Assembly (NCBI RefSeq): GCF_000002515.2
Contig: NC_006042.1
Span: 496,001 to 560,000 of the forward strand
Reading direction: 5' to 3'
DNA: 64,000 nucleotides
Source: Kluyveromyces lactis
Taxonomy: Eukaryota > Ascomycota > Saccharomycetes > Saccharomycetales > Saccharomycetaceae
Shown: piece by piece, positions 1 through 64,000 of the stretch
Layout: the number at the start of each line of letters is the position of its first letter
Position numbering within the stretch: the first letter of the stretch is position 1
The notes under the pieces: generated by a model
What the model was told of the DNA's origin: nothing
Databases searched by the model: none
The model's input: the letters and a program-made list of their open reading frames with translations, nothing else
Position numbers and translations under genes: made by a program

Positions 1-126
1 GGCTTATTGATTGCCAAGGAGTTGATTGCTGGAAGTAATACTCATTTCACCGGAAATGTTTATCATCTGCAACCAGATGGCAATACGTTTGACATTTTCA
101 AAGGCTTGATATCTAAAAAAGCCTGA
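1..126 (+). CDS. BPL1: C-terminal end of biotin-protein ligase (partial)
   Basis: The window opens inside a plus-strand reading frame that runs 41 codons to a TGA. It reads as a C-terminal domain with a [15 protein letters not shown]-like ending, typical of fungal biotin:apoprotein ligase, the enzyme that attaches biotin to pyruvate and acetyl-CoA carboxylases in the cytosol. The position supports this: in S. cerevisiae BPL1 (YDL141W) is the neighbour of RPO21, tail to tail as here. Only about 6 percent of the protein is visible, so the call rests on this short tail plus gene order. Confidence 0.75.
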
Positions 127-370
127 AAGCCATATATATTACTTATTTAGCCTTATAGTACCCTACAGTTACAGTCAATATAATGTGGATTGTGCATTAA
201 ATTACGAACCTTAAAAAAGGTAGATATAAAACTATACTAAAATACAAGGTCTGAAGATGTTCGTCTCTAAAGCTTTATCGTGAAATTTTAAATTCCAGAA
301 TAGAATGAAGTTCATTAATATGTTAATGATAATCTGCTGCAATTCGCAGAAAACATAATTATTCTCCTGC

Positions 371-3300
371 TCACTTATTTTCTTTCTTCTCTTCGTCTGA
401 TTCTTGTTGCTTAGGTTCAGCTGGAGAATAAGAACCAGGACTGTATTGTGGTGAGGTTGGTGAGTAAGATGGAGAAGTAGGGGAATAGGATGGTGAGGTG
501 GGGGAATAGGATGGCGATGTTGGAGAATAGGAAGGTGAAGTGGGAGAATATGATGGCGATGTAGGAGAATATGAAGGAGAGGTTGGAGAGTAGGAGGGTG
601 AAGTGGGTGAATAAGATGGTGATGTAGGAGAATAAGATGGTGATGTAGGAGAATAGGAAGGCGAAGTTGGAGAATATGAAGGTGATGTTGGGGAGTACGA
701 TGGAGATGTTGGGGAGTATGATGGCGATGTTGGTGAGTAGGATGGCGATGTTGGTGAATACGAAGGGGATGTAGGAGAATATGATGGTGACGTTGGTGAG
801 TAAGAAGGAGATGTAGGTGAGTAAGACGGAGATGTAGGTGAATATGATGGCGAAGTTGGTGAATATGATGGTGAAGTTGGTGAATAACCTGGTGAGGTTG
901 GAGAGAATCCTGGAGAGGAAACTTCTCCAAAGCCAGGGGAAGTAGGGCCGTTACCATATCCACTGAACGGAGAGGTTGCAGAACCATAGTCGGCCCCACC
1001 ATAAGCAGTAAATCCACCAGCGAGAGCGTCTGCTCCCCCTGATTCAACCAAAGGTGAGAACATTAGTTCGTCCTTAACATTAATCTCTGCGTTTGCAAGA
1101 CCACTTTCGTTGGAATATGGTGTAGCACCTCCTTCTTGGCCTTCTGTCTTGACTTCTTTATGTTCAGGCATGTATTTCACTAGAGATTCGTCATCAATCA
1201 TGACGTCAAATGCACCGGTACCAATTGGCGCCATTTGACCTAAGATGACATTCTCAGAGACACCACGGCAATCGTCTAACTCTGCTGCCGCACCTGCCTC
1301 GAATAGAATTTCCACAGTTTCTTCAAAGGAGCATCTCATTAAAGCACCAGTGTCGGCTCTGTTGAACCCGTGACGGGTAACAGACATTAAGAAACCTTGT
1401 GATGTCATGACATCGACTAATAGAGCCATATGACGGTAATTAACATAAGAACCATCGGAAGCAATAACATTGTACACTTCTCTGTATAAGGCCGCACGAC
1501 CAGCCTCAATACCTAATACATTCATTATGTCAATGAAGGAGTTTGTGTAGATACGTGAGCCATCTACACCGGACACTGTCATGACTTCAGAAAGATTCAC
1601 ACCATCTGTTTCTAGAACCCATTCGGGAACTTTATGGTATTCACCGGTTTCACTAGGGACTTTTCTATCATACTTCATCATCACCACACGTGTAATATCT
1701 TCGACACCACGCAGAGTGATTTTCTCTAACATAGAATTTTCGATTTTCTTCAACATGTGATCTTCCTCCGCTTCGACGTCTGCGTCCAAGGTCTTAGGAT
1801 CACGGATAACACGACAACGAATAATCAATTTCTCAGCATTATCTTCTGACCATATAACGAACAAGTCGTTCTTGAATGTCTCCTTGATTTTTTCACCGAC
1901 TTGACCCATAGTTAAGTCTTTATCAGTCATTGCCGCACGATCAAGTTCTAGACGTAATAACCATGGAGATTGATAATCTAGAGATTTTTCTGTTTCCTCA
2001 TCCATCAAGGAGAAGTGTAACTGAATAATTTCCTCATCATCTTCAATGACAGTCGACCGAGGGTCTGGGTCATAATAAATTTCAGATGCGACGGTGACAC
2101 TCTTTAAAGTTGTGTGTTCAATAGCTGAACGGATTTCTTTAGCCTTCTCTTGGTCAGCAGCGTACTCTGGATCTAAATACACAGTAAGAGACGGGGTCTT
2201 CATATTTTTGGCGACATTTAAAATTTCCTTTAAACGAGGAACACCTGAAGTAACCTTCTTGGAGGCCACACCAGCGAAATGGAAAGTATTCAATGTCATC
2301 TGAGTGGCAGGCTCACCGATGGATTGAGCAGCCAAAACACCAACCATTTCACCTGGATGAACAATAGATCTTAGGAATTGTGCTTCGATATTGTTTAGCA
2401 CCCAATCAAAGGTCTGTCTGTTCAATCTGTATTCTTCAATCACCCTACGTGTAGCTAGACGAGAACGCAATAAGCAGCAGAATAACGTGATTGCATTTTG
2501 TTGAGCTTCTTTTAAGATGTCACTCTTCCCACGTACGACTAGAAGCTTCTCCTGTAATTTCCTTACGCCTGAAATAACATCTTCAATTGTTAAATCAGTT
2601 GGTTTGGTTTGATCGATACGGAATGTTTGCTGTGAGTTCTGGATAATACGCTTGATGTTAACAGGTAGAGGCCAATTGTGTTCACCATCGACAAACACCC
2701 TTCTCAAAATTTGACGGTCATCAACAAGCTGTTTGTACTCATCGTTAAGTAGTAATTGCAATTTTGAGTCTCCGATAATTTCGGATCCTGATTCCAAAAG
2801 AGAGGGATCCAAGGCGTACTCCTCATTTAATAGGTCGATTCTGTAACGCCTTTCGAAAGCACTATCAGATCCAGGAATAGTATCAATTGACTGCTTTTCG
2901 ATGTGCGCTGCATCCATACCATCTTCACCATAGATGAACTGTATAACATTCCCTAGAGAGTTTCTTGTTGTACCATCATAATGGACCATGATATCCTCCA
3001 AAGCTTTGACCAAACGACGTTGAATATAACCTGTTTCAGCTGTTTTCACGGCGGTATCGATTAAACCTTCACGACCACCCATTGCGTGGAAGAAAAACTC
3101 TTGGGGTGTTAGACCTCTCAAATATGAATTTTCCACGAAACCCTTGGATTCAGGAGAATAATCGTCTTTGGAGAAATGTGGAAGAGTACGATCAGCGAAA
3201 CCGAAAGCAATACGTTTACCTTCAACAGATTGTTGACCAACACATGCAGACATTTGAGCGATATTAATAAAGGAACCCTTCGACCCCGCACTAACCATCT

Positions 3301-5533
3301 GCTTGACGTTATTTAAATCTTTCAAGTTGACTTCTGCTGAACGACCAGCTTTATCTCTAGCTTCGTTTAGATAACGAACGACATTATCTTCGAACGATTC
3401 ACGCAATGTCATACCGTGTTTTGCCGTTAATAAGTTCGCTTGAGCCTCTTTCGTGACATCTTCGACCTTCTTCTTGGCAACAGCGATAGCTTCAGTAATC
3501 TCCCTCATGGTTTTCTCATCAGCAATGGTATCACCAATACCAATGGAGAAACCATTATGCAAGAGCCAGTAATTGACAACCTTTTGGATGTTACTGAAGA
3601 GTCTTGCGCAAATTTCAGGTCCCTTTTCTCTCGTAACCACGTGGATTAAACCACCACTAGATGAACCGACGGTCTTCTTGTCAACAACACCAAAAATGAT
3701 TTTACCATCAATGATCAACATACCATTGTCTTTTGGTGATAAGAAAGTTGTTCCATCATCAAAACGTTGTAAGTGAATACCATTAGGAATAGCCATGGAT
3801 AGCACTTGCTTACCCGACCATAGTGGTACTGGCTTCAAGATTGCAGGAGTGGGGATAATTCCGTCCCAGTCAGGAATCCAGTAAAGCATATTCAACACTT
3901 GATCCAATTCTATGAAAGTGTCTCTTAGAGTCATTTTACGAATACCACATAATGTATCCTGCACAATACCCATACAAGGTTTGTTAGATTGTGGGGACAC
4001 AATTTGCAAAGGCACTGCACATAACTGCGACAATTCGGCTCTAGTCTCTTCAGATTGGGGAACATGTAAATTCATTTCGTCACCATCGAAATCTGCATTA
4101 TATGGGGAAGTGACAGATAAGTTCAATCTAAAGGTAGAATATGGCATGACTTTCACTCTGTGAGCCATCATAGACATTTTGTGAAGGGATGGTTGACGAT
4201 TGAAAAGAACTGGATCATTGTCTGTAATATGACGTTCGACTTTCCAACCATACTGAAGTTGGATGTCACCAGCTCTTTTACTGTAACGTAAATCGATACG
4301 ATCACCACTTTCACGAATAACGTATTTAGCACCCGGATGCTCATTTGGACCATTACGAACTAGTTGAGTCAACCGGTCAATATTGTAAGGTGTGACGACT
4401 TCTGGGTATGTTAAAGTTTTGGCAATAGATTTTGGGACACCAACTTGGTCCAAGTCTAAGTTAGGATCACCTGAAATCACTGTACGGGCAGAGAAATCAA
4501 CACGTTTACCCATTAAATTACCTCTAATACGACCTTCTTTACCTTTTAAACGGGCACGAATGGATTTAATAGGACGACCGGATTTTTGGACAGCTTGTGG
4601 TTGACCAGCAATATCATTGTCCATGTAAGTTGCTACATGGAACTGCAACAAAGACTCCGATTCTTGGATAACGTGTTGAGGGGAACCATTGATTTCAAGT
4701 TTCTGAACGTTAATATTTGCCTTCAAGATATCTCCTAATTTGTATGTTAAATCATCCTCACCTCTTTGTGATTCGTTGAAAGAAATCGATGGACGAACAG
4801 GTGGAGGTGGAACTGGCAAGACGGTCAAAATCATCCATTCAGGGCGAGAGAAATCTTCATTGAATCCCAATCTCCAACCATCTTCTGGTGAGATGTGCTT
4901 GAACACGTTAAGAATTTCTTCAGCAGATATTATTCGCTTTTCTGGTTGATCTGAGTCGTCAGCATTTTTATCTTTCTTCCATGTACCTACTAAACTCAAA
5001 CCATCCTTACGAATGCTTGGTTGAATGTGACCACAGCCTCCTCTCGAGAGGAACACTGTTGGATCATCAGGAGATGGAACTTCTGTTTCACAAACCATCT
5101 TAGCTTTGCACAGAGTCCACACGGCGTTGAACCTTCTCTTTGGATCCTTTATCTTAATAGCTTGTCTCATCTGTTCATTATATTCATCAAGGAGTAATTT
5201 ACCACAATGCATACAGACAGACTCGCAGACCTTCTTGATTTTCGAGAGGAAACCAATGTGAAACACAGGCTTGGCAAGTTCGATATGTCCAAAGTGACCT
5301 GGACATTCGGCCATACCTTCACCACAAGTTTGACATTTGTAGTTACGATCTATAGATCCTAGTCTTGGGTCATTAAGTCCACCAATCTTAGCTTTCATTT
5401 GACTCTCATCCATTGTTTCTGGGAACTCGATTTTAGCCACTGAAATGCCACGAACTTCTTCAGGTGAGAAAAGACCAAACTGGACTTCTTTTATGGTACG
5501 AAGAGGAGCACTAGAATAAGGAAAATCGACCAT
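371..5533 (-). CDS. RPO21: RNA polymerase II largest subunit Rpb1
   Basis: This 1720-residue protein is the catalytic core of nuclear RNA polymerase II. The N-terminal clamp zinc site is visible (C67, C70, C77, H80). The active-site loop [12 protein letters not shown] places the Mg2+-binding aspartates at D481, D483 and D485. The bridge-helix region and later domains follow in normal order. The C-terminal domain has 21 uninterrupted heptads from about residue 1550 to 1696, twenty YSPTSPS and a last YSPTSPQ, after a degenerate FSPTSPG unit; a charged tail ends the protein. S. cerevisiae Rpb1 is 1733 residues with about 26 heptads. The start at 5533 is the first ATG and matches the family N-terminus. 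Identification is certain. Confidence 0.99.
446..886 (-). repeat. 21-bp tandem repeat encoding the Rpb1 CTD heptads
   Basis: Twenty-one consecutive 21-bp units encode the Pol II heptad repeat. Codons vary between units although the amino acids are almost invariant, so the protein, not a recent DNA expansion, appears to be conserved. The repeat also creates long meaningless open frames in the other phases. Confidence 0.95.
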
Positions 5534-6634
5534 CTTTTACGTTTAATAGGATGCTTTTTTGGTGGAGTTTTTTTTGTTTTTTGATATGGATTAATGTTTA
5601 TTATGTTAGAATAAGCTGGAAAATAGATGTGTTGATGATTTTTGTAAATATAATACAATCCCTTCAAAATAATGTTTGAACAATATGATGGACTTTTCCT
5701 ACAGTTTCTTGGCCGAAGTAACAAGTGGTGGGATAAAAGGAGCCAAGCAGTGGGTTATGTCTCTTGTTGTTTTCTGTTGTTAGTCAAATATAATTCTTGA
5801 AGGAAAAATAAATGAATAAAAATGCAAATGGGTAAAGGAAAGCTGTAATTCGAAATCTGTTTATTGTTTTGTAGATAGCACAGTTCGCTCAATCCCTTGA
5901 ATACCTCTATTTTTTTGGTAGTTTTTTTCTGTTAGTTTGCAAGTGCAATAAGCGCTTCAAAGGAAATTCGTTACTTGTTTCAAAGGTTGATTCCCAAAAA
6001 TACCTTAAATCCAAGATAGGAGTGCAGGCTTATCGGATCACGATTAAAGCAGCAGGCTTGCAATTTCCGCAAAGTTATGAAACTCCTTAAATGTAGCTCA
6101 ATAGATTGCTTTCAGATGGTTTATCCACACGATTGATAGAAAACACTAACAATCTTCAAATATGCTGTTTATTTAACGTAACGTAACGCACTGAAACGAC
6201 AAAGAAGTAGCTAATGTGGTAGCCAAAAGATCCTAGAGGGGTACAGAGTTTGGTGTTTGGAGTGGGGAGGTCCAAAATGCCGGTGTATGAGCGGTGACTT
6301 TTCTCCTTGAATGAGCTGTTGCATGTCAAGCATTGTTTTTGGCCATTGTTTTCTTTATTCTTTGCCACTTGAACAAAGTTGAAAATTTTTGGATGTCGTT
6401 TAGTACGCAATACGTATGAAATGATAGGGATCTGCTATGCATTCGAGAATAGCGGAACGTACTTATGTCCGTCATCGCAAGAAGCATACTATTTAACTGA
6501 TGGTTAATTACTTGAATATTTCCATCTGATTTTACTTTGATAGGTGATAAGGATTTTGAATAAGATGTGAGGAAATATATAGTCAGTACTAAGACACGTA
6601 TCCATTTTATTTTGTTTTATAAGAGGAATCGAAA
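5534..6634. other. Intergenic, RPO21 upstream region and CPR6 3' side
   Basis: This 1.1-kb stretch lies upstream of RPO21 and downstream of CPR6. It has poly(dA:dT) tracts and only short chance frames. I see no RNA gene or mobile element. Confidence 0.5.
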
Positions 6635-7753
6635 TTAGGAAAACATTTTGGATAATGACTTCTTCTGTTTAGCAATCAACTCCTTTTTGGCTTTCTTGGC
6701 GTCTTGTAAAGCCTTTATAATTGCAGTATCATGTGGTTGGTATGTAGTAGCCAATTCGAGGTCTGTCACGGCCATTTCTGCGTTTTTTGTGTAGTAATAA
6801 GCTAAACCACGGCGATACAATGCCTTGGCCTTGGATTTATCGTCTGTGTTGTCAGCATGAAGGGCTTCAGTGGCGGCGCTAAGTGTTCTACTGTAATTTT
6901 TACTCTTGAGAGACACCAAAGCGATGTTCAAGAATAAGGATACCCTTAATGCGTCAATTTTTTTAACATCCTCCTCTGGTAAATCTTGAGGGAAGTACTG
7001 CTTAAGCATTTGACTACTTTTTTCATATTTCACAAGGGCTACTTCAAAATTTTTCTCCTTGAATTGTTTAGTACCGATCTCTTTTACTGCTTCTACAGCG
7101 TTCAAGACACTATTGACGTCGTTGGGATCAACCTTCGAATCGTCTGTTATATTTTCTTCATAATTGTCACCATACGCATCAGTCGGAGTCGCTTCTGCAT
7201 CTGCAGGAACAGTATAATCGGATGGTAACACACCACAATCCTCAATTTTAACCTCTTTGGCCGGCTTATCAGCTTCATCTGTAGCATTATTTTCTATAGT
7301 TCTGACTAACCTTTTGCCCTGGATCACTTCACCGAAAACAACATGCTTACCATCTAAGTGTGGAGTTGGAACGCATGTTATGAAACATTGAGATCCATTG
7401 GTATTCGCACCAGCGTTTGCCATAGACAACAAGAATGGCTTATCATGCTTCAAAGTAAAATTCTCATCTTCAAATTTCTCTCCGTAAATCGATTCACCAC
7501 CAGTGCCGTTGAAGTTAGTGAAATCTCCAAATTGACACATGAAAGACTTGATAACTCTGTGGAAGATCGAGCCCTTGTAGCTCAATGGTATATCCGGTTT
7601 GGATTTGGCAAATCCCGAGTTACCTTCACAGAGTTTTAAGAAATTCTCCGCCGTCTTTGGAACAACATCAGAATACAACTCGAAAACAATCCGACCAGCA
7701 GGTTTGCCCCCAATCGAAATATCGAAAAATGTCTTAGGTCTTGTTTCACTCAT
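6635..7753 (-). CDS. CPR6: Cyclophilin-40 peptidyl-prolyl isomerase, Hsp90 co-chaperone
   Basis: This 372-residue protein has an N-terminal cyclophilin domain (about residues 5-170, with [22 protein letters not shown] and a HVVFGEV motif) followed by TPR repeats (about 215-350) and the basic end KKSLSKMFS. Members catalyse proline cis-trans isomerisation and bind the Hsp90 C-terminus through the TPRs. The start is placed at the in-frame ATG giving [11 protein letters not shown], which aligns with the S. cerevisiae Cpr6 N-terminus; upstream in-frame sequence has no ATG. Length matches Cpr6 (371) and the tail is Cpr6-like rather than Cpr7-like. COA4 is close by, as in S. cerevisiae (YLR216C/YLR218C), with SCM3 inserted between them here. 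Confidence 0.95.
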
Positions 7754-8091
7754 ATTCAAATTCAATGAGCTAACTCGTATGTGTACTTTTTTCTCCACGT
7801 AGGTAGAAATAATGCAGGGTTAGTTTGCTTCTTCAAAATAACAACCGCTTTGCCGTAACCTACCTTTAAGATCAATGATACAAGCTGGGTTTGTCAAGAG
7901 AGGTTACTAATGGACTTTACTCAATTTATACTTCTTTTTCAGCCGTTCTCATTGTACTTTTGTTGTGGTTTTTTCAAGGCTAGATCGATAAAAGATGGAA
8001 AGCTTCGAATTTGCTAGAAAACCTTTAAAAATATATCAATACATGAACGAACCGTAAACACAGTGATAAATGAATATCTGAAGCGCCTGAA
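7754..8091. other. Intergenic, CPR6 promoter
   Basis: A short spacer between two minus-strand genes. It contains GAA/TTC-rich sequence near 8000 that loosely resembles a heat-shock element, but the units are imperfect and I do not call one. Confidence 0.4.
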
Positions 8092-8694
8092 CTAATTACT
8101 TTCAGGATTAGGTCTTAACTTCTTCATATAAACTTCATTACTGTTATCTGCTTCAGAGCCAGATCCCTCATCTAAACCATCGGCTTCGAGACCAGATTCA
8201 GACTCGGACCCTGTTTCTGAATCGTTAGTTTCGTGATCTTGCCAAACCGATGAATTATATGATGAGTCTTTAATATCCATAATGTCATTCAGAACACTTT
8301 TATAAGACACTGAACCACCATCTGGTAGCGAACTATGTAGAACTGATTTTTCGTTGCTCAAGTTTCGTAAATGGCCATTATCTTCTATGACTTCTCCAGT
8401 TTGTAAATCTATTACATCACCTTGATTATCTATACTTTCATATTTTTGTATGATCTGGGACCATACGCGTTTCATATTCTCGTCTGCTTTCTTATGACGC
8501 TCCATAACCTCTTCGTCTGACAATTTAGGAATTAATCGATTCTCTTTAGACATGATGTAAACCACACCATCTCGAGTAATTTGTTTTAGATTCTCTTCTT
8601 TCTTTGGCTCCTCTTCGCCTAGCAAATCCCTTAATGCACCTGTCAATCTTCGAAGATTAGCCTTCTTCTTACTATTTGATGGTCTTTTAATCAT
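8092..8694 (-). CDS. SCM3: Centromeric histone (CENP-A/Cse4) chaperone Scm3
   Basis: This 200-residue protein carries the conserved Scm3/HJURP core at residues 41-86, including a DGVVYIMSKENRLIPKLSDE segment and the following KKADENMKRVWSQII helix, which binds the Cse4-H4 dimer. A lysine/arginine-rich N-terminus precedes it and a long acidic Glu/Asp/Ser tail follows. It deposits the centromeric H3 variant at point centromeres. The start is the first in-frame ATG. S. cerevisiae Scm3 (YDL139C) is 223 residues and also lies next to RPO21. The conserved core makes this secure. Confidence 0.93.
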   Translation of the reverse strand: MIKRPSNSKKKANLRRLTGALRDLLGEEEPKKEENLKQITRDGVVYIMSKENRLIPKLSDEEVMERHKKADENMKRVWSQIIQKYESIDNQGDVIDLQTGEVIEDNGHLRNLSNEKSVLHSSLPDGGSVSYKSVLNDIMDIKDSSYNSSVWQDHETNDSETGSESESGLEADGLDEGSGSEADNSNEVYMKKLRPNPESN

Positions 8695-8966
8695 CAATAA
8701 AGCACTATTGCTGTAATTCTACTTGGAAACTTCACCTATGGTCCGGGAACTGGTTAAATTTCGTTATGTTCTGGTGTAAATGTTGTATTGAAACGATTAT
8801 TCATTATCCTTAACTAAAATATGTCAATTTAAATGTTGCGCTGCGTAGACTAAAAATATTCAGATGGGTATTCGCATATACAATTAAATGGGTCTATATA
8901 CAATATGTGGAGTATTTCGACAAAGCTTCACAGTGAAGGATCTTTTTACACCTGTAAATGCAAATC

Positions 8967-9221
8967 TCAATGTTCTTTTGCATCGACTGTCCCCACTCTC
9001 TGGTCATTACCCTTGGATTGCCAACAATCTTTGAACAGTTTCATTTCACCAAGACACTGTCTCCAATCATTAGTCTCTGCATGGCAAAGTTGTAAAGCTA
9101 GATTCTCTACGTAACAGCCTGTGTTCGATATTCTCTTGTCCCAGGCATCAGGATCTTCTTTATCCATATCCTGATACTCCGCTAATGCTTCCTTGTAGTA
9201 TTTTGATTCTCCTGCAGACAT
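8967..9221 (-). CDS. COA4: Twin CX9C mitochondrial protein, cytochrome c oxidase assembly factor
   Basis: A short 84-residue protein with two CX9C motifs, C36-C46 and C56-C66, the pattern of intermembrane-space proteins oxidised by Mia40. No presequence is seen, as expected for this import route. The position beside CPR6 matches S. cerevisiae COA4 (YLR218C), which is required for cytochrome oxidase biogenesis. The S. cerevisiae protein is longer (about 150 residues), so this is a compact version. Assignment rests on the cysteine pattern plus synteny. Confidence 0.82.
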   Translation of the reverse strand: MSAGESKYYKEALAEYQDMDKEDPDAWDKRISNTGCYVENLALQLCHAETNDWRQCLGEMKLFKDCWQSKGNDQRVGTVDAKEH

Positions 9222-10006
9222 AATTGAAAGTATGAAGCTACGACAGAATAATTGCTATTGACTCGGTCAACGTATCACTGTAGACTGTGATAGTCGTTTC
9301 AAGATTAACTGTTGCATGTACTATTGCACTTATTGTATTGTATTCTACTAAATTAACCATTTATACTTCAGTGTTTTTACTTTTCCAATTAAACCTTGCT
9401 CTCGATTGTTCTTTATGGCCACTGAACTAATTTTCCGTTCCAAAAGCTTGATTGAGCTACAAAAGGTTTAATGACTATTAATATAAGAAAAGAAAGCTGT
9501 GTTAAAAAACGTCAGAGATCCCCAAACTGCAATACAACACTATTGATCTATGTAATAAACGACCAGGCTGCGGTTTGCGTTGGCGTAATTGCACCGGGAG
9601 ATCACGTGATATAAATGCTTTCAAGATTATGCAATCTCCAGGCACACAACATATTCAGTACTTAGTGCGGGATACCTACTATAAACTCAATAATTGTACA
9701 GTAACATAGGTAGTAAGATCCCTTTTCGAGTATACATTGTCCATGTTGTTGTCCCTTTGGATGGTGTCTCGCCTAATTTTGGGCCAGATCTCGACTGCAA
9801 AAAAATAATTTGCTGAAGTTTTTATAAATGATGGGAACTGAAGAAACCAAAGAAATTGAAGATTCAAAATATGTAAACCGAATTTTAGGAAAACAACAGC
9901 TTGTTCTGATCTTTTTCAGAAGAATAAAAGGTGGCTAAACAGTGTTACACGTAGCATTGAGTTTGCGCATCAATATTAGCTAATACCCGTGTGATAACTT
10001 GAAGCA
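9222..10006. promoter_or_regulatory. Divergent COA4/SEC31 promoter region with a Cbf1-type site
   Basis: This 785-bp spacer separates divergent genes. It contains a perfect palindromic E-box, TCACGTGA at 9602-9609, the binding motif of Cbf1-type bHLH factors. It lacks the AT-rich element and TTCCGAA block that would make it a centromere. No other gene is seen. Confidence 0.5.
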
Positions 10007-13000
10007 ATGGTGAAGCTAGCTGAGTATCCGCGTACGGCTACGTTTTCATGGTCTCACGATAGGGTGCCAGTTTTGGCGACTGGTCCTGCATCTGGAGCCA
10101 TTGATGCTGATTTTTCAAGTACTTCGACATTAGAACTATGGTCGCTATTGTCTTTTGATGGGTCTAAACCTAGTGGATCTGTTGTCGCTGACGGTAAGTT
10201 CAACGATTTGGATTGGTCGGGCGATGACAAAATAATTGCTGGTGCCTTAGAAAATGGTGTTGTTGAGTTTTTCGATCCAAAAGCCTTGAAATCTGTTGCT
10301 AAGATCCATAAACATCAGGGTCCTGTCAAGACATTGAAGTTCAATGCCAAACAGAACAATGTTCTTGTCTCTGGTGGCACTCAAGGTGAAATCTTTGTTT
10401 GGGATTCAAACAAGATCGGATCTTCAGATTATTCTCCTTTTTCGGCTGGTATCAGTAATACTCCAATCGATGAAGTTTCCTCGTTGTCATGGAACCAATC
10501 GTTGGCACATGTGTTTGCATCAGCCAGTTCTTCAGGGTATGCATCTGTGTGGGATTTAAAGGCAAAGAAACAAGTTTTGCATTTGAACCACAGTTCCTCT
10601 ACCACTGGTATTAAGGTCCCATTGACGGTTGTTGACTGGCATCCAACCAGCTCTACCATTATTGCAACCGCCTCTAGCTCAGATACAGAACCTCTTGTCC
10701 TAACGTGGGATCTAAGAAATGCTCATGTACCATTGAAAGTGCTATCACAAGGACATTCAAAGGGTGTTTTATCGTTGGATTGGTGCAAACAAGATGAAAA
10801 TCTATTGTTATCCAGTGGTCGTGATAACACTTCGGTGTTATGGAATCCGCAAGAAGGCTCCATCTTAACTCAGTTCGCTCCACGTGGTAACTGGGTCTTT
10901 AAATCCAAATTTGCTCCTGAAGCTCCAGATTTATTTGCATCCGCATCCTTTGATAGTAAGATCGTCGTTCAAACGTTGCAAAATTTGAGCAATACCTTGG
11001 ATGCTCAGGCAAATGAGAGTAAGCAACATGCTTCTGAGGATGAATTCTGGAACAATGTAACCTCCAACTCAGTTGATGACAAACCTAACACTGTCAAGAT
11101 CCAAGCCCCAAAATGGTACGGCAACAAATCTCCTGCCGCTCAATGGGCATTCGGTGGTAAGCTGGTTAGAATATCCGATGATGGTAAAGGTGTCAGTGTA
11201 GTAAAACCTTGTATTTCTGGACTGGAAAAGAATCAGCTTTTCGATGAGTCCTTGAAATCCAAGGACTTCGTGAAATTGATCAATAAGAGATTATCACAAA
11301 AGATCAACGCAACAAACGAAGATGACTGGAATTTACTAGAGAATCTATCTATGGATGGAACTGCACTTTACTTGAAAGATGCATTATCATTAGATGATGC
11401 CAAAGAAGACATCATCAAAAAGTCAGAAGAAGATGGTGCTGACTTCTTCAACCAACTAAACGACAAATTCGTTCCCGAAGGCGCTTTCAAGCTTGATTTT
11501 TCTGAATCAATGAAACCACTCACTAACTTTTTGATCAAAGGTGATTTGAAATCTGCTTTAAATCAGGCTTTAGAGAAGGACTTGTTATTAGAGGCTTTGG
11601 TGATCGCTATTACTTCCAATGATGCCTTGTTGGCGGATAAAGCGAAGAACGCCTACTTTTCCAAGCATTCTGAGCAATCTGGGTTGGCAAGAACTTTATT
11701 CTCTGTTGCTCAACGCGATGTTGAAGATATTGTTACAAACATCGATGTTTCTCAATGGAAAGATGCTGTTCAGTTCATTTTCAACTACACCAAGGAAGAT
11801 ATCTCAAAGAAAAATTCACTTTTAGTAAAATTAGGTGATAGATTACTACACGAGGGAAACAGAAAAGATGCTATTTTATTATATTTGAGCGGCCAGTCCT
11901 TGGAAAGCATTGCGTCAATTTGGCTGAAAGAATTCCCTGAACTTGAAAATCAATTGACGTCTCAAAAGGACACCTTATACGAGGCCCATCTGGAATGTTT
12001 AACTGAATTTGTGGAAAGGTTCACCGTGTTATCTGACTACCTTGACAAAGGTACTGTTAAATTAACTAATCAAACGCTAATCTCAAAGTTTTTGGAATTC
12101 GTCAATGTCACAGCTGCCAATGGCGATTTCGAGCTTTCATTAAGATTTTTGGAAACTTTACCGGACGATAACGAAGAGGTTAAAAGTGAAAAGCAACGTG
12201 TGCTGATTGCCTCCGGTAAAACAAGTACTACTAGGTCAACAGAAAGGACAGCAAACAGTACCCTACAATCCAGACAAGGAAGATACGGTTCAACTTCCGT
12301 ACCAACTGCCAATGGTGCGCCTCGTTTATCAAACTCTGGAATTCCTCCCCCAAATCCTTTGGCTGCTCCTCATCAGCCTCCTGCCTCAACTGCTCCAAAT
12401 GTCGTCCCAAGAAAGCCAAGCTTCGTTCCACAGACAACTTCTGCAATTCCAACACCCAATCCATATGCTCCGGCTGCGGTAAATCAGCAAATTCCTCTAT
12501 CTGTTGTGGGTTCCAGACCATCTTACACGCCACCAGTGAACCCATATGCACAAACTGCTACAAGTATCCCACCTAACCCATATGCCCCACTACCTGTGGC
12601 AGCGCCTGTACCACTTGGCTCTCCAGTCGCTCCGCCACCAATTTCCGGTGCTAGTGGATATTCTGGTCAAACGCCTCATCTACATGATAAACCAATCGAC
12701 GGTTGGAATGATCTCCCATCAGTAAGCAAAGAAAAACCAACCCGTGCCAAGGCTGTCAACACAGCTCCAATTGGCATGTCAACTCCATCGTATGGTACCC
12801 CCGATCTTGCAGCGGTTCCACTTTCGAGAGCATCTACAAACTCAACGCTCCCACCACCACCGCCTAATGTGAGAAGAACACCAAAGCTTACTTCCCCACC
12901 CGAAGTTGCATCTCCTCCGCTACCATTAAAAAAGACGAACTCTTATGCGCCTACTGTCAGCGCTGTACAATCTTCTCAAATGCCACAGCAAATATCAAAT

Positions 13001-13702
13001 CCTTTAATGCCTCCAGCTTCTCCAAACCCGGCTACAAACGGAAGGTCTTTTGTTCCTCCTGTAAATCCTTACAGTCCTGCTCCATCTGCAGTCACGCCCA
13101 CAGGGATTGTGCCACCAAAAGCTTTAGTAGCTGCTATACCATCTCCGGTACCAGCTCCTAAAGCTGCAGCCGTCCCTCCACCAAGGAAAATGAATAGGAA
13201 AAGTACTGCCGTTGGTGATGCAAGCGCAGCAAGCAATCTTCTAAGCTCAATTCAGACCAAACCTACCCCTCCAATTCACAGTCCAGCTATGGTAGATCCG
13301 GTAGCTGTACAATACGATCAATCTGCAGTGTCACCTACAAATGTCGAAATTGCAGCGGAACAGGGTGCTGGTATCACCGAGAGTGACAGGCCTATTGTTG
13401 AGTTTTTAACTGCAGAGCTACAACGAGTGACACCTTTAATTCCACAAGAATACACTAAACAATTGAAGGACTGTGACAAAAGAATCAAGATTTTAATTAA
13501 ACATTTGGAACACCACGACTTGTTAACCCAACCAACGATTGACAAATTGCATCAGATCGTTGCTTTCTGGAAGGAAGGAAACTACTCTGAGGCGATGACT
13601 ATTCATCAAGATTTGTCAGCAAACCATAGCTCTGAGGCAGGAAACTGGTTGACTGGTATCAAGAGATTAATGAACATTGCCGAAGCTACCTCTTCTCAAT
13701 AG
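10007..13702 (+). CDS. SEC31: COPII outer coat protein Sec31
   Basis: This 1231-residue protein forms the outer COPII cage with Sec13 and stimulates Sar1 GTP hydrolysis on ER exit vesicles. The N-terminal third is a WD40 propeller (about 1-330, starting MVKLAEYPRTATFSWS). An alpha-solenoid ACE1 region follows (about 350-760), then a long proline-rich segment (about 770-1100, with many PPVNPY and NPYAP repeats) that contacts Sec23/Sar1. A conserved helical C-terminal domain ends the protein. S. cerevisiae Sec31 (YDL195W) is 1273 residues with the same order. The start is the first ATG. Confidence 0.98.
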   Translation: MVKLAEYPRTATFSWSHDRVPVLATGPASGAIDADFSSTSTLELWSLLSFDGSKPSGSVVADGKFNDLDWSGDDKIIAGALENGVVEFFDPKALKSVAKIHKHQGPVKTLKFNAKQNNVLVSGGTQGEIFVWDSNKIGSSDYSPFSAGISNTPIDEVSSLSWNQSLAHVFASASSSGYASVWDLKAKKQVLHLNHSSSTTGIKVPLTVVDWHPTSSTIIATASSSDTEPLVLTWDLRNAHVPLKVLSQGHSKGVLSLDWCKQDENLLLSSGRDNTSVLWNPQEGSILTQFAPRGNWVFKSKFAPEAPDLFASASFDSKIVVQTLQNLSNTLDAQANESKQHASEDEFWNNVTSNSVDDKPNTVKIQAPKWYGNKSPAAQWAFGGKLVRISDDGKGVSVVKPCISGLEKNQLFDESLKSKDFVKLINKRLSQKINATNEDDWNLLENLSMDGTALYLKDALSLDDAKEDIIKKSEEDGADFFNQLNDKFVPEGAFKLDFSESMKPLTNFLIKGDLKSALNQALEKDLLLEALVIAITSNDALLADKAKNAYFSKHSEQSGLARTLFSVAQRDVEDIVTNIDVSQWKDAVQFIFNYTKEDISKKNSLLVKLGDRLLHEGNRKDAILLYLSGQSLESIASIWLKEFPELENQLTSQKDTLYEAHLECLTEFVERFTVLSDYLDKGTVKLTNQTLISKFLEFVNVTAANGDFELSLRFLETLPDDNEEVKSEKQRVLIASGKTSTTRSTERTANSTLQSRQGRYGSTSVPTANGAPRLSNSGIPPPNPLAAPHQPPASTAPNVVPRKPSFVPQTTSAIPTPNPYAPAAVNQQIPLSVVGSRPSYTPPVNPYAQTATSIPPNPYAPLPVAAPVPLGSPVAPPPISGASGYSGQTPHLHDKPIDGWNDLPSVSKEKPTRAKAVNTAPIGMSTPSYGTPDLAAVPLSRASTNSTLPPPPPNVRRTPKLTSPPEVASPPLPLKKTNSYAPTVSAVQSSQMPQQISNPLMPPASPNPATNGRSFVPPVNPYSPAPSAVTPTGIVPPKALVAAIPSPVPAPKAAAVPPPRKMNRKSTAVGDASAASNLLSSIQTKPTPPIHSPAMVDPVAVQYDQSAVSPTNVEIAAEQGAGITESDRPIVEFLTAELQRVTPLIPQEYTKQLKDCDKRIKILIKHLEHHDLLTQPTIDKLHQIVAFWKEGNYSEAMTIHQDLSANHSSEAGNWLTGIKRLMNIAEATSSQ

Positions 13703-14383
13703 TTTTTGTTGGACAACAACAACAACATTATGCCTCCATCAGATATCATTGTTTCTTTATTGACTAGTTTATTTAATGGTCCATCGCATTCTTCACGATA
13801 ACATCCATTGTTTTGAGAAAATCGGCCAATTTGTACAAAACACATTATATAGCACGACATCTAGCTCAATAATTAGGATGTGTACATACTGATTTCTTCT
13901 TATCTTTATTCTCTAGCATGTGTGATTAACACATTGATTCGCTTTATGCGAAGTGCCAAAAAATCAAAAAAATCAAAAAAGCGATGGCTGAACAATTGTT
14001 GAACATGAGATAATAACCAGTAGACATAATTAGTTATATAGTTTCCTGGAAGGGTATTGCCAGTTAGAAAGTCCACTTACCATAATATTGAACGTCGTTT
14101 TGTCGACCTTTGCATACTATCTGAGTATTGTTCACCCAAGCATTTTCTTTTTGTTGATTATAGTCGAAGATTTTACAGTCCAAAACTCTCTCAAATCCCT
14201 TGAGCAATTGATATATAACATTGACCAACATCTGAGAGGAAATCAAAAAGATAGCCCGTCTGATAATAACAACCATCACATATCACTTCAATCGCATTTA
14301 ACTTGACAAAAAGCTAAGTTTACCAGTACTATTTGCAAGTACCTAGAGACCCAAACTATTATGACTACGGCTCAACGATCACT
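13703..14383. other. Intergenic, SEC31 3' end and glucose-sensor promoter
   Basis: AT-rich spacer with no convincing gene. A short ATG that is out of frame with the sensor gene occurs at 14361, just upstream of the proposed start, and could act as a minor leader ORF. Confidence 0.4.
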
Positions 14384-16747
14384 ATGACTACTGATTCTGT
14401 TCCACGAAAGAATATTTCTCAAGCTATCAAACTAGTGTTTCTTCGACGGAAAGCACAAGAGCGTAACGAGGCAGGCTCCTCTGAAGTACCGACGGGTGGT
14501 AAATCGAATAATGCTTCCGCTACATCGTCACCCGAAGAGGCACTTGAGAATAGTGGAGAAAACTTCGAACTCACAAATTTCGCATCTTTATCAGAAATGG
14601 AATCAGAAATCTTTCTTGCACCTCCCGCCAAACAATCGAAGAAGATCTCCATTCTTGTTGGTATGTTTGTTGCTGTGGGTGGATTTTTGTTTGGGTATGA
14701 TACAGGATTAATAAATAATATCAGCGAAATGCCTTATGTTAACCAAAAGTTTGCACCTAACAAGAATCATTTCACAACACCACAAATCTCGATATTAGTG
14801 TCTTTTTTATCCTTGGGGACGTTCATTGGAGCCTTACTGGCACCTTTAATCTCCGACTCTTATGGTCGAAAGACTACAATGATCTTTAGTACGTTCGTGG
14901 TATTTATGATAGGAAACTCTTTACAGGTGGCAGCTGGTTCTATGACCATACTTGTAGTTGGAAGAGTCCTCTCTGGTATGAGTGTTGGACTAATATCGGC
15001 TGCGGTGCCATTATATCAAAGTGAAGCTGCACAGAAATCTGTTCGTGGTGCAATTATTTCCTGTTACCAGTGGGCCATTACATGGGGGCTACTTGTAGCA
15101 AGTGCAGTTTCCCAAGGAACATATAAAAGAATGGATGCATCTAGTTACCAAATACCGATCGGATTACAGTATATTTGGTCCTTTCTACTCGGTGTCGGCA
15201 TTCTTTTCCTCCCTGAAAGCCCAAGATACTATGTTTTCAAAGATAGGCTAGACAAAGCGGCAAAATCTTTATCCTTTTTACGTGGCGTACCAGAGGATGA
15301 CTCCGGATTACTTGAAGAGTTGGTTGAGATCAAAGCAACATATGATTACGAGATGTCATTCGGAAAAATCTCTTACCTAGATTGTTTCAGATCAACGAGA
15401 TCAAGAACCAAACAGCGTCTACGAATGTTGACCGGTATCGCTCTTCAGGCTTTTCAGCAAGTGAGTGGTATCAATTTTATCTTTTATTATGGCGTAGACT
15501 TTTTCAATAAGAGTGGTGTCAGCGAAAGCTATTTGGTTTCCTTCGTCACATATGCAGTAAATGTTGCGTTTAACATTCCGGGGTTATTCTTGGTCGAATA
15601 TATCGGACGAAGAAAATTGTTATTGATGGGTGGTATTCTTATGACTATCTCCAATTTCATTATTGCTATAGTCGGATTAGCGACTGACTCCATGGTTGCG
15701 AACAAAGTGATGATTGCATTCATCTGTTTATTCATTGCATCATTTTCGGCCACCTGGGGTGGTGGTGTGTGGGTAATTTCCGCTGAATTATATCCATTGG
15801 GTGTTCGCGCTAAATGCACCGCCATCTGTGCAGCATCAAACTGGCTAATAAATTTCATCTGTGCATTAATAACGCCTTACATTATGCACATAGATAGCAG
15901 TGTCAGACAAACGAGTATCGGTACCAAAATCTTCTTTGTTTGGGGGTCATTGAACGCTGTTGGGGTTCTTGTTGTGTACTTCACCGTGTACGAAACGAAT
16001 GGATTATCATTGGAAGAGATCGATGAGTTGTACAAGAAATCTTCTTCTGGAATAAACTCCATAGAATGGAACAAGAAGATCAAAGCCTTTCCAGATTTGT
16101 TTCAAAGGACAAGACCGAACAATGAAGGTGACGGAGAAGCTGATGATAACATACATACAGATGAAAATTATAACCATACTATTTCCAGCTATAATGGAAC
16201 CCAAAACAATGAAAAATATCCTATTCAAGTACAGATGCCACAATTTGGTGTACGGAACATCGAATTTTTGAACACCACAGGCTCATCTCCGCAATCGGAT
16301 ATGACAGAACCCAACTTTGTCGACTTGGGTAATGGTCTTGGTATAACAACGTATCAAAGAGGCCCACCATCCGTCCTTACTGACTCGAGTGAAGAAGAGG
16401 AAGAGGGACAACAACAAGAGACAGATGAGACTGAGGAAGGTAAATCATTCAAACACCAGTACACTGACGCTCGTAATAAAAATCGTGGCGAGCGCGGCAG
16501 TTTCAATAGCAATAGTTCAACCTCAGGCACTACTCGATCTTCTTCCCACAAGGCCAGTGTTCAAAGGATGGAAGAAATTAATCTGTACATGGCCCAATTA
16601 ATGCATCGCGGAGGAACAGAAGATCTTTCGCGTAACACTACCGATAACACTCATCAACCGATATCACATGATATCATGAGTCAATGGAACTCCTCATCCC
16701 AAAATAAAGGACCTAGCACTCAAACCGATATTAATAGTAACACTTAG
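14384..16747 (+). CDS. SNF3/RGT2: Plasma-membrane glucose sensor of the Snf3/Rgt2 family
   Basis: This 787-residue member of the sugar-porter branch of the major facilitator superfamily has about twelve membrane spans (roughly residues 80-560) with motifs such as [26 protein letters not shown] and [16 protein letters not shown]. Unlike transporters it has a long cytoplasmic tail of about 240 residues. The tail contains the sensor signature [20 protein letters not shown] at residues 644-663, shared by Snf3 and Rgt2. Such proteins sense external glucose and signal through Yck kinases and Mth1/Std1 to Rgt1. The K. lactis equivalent is RAG4. The in-frame sequence upstream has no ATG. Only one copy and one tail motif are present, consistent with a single pre-duplication sensor. 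Confidence 0.93.
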
Positions 16748-17317
16748 GAACACTAACTAATCTTATAATAGTACTTTAATATATAATTTATTACATGTTG
16801 AATGACGCTTACCGGAAGGAGTATGTAAAATCTTACTTTTATCTTAGCCGTTAGAAAGTGTAAATGCTTGAACTCAAACAATTCAGAATCAAGTAGAGTT
16901 CATGTATCATGCTGAAAAACTGAGTCGCAGCTACACATGTTAGCGTGAATGCTACTTATTATGCGAAGATGTTTCAACTTTGATAGCGGGATGATGTCTC
17001 GAATAAGGAAAACAAAAAAAACTAGAATTAATAGTTAAGGATTCAGTATAAAAAGGACACGGGATGGAAAATAGTTGAAACAAACTTTTGGGAAAGCGCG
17101 GAAGTGAAGAACAACGGTCGAACCCCAAGATTGGTGATACGAATATACACCACCGTGCGAGGTTGTAAGGTTGCTTAACGTTAATAAAAGGAGGGATAAG
17201 GAGTGAAAACAGTTACGAGTTTTATATATTTATTCATTTCTGTCTGGCAACATTGAAGGAACAAAAAAGAGACTATCAGAACCGCTAAGTGTCTATTATA
17301 GAGCTACCCCATCCAAG
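16748..17317. other. Intergenic, glucose-sensor 3' end and NUS1 promoter
   Basis: AT-rich spacer with no gene seen; a TATA-like stretch lies near 17047. Confidence 0.35.
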
Positions 17318-18319
17318 ATGTCAACTGAGAGTGATTTAAAGTCTCGAGTTCCACCTGCTACCAAAACTCCATTGGATGTGTCAGTTTCTGGGTTGAAGAA
17401 AACAGTGACACAAGTTATGAACACGGATGTTGATGATGTGTTGAAACGTAAAAATATTAATACAAACCAAAAGTTCAGCGGGAAGATAGAATATGCCATA
17501 TACAAGACGCTTTTGATATTTCTCTACGTGATATATGCTATCACTAGATATTTCCAACGTGAATACAATAGAATTGCCATCAAACTGTTGGACTTGGCGT
17601 ATAATCCTTCGAATTCACCACAGTTGATCAGGCAGGACGTGAATAAATTACAGAAGATCCCTAAAAGGCTAGCGGCAATCTTAGAATCAAAACCCGAGGG
17701 TGACATAGGTGGAGGTCTACCGGGACTCATCAACGACGCGAGTGACGTGGTATGCTGGACCGTTTCTGCCGGAATTAAGCATTTAATACTGTACGATTAC
17801 GACGGTAAGATGAAACAGAACGTGCATGAACTAAGAGCCGGCATCCATCATAAACTAGCGAAGTATTTTGGTCTGGATAATGTACCCAAGTTCGCAATCA
17901 AGATACCGCATACAAACCAAATCTTTTTCGACAAAGACGAGGATCAGAAGGATTTATCGCCTGAAAAGTCAACGACAAAACATAAGGTGGCCGTTGAAAT
18001 TTCTTTACTATCCAAAGTTGATGGTAGAGACACGATCCTTGAATTGACCAAGACAATGGCCGATCTATGTGCCAAGGGCCAATTGAAGGTGGAAGACGTT
18101 GATACGAAATTAGTCAACCAAGAACTAACACAGCTCGTAGGACATGAACCCGATTTACTTCTATTTTTCGGTCCTGCATTGGATTTACAAGGATTCCCAC
18201 CATGGCATATCAGATTAACAGAATTATACTGGGAAACTGACAACGATCAAGTTTCATACTACGTTTTCATCAGAGGTCTCAAACAGTATGCCGATTGCAA
18301 GATGAACGTCGGCAAGTGA
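17318..18319 (+). CDS. NUS1: Cis-prenyltransferase accessory subunit Nus1 (dolichol synthesis)
   Basis: This 333-residue protein is the Nogo-B-receptor-like subunit of dehydrodolichyl diphosphate synthase, which pairs with Rer2 or Srt1 on the ER to make the dolichol carrier for protein glycosylation. A hydrophobic segment near residues 60-75 would anchor it to the membrane. The C-terminal part is a degenerate cis-prenyltransferase fold ending FIRGLKQYADCKMNVGK, carrying the RxG-type element needed for activity of the heteromer. S. cerevisiae Nus1 (YDL193W, 375 residues) occupies the same place between the sensor and ARF1. Confidence 0.92.
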   Translation: MSTESDLKSRVPPATKTPLDVSVSGLKKTVTQVMNTDVDDVLKRKNINTNQKFSGKIEYAIYKTLLIFLYVIYAITRYFQREYNRIAIKLLDLAYNPSNSPQLIRQDVNKLQKIPKRLAAILESKPEGDIGGGLPGLINDASDVVCWTVSAGIKHLILYDYDGKMKQNVHELRAGIHHKLAKYFGLDNVPKFAIKIPHTNQIFFDKDEDQKDLSPEKSTTKHKVAVEISLLSKVDGRDTILELTKTMADLCAKGQLKVEDVDTKLVNQELTQLVGHEPDLLLFFGPALDLQGFPPWHIRLTELYWETDNDQVSYYVFIRGLKQYADCKMNVGK

Positions 18320-19936
<1,617 letters not shown>

Positions 19937-20891
19937 ATGGGGGTTTTAATGAAATGAATCAATAAAATTAAAATTACAACAACAACAACAACAACAGCAA
20001 CCTATTTACAAATTATCAATATCCAATAACAAAAAAAGAAACTGAAATTATTAGAATATTCAGGAATATAGATAATTCCAACAGATATATCCGTTATTAA
20101 TTTTTTTTTTGTTCCTTCTTCTCTTTCTTACTTTTATTTCATCTCCTCCTATAATATTGTCAAGGTTATACCTCTATTCTGAACCAGCATGCCATATATT
20201 TCCATTACGAACGAATTATAAGAAAAAAAAACCTACACAGAAACATTGCAAGAGGGTAGGAATGACAGATAACGAAACGAGACTCGAAATTAATTAAACC
20301 ACAAACTCAATTTCCTTCGGATATCAGTTCAAAAAACCCTCGATTTTTGCATCGAGATCATTGAATGAAAAGAACATAATAAACATACTCGGGAACCGCA
20401 TCAAATTCTTCATTCGTACCAGTGACAATGACAACATATCTACATGAAAACTGAAGCGAAAATAAAGGGATTTCGAATAAGAATTATCAATAAAATATCT
20501 TTAATCATGCACATTAGTGGATAACACTGATTGATCATCCTCTTTTCTGATTTTGGTCCCCTTATTGTTTATTATCTTCTGCTTCTCGTCATTTTCTGTT
20601 TATCTTACAATATCGTTATATCATATATATACTTTAGGTTTATCCAATGTACTATCGAAATCTACAAAGCACGTGAATTCGTCCTAACCGTAAATTTTAT
20701 TCACATTGATTCAAACACAAGCATCGTTTTTAACAATTCGTACGCATTCATTCGTTACCATGAACAACTTTTTAACAATTGCACTCTTAAACGATATCCA
20801 ATGTTCACGAAGACACTGCTCGAACTTGCCTTTTTTTAATTGAGATTATAACACGTGACAGTACATCGGTTGTTTCCTAGGACTGTTTGTA
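19937..20891. other. Intergenic, ARF1 3' side with a CAA tract
   Basis: A short (CAA)n run lies at about 19976-20001 in the probable 3' UTR of ARF1. The rest is AT-rich with E-box cores CACGTG near 20671 and 20853. I see no convincing gene; a hydrophobic frame around 20531-20839 starts with TTG and has no family likeness. Confidence 0.45.
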
Positions 20892-20942
20892 ACACCCATA
20901 CATTATAACGATTCATTTGAAATAAAACAACACCCAGACATC
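20892..20942 (+). promoter_or_regulatory. Paired Rap1-type sites upstream of RPL35
   Basis: ACACCCATACATT at 20892-20904 and ACACCCAGACATC at 20930-20942 are tandem matches to the Rap1 consensus in the same orientation, about 300-350 bp before the RPL35 ATG. This arrangement is typical of yeast ribosomal protein promoters. Confidence 0.8.
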
Positions 20943-21240
20943 ACACGAGACATCTGCAATCCGACCGGACAAAACTATATATATTTCCCAAAATAGAAAG
21001 AAAGCTCACTTCCTCCTGGGATTTTTCTTTCTTTTCTAGTTTTCCTTTTACAGTAATTTCTAGCTTTTTCCTGTTCTGAGCTTCGATGATGATTTTGAAA
21101 TTCTCACTGGACCGACTCTTTCAATAGGATTTGATGTATCCAATTTCAAAGCTATCTAGTGTTATAGAGCTATCATATTAGATATTACCTGTCTCTTATT
21201 AGCTTGGATAAGAGGAAACCACAGTAAGACAACATTCGAG

Positions 21241-22135
21241 ATGGTATGTGCAAGTGAGTCGTATGGAGCGTGTGAACGAACTGCAAGAAATAGAGCATAT
21301 AACGAAGAAAATGGATGACTTTTGAGAATGCATGGATAGATAGCCTACAAACAATATTTGAGCAAACCGTTCGGCGAGGAAACTCTTCAACATTATCGGT
21401 ATTGTAATGCACAAGTCAATAACCAAATTTGTGGCAAGATAGATGGTCTAACGACAGTTATTTTTCGATGGACGTATAGGAAACGTTTGACATCTAGAGT
21501 GTAGAGGAGAAAGACAAGAACAACTATGATAACAGGCTTAAGATACCATAATTTCCTTTTGAATTTGGAAACCTGAATTAAAAGCTTCTGCGGAACACCT
21601 TTCGTTGAATATTCTATCCTGCATATTTATGCTCTTCTACATCTCCTAAGGAGATGTCCGAAATAATTGGACTGCAGTTCTGAAACAGGACAACTATATG
21701 AGTAGTGTGGTATTGGTTTTAATATGAACAATTTTTACTAACAATAGACATCATTTCGATGGCATTTTTATTTAGGCCGGTATTAAAGCTTACGAATTGA
21801 GAACCAAGTCCAAGGACCAATTGGAACAACAATTGGTTGAATTGAAGAAGGAATTGGCCGAATTGAAGGTTCAAAAATTGTCCAGACCATCTTTGCCAAA
21901 AATCAACACTGTCAGAAAGAACATTGCTCGTGTCTTGACTGTTATCTCTCAAAACCAAAGACAAGCTGTCAGAGAATTGTACAAGGGTAAGAAGTACCAA
22001 CCAAAGGACTTGAGAGCCAAGAAGACCAGAGCTTTGAGAAGAGCTTTGACCAAATTCGAAGCTTCCCAAGTTACTGAAAAGCAAAGAAAGAAGCAAATTG
22101 CTTTCCCACAAAGAAAGTATGCTATCAAGGCTTAA
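21241..22135 (+). CDS. RPL35: 60S ribosomal protein L35 (uL29), two exons
   Basis: Exon 1 is just the ATG at 21241-21243. The intron runs 21244-21775 (532 nt) with 5' GTATGT, an exact TACTAAC branch site at 21736-21742 and TTTAG at the 3' end. Exon 2 is 21776-22135. The spliced product is 120 residues, [14 protein letters not shown]..., ending QRKYAIKA, the same length as S. cerevisiae Rpl35, and that gene also has its intron directly after the start codon. uL29 sits at the peptide exit tunnel and helps dock SRP and processing factors. Strong preferred-codon bias. The unspliced frame lacks an ATG, so splicing is required. Confidence 0.96.
21244..21775 (+). other. Spliceosomal intron of RPL35
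   Basis: Begins GTATGT, branch TACTAAC at 21736, ends TTTAG at 21775; the branch-to-acceptor gap is about 33 nt. No snoRNA with clear C/D or H/ACA boxes was recognised inside it. Confidence 0.93.
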
Positions 22136-22380
22136 GAAACCGTTCTTCCTATTACATTATTAAGAACGTTTTTTCATGTTAAATTAGTTTACATCTTTCT
22201 ACATAATCTCTAACATCATTGTTGTATTTGAGTACACGCATTTTGCAAAATAGACACAGGGTTTCTGTTTAATCTCATGTTAGAATGATCCTCTGCATGG
22301 AATCGAACGCCACTTGCTGTGTCACTTTAAGATTATATTGACGAAATTTTTTACCTACATACTTATTTTAGTGGGGTATG

Positions 22381-25254
22381 CTATTCTTTCTTCGAACGCT
22401 TAGATTTTCTGAATTCCAAGATTTTCTCCTTCAACTCCACGTTGGGTATAACCTCCTCAAGTTTCAATGGTGATCTGTTGAAGGGGTCTGTTGAGTCGCT
22501 TAGCAAATGTGCTTTAATGGTGCTTCTATCAATGGTAACTTTGGAAGTAGGGAGAATGACTGGGTCTTTCATGATAGTATACATTAAAGGATCCAAGAAT
22601 TCTTCTGGAGCATCTCCCATTTCCAAGTCTTCTTCTTCCTCCAGGAGTCTAGTTTTTTCAGCGGAGTCGGCAAAATATATCAACTTGTGGCACATTTCCT
22701 CAGAAAATAGGCCAGTTTTCACTGAGAGGATATGTACAGCCTTCTTAAACAACTCTTTATTGAAGGAACGGCCATCTCTAGCAACTGCAGCAATGAATTC
22801 TTGTTCATCAGCTAAATTGATGTAAATTGTAGCCAATGTCTGTAACAAAGTCTTGGGATTGAATTGATATTTCGATGGATCCTTGACTTTTAATTCACGA
22901 CACTTGGAGCCTACTAACGACTCCAAATTGTAGTCTAGCATCGCAGCCAATCTGTCTACAATTTCCGGTGTGGAAAAAGCTTTTGGAATATGCTTCGTGA
23001 AAATATTGAACAACACTAACGACTTTTCCGACAATCCGCATGACGACTTGGCTTGTCTTTCAGCGGATTTGAGACGATTTTGTAGCTCTTGGGTTTCTTC
23101 TTCCCGACTTGGCGGCAAACCCTTTGCCCGATTTTCTAACTCTAGCTGTATATTATGGACATCAGCAAGTGTAGTAAGACCTTCATCCAACAAGAATGTC
23201 AAATCATTCAACATTCTTGCTACAAATCTAACAAAGAAATCAGAATTATTTTGTGATTGCCACAGTAATTGATTGCGGTAGTGAGGAATCTCGTACAAAG
23301 CTTCAAGAATTATTGAGATACTGTAACGGGCATTAAATTTATCGTAAAACTGTGATGAAGAACCTGTCTTTTCAACAATAACATAAAAGTCCAATAAGCC
23401 ATACAACAAGTTTTTCAACACAATATCGTTATGCTCAAAGATTTCCATCATGAAACCTGGAGAATTATCACTCATTGGCATAGCTCCGATACTTAACACT
23501 TGAACCATTTTACCCTTCAAATGAGGATTCGATATTAATTCAGGACAGCGTAAAATCATCGTTGCCAATTCAATGTAAGAATGGAGTCTTGGGTTTCTGA
23601 ATAGTGGATTTTGCACATATTTTGTCACGTACTGGCAATAGTTGATTGAACCTTCGATGACAAATTCTGGATAATATTTAAAGGGAACTGGGGCGTTTTT
23701 CCTCAAATACTCCGCGTTATCGACATTTTCAACTCCTATTTGATCAGGTATTAGAGGCAAGTCTATCGTTTTGAAAGGATATTGGTGATACGGGTCGATA
23801 ACACGCATCAAGAAAGTACTTGCTCCGGCTATGAAATCAAAGACCTCTAGGTGCACAGTTTTATTACTGAAAAATCCTTGGCAAGAAGATCTGACCGATG
23901 AGAGATGGTGATATCTTTTCTCTAATTGCTTCAATTGAATTTCTCCAAATCTGGCCATCATGCTGTTTTGTGAATTATTAATAACTTGTCTTAAATGAGT
24001 CAAATGTTCTTTTAGTTTTGTGACTTCTGGAGCATATCTCTCATCAAATAGTATAGTACCACCAATACCATAATGCAAGTACGTCAAAGTCAAAAAGAAA
24101 CAATGCGAAATAAAATTTGGCTCCTCTTCATTTGTTTTCTTATTCTGATCATAAAATTCGTCCGCCTCTTTGGCATCCGAGTTCATTCTTGTTTCCTGGT
24201 TCAAGTCAATGTAAAGATTCAAATTGTTGAAATAATTAACGTCAATTTTGTCAATCTTCTTGTAAGATACATCGAGGAACGGCAAGGAAAATTTAATTAA
24301 CATTAAAGTTATATTTGTCATAAAGGAGTTGGAAGCTAATTTGTTAACTTGTGCATGATCACCTCTACGAAGATGGTTCTTATTCACAATCTGTCCTAGA
24401 TAGGATAAAAGATCTGACCTCGATTCCGGTGATGCTCTAATGATTTTATCCACAATATAGAATAATCTTTGTAGAACCACGTTATGTTCCGTGTGCAAAG
24501 AAGTGTGAATCATGTTTATCTGTTGCTGATTTTGAGAATCAGGGTCAACATAATTTTTCAATGCGACTGCAGTCTGAAGTGGCGAGAGGGAAAGTATGGG
24601 ACCCAACAAAGTCACTTTCTCGTATTGATTAGCAGCGGTAGAATAGTCAGCAAAGAATCCGGTCAATTTGGTAAATATGGTTGCCACTGGTTTGAACGAT
24701 ACAAATAGCTCGAAAAGAGTCAAGACTTTATTGTATAACGTAGAGTTGTTCAAATCGAATCCTTCTGTTGCATCGACCTTACCAATATAAACTTGCACAG
24801 TCTGAAAAAAGTTATCAACAAAATCAAAAGCAGTTCCCTCCTGGATTGATCTATTGATCATTGCAGTTAACAAATCTGTGAACTTATCCAAATCTTGTAA
24901 TATATCAGAAATATACTGTTGGAAAGAGCCCTTAATTGCAAATTCTTCGATCTGGAAACAAACTAAAGCATAACCCACGATAAGCCTATCAATCTCTTGT
25001 AAGGTAATAGTTTGCTGTTCATCCAGATTCTTTTTCGATATACGTTTGGATTGCTGACAACGCTGGAAACATGAGTTTAAATATTTCAACGGCTGTTCTT
25101 GTAACGACTCATTTTCGGTCAATTGATACAAAACAATGGGATCAACACAGTCTGCACTAAGGTCAGATACATCTTCTATATCTCCAACATAAGTGCACCC
25201 TTTGGAATCATTCGGGTCAAGGGTCACCATAAAAATGTCTCTCATTAACGTCAT
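22381..25254 (-). CDS. UFD2: Ubiquitin chain elongation factor (E4), U-box ligase
   Basis: This 957-residue protein (S. cerevisiae Ufd2, YDL190C, 961) extends ubiquitin chains on substrates delivered to Cdc48. Most of it is the armadillo-like Ufd2 core. The C-terminal U-box spans about residues 880-950, with EEFLDPLMYTIMKDPVILP and the DPFNRSPL segment, and it recruits E2 without zinc. The stretch before it, EEEEDLEMGDAPEEF, is the usual acidic linker. The start is the first ATG. CDC48, its partner, is in this window at 57-60 kb, but the distance makes co-regulation through linkage unlikely. Confidence 0.98.
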   Translation of the reverse strand: MTLMRDIFMVTLDPNDSKGCTYVGDIEDVSDLSADCVDPIVLYQLTENESLQEQPLKYLNSCFQRCQQSKRISKKNLDEQQTITLQEIDRLIVGYALVCFQIEEFAIKGSFQQYISDILQDLDKFTDLLTAMINRSIQEGTAFDFVDNFFQTVQVYIGKVDATEGFDLNNSTLYNKVLTLFELFVSFKPVATIFTKLTGFFADYSTAANQYEKVTLLGPILSLSPLQTAVALKNYVDPDSQNQQQINMIHTSLHTEHNVVLQRLFYIVDKIIRASPESRSDLLSYLGQIVNKNHLRRGDHAQVNKLASNSFMTNITLMLIKFSLPFLDVSYKKIDKIDVNYFNNLNLYIDLNQETRMNSDAKEADEFYDQNKKTNEEEPNFISHCFFLTLTYLHYGIGGTILFDERYAPEVTKLKEHLTHLRQVINNSQNSMMARFGEIQLKQLEKRYHHLSSVRSSCQGFFSNKTVHLEVFDFIAGASTFLMRVIDPYHQYPFKTIDLPLIPDQIGVENVDNAEYLRKNAPVPFKYYPEFVIEGSINYCQYVTKYVQNPLFRNPRLHSYIELATMILRCPELISNPHLKGKMVQVLSIGAMPMSDNSPGFMMEIFEHNDIVLKNLLYGLLDFYVIVEKTGSSSQFYDKFNARYSISIILEALYEIPHYRNQLLWQSQNNSDFFVRFVARMLNDLTFLLDEGLTTLADVHNIQLELENRAKGLPPSREEETQELQNRLKSAERQAKSSCGLSEKSLVLFNIFTKHIPKAFSTPEIVDRLAAMLDYNLESLVGSKCRELKVKDPSKYQFNPKTLLQTLATIYINLADEQEFIAAVARDGRSFNKELFKKAVHILSVKTGLFSEEMCHKLIYFADSAEKTRLLEEEEDLEMGDAPEEFLDPLMYTIMKDPVILPTSKVTIDRSTIKAHLLSDSTDPFNRSPLKLEEVIPNVELKEKILEFRKSKRSKKE

Positions 25255-26323
25255 TCTGATAAATCAAACTGAATCAAAATGAAACCCTAGGACCTGATGA
25301 ATACTTTCACTATACCTAACAGCACGCTTTTCGTGTAATAGACGAGCGTTATACCAAATTTATAAAATTTGGTCTTATAGACTTGATTTTCGCCGTCTAC
25401 TCCACTAGATTCCCTATGAGTATTTTCGTTAATAGCATATTGATTAATTGATAAGTGTATATTTAGATAACTTTATATCAGTAATTTCTCCGTCTTAGTA
25501 AACCGCTTGTATCAGCGTATTTTTCGGCCCCCGAAAATTAAATTTCTGGGGTCCGAATAAATCTGTCTCAATTGGTTCCGACAGGAATGCACCCTTCTTC
25601 ACCAGAAACGCTGCGTGGTACTGGATTGTGAAGGAATCGATCCCACGTCGACTTAATCACTACATTGCCTCCATCCAAAAGACGGGGTATCCTCTCTGTT
25701 TCAATTGAATAATGCACCTTTCTTACGCAGTGTCAGTTAACATCTGTTCCTTCTTTTATGATTCGCAATTGCAACACGCGCATGCATACTTCACCATTGG
25801 CACATGACGAGCAGTATTATTTAAATACACAACTATTTCAACTAAATTTTGATTCATTCGTTGCCATATCAAAAATATCAAGTTTGTTTTCCCTTATCCA
25901 TAGATCATATCTAACAGAAACAAGGTTCATCTTTCACACTTCTTACATAGATACAACGGAGTACAATTCAGTAAAAATTACTGAACGCCATTATTTCAAG
26001 AATTGACTGCATCATTACTAGTCTGAGTAACATCACATATAGAAATCTTCAACACCTTTTTTTGTAGGTTTATCCTAAATCCCTTCCTCTATTTGTCTCA
26101 TACTCTGGCCAAATTTTTTTCCCTTCGTTCCTACCTTACTTTCAAGAAGCTAATATTAGGTATTGGTATTTCGGAACAAAATAGATTAAAGATCTACAAG
26201 ATATACAGCCATTGGTTGAAGTTAACGAGGGGTATTCTGCCAACAACGTAATTGAATTATCACCACTGAGTGACTCTACCGATAGTGTACCATATAACGA
26301 CTTTTTGGAAAGAGGATTGTAAC
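25255..26323. other. Divergent UFD2/RBS1 promoter region
   Basis: A 1.07-kb spacer. A GC-richer patch near 25525-25560 has inverted CGGCCCCCGAAAA and GGGGTCCGAA elements of unknown meaning. No gene or RNA is recognised. Confidence 0.4.
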
Positions 26324-27601
26324 ATGGAAGAGCTTAAAGTTACGCCGGCATTGCTGATAGCGTTGTTTCAAAAACCTCAGGATCGAGTGTTTTTGATTGA
26401 TCTGGAGAATAGCGTTCTAGATTTTGTTGAATCCTCAGCTTATACTTATCAATTGAAACCAATGAACTCTTATTATAGATTACTGTCGCATCAAGTAGCA
26501 GAATACCATGGTTTGCAACATACAGTTTCGAAGGACAATGATAAATGTGTGATCGTCTATAAACAGAATGACTATGAACCAAATGCAAATCTGATCCTTC
26601 TCCAGGAATTGGAACCACAGGTCATGTACCAGTTTCCACCAGAGTATTACGCCCTTGCTTCGATGGCAGCAGCTAATAATCAGCAACAATTGATACACAA
26701 GACAATAAGACAAAAGCCAAGACAGAGTAGTCAGCATCATACGCCAGTGTCAGCTCCTGAACACGTATCGGATAATCAAACAACCAGAGACAATGCACAG
26801 GTTACTGATGATAAAAGTGCTGAAGGGGTTTCACCTGCAGCAGCAGCTCTTCGTATGTCTATCAAGAAAAAAGTGAAGATACTTAAACGGGAGGTGGAAA
26901 CAGATAGCGGACAATCGAGGGATTTAAGCCACGAAGCAACTACTTCAACATCAATAGAAAACACTTTGGAAGAAGAAAAGGGTGCAGGGTCAAATAAAGA
27001 TTCGACGGTCATAGATTTAGAGGAACAGAGAAGAATAAAAGAACAACAGTATAATGAAGAAAAAGAGAAGATCTTCTCTGGTTCTCCATCGTCCCTCACC
27101 CCAGTTTCCACCCCACCTGCGACACCTGTAACACTGAATTCTGCAAGTGGATCGAATGGGGAAGCAGATGATTCTCCTCAGCCTCATCAGTTCGAGACTT
27201 CCAGATTTAATCTAAACCATCAAAACGAAATGAAATATATGAAGAAAACACAATACCAGCATAACAACAAGAGACAGAACTCACACAATAACAGGTATAA
27301 CAAGCCATTGAATAGACAGCCTGTTATGCATCCATATTATGGAGTGCCACCTCCGATGGCACCAATGAGACCAGATTCTATTCCGTTCGGATATCAGATG
27401 GTAGCGCCAATGGAGTATATGTACTACCCTATAGGAGCTCCAATGACTAACAATCGAATGATGATACCAGGACAACCAATGTATGCCATGCCACCACCAG
27501 TATTTCAACCTTATGAGAAAAAGAACAGTGGTAAAAATGACTCTAATGGATACAAAAAGAATGGAAAACCCATAAATGAAGCACGTCATTTTCGTTGCTG
27601 A
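26324..27601 (+). CDS. RBS1: R3H-SUZ domain RNA-binding protein, Rbs1-like
   Basis: The ATG at 26324 gives 425 residues; in-frame sequence further upstream lacks an ATG. Residues about 20-80 form an R3H domain, with the YRLLSHQVAEYHGL signature for single-stranded nucleic acid binding. A SUZ-like charged segment (LEEQRRIKEQQYNEEKEKIF) lies near residues 225-250. The C-terminal half is Asn/Gln, Met and Pro rich with PPPMAPMRPD-type repeats. S. cerevisiae Rbs1 (YDL189W, 457 residues) suppresses Pol III assembly defects and lies in the same place between UFD2 and PPH22. Name is from synteny and domains. Confidence 0.88.
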   Translation: MEELKVTPALLIALFQKPQDRVFLIDLENSVLDFVESSAYTYQLKPMNSYYRLLSHQVAEYHGLQHTVSKDNDKCVIVYKQNDYEPNANLILLQELEPQVMYQFPPEYYALASMAAANNQQQLIHKTIRQKPRQSSQHHTPVSAPEHVSDNQTTRDNAQVTDDKSAEGVSPAAAALRMSIKKKVKILKREVETDSGQSRDLSHEATTSTSIENTLEEEKGAGSNKDSTVIDLEEQRRIKEQQYNEEKEKIFSGSPSSLTPVSTPPATPVTLNSASGSNGEADDSPQPHQFETSRFNLNHQNEMKYMKKTQYQHNNKRQNSHNNRYNKPLNRQPVMHPYYGVPPPMAPMRPDSIPFGYQMVAPMEYMYYPIGAPMTNNRMMIPGQPMYAMPPPVFQPYEKKNSGKNDSNGYKKNGKPINEARHFRC

Positions 27602-27844
27602 AGCAAATAAAAGTTAGATCTAATCATAGACGTATATAATGCGATTACAAACATAATGGTTTTTACTTGTTCATATTGAAATGTTTCAGCTTTTAGAGAA
27701 CGCCAGCTACGTTGTTCAGAAGATGGGCCCGGGCAATGACTAGCCTGGACATGAACATTACTTCGTCACTAAAGATTCATCCACAATCAATGTCTGATCA
27801 ATGGCGAAAATATTGTCACAGCTTAGAGTATGTATCATAAATCA

Positions 27845-28444
27845 TCACCTTTTCACAATTTCAACACCCCAATTCAAAGTCAAATGGTTGTTCTTATCAT
27901 CATCTATGAACTTTGAGACTGCAGAATAATTCCCGCGAACAAGGAAACCACTTGGCGCTTCAGATTCAGGCAATTCCACCTCATAAAATGGGTTCTTTGT
28001 GGTATTTGGAGCATACGAACCCAAGTGGTCATCAATCTTATCAACTGCAATGCCTGCCTTTTTGGTGTATTGCACGTATCTTAAGCCAGTAATAATTTCG
28101 TGTTGAACCTTGAAAGTGATCTTCAAATGGTAAATAGATTTTTCTTTGATCTTGTATCTCTTTGAGGCCAGGTCTTTCAAAGTCTTCTCGTTTGTCAAAT
28201 CAAACGTAATTGGCGCTGGTTCTGTGTCAACGATCAACTGAATCTTCTGGATCACCACACGACGTTCATCCCCAGGATGTTCCAATGGTAAAACATCACC
28301 TCCCAATCCTAAAGAATCTTTCCATTTTCTTAACGCCTCATCATCAGCATCTAAGTTTTTGTATTCTTCTACAGTCTTCTTCTCCCCGACTTTGTATGTA
28401 TCGTTTTCTTCATCGAATTGTTTAAACTCCTCTTCTTCAGACAT
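27845..28444 (-). CDS. RDI1: Rho GDP-dissociation inhibitor
   Basis: This 199-residue protein (S. cerevisiae Rdi1, YDL135C, 202) extracts prenylated Cdc42 and Rho1 from membranes. The acidic N-terminal arm (about 1-60) contains the regulatory helices, and the immunoglobulin-like beta-sandwich (65-199) holds the geranylgeranyl pocket, with YHLKITFKVQHEIITGLRYVQ and NPFYEVELPE. Start is the first ATG. Confidence 0.97.
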   Translation of the reverse strand: MSEEEEFKQFDEENDTYKVGEKKTVEEYKNLDADDEALRKWKDSLGLGGDVLPLEHPGDERRVVIQKIQLIVDTEPAPITFDLTNEKTLKDLASKRYKIKEKSIYHLKITFKVQHEIITGLRYVQYTKKAGIAVDKIDDHLGSYAPNTTKNPFYEVELPESEAPSGFLVRGNYSAVSKFIDDDKNNHLTLNWGVEIVKR

Positions 28445-28978
28445 GGCTAGAAACGGTCACGGCAACTCACGAATGATATCACTGAGAGTGGATCCAATGT
28501 TTGATTAAAAAGATTTAAAGTATAAAGCGAGAACTTTAATGGCGTTGGATCAACTCTAACGCCCAAGCTATCAAATTGCCAATATTTTGCATGTGTTCTT
28601 ACACAGTGTCAAAGTCCGCTCGAGATCTGATGTCGTTAGTTAAGAAACCTCAAATAGTTGCACTTCGAGACTCGACACGCATCAGTGAAAAGAACGAAGT
28701 AAAAATAGGAAAACCATTGACAGCACGTGACTTGAAAATCACGGGGATCTCCGCACGTCTAATCACTTCACACTCGCCCTTAATGATACATGGAAATCCT
28801 ATCACAATTCACATCACAACTGATCAAACACAGTATATATATATATAGATATATTAATAAAGAAACATGTTTGTATGCTAGTTCATTCGACAGCTTTATC
28901 CTGACATTTCCGATTACGTGAAGAGCCTAATCGAATAAACTGGTTTCAACGAAGAGCGTATCAACGTTACCTGCAAAT
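28445..28978. other. Divergent promoter region between RDI1 and the OHCU decarboxylase gene
   Basis: 534 bp. It contains a GCACGTGACTT E-box near 28725-28735 and an AT microsatellite near 28835-28848. A nearby purine-catabolism regulator site was looked for (GATA-type motifs), but nothing is distinctive. Confidence 0.4.
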
Positions 28979-29563
28979 ATGACAAGATTGCCCAGTATCG
29001 ATGAATTCAAAAGCTCATCACTTAATGAACAAATTGATATTCTAGACGTATTGTTTGAACACAGTGATTCTTTAGTATGGTTCACTCTCCAAAATTCTCG
29101 ATTCATGGCTAGTGGATGGAATTCTTACGTGGAACTCGTCAACGCCATTAAGGATAAATTATTGAAAGTGTGCGACGATACAGAGGCAGAAGGAATTAGC
29201 AGCCGTGGTGTAGATCATCTGGCTAACATAGTGGGTGCTCATCCAAGACTCGGAGATTCAAAACAGAAACTGTCTGTCCATTCCATGAAAGAGCAAGCCA
29301 ACTTAACTGGTAGCACAGTCGATTCTTTAGAAATTTTGACATGGTTAAAGACTTTGAATGACAAGTACGAAAAGAAATATGAGGGGTTGAAGTTTGTAGT
29401 CTTTGTAAATGGCAGATCTTACGATAGAATTAGTAAACTGATGGAGCAAAGAATCAATTCCAATAATACGTGGTTCGAAGAGTGTAGGATAGCCATCAAC
29501 GAGATGACAGATATCGCCATTGACAGACTTAACAAATGCAGTGAAATTAAGGGCAAGATATAA
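28979..29563 (+). CDS. OHCU decarboxylase (2-oxo-4-hydroxy-4-carboxy-5-ureidoimidazoline decarboxylase)
   Basis: This 194-residue protein matches the OHCU decarboxylase family that performs the last step of urate oxidation, turning OHCU into S-allantoin. Signature elements are visible: a FMASGWNSY helix near 42-50, the catalytic-histidine motif HPRLG at 88-92, the SMKEQ segment at 102-106 with the conserved glutamate, and F-V-NGRS at 142-147 close to the substrate-binding basic residue. No clear C-terminal peroxisome signal is seen (ends KGKI). It lies between RDI1 and a PP2A gene, which are adjacent in S. cerevisiae. S. cerevisiae has no such gene because its pathway starts from allantoin. 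No urate oxidase is visible in this window. Family call is confident; physiological use is inferred. Confidence 0.87.
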   Translation: MTRLPSIDEFKSSSLNEQIDILDVLFEHSDSLVWFTLQNSRFMASGWNSYVELVNAIKDKLLKVCDDTEAEGISSRGVDHLANIVGAHPRLGDSKQKLSVHSMKEQANLTGSTVDSLEILTWLKTLNDKYEKKYEGLKFVVFVNGRSYDRISKLMEQRINSNNTWFEECRIAINEMTDIAIDRLNKCSEIKGKI

Positions 29564-29922
29564 TATTCCAAAAACGAAAGGTAAATAATAACACTTGAAG
29601 CAACTATAGTTTTTCTGATTCATTGCGAGGGCAGCGTTACATTCTCCAAATATATCATACTTGCCATGATATATATAAACATTTTGTGCCTTCTGATCGA
29701 AAAAAACCCGAATCGATGTAATTAATAGTATTGATGATATATATTTATTATAACAGACGTTATGTATTCAGTGATACCACATTACGAGCATTTAGATCAT
29801 GTCTCCGTGTACGTTCCAAAAAATGATATTGCTAGTGAGGAACATAGGCGGGATGGCAACATTTCGTAGAATACCTATAACCTATGAAACAATCTTTTCC
29901 TGATAGATAAGATCCCAGTGAA
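29564..29922. other. Convergent intergenic region
   Basis: 359 bp of AT-rich 3' flanks between the OHCU decarboxylase and PP2A genes; nothing else seen. Confidence 0.4.
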
Positions 29923-31005
29923 TTACAAGAAATAATCCGGAGTCTTTCTACTTACGGTTGGTTCACCGGGTCTTACGGATGGATTATACTGTAAGAACTG
30001 TCTATTCATCGTATCGTCAACTTCCATGATTGCTGCTTGATTACCACATCTATAACAGTAGTTTGGAGCGCTGAATATGGTAACAACACTTTGTTGATGA
30101 GACCAAGCATATCCTTCCATAACCAATTGATGTGCTCTCGCAATCAATGAGAGATCGTTTGTATGATTGAATTGCTCACTAATGTCTTGACCAAACGTGA
30201 AACCTGCACCTCTTGGACTTATACCCCAGCCACCTCTATCATCCGGGTCTGACCATAATAGATCACACATTGGACCTTCATGAGGAACCTCTTGTATTCT
30301 ATTTAGTTCTCTGACTTGATCAACCGTTTCGATCATTGGTGAAAGGCCACCATGTAGACAGAAGATCTTGTTATCCACTAGTGCGGTAATTGGGAAATAA
30401 TCAAACAAATCAGTAAACATTTTCCAAACGTTAGCGCTACCGTATTTCCTTAGACACTCATCATAAAACCCGTACACTTGTGTAATCTGCCTAGACTCAT
30501 GATTACCTCTTAGAATTGTAATTCTGCTTGGGTAACGGACTTTTAGTGCAACCAAATATGAAACAGTCTCTACAGAATAATAACCTCTATCGACATAATC
30601 ACCCATGAACAAGTAATTTGTATCGGGACAAGGTCCACCGATCTTGAATAATTCTATCAAATCGTGGAATTGTCCATGAACGTCACCACATATCGTCACG
30701 GGGACGGACACAGGTTGAACGTTGTCCTCAAATTGAAGCACATCAACCGCCATCTTACACAACTTGGCAACATCTTCCTCCGACAAACATTGACATTGAC
30801 TCAACTTTTCTAACCATGCATCCAATTGACCGATACTAGACCCAGTCAGTTCCACGGGTTTCGTAGCCTTATTGTCAGCTATTCCTGACGTACCTGGAGA
30901 CGAACTCGCCAATCCGTTATCAAAACCTGGAGCTTCTTCGTCTAAAGTTGAATCCAGTTGATCTTCTACTGCGTCATGCATAGGCACATCAGTATCAACA
31001 TCCAT
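29923..31005 (-). CDS. PPH21/PPH22: Protein phosphatase 2A catalytic subunit
   Basis: This 360-residue PP2A catalytic subunit has the metal-binding motifs GDVHGQ, GDYVDRG and RGNHESR, and the PP2A-specific C-terminus TPDYFL whose last leucine is carboxymethylated and tyrosine phosphorylated in the family. An acidic, low-complexity N-terminal extension of about 55 residues precedes the core, as in S. cerevisiae Pph21 (369) and Pph22 (377). It pairs with Tpd3 and Cdc55 or Rts1. Position beside RDI1 (YDL135C/YDL134C) and near RBS1 (YDL189W/YDL188C) identifies it as the single ancestor of both paralogues. Confidence 0.97.
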
Positions 31006-31892
31006 TATGTAATGCAGTAATGTTTTGAATGTGTTAACCCAACTCTTTTATTCTAGCCGCTGGTATATTAGTAACAAATAAGGGTTTACTCCAGTCTATA
31101 TGCACGCTTTGTCAAACGCCTTTGCCAAACACTTCCAAATGGTCCGTTCTTTCTTCAATTATTATTTATAACCTTCTTTTCCTAATTTCTCAAAATATTG
31201 GGAGAAAGAAAGTAGGGAAAAAAAATTAAATCAACAGAGAACAACAACGCACTCACAGAGGACGACGTTGTATTAGATAGGACACAACTGAGTTCAAATT
31301 GTTCCGGCTCAAAAAATCACTTGGCCTCAGAAGTGGTTGATATAAATGAAAGTTTAGTGAGATTCTACCGTTAACTGAACCTGGTATCGCTAACAATTTC
31401 GTAAAGAGTACGTATACTTTGTATATACTTTTTTCTTCCTATCTTTCTTCCTTTTTTGTATGGCATTTTTTTTGCTCTTCCATACTGTGTAGGGAAGATC
31501 GGAACACAGATAGTTACAGAACGGGAGATCTGGCGAGAGGGCGATACTTCCATATTACTTAAGCGGCCAATTTTAGGGTCTCAAAGACAAGAGCATCACG
31601 CACGACTGTATCAGTTGAAAGTAAGCTGTCTGAAAACATCATTGTTTTACTTTTACTTCCACAGGGAAGGCTGGGTTCCCTTTGTAGTATGTAATATTCT
31701 TCCGTTGAAGGCGGTAGGGTAACTATATATCAGTTCCTGTGTCACACAGATGTCAGCGATTCTTGGATTTAGATATAAACTGAACATGGCTCCTTCTGTG
31801 GATTCGAGACTGTATCATTGAAATACATTTCACTTGTTATAAGTGAACGATTACGTTCGGTGGTCTTTCAAATCCCCCAAAGGTTACAAACA
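31006..31892. other. Divergent promoter region, PP2A and YDL186W-like gene
   Basis: 887 bp with no gene recognised; short chance frames only. Confidence 0.35.
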
Positions 31893-32615
31893 ATGACGGA
31901 GACTTTAGATCTTAGCAATAGTCGGTGGGTATTCGATCAAAGCCTGTTACAAGGTGATGCGCAACATGCAGAAAAATCTCAGGGTCAAAACTTGCACCAT
32001 TCTGAAAAATCTGTTAGGGAGTTGGTTATTTCTAAACAACATACTCGTGTTTTCCCTGTGGATAACCAATTAATGGGCCGGATGGAGGATCAATTAGTTC
32101 GATGGAAACGACCAGCATCCTCGCATCTTGGCACAGTACAAGTAATCGAGGGCACTCATCCATACCAACAGGAACCTATTTCAATGTCACAAACGTGGTC
32201 CCAGATAAGAGATGCATTTTCGACAAGAATGCAGAGAAATAGTATCAATGATACACAAGAGGATGAAGAAGAAGATTTAGATGGGCTTGACTTGGGCAAT
32301 ACCGAAATTTGGAATTACAAAGACAAAGCATTTACTACTGAACGTATTGACACCTACCGTTCCAACATTATCGATGAATACAATGCAACAACGTCAATGA
32401 CTGCAAAAGCCGTACCCGTAACGTTGAAATTACCAGCAAGAACAGATGATATGACGATAAATAGTCAGTACACGTATCACTACCCAATTCCACAGTACTA
32501 CCTACCACATTCACAACAACAGCAAAACAACAACAATGTAACAAACTCTAGACAAATGACGCAGGCTTCTCAAGATGCATCCTTCTCTTGCTCCAGTTGG
32601 TTATGTTTTACTTGA
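31893..32615 (+). CDS. Uncharacterised protein, YDL186W-like by position
   Basis: The ATG at 31893 gives 240 residues; upstream in-frame sequence lacks an ATG. I do not recognise a domain. Visible features are an acidic run DEEEDLDGLDLG near residues 130-145, a tyrosine/glutamine/asparagine-rich tail with a polyglutamine-polyasparagine patch, and a cysteine-containing end (CSSWLCFT). No membrane segment or signal peptide is evident. It lies between the PP2A gene and VMA1, where S. cerevisiae has the uncharacterised YDL186W, so orthology is suggested by position alone. Coding bias is moderate and the frame is clean, so I think it is a real gene. Confidence 0.65.
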   Translation: MTETLDLSNSRWVFDQSLLQGDAQHAEKSQGQNLHHSEKSVRELVISKQHTRVFPVDNQLMGRMEDQLVRWKRPASSHLGTVQVIEGTHPYQQEPISMSQTWSQIRDAFSTRMQRNSINDTQEDEEEDLDGLDLGNTEIWNYKDKAFTTERIDTYRSNIIDEYNATTSMTAKAVPVTLKLPARTDDMTINSQYTYHYPIPQYYLPHSQQQQNNNNVTNSRQMTQASQDASFSCSSWLCFT

Positions 32616-33271
32616 GTGAGATTCGTATAAAACTGACGCGCGTCAAAAAAAAAGACGAACCATGTGATTAACTTTCATAGACAATGAAACAGTTTAGAAA
32701 ACTGGAAAAAAACGCAAGATTAAAAAGTTCAAAGGAATTTAGGCTAATATTTATAATCAGTAAGTATCGATCTCAGGCACCTTTAAATACAATTGGTAAC
32801 AGATGGCGATTAATACTAAAAAGATCAAACGGTTCATATTCTTTCACCTTGTTGTATTTCAATTTTTCATCGTTGACTTTTCAAATTCTGAAAAGTTACC
32901 CTGATAGAATTGATAAGGGGCAAACTGTGCTGATAACACTAGTATGAAAAAAGATTGAAATTAAGAATTTGAACTTAAAAGGAAACCATTATATGAATGA
33001 GCGCGTGGTTTGAGTATTGAAATAAATCCTGTAGAACAACGTTCATTAACTAGTTCATCGATACTGACCTTAAGATAATAATATCCTCGGAACAATTGAC
33101 ATTGAGATTTGTACCTAACATTACGTGGGTATCTTCCTCTATTATTTTTCTTTCTTTCTTTCTTACAGTTAATAACGTTTTCAATTAAGAGTAATTGATT
33201 GATTGGTTGATTAATTAGCTAATTTAAAGAAGTTATTAGGGCGTGCAAGTTTAGAACTACAGATATCAAAA
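32616..33271. other. Intergenic, VMA1 promoter
   Basis: 656 bp, AT-rich. A GTTACCC Reb1-like core lies near 32895. The 87-codon frame at 32684-32947 has no family likeness or codon bias and is treated as chance. Confidence 0.4.
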
Positions 33272-36200
33272 ATGGCAGGTGCATTGGAAAACGCACGTAA
33301 GGAATTGAAAAGAGTAACCCTTGAAGACCATGAGGAGAGTGAATATGGTGCTATTTACTCTGTTTCTGGTCCTGTGGTGATTGCAGAAAACATGATTGGA
33401 TGTGCCATGTACGAATTGGTTAAAGTTGGTCATGACAACTTGGTGGGTGAAGTCATTCGTATTGATGGTGAAAAGGCTACAATCCAAGTGTATGAAGAAA
33501 CTACAGGTGTTACTGTTGGTGACCCTGTTTTAAGAACTGGTAAACCATTATCTGTCGAATTGGGTCCAGGTTTGATGGAGACAATTTATGATGGTATTCA
33601 AAGACCATTGAAGGCCATTAAGGATATCTCTCAATCTATCTATATTCCAAGAGGTATTGATGCTCCAGCTTTGAGTAGAACTATCAAATGGCAATTTACT
33701 CCTGGCAAGTTCAAAGTAGGCGACCATATCTCAGGTGGTGATATTTTCGGTTCCATTTTCGAAAACTCTCTTTTGGATGACCACAAGATCTTGTTGCCAC
33801 CAAGAGCAAGAGGTACTGTTACATGGATTGCTTCCGCTGGTGAATACACCGTTGATGAAAAGATTCTAGAATTGGAATTTGACGGTGTCAAATACGATTA
33901 CTCCATGTATCACACATGGCCAGTGCGTGTTCCAAGACCTGTCACCGAAAAGCTCTCTGCTGACTATCCTTTACTCACCGGTCAAAGAGTCTTGGACTCT
34001 TTGTTCCCATGTGTTCAAGGTGGTACCACCTGTATTCCAGGTGCTTTTGGTTGTGGTAAGACTGTTATTTCTCAATCATTGTCTAAGTACTCCAACTCTG
34101 ATGCAATCATTTACGTTGGTTGTTTCTCTAAGGGCACTGAAGTAATGATGGGTGACGGTAAGGATGAATTGATAGAGAACATTCAGGTAGGCGATGAAGT
34201 AATGGGTAGAGATGGACTTCCAAGACAAGTTGTTGGCTTACCAAGAGGTCATGATGACATGTACCAAGTTACCGAAAAATCAGAGGACAATGAAACCGCC
34301 AAGATTAGTTTCCAATGTAACAGCTCACACAAGCTAGTTCTTGTCACTCCACAAGATATAAGACTAACAGAGTCTAAGGAAAAGGTTACCGTTGCATTCA
34401 ACAGATTGGCAGACATTTCAGTGGGAAATGGTACTGAATCACGCACTGTTAGACTAGTTGAAAGAGCTGAAAAATCTTTTGCTAATGCTGAAAGTAATCA
34501 AGCTATCATAAATGCTGCTGAATTTGTCACTACTATTGACACGACATCCATTGAATGGACTTTGGAGGCCAGGGATATGTTGTTGGTAGACTCTTCCATC
34601 CGTGAAGTAACTCAACAGTTGATAAACCCTGTGTTGTTGGAGAAGGAACACTTAGCAGGCGTCTTAAAATCAAACGATTTCCAATCTTCTTTGGCTCCAC
34701 AATTTTCGTATCTGTTGGGTGCTTTCGTTGGCTCCTCCGGTAAGGACAACTCAGAATATCTTCAACAACTGTCTGCTCAATTCGATAAAAAGATTGTTGC
34801 CGAAAAGTCTATCGATGTGCAATCTAATGGGAAGACCGTTGGCACTGCTAGCATTGTTATTTCTCAAGAGCCAGTTCAAGAAAATAAACGCAGAAAGGTC
34901 GCTCAAGTCAGTCTTGTCTCCAAGATCGTTCAAGAATCTTTCTCTAGCGGCATCCCATCGTTCATGATGTCCGAAAACATCAATGTTCGTGAAAGTTTCT
35001 TGGCAGGTATTGTAGACTCTCAAAACCAAAAGCTAGATGACACAGTCGCTCTAAAAACACTATCAGTCAAGACACATGACGGTATTGCGAGATTGGCGCG
35101 TTCTTTAGGTATCCGCGTTTCCGGTAAGAAACAAAACCAAGAATACACATTGACTCTTTCAGGTGATGCTTTGAAGAGTGTTTCAAATTGGACCTCCACT
35201 TCGAACATCGAAAAGGTTGATGTAATTCATAAGGCTCAACCTATCTCTTTCGATTTAGAAAAAATTGAGTCTGCTGATTATTTTGGTGTCACTTTAGCTG
35301 AAGAATCAGACCACAAATTCTTACTATCAAACATGACTTTGGTTCACAACTGTGGTGAAAGAGGTAACGAAATGGCTGAAGTTTTGATGGAATTCCCTGA
35401 ATTATTCACAGAAATTAGTGGTAGAAAGGAACCTATCATGAAACGTACCACATTAGTTGCAAACACTTCTAATATGCCTGTCGCTGCTAGAGAGGCCTCC
35501 ATTTACACTGGTATTACATTGGCTGAATACTTCAGAGATCAAGGTAAGAACGTTTCTATGATTGCCGATTCGTCTTCTAGATGGGCTGAAGCTTTGAGAG
35601 AAATTTCAGGTCGTTTAGGTGAAATGCCTGCTGATCAAGGTTTCCCAGCATACTTGGGTGCTAAGTTGGCCTCCTTTTACGAAAGAGCTGGTAAGGCTGT
35701 TGCTTTAGGTTCTCCAGACCGTATTGGTTCCGTTTCTATTGTTGCCGCTGTTTCCCCAGCCGGTGGTGATTTCTCCGATCCTGTTACTACATCAACTCTT
35801 GGTATCACTCAAGTGTTTTGGGGTTTGGACAAAAAGTTGGCTCAAAGAAAGCATTTCCCATCCATCAATACTTCTGTTTCTTATTCCAAATATACAAATG
35901 TCTTGAACAAATACTACGAAAAGAACTATCCAGAATTCCCAGTGTTGAGAGATCGTATGAAGGAAATCCTTTCGAACGCTGAAGAACTTGAACAAGTTGT
36001 CCAATTGGTCGGTAAATCTGCTTTATCCGATGGTGATAAGATTACCTTAGATATTGCTTCTTTGATCAAAGAAGATTTCTTACAACAAAATGGTTACTCT
36101 ACCTACGATGCATTCTGTCCAATTTGGAAGACTTATGATATGATGAAATCATTCATCTCTTACCACGATGAAGCTCAAAAATCTGTATCAAACGGTGCTA

Positions 36201-36355
36201 ACTGGGCAAAGCTATCTGAAGCAACGCGTGATGTCAAGCATGCTGTCTCTTCATCGAAATTTTTTGAACCAAGTAGAGGTGAAGAGGAAGTTCATGCAGA
36301 ATTCGAGAAATTGTTGACCAATATTCAAGATAGATTTGCTGAATCAACCGATTGA
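33272..36355 (+). CDS. VMA1: V-ATPase catalytic subunit A precursor containing an intein
   Basis: The 1027-residue precursor has N-extein 1-283, intein 284-693 and C-extein 694-1027. The joined exteins give 617 residues, the exact length of mature S. cerevisiae Vma1. Subunit A hydrolyses ATP in the V1 sector to acidify the vacuole. The P-loop GAFGCGKT is at residues 257-264, about 20 residues before the insertion, so splicing is needed for a working nucleotide site. The insertion point (YVG before, [10 protein letters not shown] after) is the same as that of the S. cerevisiae VDE intein. Flanks are highly codon-biased; the intein less so. Identification is certain. Confidence 0.98.
34121..35350 (+). 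mobile_element. VMA1 intein (VDE/PI-SceI family), splicing-type with degenerate homing endonuclease
   Basis: A 410-residue in-frame intein (S. cerevisiae VDE is 454). Splicing residues look intact: Cys1 in CFSKGTEV, block B CNSSHKL with its histidine, a block F DHKFLLSN element, and the C-terminal VHN followed by extein Cys694. The LAGLIDADG endonuclease domain is still recognisable, [10 protein letters not shown] at precursor residues 480-489 and [10 protein letters not shown] at 576-585. Serine 488 and glutamine 584 occupy the positions of the two catalytic aspartates (D218 and D326 of PI-SceI). I infer active protein splicing but no homing cleavage. Confidence 0.93.
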
Positions 36356-37117
36356 TCAAACCTAAGTAAATTTTCTTATGGTTCCGACCGCACCCCATCC
36401 TTACTTTGTTTCACCTTTTACACCCTATATAACATAGAAATTCTTAAACAAAGAAAACAATTCAATGTTTGAGATTATCATCAAAAAAGAACTAATTAAT
36501 TAATAAAGTACTTTATTTTAACCACATCTTGATACTGAAGACGAACAGTCCGACCTGTAAGGTCACAACTATGTATAAAAATTAATAAAGTAGCATTTGA
36601 AAAAGCGGACTTGAAATATTGAATTAATACATAATAGAAGAAATACTTAACTATTTTTTACCATACACGTATTCTACGCTTTCAAAGCCAAGTATGGATG
36701 AAGACAGTAATTGATTGAAATCAATTGAGCTTAATACAATCTGACAATTGAACGCCTAGTGAATTGATTTAAAACGTTGACGAAAAAAGACATCCTAGAG
36801 AAAATTAGGATCACAATAGCACCAACAATACCAATAATAATTAGGAAAGGGGGCTATGAGAAAATCACTTTAGAATAGTTCTTATTTTCCATTCAAAACC
36901 TTTCCAAACCCAATATATCACAATTTGCAACGGATTTATTATAGAGACTAGATGAGAAATCATAAACGTTAAAAAGGCAGGAAAAACCATAATCACAATT
37001 AAATAGAAACCAACAGCATAAGAGCATTGTTCAATGCACTCGCCATTGCGCAACTAAATCTTTGCAATTATCTCGTAATGAGAAAAGTTCTTTCCCTAGT
37101 TTATTGATTCAGTCCGC
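36356..37117. other. Convergent intergenic region, VMA1 and RPL41
   Basis: 762 bp. It includes a minus-strand 40-codon open stretch at 36731-36853 with a strongly hydrophobic composition directly after a TAG that could be a 3' splice acceptor (see findings). I do not call it a gene. Confidence 0.35.
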
Positions 37118-37195
37118 TTATTTGGATCTAGCTCTCACCTTCCGTCTCTTTCTCTTAAGTCTTCTAACTCTCTTCTTTCTCCACTTAGCACGCAT
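37118..37195 (-). CDS. RPL41: 60S ribosomal protein L41 (eL41), 25 residues
   Basis: A 25-codon gene, MRAKWRKKR... ending RARSK, almost all arginine and lysine. It is the smallest ribosomal protein, forming a single helix bridging the subunits, and matches the S. cerevisiae sequence except for one or two residues. Preferred codons AGA and AAG dominate. The location between VMA1 and the YDL183C homologue matches YDL184C (RPL41A), and the next gene SRF1 matches the RPL41B block. Rap1-type sites lie upstream at 37794-37825, nearly 600 bp from the ATG. Confidence 0.97.
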   Translation of the reverse strand: MRAKWRKKRVRRLKRKRRKVRARSK

Positions 37196-37793
37196 TTCGG
37201 TGATGAAATAGGTTTCTAAGTTCTTGACTTTCTGAGAATCAAAAGAGAATATATATAACAAATTACATAAATACAACTGCAACAAGAATAAACTAAATTA
37301 GAACCAGTGAATATATATATGATTTTGGAATTCTCTTCAAAAAATCAAAGTGTTAGGAAGAAAGCATCCATATTTAATTTGTACCAAATCCTTACCAAGG
37401 TTTTTTTTTGCAAATATTATGTTTGGTGGTAATTTTTCACTCAAAAAAAAGTGAGCAATTCTCTACGGTTGTGTATGGAAAGCGGGTGAGCAAGGAGTTT
37501 CAGTGCGGGTAACAATATACATGTTAAAGCAAATGAGGGCACACAGGTTAAGTACGTAAAACAGGTCAAAATAGCCTCATTTCGAAGCCGTAAAAAAACC
37601 TTATAGTCAAAACGGTCAATCTGCAGTCAGTGGTGGTGATCTTTGGATCTTATTGGCTTGTTATTGGTGCCTCTTTTGGTATGTAAGTGATTTATCAGGG
37701 CCAACCCTTATATCTTGAAGCTTTGGGTTGGGTATTCGATTTCCTATTTCGGTATTATAATAAACTCTTTGATTGTCCGATTGACCAAATTTG
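37196..37793. other. RPL41 leader/promoter region
   Basis: Upstream of RPL41 on the minus strand. It carries a Reb1-type core CGGGTAAC at 37506-37513 and T-rich blocks. The unusually long gap to the Rap1 sites might hide a leader intron, but I found no GTATGT/TACTAAC pair to define one. Confidence 0.4.
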
Positions 37794-37825
37794 GGTGTAA
37801 GGGTGTTTAACTGGTGTATGGGTGT
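37794..37825 (-). promoter_or_regulatory. Paired Rap1-type sites upstream of RPL41
   Basis: Read on the minus strand, ACACCCATACACC (37813-37825) and ACACCCTTACACC (37794-37806) are tandem matches to the Rap1 consensus, oriented toward RPL41. Confidence 0.75.
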
Positions 37826-37976
37826 AAGCAGTCCTAAGTTCTTCGGATGTCTAGCATGTTTGGCATATTATTCGGTCATGTCCCTTTGTCACTTCGGTTA
37901 TTTATTTCCTATGTGAATGCACTATAAATATATATAAATATATCATCATATAATCATATATGACGCATCACTAGTT

Positions 37977-38867
37977 TCATTTGTGGACGGACTCTTGTCG
38001 TATTGCTTTTCTTAAATCAGTTGACATCTCATGAATTTCTAAACTATCTAAGACTCTGTCTAAATCATGTTCCGAAAGTAATAACTTTTCTCCATCGGAT
38101 TCATGCTTTTCCTTCTTGCTTTCCTTTAAAATGTCAGAATACTGTTCCAGGTTGATAAACTCGAACTTTTGTTCCTCGCTAGTGATTAATGACTCCAAAT
38201 GTTTGGCTCCGAAATATGCCTTCAAATTGCAATATAATCTGTAAGTTAAATATATTCCTGGTACGTTGGGAACCACAGGTATTAGAATCAATGGTAAAGA
38301 AATCGGAATCCCAAGGGCACAGAGAAGTGCGTGTTTCTTATGATATTGTTGACCTTTTTTCGAAAGTTGTTTCAACTGTGCTATAATGGTGCTTTCATCC
38401 ACCACACTCCTGGGGAAATATACATGAATCGGCTTTGGTTTCAAAGAAATTACTGAATCGTCATTTTTGGCCTTAACGTACTCGTTTAAGGTAACATTAT
38501 CCTTGGTCCCATTTTCAATCTGTTTCAAAATATAAGATTCAGAAGGGATGGTTCGTAATGAATTCTCCGTCCATGGAATTTGATCCAACAGTTTCGTTAC
38601 GGTTGAAACTATCTTTTTATTATAACTTTTTTGGGAAGCTTGCACTGAATACCAAAGATTAGCAGCTTTCTGGGAAAGTTTGGTTTCGTACCTGATAAGT
38701 GCTGATTCTTTATTCAGTAATTCATTAGAATATTTGAAATAAATAAACGATTGCTTGTTTGTGATCGGTATCACTAATAACTTCACGGGATCGTTAACGT
38801 ACTGTTGTATAGTTGAACTCTTGTTATAAGCCTTTGAATATGCTGAAAATGAACGAATTTTAATCAT
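37977..38867 (-). CDS. Mitochondrial inner-membrane K+/H+ exchange protein, YDL183C family
   Basis: This 296-residue protein resembles the fungal mitochondrial K+-H+ exchange-related family (Mrs7/Ylh47 functional group). The N-terminus MIKIRSFSAYSKAYNK is basic and Ser-rich, like a mitochondrial presequence. One hydrophobic hairpin (HALLCALGIPISLPLILIPV) near residues 175-205 is followed by YLTYRLYCNLKAYFGAKHL, a pattern typical of the family. The charged C-terminal half is probably in the matrix. The start is the first in-frame ATG. S. cerevisiae YDL183C (320 residues) lies at the same place next to RPL41A. Function is from family knowledge. Confidence 0.8.
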   Translation of the reverse strand: MIKIRSFSAYSKAYNKSSTIQQYVNDPVKLLVIPITNKQSFIYFKYSNELLNKESALIRYETKLSQKAANLWYSVQASQKSYNKKIVSTVTKLLDQIPWTENSLRTIPSESYILKQIENGTKDNVTLNEYVKAKNDDSVISLKPKPIHVYFPRSVVDESTIIAQLKQLSKKGQQYHKKHALLCALGIPISLPLILIPVVPNVPGIYLTYRLYCNLKAYFGAKHLESLITSEEQKFEFINLEQYSDILKESKKEKHESDGEKLLLSEHDLDRVLDSLEIHEMSTDLRKAIRQESVHK

Positions 38868-39674
38868 CAATTAATTATGCAGGTTGAGAACGGGAGGGAG
38901 CTGTTGCCAGATTTTCGTTTGTGGAGCTGTCCGAGGTCTCCCGTGTCACAGCTGTCAGATGTTTTACAGAAATAAAAGATTAGTTGTTTATCGGTGCTAC
39001 TGTTCCATCCATAAGTTTAAAGTTCCGGACCTTTAAAATTACTACGTTAAATAATAAAAGTCGAATCCTTACTATGTTGAAATTGCTATGAACCATGAAT
39101 GAATATGCAAAAAAGAAGAAACTATAAATTTGGATGATATTATAAGCGAACTAACACATATCGGGTCAATTGAAAGGTATCGACATGATCAAGATGCAAC
39201 CAATCGAGTCGCTAGACGCTGTAATAAGCGCAGCGAAAGATATTTTATTGAATGCGAGTTCATTTAGAACGTTTTGTAATAGTTTTTAGTATATTCTTTT
39301 TCGGCATCCCAAATCCTGTGTTTTTTGGGACGAAATTGCTGTCAATTGTCATGAATCTTAAAAGATATGACATTCTGTCAAAGTGCACTTTTGTGAATCC
39401 TTTGCATTGTGAGCTCTGATGAAAGTTAGCCATTGCCCTCTCGAATAGATGTGCTAGCTCTAAAGGGCATTATTTTTGCATGCACATACTGGAATACAAG
39501 TGGCGATAATCAAGTGCACGCTCTGCTGTTTTAGGTGACGTTCACTGTTATCGAGCACTCAAAAAAAGTTGAAGGTTCCGTGTACGTCATTGCGGCAAGA
39601 TTTTGTTCGAATCTCATTAGTGGAATAGGAGATACATTTGATCACAATTAAGCAAACAATCGTTTGCAGTTACA
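38868..39674. other. Divergent promoter region, YDL183C homologue and SRF1
   Basis: 807 bp; nothing beyond ordinary AT-rich promoter sequence is recognised. Confidence 0.35.
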
Positions 39675-41105
39675 ATGACTTCTGATGGTATAAATCATTT
39701 AGCTGTGCCGAAAGAGAGTAATGGGAAAATCTCAAGAGTTTCTACCAAGAATTCTAAGGATTCGCTGTCGACTGATGTATCAAATGCTGATTCGAAGCAG
39801 TATCCTGAGATCTTGAATGCATATTCGTTGTATCCCCGTACTGTCCCTCCCTTCGCAGTGGATACATGTGCTAATAGTGGCTCAAAACAGTATCCTAAAC
39901 GAAGTGAATGCGATCAGATGTTCAAGGATACGTTCTTAATGTCGCATTCAGATAAATGGAGTGAATTTCTTCAAAATGCCGGTAGCAATCCTTCATACAC
40001 TTCAAGAATTATTCTTGACAAACCCAAGACAGAATCAAGTGGTGCTGGCACCAGAGGACAATCTACAATAGTCAGTAATTCGTCGTCTTCCTTAGGTAAG
40101 AATGTTGACGAAAAGGAAATCAAGGGGCATGGAATAGTTGTCGATGAGGAAACTAATAAACATACAGATACGCATGCAGTGGATACCGAAGATGGAACTG
40201 CATACTACTATGGACACACGACAGATAGCAGTTATGATGAGGAAGTAGAAAGAGTCAGACAAGAAATCTTTCAAAATTTAGATGGAGATTGGGAAGGTGG
40301 GAAACGATTGGATGCTATCTTCAACGCTCCGATTCCTGAAAGCTACGAATTGAGTAATCAACGAGACAAGAATGAGTGGCTTAAATACGTTTCCCAACTC
40401 AAAGCTTTTTACTACTTGAATAAGGACTCTGCGAAACAATCTTCGGAAACTCATTCAAGTGACGATGGGAGGTTTCATTCTATTTTAAACAAGGGGAGAA
40501 ATAGTGTGAATAGTAAGAAAAACTCTTGGGCTACCCTTGAACAAAGAAAAAAACAACAATGGTTACCAAGACTACGAAGACTTTTATTGCAAAGTCAATA
40601 TCTACCTTTGTCGTTGAGATTTCTCATTGTGATACTCTGCATAATCTCTCTTGGCCTAGCAAGTAGAATATACCAGAACTCGGATTCCACTGTCGAATCC
40701 TTCGAATCATCAATACCTCAACAACCAAGTACTATCATGGCGCTATGTGTTAATTCCATCGCTATATTATATTTGGTTTATATCGGATATGACGAATTTT
40801 CAGGGAAACCGCTAGGAATTAGAGATCCTATGACTAAAGTCAGACTAATTATGCTGGACCTTTTATTCATCATATTTTCAAGTGCTAATTTATCGCTTAC
40901 CTTCAATACATTATATGATAATCGATGGGTCTGCACATCTACTGGAACGTCACAAGTTGATCCTCCGCACGTAGGATATATATGTGACAAACAAAGGGCG
41001 CTCGCGGCGTTCCTTTTCTTGGTCTTGGTCACTTGGGTTGTAACGTTCAGTATTAGCATATTAAGGGTCGTGGAAAGAGTCAGTTCTGGTGCTCCAAGAC
41101 CCTAA
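39675..41105 (+). CDS. SRF1: Regulator of phospholipase D (Spo14), Srf1-like membrane protein
   Basis: This 476-residue protein has a long hydrophilic Ser/Asp-rich N-terminal half (1-300) and a C-terminal membrane domain with about four spans (roughly 310-460), separated by a loop with two cysteines (WVCTSTG and YICDKQ). S. cerevisiae Srf1 (YDL133W, 437 residues) has this architecture and regulates Spo14 phospholipase D. The place between the PP2A/RPL41 block and CDC53 (YDL132W) agrees. The C-terminal half is the conserved part; the N-terminal half looks disordered. Confidence 0.85.
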   Translation: MTSDGINHLAVPKESNGKISRVSTKNSKDSLSTDVSNADSKQYPEILNAYSLYPRTVPPFAVDTCANSGSKQYPKRSECDQMFKDTFLMSHSDKWSEFLQNAGSNPSYTSRIILDKPKTESSGAGTRGQSTIVSNSSSSLGKNVDEKEIKGHGIVVDEETNKHTDTHAVDTEDGTAYYYGHTTDSSYDEEVERVRQEIFQNLDGDWEGGKRLDAIFNAPIPESYELSNQRDKNEWLKYVSQLKAFYYLNKDSAKQSSETHSSDDGRFHSILNKGRNSVNSKKNSWATLEQRKKQQWLPRLRRLLLQSQYLPLSLRFLIVILCIISLGLASRIYQNSDSTVESFESSIPQQPSTIMALCVNSIAILYLVYIGYDEFSGKPLGIRDPMTKVRLIMLDLLFIIFSSANLSLTFNTLYDNRWVCTSTGTSQVDPPHVGYICDKQRALAAFLFLVLVTWVVTFSISILRVVERVSSGAPRP

Positions 41106-41920
41106 GACTATTCTTGAAACGGGCCCTTCCGACTTAAGACGCCTGTAGATTAATTGTTTTAAATAAATCATTATTCCATGAGAGTACATAATTTGTTTAC
41201 AAACCCAACAAAAGAAAATCAAAAGTACCAAAGAAAACCTTATAAACATATAAGTTTGGGCCCTGTATTAAACAACATAATTAGACGACTGCAGTATGCT
41301 AAAGTATATTTGCCGAAAGCTGTAATCCTTACCCTCTTTTAAGTACTTTAATAATAAGATCAGATTCATATTGAGGAACAATTCAGGATTTTTTGATATT
41401 CCAATAATGTGTGGCAAACGAAAACAAAAATATAAGAAATTATAGTAACATAGTATGCAATTATATAAATCAGTATATAACAAGTAAGGCTGTCAAAAAG
41501 GGTCAAAATATCGAACAACTCGGAGATACTTCACGATAGAAGCAATATAAAGTTTTCCTGTGTGACCCTTTTTTATAGGATCCCGCCAACAAGTGGTGCA
41601 TTTCATATTTAGCAGTGAAGGCGCTTTCTATTCTGTTTTATCCTTTCTTTCGATTCATTGAAAAGGGTTGCTCGACTAATTGGGACTCGAACTGTATTTT
41701 CTATCGCTGCTGATTTCAGTTTACTACCAAATCTTTATTTACAAGTACCGCTACCTGCGCCCTTGGGAATACTATTATTCTAAAGCGTATATTTAACTGG
41801 GTTAGTGGGAAGCAAGTCTCATTAACGCTTCAGAAAAGATAACTTAGGCATCGTTCAATAGAAATATTACTGGTAAAAGAAACTACACGTGCAATCAATA
41901 AGAAACAAGTCTAATAAGCT
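41106..41920. other. Intergenic, SRF1 3' end and CDC53 promoter
   Basis: 815 bp with no gene recognised. Confidence 0.35.
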
Positions 41921-44359
41921 ATGGCAGACACATTACCTAGATCAGATGATTTGGAAGCAACATGGAACTTTGTGAAGCCTGGGATCGACCAGATCTTGGA
42001 TCGTGATGGTACATCGGATATAAAGACAAACAGAGTTCAGAAAGTTCTTTCCCCAAGGATGTACATGGAGGTATACACGGCGATTTATAATTACTGTGTC
42101 AACAAGTCACGTTCTACAGGTCATTTCCAATCTGATATTATAGGGAAGCAAATGAATCAATCTTCGATTCTTGTTGGAGGAGAAATCTATGAGAACTTAA
42201 AGAATTATTTGAAAGATTACATATCGAATTTAAAGAAAGATGATAATGTAACGTTTTTGAATTTCTACGTGAGACGCTGGGAAAGATTTACAATCGGAGC
42301 TATTTTCTTAAATCGGGTCTTCGACTATATGAACCGTTACTGGGTGCAAAAGGAAAGAAGCGATGGTAAAAGACACATTTTCGATGCACATACTTTGTGC
42401 TTGATGACGTGGAAAGAAGTTATGTTTGAAACACATAAGACGGAACTCGTTACTGAAATATTCGATCAATTGGATTTGCAGCGGAGGGGTGAATTAGTGA
42501 ATAAATCTGCTATTACAATAGCAATAAAATCCTTTGTGATATTAGGTATCGATCCATCAGACTTAAAGAAGTTGAATTTGAATGTGTATATTCAAAACTT
42601 CGAACAGCCATTCCTACAGAAGACAAAAGAATACTACACGAAGATGTCCAACGAATTCTTAGACTCTCACAGTGTCTCTGAATACATCGAAAAGGCAAAT
42701 GAATGCATAATCTTCGAAGAAAAGGACATGATTTTATATTTGGATTCCCATACATCGGCACCATTGTCTACAGCTTTGAACCAAGTTTTGATTGCTGATC
42801 ATGCCGATAAGTTAAAAAAAGAGTTTATTTTACTTTTGGATAAGCAAGATCAAAGATTGATTAAGCTCATATACGAATTGATGAAACGCGATTACCGAAT
42901 GTTACCAGATTTGGTGGATACTTTTGATATGTACATCAAGAGAGTCGGAAATGAAGAAATCGATAAATTAATTGATGCACATAATAAGAGTGCAGCACAA
43001 GATTCAAACGCTAAAAGGCAACCGGGATTATCACCTAGAGATTACTTGAAATGTTTAATAGGAGTTTACAAACTCTTTTACAATATCACCATAGAATGTT
43101 TTGAAAATCATCCTGCTTTTGCTAAGGCTTTAGACTATGGATGCCGTTGCTTCATTAACAATAACTCATTCGCTATTCCTCCTGGTTCACCTAAATTTGC
43201 GACTTCTAGAGCTCCTGAGATGTTGGCGAAATACAGTGACCAGTTGCTCAAAAAGTCGACCAAGAATAATGAACAGGTAGATTTGACCGTGGATGATATC
43301 ATGACTGTCTTTAAGTTCTTGGCCGACAAGGATGCATTTGAGATGCATTACCGAAAAAATTTAGCAAAAAGATTAATTCATGGATCATCAAAATCAGAAG
43401 CTGATGAAGAAATCATTATCCAAAGACTACAGTCCGAGAACAGTCTTGAATACACCAGCAAGATTACCAAGATGCTACAAGATGTCAAATTATCTAAAAA
43501 CTTGCATGATGAATTTTCCACGTTCATTTCACAAGATGGGAATAATACTACTAGCGCCGCAACTTTCAGAAGCAAAGTTCCTGAATTAGAACCTCTAATT
43601 CTTGCAGACAATGTATGGCCCTTCAGCTATCAACCAACAGAATTCGCATTACCACCAGTTCTTGAACATAGTAAGAACAAATTGGAAACCATGTATACTG
43701 ACAAGCATTCTGGTAGAATATTGAAATGGCTATGGCCAATGTCTCGTGGTGAAATCAAGGCACATATTGGTAAACCAGGCAAACCACCATTCCAATTCAC
43801 TGTGACTATTTTCCAAATGGCGATTCTTACCTTGTTTAATGATATATCTACGTTGACCTTTGAACAAATACAAGAGAGAACCAATTTGAAGGCTACACAG
43901 ATTGCGTCTAATATGTATCCGTTTGTGAAGATGAAACTATTAATACAATCTCCAGAAGGGGTGGAAAGTATGATCAAGTTAGATACAAAGTACACCTTAA
44001 ACAAACCCTATCGATTATCGAAAACTAGTGTTAATTTTGCAGCCGCTGTGAAAAATGATCTAACCTTTACTGCAACCGTTAATGGATCTGCATTAGATGA
44101 AACAGAGGCATCTGAGCAAAAGAAAGCAGAAAAGGAACTAAATCAACAAAGATTGATGTTCTTAAGAGCATGCATAGTGAGAATTATGAAGGCAAAGAGA
44201 AAACTACCACACAGTTCATTGATGAACGAGTGTATTGCCGAATCTCAACAGAGATTCAACGCCAAGGTGTCCATGATCAAAAAAGCTGTCGACAATCTAA
44301 TAGAACAAGAGTATTTGAAAAGGACAGACGACGGTGAATGCTATGAATATCTAGCGTAA
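41921..44359 (+). CDS. CDC53: Cullin-1, scaffold of SCF ubiquitin ligase
   Basis: This 812-residue cullin (S. cerevisiae Cdc53, 815) holds Skp1/F-box modules at its N-terminal cullin repeats and Rbx1 (Hrt1) and E2 at its C-terminal part. The cullin homology domain (about 430-690) and the winged-helix end are present. The neddylation motif IVRIMK puts the Rub1 acceptor lysine at K757, and the end CYEYLA is typical. The start is the first ATG. It is the bottleneck for degradation of Sic1 and G1 cyclins. Confidence 0.98.
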   Translation: MADTLPRSDDLEATWNFVKPGIDQILDRDGTSDIKTNRVQKVLSPRMYMEVYTAIYNYCVNKSRSTGHFQSDIIGKQMNQSSILVGGEIYENLKNYLKDYISNLKKDDNVTFLNFYVRRWERFTIGAIFLNRVFDYMNRYWVQKERSDGKRHIFDAHTLCLMTWKEVMFETHKTELVTEIFDQLDLQRRGELVNKSAITIAIKSFVILGIDPSDLKKLNLNVYIQNFEQPFLQKTKEYYTKMSNEFLDSHSVSEYIEKANECIIFEEKDMILYLDSHTSAPLSTALNQVLIADHADKLKKEFILLLDKQDQRLIKLIYELMKRDYRMLPDLVDTFDMYIKRVGNEEIDKLIDAHNKSAAQDSNAKRQPGLSPRDYLKCLIGVYKLFYNITIECFENHPAFAKALDYGCRCFINNNSFAIPPGSPKFATSRAPEMLAKYSDQLLKKSTKNNEQVDLTVDDIMTVFKFLADKDAFEMHYRKNLAKRLIHGSSKSEADEEIIIQRLQSENSLEYTSKITKMLQDVKLSKNLHDEFSTFISQDGNNTTSAATFRSKVPELEPLILADNVWPFSYQPTEFALPPVLEHSKNKLETMYTDKHSGRILKWLWPMSRGEIKAHIGKPGKPPFQFTVTIFQMAILTLFNDISTLTFEQIQERTNLKATQIASNMYPFVKMKLLIQSPEGVESMIKLDTKYTLNKPYRLSKTSVNFAAAVKNDLTFTATVNGSALDETEASEQKKAEKELNQQRLMFLRACIVRIMKAKRKLPHSSLMNECIAESQQRFNAKVSMIKKAVDNLIEQEYLKRTDDGECYEYLA

Positions 44360-45145
44360 ACGCTCACTTTTTTATCCACCTTTTACTTCGCCATACATAT
44401 GTATAAGAAATGTATATGTATCAACATATATTTCGCAACCATTCGACCATTCGACCAAAGGTCAACCTTGGGCCCCATATTTTCAAGCATGAATATTCCC
44501 AAGAAAAAAAGAGAGACATCATGAAAGGACCGACGAGTATACTATTCATTACTCAATAGCCAAACCTAAATGCTTGGGTAGCCCTCTCTGCTCTCTTGCT
44601 GCTCTCACTACTCTCAGTGACTACCTTAGCATCATTCGGAAGGTGTTTGTCAATACCTGCTGCAAAAATCTACGTTCATCGGATTTAAAATCCACAGGAA
44701 TATTCACGAAAATTGGTCATGATTAGACTTTAGCTCGAAATTGAGTGGGAATTTTACCATATTTCTTTTCATTGACCATATTTCAATTATGGGAAAGAAA
44801 AAATTCAGATTTCAGATGAGTCAAGCCATATCAAGGCAGTTTCGATGACATGAATGAGTCTGAAAAAAAAAAAAGGAACTGCTCTACATTTGATGGCAGG
44901 TGTTTCTTTGTCTAGTTTATATGCTCTCAGGTTCGACTGTTTTGTTTGTGTGATCGATTCTTGTTACAACTTAATAATATTTTTGTGATATTATTTTTTA
45001 TTGGAGCTATATATTATACTATATATATATATATTTGGATTACATTCATTTCATTTCTCTTAGAGTATTATAAGGCAGAATAGGAGAATATTTCCATTTG
45101 AAGAGCAAAAAAAGTAGATAAACTAGCGATAGACAATAACAAATC
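44360..45145. promoter_or_regulatory. Homocitrate synthase promoter with a Gcn4 site
   Basis: 786-bp spacer. TGAGTCA at 44817-44823 is a perfect Gcn4 site about 325 bp before the gene, consistent with general amino acid control of lysine synthesis. A TCCACAGGA at about 44693 resembles the Lys14 site TCCRNYGGA but breaks it at one position. An AT microsatellite lies near 45020-45033. Confidence 0.6.
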
Positions 45146-46471
45146 ATGAGTAGCAATCAGGATTTCCAACCAGTGACTGAATCTGCATCAAGTGTGACAA
45201 AATTTCAACAAAATCCATACGGTCCAAACCCAGCTGATTATTTATCAAATGTTAACAACTATCAGTTGATCGATTCTACATTAAGAGAAGGTGAACAATT
45301 TGCCAACGCCTTTTTCGATACTGAAAAGAAGATCGAGATTGCCAAGGCCCTAGATGACTTTGGTGTTGATTATATTGAACTTACTTCTCCTGTCGCATCT
45401 GAACAATCTAGAAGAGATTGTGAAGCCATTTGCAAGCTTGGATTGAAGGCAAAGATTTTGACCCATATCCGTTGTCACATGGACGATGCTAGAGTGGCAG
45501 TAGAAACTGGTGTTGATGGTGTTGATGTTGTTATCGGTACTTCCAAGTTTTTGAGACAATATTCTCACGGTAAGGACATGAATTACATTGCCAAGTCTGC
45601 TATTGAAGTCATTGAATTTGTCAAATCCAAGGGTATTGAAATCAGATTCTCTTCTGAGGATTCTTTCAGATCGGATTTGGTCGATTTGCTAAACATTTAC
45701 AAGACTGTCGATAAGATTGGTGTTAACAGAGTTGGTATTGCTGATACCGTCGGATGTGCTAATCCAAGACAAGTTTACGAATTGGTCAGAACATTGAAGA
45801 GTGTGGTTTCATGTGATATCGAATGCCATTTCCACAACGACACCGGTTGTGCTATTGCAAACGCTTACACAGCATTAGAAGGTGGTGCAAGACTTATCGA
45901 TGTCGCTGTATTAGGTATCGGTGAGAGAAATGGTATCACTCCTCTAGGTGGGCTAATGGCTAGAATGATTGTTGCAGCTCCAGAGTACACCAAATCTAAG
46001 TACAAATTGCATAAGATCAGAGATATCGAAAACTTGATTGCTGAAGCCGTGGAGGTAAATATCCCATTCAACAACCCAATTACAGGATTCTGTGCCTTCA
46101 CACATAAAGCTGGTATTCATGCTAAGGCCATCTTGGCTAACCCATCTACATACGAAATCTTGGACCCTCACGATTTCGGTATGAAGAGATACATCCATTT
46201 CGCTAACAGGCTTACCGGTTGGAACGCTATCAAGTCACGTGTTGATCAATTAAACTTGAACTTGACAGATGATCAAGTCAAAGAAGTTACCGCTAAGATT
46301 AAGAAGCTTGGTGACATCAGACCCCTAAATATCGATGATGTCGACTCCATCATCAAGGACTTCCATGCTGAAGTATCTACGCCGCAATTGAGAGCTGTAA
46401 GAAGAGATGACAACGACGTCAATGACATTGATATCCAAGAGCCATCCAACAAGAAAACCAAGGTAGAGTAA
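45146..46471 (+). CDS. LYS20/LYS21: Homocitrate synthase (lysine biosynthesis)
   Basis: This 441-residue enzyme condenses acetyl-CoA with 2-oxoglutarate, the first committed step of the fungal alpha-aminoadipate lysine pathway. The DRE-TIM barrel has [10 protein letters not shown] near residue 43 and the HFHNDTGCA metal-binding motif. The C-terminal regulatory region follows, ending in a basic NKKTKVE that could be a nuclear signal, as in S. cerevisiae Lys20/Lys21, which are nuclear. Lengths match (428 and 440). Flanks match both YDL182W (beside INH1) and YDL131W (beside CDC53), so it is the single copy of that pair. Confidence 0.98.
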
Positions 46472-47218
46472 ACCTTAAGAAAGGAAATAAACATAAAAGT
46501 ACTAGAAAGCTCATAAGACAAGTGTAACTTCTTCTTTTTGCCTCGTTCCACCAAGTACCTTGCTTTTATTCACGTTTATGTCAAACTACATTTCTCTCAT
46601 CCATATATTAAGTATCTTAGTAATTTATTATAGTAACTCAATCTGACACGCACAATAAAAGGCGCTCAAACACAGGCCGCAAGAAATAAAAACTTGTGCA
46701 GATAACAGACGGCTGGTATATATGCTTACTCTCATTTCTTTTGATGTATTTTCTCTGGAGTAAAAACAGATGGAATAAGCCGGGAAGCAGGACATATTCC
46801 GTTCAAAAAGAAAGACCCCAGTTCTGACATGAGACACTAATAAATACTAACAGTAACTAAATGGGAGCCCGAATCCACCGCAACCGACAAGACATTATTA
46901 AGGGTCCGGAAGGAGACTTGACACTATGTCACTACTTTCATCATATATAACGCCATTCTTCCATCACTAAATTCAAGCCTCCCTAACCAATCAGGTTCTT
47001 TAGTGTTCTCTTTTTCACACACATTTTTTTTTGTCAAAAAGTTTCACCAAAAAAATGGGAAAAAATATAAAAGGAAAAGAAGAACCTAGTTCCCCTTGAA
47101 ACACACATGTCTTAACGAAGTGGGCCCGGAACTGAAGGATTGATCACATAATTTGCGTCAGTTACAGTTAGACTAGATAAAAAGTTTTAACAAAGAATAC
47201 ACAAAACCATAACAAACA
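46472..47218. other. Intergenic, homocitrate synthase 3' end and INH1 promoter
   Basis: 747 bp. It holds an isolated TACTAAC at 46845-46851, but no matching donor/acceptor pair was found, so it is probably chance. Confidence 0.35.
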
Positions 47219-47488
47219 ATGCTATCTCGTTCCACCCGTTCCATTTTGACCCGTGCCTCCAAGGTTCAACCAGCTGCTCTCAGAATGTACTCTTCTTCTG
47301 AAGGTTCTGTCGGTTCTACCAGATCAGATGGCTCTTCTGATGCTTTCACTAAGAGAGAAAAGGCACAAGAAGATTTCTATGTCAAGCAACACGAAAAGGA
47401 ACAATTGGCTCAATTGAGAGAACAATTGAAGCAACAACAAAAGAAAATCGATAACTTGGAAGAGAAATTGGACAACATTACCAAATAA
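47219..47488 (+). CDS. INH1/STF1: Mitochondrial F1Fo-ATPase inhibitor (IF1 family)
   Basis: This 89-residue protein has a basic, Ser/Arg-rich presequence (about residues 1-23), an inhibitory segment around residues 35-50 (SSDAFTKREKAQEDFYV), and a long C-terminal coiled coil rich in Lys, Gln and Glu. IF1 proteins block ATP hydrolysis by the F1 sector when the proton gradient collapses. S. cerevisiae has Inh1 (YDL181W, 85) and Stf1 (YDL130W-A, 86); this gene lies next to the homocitrate synthase as both of them do. Confidence 0.93.
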   Translation: MLSRSTRSILTRASKVQPAALRMYSSSEGSVGSTRSDGSSDAFTKREKAQEDFYVKQHEKEQLAQLREQLKQQQKKIDNLEEKLDNITK

Positions 47489-48289
47489 GGAGCCCTTTTT
47501 GTTCGATAAAAAGCCTTTAGAAATGACCAGCTGATTCTTCAAACAATAAAACTGACGTTTGTTTCAAAATATGGAGTTAATCGCTAAGCTGCGTTGTCTC
47601 TGTCGGATCTAATTCTTATTATTACCTTTATTTTTTTTTGTTATTTGTCATTATACTCCATACAAAATCCAAACCCAATTCATTAAACGCCCTTTTTCAA
47701 AGAAAAAAACCTTTAAAATATTCTACAATTCGATCAACTAAGCTGTCTGTTGATTAATGAGATCAACCCAATCGTAGTTAATGTTTTTTTCTACGCAGTC
47801 AAATTGAGAATTTTATTATTGACGAAATTATGAAAACCAAGAAAATGGATACAGATTTTTTTTTTATCTATCATGTCAGCTTAAAAACGCCCGTTGGTAA
47901 GCGCTCAAGGAAGAAGTGTTTACTTGTTCATCTTCGCCGTTTTACAGTTCTTTCTTATGGAAGCGTTGAGTATATGCGTATTGGCTCGCGTATGCGCTGA
48001 CACCACACGTAAAGTTTTTGGTAATATTGAAAATGAGATTAAAAACAAAACTATAATCATGTAATTCAATTTTAATATATTAACATTCATTATACTATAA
48101 TTAGAAATCAATTTCACTCAGGATTACACAATGGAATGAACAGTCAGTCCTAACCTTTCGTAGGTTGCTTCACAGTGATCCAAGGGAAACACTGAATTGA
48201 AGGAAAGATATTATTTACAGTAACTTAGTAGAAGTTACCCTTTCGTGGGGAAGTGAGTTCAGTCCTATTGAGATATCTAAAATTAGTAA
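47489..48289. other. Intergenic, INH1 3' side upstream of a tRNA gene
   Basis: 801 bp of AT-rich sequence. I looked for LTR remnants, common beside yeast tRNA genes, and saw none. Confidence 0.4.
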
Positions 48290-48361
48290 TCCGATATAGT
48301 GTAACGGCTATCACACCACGCTCTCACCGTGGAGACCCGGGTTCGACTCCCGGTATCGGAG
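48290..48361 (+). tRNA. tRNA-Glu(CUC)
   Basis: A 72-nt cloverleaf with discriminator G. The acceptor stem pairs TCCGATA with TATCGGA, the anticodon stem is CCACG/CGTGG, and the anticodon CTC lies at 48323-48325. The T-arm is CCGGG-TTCGACT-CCCGG, with the B box GTTCGACTCC at 48341-48350. No intron. It is nearly identical to S. cerevisiae tRNA-Glu apart from the anticodon arm and T stem. Confidence 0.98.
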
Positions 48362-48373
48362 AAAAAATTATCC

Positions 48374-48380
48374 TTTTTTT
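48374..48380 (+). terminator. RNA polymerase III terminator of tRNA-Glu
   Basis: A run of seven T residues starting 13 bases after the tRNA 3' end. Confidence 0.85.
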
Positions 48381-48526
48381 ATTATCACTTTTGCATGTTA
48401 TAATATGTAGCTCGGGACTGTTCATATGGTGCTGTCATGATTGTGTGTAAAACCCAGTCATCTCACTTTAAATTTCTCATTATAATATATTCTGTTTTTT
48501 CCATTAATGGAAATAAATCCCACTTA

Positions 48527-48552
48527 ACACCCATACACTACACCCATATTGA
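48527..48552 (+). promoter_or_regulatory. Paired Rap1-type sites upstream of RPP1B
   Basis: ACACCCATACACT (48527-48539) directly abuts ACACCCATATTGA (48540-48552). The first is a perfect and the second a weaker Rap1 match, about 450 bp before the RPP1B ATG. The rest of 48362-48996 shows nothing else. Confidence 0.75.
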
Positions 48553-48996
48553 CAGTTCTGCCCTGAGATACGCATAAATTATATTGTATTTCTACCGAGC
48601 TTGACAACACTTTTTGGGGCCGGTGGTAGTTGAAACCCGTGCTATGGGATATTCTGACGATTGGCAACACGTAGCTGTTCCTGTTTTAAGTGTTTTAGTG
48701 TCTCTTACATCTATGGCGTTGTCTTGTACATCTTCTTCTGTGTAAACTTACCCTCCCTTGTTGTCGTTTTTGGATCAACAAAACTTCAAATCTTGTTCAG
48801 TTTTCCAGATTTTCTGAATTTTCACCGAATAATATTTTTCACTGGAAAACTAGCTAGATTTCAATAAGATATTGAACGTTTAATTATACAACACGTATTT
48901 ATTGATAAGTTGTAGTTAGGTTGTTTGTTGAGGTTCAATTGCTTGTTGTTGCGATTTTGCTATAGATCCACATATACACATCATACCTAACTAGCA

Positions 48997-49311
48997 ATGT
49001 CTGACGCTGTTATTTCTTACGCCTCTTTGATCTTGGCTGATGCCGGTTTGGATGTCACTGCCGACAACTTGTTGACTTTGACCAAGGCTGCCGGTGCCTC
49101 TATCGACAACGTGTGGGCTGAAACCTTCGCTAAGGCTTTGGAAGGTAAGGACATCAAGGAAATCTTGTCCGGTTTCCACGCCGCTGGTCCAGCTGCTCCA
49201 GCTGCTGGTGCCGGTGCTGCTTCTGGTGACTCTGAAGCTGCTGCTGAAGAAGCTCCAGAATCTGAAAAGGAAGAATCTGACGATGACATGGGTTTCGGTT
49301 TGTTCGATTAA
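48997..49311 (+). CDS. RPP1B: 60S acidic stalk protein P1
   Basis: This 104-residue protein has an N-terminal helical dimerisation domain (1-62), an Ala/Gly/Pro hinge and the acidic end [13 protein letters not shown] that binds elongation factors. It closely matches S. cerevisiae Rpp1b (YDL130W, 106 residues). In S. cerevisiae that gene has an intron; here the reading frame is continuous from the ATG. Heavy preferred-codon use. Lies next to the YDL129W-like gene as in S. cerevisiae. Confidence 0.96.
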
Positions 49312-50397
49312 ACGTCAAAATATAAAAAACAAATAAAACAATTCAACACATTTTCTCAAGGAGCATTCCTCCCTCCCTCGAATTTCCTTTTAGCGTCATA
49401 TTAATCTATTACTTACCACAGGTATCGTCATCATGAAGAAATATTAGAAACACATTGGCAAAAATACTGGCAGTTGGGACATACTACACTAATAAACAGA
49501 GCATATTTTGGTATCTCATCTACTATCTGTCGATACATCGAATATCGATTTTCTCGGAATTGGTACAGTTTTTTGGATATGTCATTTCATGTGTATATAT
49601 AATTTGTATTCGTATTTCTTCTAGATATATATCATCTGTTTGGAATGGACCATATCAGACTTTGTGGAGTGTTTTTGATTCCTTAATATTTTTTGCGTTA
49701 TAATATATATGAGATATGCCTGTGTACCTACATCTGTACAGAAATCCCCTTCTTTCGAATTGGACCCTGTGCGAACTTTACTGTGTAGAACTCTATGTTA
49801 AGCTTTCTTCCATTGTTAAATATACGTCTGCCGAATTGACATCTGAACAAAAAGAAAAATGATAAGAATCACCCGTAAACTAGTGAAGATAATATAGGTT
49901 TCTAGGTCACGTATTCAGTTCGTTAGCCTGTAATTGAACTATGCGTCCGTATCCCTTAAACGTGCCCATCCTTGGCTTTGCTATGGTGCTAATCGGTCTT
50001 ATTTCTTTTTGAGGCTCAAGCAGAAAGCACTGCTGCTGGGCAACGAGAATTTTCTTCCAAGAATTTCTTTATTTCTGTTACATTAGAATTGGAAAAAAAA
50101 CAAGATATTGATATACATAAAACTTGGACGTACATGAACGGTTTTATCCTTGCGATGAGTGAATACTTACGGAAGTTTGGGACTATTGCATTTGTTCGTA
50201 AGTGAAAGTGAGAGAACTTAATACTACATATATCCTAATAGTAAGGTCTAACCTTCCTGCTGAACTTTGTAGCAGAGGTTTAAAGAGAACTGAGAACAAG
50301 TTTAAAAGCGAGAAGAGCTTAATAAGCTTATCAAGATTTTTTATATCAGAGCTCTCGGTCATAGGTCACTGCGCTCCCTTTGAGTTTTGAAGAGCAG
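49312..50397. other. Intergenic, RPP1B 3' side and promoter of YDL129W-like gene
   Basis: 1.09 kb, AT-rich, with no gene recognised; an 82-codon hydrophobic frame at 49455-49703 is probably chance. Confidence 0.35.
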
Positions 50398-51198
50398 ATG
50401 CGTACACTTAGGTCGAGGAGTGATAAAAGTGAGTCTACTTGTAATAGTGCCAGTTCAAGTGTGGATACAAGAGGAAGAATGCAGACAATAACTCCAGAAG
50501 AACCTGGGAAGTTAGAATACGAACTGGATGCAGCTTCTGCTGCGGGAAATAATAATGTTAGGTCTAGATCACAGTCGATGGCGCTATTGTCAGATGAATT
50601 GCAGACCGAATATGACGTGCTGCAGGACACCGAGCATTCGTTGAGAAATACTAGACTATTAGAATTGGATATAGCCAAAGCTGTTTCGGATCTGGAAACC
50701 ATCGAGCCTCGCACAGAGGACACTGTGAGAATAATAGCGTTATTGAACCGATCTCTGTCGGCGATATCGCACTGGTCATTACAAGCACAACTATCCCACT
50801 GGGAAAACAGAAAGGAAAAGGATGAACGTTTTGCAGTTGAAAAGAATCTAGTGAAGAAAGAAGCTGAATATTTTAAGAATAAACTTCTTGAAAGTGAAAA
50901 ATTACAAAAGCAAACGCAATCCCAATTAGATTTATCTTCCGAAACATCTAAATTGGTCAGCAGCGCTCCAATAACAGGTGGTAGCCCTGCCACAGAGGCA
51001 ACCCTACTAAGTCCAAGACGAGTGGTGAAACAACGGAAAATAGCATCCCCACGTCGTAACAACACTCGCGCTCATACACCAGTCTCCACTCTCAAGCTTG
51101 TCGAGAACACCAAACCACATCCTAGGTTAAAGAGAAATTTAAACGATCAGACAAACCAAGATCTAATAAGAGTCTTTCATTTGGAGAAAGGAAGATAG
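50398..51198 (+). CDS. Uncharacterised protein, YDL129W-like by position
   Basis: The first in-frame ATG gives 266 residues. The N-terminal third is Ser/Arg-rich and probably disordered (RSRSQSMALLSDE). Residues about 70-190 look helical and heptad-like, including DELQTEYDVLQDTEHSLRN and a charged ENRKEKDERFAVEKNLVKKE coiled-coil stretch. The C-terminus is basic with SPRR motifs that could be kinase sites. No catalytic motif is seen. S. cerevisiae YDL129W (291 residues, unknown function) is at the same place between RPP1B and VCX1. Confidence 0.68.
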   Translation: MRTLRSRSDKSESTCNSASSSVDTRGRMQTITPEEPGKLEYELDAASAAGNNNVRSRSQSMALLSDELQTEYDVLQDTEHSLRNTRLLELDIAKAVSDLETIEPRTEDTVRIIALLNRSLSAISHWSLQAQLSHWENRKEKDERFAVEKNLVKKEAEYFKNKLLESEKLQKQTQSQLDLSSETSKLVSSAPITGGSPATEATLLSPRRVVKQRKIASPRRNNTRAHTPVSTLKLVENTKPHPRLKRNLNDQTNQDLIRVFHLEKGR

Positions 51199-52032
51199 CA
51201 TCATCCCAAAATTAATAAAAGGTAAAAGCAAAAAAGCATCTTCATACTGTATCATTATTTTTTTGTTCTTCATTCAACCATTGTATTTTTATTTATATCG
51301 TGTCTCATTGAAATAGACAGTCGGACTTCTAATCAAATTGCTAACAATATATCAGGCATAATCTGTGGAATGAAACTCACTTATTTGGACAATGGACAAT
51401 AGACCCCTTTTGAAACTCGGTGTTTTCTGATTCATATCCCCTCATGAACATCTTTCATCTGAAATAATATGTTGGTACCATTATGACTTTCCTCTCACAA
51501 TAAGCTATTCGCCCATTATGCAACGGGTTTAACCTTAATCCTGTTTAATTAAAGACGCAACTCTATATCCGATCTTCCAGGCGGAATGTGGAAAACATCA
51601 TTTTATTTCATTGTAATAATCAACCACTATATTTTGTATTATGTATAATTCCAAAAACAAACATTAACTAATTAAACTTCAATTACCAGTTCCATTAGAT
51701 TAGCTTTGTTAGTAGCTGAAATCAATCTTGTCTTATTTCCATTACACCTGTTCTGCTGATTTGAAAGTTTCTTTAAATACATGCTCCATTTTGGGCAGGA
51801 ATTTCAACCTGTAAAAAAACCATTTGAAGAGCCACACACAGATCAAGACACTTCCTGATCAGAGAAACAGAATTCATTCATATAACTCCAATATCGATAG
51901 GTACCCGGAGACCTGCTTATATTCAGTACTACAATTTGCCAAAGCGCATTCAGTGATTAGTTCTTTATAGTCAACATTTTGTTTGACATCATTTAACGAA
52001 GGGATTGGTTGGTATTATTGCTTAGGGGAAGA
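51199..52032. other. Intergenic, promoter of YDL180W-like gene
   Basis: 834 bp with no gene seen. A TACTAAC on the minus strand at about 51709-51715 has no partner signals on that strand. Confidence 0.35.
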
Positions 52033-53529
52033 ATGGCATTATTGAGCTATGCAGCAGATCTTTATATGCCTCTTTTTTGTTCTTCGAGAACATCAGTAGT
52101 GGTGCTCAATTTGATCAATTTGTTGGCAATCTATTCTTTGGTGTATTGGTCTTCAGATTTTCTTCAAGCAAGATATGACGTGCCAGATATATTTGTACCT
52201 AATTCGCAAGATTATTTTAGGACATCGTTGTTGGGGTTTCTATCGCCATTCCTGTTGCACTTCATCAAAAGCTTCCTATTCAACATAAATCCAAGATATC
52301 TGGCCGTTGATATCCTTATCAATTTCACTTTTAATGACTGGTTCATGCTCTTGATCATTTTCTCTCTAGCATATCCTCAGTTGCAAGAATCGAAACCCAA
52401 TGAAGAATTGGTAAATCTCGTCCGAAACAACGGTCATATACCAACTGTATGGCATATTATACCAAAACAGTGCTATATCTTCGGCATTTCGTGGTCCTTT
52501 AGTGAAGTAATCATTAGCGTTATGGAGACGTTGTACAATTATGAGGAAGTAAGTTCTATTTCGGAACAGGACGCAAAAGCAAAGGCAACATCTGCTAATT
52601 CTGATAGTTCCGAAGACATCAGGAAGGAAATTGAACTAGACAAATGTGTGAGCGTTAGAATGCTGAGATCAAAAATTTCAAAGAATGTATATAACTCTGG
52701 ATATGGTGCTACAAACGTAGGAACAACGTTATCTAATAACGGTTCCGTAAATCAGGACTCGAATTCGGATGAGTCCAGTATGATTATCAATTTCAACACA
52801 GACTCAATGAACTTTTTAAAGGATATAGAAAGCCATGGTAATGATCTGAACACAAGACATGGAATTCCGTTAAGGCCAAGATCATTTTCCTACCAACAAT
52901 TCCCTCACAGGCAAATCAAAATGTTCCCTCGCATTCAAAACTGGAAGGAACTGATAGGAAAACTTTTGCTTTCAAACCTCTTACATCTAGACTATATCGT
53001 GAGCAATATTGGTCAATCTTTGCTCATGTCAATTTATTTCATATACGTTCCAAGCCATCCATCATTGTTCACCAAAGTCGTGATATGTTTCGGGTCAAAA
53101 ACCTTCACTAATTTCCTTCTTTGCATAATAATTCCATTCATTACGTTACATGTAGTATATCATGTTTTCCTATACACATGGAGAGATCTCGTGAGTAACA
53201 ATGTCGAACCATCTGCGATACGTGCGCAAACTCAAATGTCAGACTACACGTATGGCTCCATCAGGAGTCCACTGATGTTACAATCGTCAAACAATGTTGC
53301 GTCTGTTTCATCAAGCCCCGAAAATATTCTGCTTTACCATTCTATTCACCCACCTGCTGACACTCAGTTCCAAACTGATGATGGTAGGCTACTGCGACTT
53401 TCTCGTACTATAGTAACATATTGGCAATCGCTAGCATCGAAGTCATGGCTTATTCCAATCGGTCTCACCGTGTGGTCAGTGACTGTATTTGTACTTGGAA
53501 TCATGGCTACTATCAAATTCAACGGTTAA
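52033..53529 (+). CDS. Multi-span membrane protein, YDL180W family
   Basis: The first in-frame ATG gives 498 residues. Four hydrophobic segments occupy about residues 25-45, 75-90, 105-125 and 145-165. A hydrophilic Ser/Asn-rich loop of about 130 residues follows, then several more spans (about 310-400) and a final one (475-495). The architecture and location between the INH1 and PCL9 equivalents match S. cerevisiae YDL180W (547 residues), a vacuolar membrane protein of unknown function. No transporter signature is recognised. Confidence 0.78.
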   Translation: MALLSYAADLYMPLFCSSRTSVVVLNLINLLAIYSLVYWSSDFLQARYDVPDIFVPNSQDYFRTSLLGFLSPFLLHFIKSFLFNINPRYLAVDILINFTFNDWFMLLIIFSLAYPQLQESKPNEELVNLVRNNGHIPTVWHIIPKQCYIFGISWSFSEVIISVMETLYNYEEVSSISEQDAKAKATSANSDSSEDIRKEIELDKCVSVRMLRSKISKNVYNSGYGATNVGTTLSNNGSVNQDSNSDESSMIINFNTDSMNFLKDIESHGNDLNTRHGIPLRPRSFSYQQFPHRQIKMFPRIQNWKELIGKLLLSNLLHLDYIVSNIGQSLLMSIYFIYVPSHPSLFTKVVICFGSKTFTNFLLCIIIPFITLHVVYHVFLYTWRDLVSNNVEPSAIRAQTQMSDYTYGSIRSPLMLQSSNNVASVSSSPENILLYHSIHPPADTQFQTDDGRLLRLSRTIVTYWQSLASKSWLIPIGLTVWSVTVFVLGIMATIKFNG

Positions 53530-54144
53530 AATACGTAGAATGTGGGTAGTTCAACTTATAAGAACCATACCATGGCAATTAGTCTTTACCGTAATGCTGC
53601 AGTTAATACCAAGGACGATAGTAATCTGCCCCTCTCTATATGTTATCATATTCATATTCAGGCGGTAAATCACGCATGTACAGTTTATGAGAGCTAGCTT
53701 AGTTAAGGATAGAACAAAAAAACTCTTCTGACCTTTCAACGGTCCGATTTTTTAGAAGTACATTTCCTCCGTACTGCATTCACTTACTTATTTAAAGTTT
53801 CAATTTGGTACCTCAGGAAGAGGCCTTGAGCCTTGGCATTTTCTGCACTATTGCTTATGTTTTTCCTAAAAAGTATAATTAATTGCATGAAAAAGATAAA
53901 AAATATCATGTCTCTTCAAGGTCTGAAGTTTGCGCTGTTTTAGAAGGATTAAATTCATTACACAGCTTCTCATCCTAAGTTCAGCTTTAGACTTTGGTAA
54001 AGTTGCCTGACATTTCTCTGATTTTAGCCGAGCAACTGGAGTTAAATTCTTTTTTGATCGAACCGTTAAAAACAAGGTGAACCCTGATTACTTTCTGAGA
54101 GACAGTCTGGTGTCTATATTTCTGAACAATTAACTCAAAATACC
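53530..54144. other. Intergenic, VCX1 promoter
   Basis: 615 bp. I looked for calcineurin/Crz1 elements and found none convincing. Confidence 0.35.
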
Positions 54145-55365
54145 ATGGATTCGTCTGCACCTTTATTGTCATCTACTGGAGCCGGTATCCGCAGATCCTC
54201 TTCTGCGTTGGTAAGATGTATTGAAGTTTCCAAAGTAGTGTTCCATTCGTCTCCGGTAAACTATTTGCTCGTTTTTGTTCCGCTAGGATTAATCTTCGGA
54301 TATGGACAGTTATCTACCACCTGGGTTTTCGTATTCAATTTCATGGCCATTATCCCATTAGCAGCAATCCTAGCCTTTGCAACTGAACAGCTTTCTGAAA
54401 AGGCCGGTAGTACCTTAGGTGGGTTGTTGAATGCAACTCTAGGTAATGCTGTCGAGTTGATTGTCTCTATCATTGCTTTGAAAGAGGGCCAAATTAGAAT
54501 TGTTCAAGCTTCAATGCTTGGTTCTCTATTGTCCAACCTATTATTGGTATTGGGATTCTGTTTCTTGTTCGGTGGATATAACAGAGTTCAGCAGAAATTC
54601 AACCAGACTGCAGCACAAACGATGAGTTCTTTGTTAGCCATTTCAAGTGCATCGTTATTGATTCCTGCTGCGTTCAAGGCCACTTTACCTCACGATAAGG
54701 GCACTTCTCATCTTGTTGATGATAAGATTCTGTCACTATCAAGATCTACTTCCATCGTGCTATTGGTCGTTTACGTATTGTTTTTGATTTTCCAACTTGG
54801 TTCTCATCGTGTCATGTTCGAAGAACAAACCGAAGAAACTGAAGAAGTATTGAACATCCATCAACAACACGAACAAATTTCAGAATCAATGAGTTTGAGA
54901 TCCTCGTTGATCTTCTTAGCAATCACTACTATTCTCGTGTCCATCTGTGCCGATTTCCTCGTTGGGACCATCGATGACATCGTCGTGAGTACCGGTCTAT
55001 CGAAAACTTTCATCGGTCTTATTGTGATTCCAATCGTCGGCAATGCAGCAGAGCACGTAACAAGTGTCATCGTTGCCATGAAGGACAAAATGGACTTGGC
55101 CCTAAGTGTTGCCATTGGGTCCTCACTACAAATTGCCCTTTTCGTGACTCCATTCATGGTACTAGTGGGATGGGCCATTGATGTGCCAATGACATTGAAC
55201 TTCTCTACATTCGAGACCGTTATTATGTTGGTTTCGGTGTTCCTATCTAACTACTTGATCCTCGATGGTGAATCCAATTGGATGGAAGGGTCCATGTCGC
55301 TAGCCATGTATGCGCTAGTCGCCTTGGCATTCTTCTACTACCCAGATGAACAGGCAGTGAATTAA
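54145..55365 (+). CDS. VCX1: Vacuolar H+/Ca2+ exchanger (CaCA family)
   Basis: This 406-residue antiporter (S. cerevisiae Vcx1, 411) sequesters cytosolic Ca2+ in the vacuole using the proton gradient made by the V-ATPase, whose VMA1 subunit is also in this window. Eleven or so spans occur in two inverted halves. The cation-binding repeats are [15 protein letters not shown] (about residue 92) and [13 protein letters not shown] (about 295), each with the essential Asn-Ala-x-Glu core. An acidic loop ([10 protein letters not shown]) separates the halves. The start is the first ATG. Confidence 0.97.
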
Positions 55366-56055
55366 ATGATCTTCTTATCCGATTATTACTTTTCTTCCTT
55401 TCCCTATCAAAGCACAAGGCCCCAAAAACCAAAAAAAAATCTATAAACACTACTCACTAACTCTCTCCAAGATGACTAGTTCACATACATGAATCATACG
55501 GTATATTTCCCCGTACCGTGCTGTGTATCAATTTCTAACTATTTTCTCTGTATCATAAAGAAAACTACCGGTGTATAGACAATCTCAAAATTACTATAAA
55601 ACTGAATTTCTCGAAAACCAGCATTTGCTATTTTTTCAGTTGTTCCTTTTCAAAATTTTCGCTTTTTCCAAGTTCATCAGAATTTCGCGAGTTCCTTAAT
55701 TTAAACTATGAACACGAAAAAGCTGGCAGAAATTTACTTCATTGCAGGGTTTTCTATGGATCGCAAAGAGTGAGGTTTTCTAAAACCAGCTATTAGAGGT
55801 TCAAAGTGAAACATGAAACAACGGATCGCTGAGAACTTGGGAAATGGCGAGCGATCCGATCATGGGGCGATGCGTTAATATGCGAGCGATACTTCTATAA
55901 TTATATGCGAGCACATCCATGTGTATATATATATATATACAACGAGTGCGTATTGAACTTGTTTCAGTATTGTTTTAGTAGGAACTGTCTGTATCAAGCG
56001 ATGGGCACCAGAGACCATCTCGAGTAGAAGTTGCACGCATAAAGTGATAGGAAAT
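55366..56055. promoter_or_regulatory. PCL2/PCL9 promoter with SBF-type sites
   Basis: 690 bp. TTTCGCG (55683-55689; CGCGAAA on the other strand) and CACGAAA (55713-55719) match the Swi4-Swi6 cell-cycle box, 340-375 bp before the cyclin gene. S. cerevisiae PCL2 is SBF-regulated in late G1. An AT microsatellite lies at about 55924-55940. Confidence 0.6.
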
Positions 56056-56991
56056 ATGTCAGAACACCAGGCACTTCTGCAGTTCAATAAACAGGTGGTA
56101 AATCTGGAGATGGTTCATTTTTTGGCCGCTACAACAGCGTCAGTGATCAGCATCAATGACACCGACGTTCGCCATGGATCTACGGTGAGCCTGGTAGATT
56201 TCATTAAATCGTTGATCAGGCACTCTAACGTGCAAACTCCGACACTGATGGCTACTACAGTCTATTTGACTAAACTGAGATCTATTCTACCTCACGATGT
56301 ATGCGGAATCGAAACCACTAGACATAGGATATTTATCGGATGTTTGATCCTTGCAGCAAAGAACCTGAACGATTCTTCCCCATTGAATAAACACTGGACT
56401 AATTATACAGATGGTCTTTTCACTTTGGAGGATGTAAATACCATTGAAAGAGAACTGCTTTCGCTGTTTAGTTGGAACTTGAATTTTAGTATGCAGGAAT
56501 TGGTACAGGCACTTTCTCATTTCTTAGTACCGATCCAATACCAGTTGAGTACCAAGAAATCGATACAGAACCAAGGTGCCAACAAAAATTGTTCACATCT
56601 GTTATTCAACGCACCAGTGAGTGGGCAAACAAAAAATTTCCTCAATACAGAAGCGCATTCAAGGTCGTCATCTCACATGTCGATCCCCTCTTTGTCTTCA
56701 TCGAACACATTGTCTACAATAGACTCGATGGCTTCTTCGTCATCGTCACTAGCATATTCATCATCTTCTGGCTCGTCCTCATCTTCTGGTTCGTCTTTAT
56801 CCCAAAGCAAACTGAAAGTTATCAGTGAGGAGCCATCCGCAAAGGTCACACCAAGGAAGAAATTTGGTCTAACGAAGCCTATTATGTTGAATTCTAAGTC
56901 TTGTACGGACTTTAAAGCATTGCCTGCACATGCAGTCACAAACACAAATAATATATCTTCAAAGTCAGGCTGGGCTTCGATATTCCATTAA
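56056..56991 (+). CDS. PCL2/PCL9: Pho85 cyclin of the Pcl1,2/Pcl9 group
   Basis: The ATG at 56056 gives 311 residues; an upstream in-frame stretch lacks ATG. The cyclin box covers about residues 18-165, with TPTLMATTVYLTKLRS, RHRIFIGCLILAAK and LFSWNLNFSMQELV in order. The C-terminal half is low-complexity serine (SSSSSLAYSSSSGSSSSS-like), followed by a basic conserved-looking end. These cyclins activate Pho85 for G1 progression, polarity and substrate targeting. Flanking VCX1 and CDC48 match YDL127W (PCL2), and DLD2 and the YDL180W homologue match YDL179W (PCL9), so it is the single precursor of both. Confidence 0.92.
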   Translation: MSEHQALLQFNKQVVNLEMVHFLAATTASVISINDTDVRHGSTVSLVDFIKSLIRHSNVQTPTLMATTVYLTKLRSILPHDVCGIETTRHRIFIGCLILAAKNLNDSSPLNKHWTNYTDGLFTLEDVNTIERELLSLFSWNLNFSMQELVQALSHFLVPIQYQLSTKKSIQNQGANKNCSHLLFNAPVSGQTKNFLNTEAHSRSSSHMSIPSLSSSNTLSTIDSMASSSSSLAYSSSSGSSSSSGSSLSQSKLKVISEEPSAKVTPRKKFGLTKPIMLNSKSCTDFKALPAHAVTNTNNISSKSGWASIFH

Positions 56992-57405
56992 CGGACGGAT
57001 TGCCAACACATTGAAGCACGTAGGTGACTATTTGGTATTTGCATTTCTTTCTCTCAACTTTCTATTTCATTCAAACGTACATACTCTCGCACATATATGT
57101 ATTCATTAATATAATTTGGTTTTACTTCGGAGACCCTGTATTGCTTTGCCTGGCGAAAATATACCATTGCACTACTAGGTCGAATTAAAGATGAATTCAA
57201 GACCCAAAATTGGAAGGGATAGCTAAGACTGATGAATCTTTTAACCATATTAAAACCAGTTATCTCAAATATCCTGTTACACGTGATTAATAGATAATAT
57301 TTAATCTCTACGTAAATTTAGCAACAAGTATTCCTCTGTATTGTAATTTATTACATTTCATTTTGCATCGAAAAAGACCTGTTATGTTTTGTGAAGGTTA
57401 TGTAT
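56992..57405. other. Convergent intergenic region, cyclin and CDC48
   Basis: 414 bp; an ACACGTGA E-box is near 57280. No gene. Confidence 0.35.
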
Positions 57406-59904
<2,499 letters not shown>

Positions 59905-60283
59905 TTAATAACTGAGGTGAAAAGTTGTTTTAAAGATACTGTAATTCCTTCTGGTAGGATCCACGATGTAATTAAGCTCTTGGTAAACAGGATATGCAGG
60001 TTTCTTGATTAACTTCTGAAATTGGACCTTATTTCTTCTTATTTCAACCAAAAGACGGAAGATAAAACAAAAATTAAATAACTTGATCTAACCCCTAATC
60101 TGGTGATTCAATGATTCAATTAAAGGAGACAATTATTGTAAATCCCTGGTGAGTGCTTTATTTAATCTAGCGTTCACTTACTGGTGTTAATCCTGAAAAT
60201 AACCTTCAAGGATCACCGAAAATAGTGTGCAATACTTATATATAATAAATCGCTTCCCTCTTTATAATCTAGAGATTTCAGAA

Positions 60284-60319
60284 TTTGCCACCGGATATGT
60301 GAAATTTCGGCCGGGTAAC
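60284..60319 (-). promoter_or_regulatory. PACE (Rpn4) element and Reb1 site upstream of CDC48
   Basis: TTTGCCACC at 60284-60292 is the reverse of GGTGGCAAA, the proteasome-associated control element bound by Rpn4, oriented toward CDC48. CGGGTAAC at 60312-60319 is a Reb1-type core. CDC48 is a known PACE-controlled gene in S. cerevisiae. The rest of 59899-60439 shows nothing else. Confidence 0.75.
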
Positions 60320-60449
60320 AATATTTTTTCATCTCCTCTCTAAGAAGATCCCTCCCACAATGCGAATGAGCTATTGGATTCCTTATGTGAATGGTAAGTA
60401 GAAATTGGTACAGTAGGAAATATGTAGTTATAATATATATGAGACGATC

Positions 60450-60509
60450 TCAATGATCATCTTCGTTAGCTTCGTCAGCTTCGTCAGCTTCGTCATCTTC
60501 GTCATATCT
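60450..60509 (-). repeat. 9-bp imperfect tandem repeat encoding an acidic peptide downstream of HNT1
   Basis: Imperfect CTTCGTCAG units (plus strand) at about 60461-60507. Read on the minus strand in the frame of HNT1, but beyond its TAA and a further TGA, they encode a KRPRYDEDDEADEADEAN-type acidic stretch ending at TGA 60450-60452. Its role is unknown (see findings). Confidence 0.7.
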
Positions 60510-60539
60510 TGGTCTCTTTCATTGCGAAAAAGATCGCGC

Positions 60540-61134
60540 TTAGGTTTCTAGTTTGGCAAGCAACTTTTTATGCATTTCACTCAGCTTAGCAAAATCAGTT
60601 TCCTGTGCAGGCCAACCTACGATTAATCCAGCATCCTTTGTTTTCTTTGGGATCAAATGGAAATGCACGTGATCTACTTCTTGATGGGCTATTCTACCGT
60701 TGTTTTGAAGGACATTGTACCCTGGACCATCAGGACCATCTTGGTCGAAGCCAATGGCTTTCACTAACTTCTTAGTAACTGGCAACAGGTCAGCTAAGTA
60801 TTCATCTGGGATGTTGTGCAATTTCCCACCGTGGTGCTTTGGAATGATAAGAATGTGGTTCTCTTCAGTTGGTTGGATGTCAAGGAACGAGTAAGAATAC
60901 TGAGTTTCAACCAATTTGAAAGAAGGGATTTCACCTGAAAGTACACCAGTAGTGGAATCTGTTAGTATTATAGTTCATAAGATCAAAGAGCTAGTCTAAG
61001 CCACTTGGGTGGTTGCGAGCATGCAAAAACCAAGGGGAGAAACAGATATTTGTTCTCACCTAACAATTTGAGGTTTACATACCTTTGATAATCTTGCAGA
61101 AAATACAAGCAGCGTCGTGGGCAACAGCACTCAT
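60540..61134 (-). CDS. HNT1: Adenosine 5'-monophosphoramidase, HIT (Hint) family, two exons
   Basis: Exon 1 is 61083-61134 (52 nt: MSAVAHDAACIFCKIIK plus one base). The intron is 60935-61082 (148 nt) with GTATGT donor, TACTAAC branch at 60961-60967 and TTTCAG acceptor. Exon 2 is 60540-60934. The spliced product is 148 residues (S. cerevisiae Hnt1, YDL125C, 158, also with one intron). The CIFCK zinc/N-terminal motif and the histidine triad HVHFHLIP are intact, with the IAHQEVDH segment before it. It hydrolyses AMP-N conjugates. Exon junction gives K-G-E-I, where S. cerevisiae has K-S-E-I, supporting the splice model. Confidence 0.95.
60935..61082 (-). other. Spliceosomal intron of HNT1
   Basis: Donor GTATGT (61077-61082, minus strand), branch TACTAAC (60961-60967), acceptor TTTCAG at 60935. 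The branch-to-acceptor gap is about 26 nt. Confidence 0.93.
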
Positions 61135-62008
61135 TGGTATCGGCTTATTAAACGTTTGAATTCACACGTATCGGTACTTATTGCAATATTTCTTTCGACT
61201 GCGAAAATGTTGGAGAATCTGCAACTAATTGGAGTTCAGTCTTTTTTCATCATTATACATTTGTGTATTGGCCCTTATATATATGTTCTTATGATATAAA
61301 AAAAAACCAAGTTCTAGAAAACTAGAATAGTTGGTGACACGACATGAGAATCATGATTCGGAGTGGTTCTCGTACTAATGTAGGGCACGACATTCCAACT
61401 AATGATTGTTTCTGGTTTAATGGTAGACAATACTAGAACCTATCTTTAGGGTATCTGCCTTAATTCTTTTCTAGATTTGCTGTATATTTGTTAATTATTC
61501 TTGTCCAATTTATTATAATTGTTCCAGAGGTGCCCTTTCAAAGTGGAAATGTTGTAATTCCTTTACAAAAGTTATATATAGGGATTGTGTTGGGAGCCGT
61601 TACTATTGAACGAATGAAACCTGAGATTATAAAGCGCTACCAGAGCTCAGCTTAAAACACAAAGCTTTCTGACATAATCGCTTCGATGACGGGCATACTG
61701 ACGGAATAAGAACCACGTGATATTAATTGTTTCACAGATATGCTCGAATGAAAAAAAAAAAAAAAAGAGAAAAGCAGAGTCATCGAATAGCTCCACGAAT
61801 TAACTTGAACATTTTATTGTTTGAGATCATCTTGATATATATTGAGATCCTTTGTGTACTTCATAGCTTGCTGATTTTATCGCTTAAGACCTGCAGGGGA
61901 TATCTTCTTCGGCAGATTATTGATCTGATCTTAATATCTTAGTTTTCCTTCTTCGATATTTAGAATCGCATTCTTCCTCGATACCGAACATATATTACGA
62001 CAGATATC
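61135..62008. other. Divergent promoter region, HNT1 and DLD2
   Basis: 874 bp with a 14-16 base A tract near 61750-61765 and an ACCACGTGATATT E-box near 61711. No gene is seen. Confidence 0.4.
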
Positions 62009-63640
62009 ATGATTAGAGCTTCAATTCGTGCCAGTTCGAGGGTTTCTAGCCGTTTACTTGCTTGTAAGAACTGTTATGTCCCTGTCTCACAAAGAATCAC
62101 TAGTGCGTTGGTATCAGGATCCGCTGTTAATAACAACATTAGATTCTACTCGGATAAACCTCAACCAAAGTTGACTGTTGAGAATTATCCAAACATTAAA
62201 CGTTTGGAATCATTCAAGAAGTTGGGTAAGGAAGATCTAGACTATTTCAAAACCATTCTCTCTCAACAAGAGATCTTGGAAGCGAATGAAAACGAAGACT
62301 TGGCTTTTTATAATGAAGATTGGATGAGGAAATACAGAGGCCAATCCAAACTAGTTCTAAGACCAAAGACTACTGAACAAGTTTCAAAGATCTTGAAATA
62401 CTGTAATGAACAAAACTTAGCTGTTGTACCACAAGGTGGTAACACTGGTCTTGTTGGTGGCTCTGTACCAGTCTTCGACGAAATTGTGTTGAGTTTGACT
62501 CAGTTGAACAAGATTAGAGAATTCGACGAAGTCTCTGGTATTTTGAAATGTGATGCTGGTGTCATCTTGGAAGCCGCTGATATGTTCTTGGCAGAACGTG
62601 GCTACATTTTCCCAATGGACCTGGGCGCCAAAGGCTCCTGTCATGTTGGTGGTATAGTAGCCACTAACGCTGGTGGGCTAAGATTATTACGTTATGGCTC
62701 ATTGCATGGAACAGTATTGGGCCTAGAGGTAGTGCTACCAAACGGGGAGATCGTTAACAGTATGAACGCTTTGAGAAAAGATAATACTGGCTATGATCTA
62801 AAACAATTATTTATCGGATCTGAAGGTACCATCGGTGTTGTTACTGGTGTTTCCATCTTGTGTCCAATTAGGCCAAATGCATTTAATGTCTCATTCTTAG
62901 GTGTTGAAAGTTACGAAGCTGTTCAAAAAGTTTTCGTTCAAGCCAAGAAGGAGCTGGGTGAGATTTTGTCAGCCTTTGAATTCATGGATTTGAAATCTCA
63001 AAACTTGACAAAAATACATTTAGCAGACATGGACCATCCATTGGCTGATGACCATCCATTCTACATTTTAATTGAAACTTCTGGTTCTAAGAAGGAACAC
63101 GACGATGCAAAATTGGAAGCCTTCTTGGAAAGCGCCATGGAAGACGGTTTGGTCGTTGATGGTGTTGTTGCTCAAGATGAAACTGAATTGAAGAACTTGT
63201 GGCAGTGGAGAGAAATGATCCCAGAATCCTCCCAAGCCGGTGGAGGTGTATACAAATACGATGTTTCCTTGCCATTGAAGGACCTATATTCCTTGGTGGA
63301 CGCTGCAAATGCCAGATTAGAGGAACATGGATTGTTAAGCATAGACGACGAGTCCAAGCCAGTGATATCCGCCGTTGGATACGGTCACGTGGGTGATGGT
63401 AATCTACATTTGAACGTTGCCGTAAGGAGATATACCAAAGAGGTTGAAAAATGTCTAGAACCATTTGTTTACGAATTCGTCTCTTCAAAGAATGGTTCCA
63501 TCAGTGCTGAGCATGGTCTCGGTTTCCAGAAGAAAAACTACATCGGATATTCTAAGTCCGAACAAGAAATCAAGATGATCAAACAACTGAAGAATTTGTA
63601 TGATTCAAATACCATTCTAAACCCATACAAGTATGTTTAG
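62009..63640 (+). CDS. DLD2: Mitochondrial D-2-hydroxyglutarate / D-lactate dehydrogenase
   Basis: This 543-residue flavoenzyme (S. cerevisiae Dld2, YDL178W, 530) oxidises D-2-hydroxy acids such as D-2-hydroxyglutarate. The N-terminal 40 residues are Arg/Ser-rich with no acids ([20 protein letters not shown]), a mitochondrial presequence, absent from the cytosolic Dld3. A PCMH-type FAD-binding domain (about 115-300) has the [14 protein letters not shown] flavin motif. The C-terminal FAD-linked oxidase domain has the zinc-binding [12 protein letters not shown] and SAEHGLG motifs. Gene order PCL9-DLD2 is conserved. Confidence 0.96.
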
Positions 63641-64000
63641 AGAGACAATTCAATCCAGTGGCTGTGCAATGACAGACAATGTACAACACATAGGGTAGGA
63701 GAACAAGCTTTCTATGTATAGATCCCAAAACGTACTTTAAACAGTTCATTACGTATATAATATATTCACATTTTCAATAAACACTGATATATAGTAGCAA
63801 ACGATTATGCAAATCAATTGACTCATAAAAAAACTGAAGACTTTGACTGACTTGCAATTCCTTTCAATCTTGGCGTCATTACGAAAGTAATCGTTAAACA
63901 CAGTAATTTCGTCAGTACTGTATATTTGTGGCTTAATCAGTGGCACTTTTCTTGATTAGTAATTAAGGTTCAAGAGTCATAGAGATGTAAAGACAACAGC
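63641..64000. other. Window end, 3' side of DLD2
   Basis: 360 bp, AT-rich. A 65-codon minus-strand frame (63749-63946) starts with GTG and has an in-frame stop just upstream; I could not link it to a family. In S. cerevisiae YDL177C would follow, on the minus strand, beyond or across the edge. Confidence 0.3.

What the first reader, a model, noticed from the sequence alone, without database searches (positions are those of the whole stretch)
34121..35350. VMA1 intein that appears able to splice but has lost both endonuclease aspartates
Seen: Cys1, the block B histidine, the penultimate His-Asn and extein Cys+1 are all kept, while the two LAGLIDADG-type motifs read LLGAFVGSS and LAGIVDSQN, with Ser and Gln where PI-SceI has D218 and D326. 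The element is 44 residues shorter than S. cerevisiae VDE. Known: the homing cycle of VDE predicts decay of the endonuclease after fixation, while splicing stays under selection because the host P-loop domain is interrupted. This looks like a late stage of that cycle. The retained but eroded endonuclease fold raises the question of whether it now serves only splicing, for example by target-independent folding.
Basis: partly seen in the sequence, partly recalled or inferred. Interest (0 to 1): 0.75.

Follow-up and report, generated by a model that had tools for sequence, protein, structure and literature searches.

The report
Yeast Vma1 intein with dead endonuclease
This is the already described self-splicing insert in a Kluyveromyces lactis proton-pump gene, whose DNA-cutting half has lost its catalytic residues but keeps part of its fold, as in many yeasts.

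Summary
Bases 34121-35350 encode a 410-residue intein in VMA1, at the site of S. cerevisiae VDE. It keeps Cys1, the block B His, His-Asn and Cys+1, with Ser and Gln where PI-SceI has D218 and D326. The K301 position also reads Ser, and K403 falls in a gap.

It is ordinary and in print: Butler et al. 2006 (PMC1508164) imply that the K. lactis VMA endonuclease is inactive. Of 79 VMA inteins aligned here, 13 keep both aspartates and 38 keep neither.

The tools add little. K. lactis groups with Nakaseomyces inteins (99/92), and Hint+DRR divergence scales with host divergence, which suggests old, vertically inherited loss. The predicted fold keeps Hint, both LAGLIDADG helices and the second endonuclease half, but not the sheet of the first half. 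Across the 38 inteins without either aspartate, nine endonuclease-core positions stay nearly invariant, favouring a structural role. Two K. lactis strains differ at 25 of 410 intein and 0 of 617 extein residues, and the endonuclease part is not the fastest. Without DNA from the second strain, constraint cannot be told from a patch of recent shared ancestry.

The parts
33272..34120 (+). N-extein of Vma1 (283 codons)
34121..34357 (+). Hint N-part (intein 1-79) with Cys1 and block B His70
   Evidence: alignment to PI-SceI; Pfam Hom_end_hint
34358..34633 (+). DNA-recognition-region equivalent plus linker (intein 80-171); holds 14 of the 25 differences between two K. lactis strains
   Evidence: domain limits in PI-SceI numbering recalled
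34634..35218 (+). LAGLIDADG endonuclease domain (intein 172-366), catalytically dead by sequence
34733..34735 (+). Ser codon (TCC, intein 205) at the place of PI-SceI D218
34787..34903 (+). intein 223-261: predicted below pLDDT 50, no strands; the Z. bailii homologue with both aspartates has predicted strands here
34946..34948 (+). Ser codon (AGC, intein 276) at the place of PI-SceI K301
35021..35023 (+). Gln codon (CAA, intein 301) at the place of PI-SceI D326
35096..35110 (+). ARSLG segment (intein 326-330): S kept 38/38, L and G 37/38, R 32/38, A 31/38 in inteins without either aspartate
35219..35350 (+). Hint C-part (intein 367-410) ending in His-Asn
35351..36355 (+). C-extein of Vma1, begins with Cys+1 (334 codons and stop)

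Best explanation
It is the known VMA1 (VMA-a site) intein of Kluyveromyces lactis: a splicing intein whose LAGLIDADG endonuclease is dead. Inferred mechanism: Vma1 is made as a 1027-residue precursor; the Hint part (Cys1, block B His, His-Asn, Cys+1) excises 410 residues and joins a 617-residue subunit; no homing occurs because all four catalytic positions are substituted or missing. The loss is probably old, shared with Nakaseomyces inteins. Part of the endonuclease, mainly the two LAGLIDADG helices and the ARSLG segment, probably stays because the intein fold leans on it, while the sheet of the first half has eroded. Shown: sequence, alignment, tree, predicted fold. Inferred: splicing, age, scaffold role.
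Against: The clade is weak in single partitions (SH-aLRT 81 for Hint+DRR, 27 for HEN), both stems are long, and by path length rows outside it are nearer to K. lactis than C. glabrata is (P0008 1.73 against 1.93). Ser at 218 occurs elsewhere in the panel, so the shared Ser could be convergent. The HEN distances give a ratio of 3.222/1.486 = 2.2, not 2.6. Most endonuclease columns (22 of 31) do decay. The S. cerevisiae VMA intein can splice with a linker in place of the endonuclease. The weakly predicted stretch could reflect a poor alignment. No splicing or expression data were seen for this protein.
Confidence: 0.85

Rival explanations
1. Plain decay: the endonuclease part is unconstrained and persists only because exact deletions that keep splicing are rare.
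For: 22 of 31 endonuclease columns invariant in intact inteins fall below 36/38 in those without either aspartate; 8 of 9 sister pairs in which both rows lack both aspartates have endonuclease/Hint divergence of 1.54-3.24; Butler et al. report low dS/dN for inactive VMA endonucleases; engineered deletion with a linker splices.
Against: R315, E316, D324, G213 and S356 are kept in 38/38, and A320, G321, L357, G358 in 37/38; the K. lactis strain pair has no indel and a ratio of 0.78, the lowest of 25 pairs.
Confidence: 0.4
2. The low strain divergence of the endonuclease part reflects a recombination or recent-ancestry patch, not selection.
For: 14 of 25 differences crowd into intein 80-171; intein 224-303 has none; the weakly folded stretch 207-262 differs at only 1 of 56 although it should be free to vary.
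Against: None decisive; DNA of the second strain was not available.
Confidence: 0.45
3. The endonuclease is still active with unusual active-site residues.
For: The fold is largely kept; strain divergence looks like that of intact pairs.
Against: All four catalytic positions are substituted or missing; the predicted sheet of the first half is absent; reported inactive.
Confidence: 0.03

Closest known systems
K. lactis VMA intein as analysed by Butler et al. 2006 (PMC1508164), citing Posey et al. 2004
   Same: Same species and gene; endonuclease among those called inactive and not among those keeping both aspartates
   Different: The strain tested there was not seen; the passages read give no fold model and no link to Nakaseomyces
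Candida glabrata VMA intein (P0068, 415 aa)
   Same: Same site, same Ser/Gln pair, same supported clade
   Different: About 30% identical in the aligned endonuclease columns (53/178); K301 position reads Arg, not Ser
S. cerevisiae VDE / PI-SceI
   Same: Same insertion site, Hint fold and domain order
   Different: PI-SceI is an active endonuclease with D218, D326, K301, K403
PhoVMA intein (archaeal, VMA-b site; PMC8966425, passages read)
   Same: Degenerate endonuclease that keeps its architecture
   Different: Different insertion site, far in sequence (17% identity over 274 aligned residues)

Membership tests
VMA-a site intein (VDE) family | Insertion between ...YVG and CGERGNE of Vma1 | tested here: met
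VMA-a site intein (VDE) family | Homology to Hom_end_hint and Hom_end over the whole element | tested here: met
   274 and 83 bits; E 3.6e-56 to PI-SceI
Splicing-competent intein | Cys1, block B His, terminal His-Asn, Cys+1, open frame | tested here: met
Splicing-competent intein | Spliced product in the cell | not testable with these tools
   needs western blot or proteomics
Active PI-SceI-like homing endonuclease | Catalytic aspartates at D218 and D326 | tested here: not met
   Ser and Gln
Active PI-SceI-like homing endonuclease | Catalytic lysines at K301 and K403 (recalled from PI-SceI work) | tested here: not met
   Ser and gap; the alignment around 301 and 403 is less sure than at the aspartates, and 2 of 13 inteins with both aspartates have Asn at 403
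Active PI-SceI-like homing endonuclease | Cleaves the intein-less site | not testable with these tools
   reported inactive per Butler 2006
Mini-intein | Endonuclease domain deleted | tested here: not met
   195 residues of endonuclease domain remain

The most novel reading that the evidence does not exclude
The endonuclease died before the split of the Kluyveromyces and Nakaseomyces lineages, and a catalytically dead LAGLIDADG core has been kept ever since by selection for intein folding or splicing: a selfish nuclease turned into an obligate chaperone-like scaffold of its own splicing domain. That would explain why yeast VMA inteins so seldom become mini-inteins.
Probability: 0.25. Interest if true: 0.6.

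Novelty: already known. Interest (0 to 1): 0.28.

Why it matters
The finding itself repeats published knowledge. The added value is a testable form of a question raised in the literature: why VMA inteins, mostly with dead endonucleases, keep the domain while Prp8 inteins often lose it. The nine near-invariant core positions and the 311-residue natural reduction P0085 name which pieces to mutate or delete.

Tried and rejected
Looked for DNA relatives: genome contigs and viral contigs and plasmids gave none; the first is prokaryotic and the other two are viral and plasmid collections, so dN/dS with a second strain could not be done. The genome search on the own genome found only this copy. The first protein search with the intein alone found 4 relatives, probably because of its length limits. 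The search with full Vma1 and the intein as region found 44 among 7993 scored candidates, and the search with the C-extein listed the best 120 of 7995. Both candidate lists were capped, so the panel of 79 is a sample of clusters, not a census.

Considered and rejected: that the aspartates lie shifted in the alignment. The next Asp after block C is five residues on and falls at a non-catalytic Asp of PI-SceI, and the D in LAGIVD is the D324 position. That Kluyveromyces-type hosts share one intein: holding K. lactis with P0049, a row of the same extein clade, is rejected (AU p 0.0004); the pair was chosen after I had seen the trees, and a first run had not finished.

Rows dropped: P0027 (a VMA intein behind IYTA, missed by my junction pattern), P0001 and P0002 (no right junction found) were left out of the 79; 70 of the 79 (the window among them) went into the fold alignments; P0055 was too short for the extein tree, which held 78 intein-bearing and 49 intein-free rows.

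The codon set used, the PI-SceI domain limits, the K301/K403 roles and the size of the K. lactis NRRL Y-1140 genome are recalled. The pairs were picked by hand; one search repeats the comparison for all 25 cherries of the tree. The binomial value (1.5e-4) rests on four hand-picked pairs and is not used as evidence. The Fisher value was computed before P0027 was added and is not used.

Full report
What is there. The window lies in a 10,729,447-base, 7-contig assembly. The closest protein is 'Vma1 [Kluyveromyces lactis]' P0005, whose 617 extein residues are identical to the window's. The assembly size equals the sum that I recall for K. lactis NRRL Y-1140 plus its mitochondrial genome, so I take it to be that strain; no call names it. 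ORF 33272-36355 is Vma1 with an intein at 34121-35350. The sequence, the alignment to PI-SceI, Pfam and the alignment of 79 VMA inteins confirm each point of the finding: C1, block B His, His-Asn and Cys+1 kept, D218 to Ser, D326 to Gln, 44 residues shorter than VDE. In addition the K301 position reads Ser and K403 falls in a gap.

How unusual it is. From two capped protein searches I extracted 79 VMA inteins with both junctions (one more, P0027, escaped the pattern). Both aspartates are kept in 13, one in 28, none in 38. The fewest changes of the kept/lost label on the tree are 16 for 218 and 15 for 326. C1 and H79 are kept in 79/79 and His-Asn in 78/79. Loss of the nuclease with kept splicing residues is therefore common in this family.

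What is in print. I read passages and sections 17, 22 and 23 of Butler et al. 2006 (PMC1508164). Of 17 VMA endonucleases, four are listed as active and two as undetermined (C. glabrata, D. hansenii); the remaining 11 are called inactive, citing Posey et al. 2004, and K. lactis is one of them by subtraction. Only the two Torulaspora among the inactive ones keep both aspartates. The K. lactis-C. glabrata dS/dN in the endonuclease motifs is 1.82. The paper says that no allelic VMA mini-inteins had been reported. Passages of a 2016 review (PMC5056185) list C. glabrata VMA with block C/E residues S/Q, the same pair as here. Posey 2004, Koufopanou and Burt 2005 and Okuda 2003 are not held, so what they say about this strain was not seen.

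Ancestry. On the intein tree K. lactis groups with three inteins (P0068 C. glabrata S/Q; P0056 N. bracarensis S/K; P0055, unnamed, S/K) at 100/91, at 99/92 without the motif columns and at SH-aLRT 98 after leaving out five divergent rows. In separate quick trees the group is present but weak (81 for Hint+DRR, 27 for HEN), and by path length some rows outside it are nearer to K. lactis. On the extein tree the K. lactis host sits with P0047 and P0048 (no intein) and P0049 (a different intein; 98 for the five rows), and Nakaseomyces falls among rows that include S. cerevisiae-type P0075 (support 87). Joining K. lactis with P0049 on the intein tree is rejected (AU p 0.0004; chosen after seeing the trees). 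The Hint+DRR distances K. lactis-C. glabrata and C. glabrata-N. bracarensis (1.753, 0.673) stand in the same ratio, 2.6, as the extein distances (0.256, 0.097); the HEN distances give 2.2. This fits inheritance along with the hosts. For P0075 and Z. bailii P0098 the Hint+DRR/extein ratio is 0.888/0.311 = 2.9, against 6.8 and 6.9 for those two pairs. The simplest reading is that the K. lactis-Nakaseomyces lineage is old and had lost the first aspartate before it split, since all five rows have Ser there. Convergence to Ser, which occurs elsewhere in the panel, is not excluded.

Constraint. Of 31 endonuclease columns invariant in the 13 intact inteins, nine (G213, R315, E316, A320, G321, D324, S356, L357, G358) are kept in at least 36 of the 38 inteins without either aspartate. 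Active-site neighbours decay: G217 22, G219 24 and K301 28 of 38; K403, not invariant even in the intact group, is kept in 10 of 38. Hint keeps 29 of 33 columns at that level. The 38 rows form 18 separate groups on the tree, so this is not one clade's habit. It supports a structural reason for keeping the core. Against it, 22 of 31 endonuclease columns do decay, and the S. cerevisiae VMA intein splices with a linker instead of the domain.

Strain pair. Window and P0005 differ at 0/617 extein and 25/410 intein residues: Hint 5/127, DRR 11/63, linker 3/25, endonuclease 6/195. Endonuclease against DRR gives Fisher p 0.0003; endonuclease against Hint is not different (p 0.76). The endonuclease/Hint ratio of 0.78 is the lowest of 25 cherries; the other eight cherries in which both rows lack both aspartates range from 1.54 to 3.24. 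The counts are small. The stretch without predicted fold (intein 207-262) also differs at only 1 of 56, which points to a patch of shared ancestry as much as to selection. The DNA of the second strain is needed.

Verdict. An accurate observation of a known element. The late-cycle reading is sound in outline, and the scaffold question is real and now has named residues to test.

Noticed in passing
P0085 (935 aa Vma1, unnamed source): A 311-residue VMA intein that lacks most of the first endonuclease half but keeps both LAGLIDADG helices and ARSLG: the shortest of the 79 found here, and of interest since no allelic VMA mini-inteins had been reported by 2006.
   Followed up: partly
Vma1 residue two before the insertion site (window codon 34115-34117, Val): 8 of 53 intein-free Vma1 proteins have Cys or Thr instead of Val here (YCG, YTG, YTA), against 1 of 80 intein-bearing ones (P0027, YTA); possibly altered homing sites (the 80 are the 79, which my pattern limited to Val or Ile here, plus P0027).
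   Followed up: no
P0049 (1053 aa, unnamed source): A Vma1 whose exteins fall in the Kluyveromyces-type clade carries an intein of the S. cerevisiae/Zygosaccharomyces lineage, while two others of that clade (P0047, P0048) have none: intein turnover among close hosts.
   Followed up: partly
window 34121-35350: The intein, the dead endonuclease part included, has preferred-codon use (0.63-0.67) near that of the exteins (0.725) and above four nearby genes (0.43-0.52), as expected of long residence in a highly expressed gene; yet third-position G+C is higher in the endonuclease part (0.41) than in Hint and exteins (0.31), unexplained (codon set recalled).
   Followed up: partly
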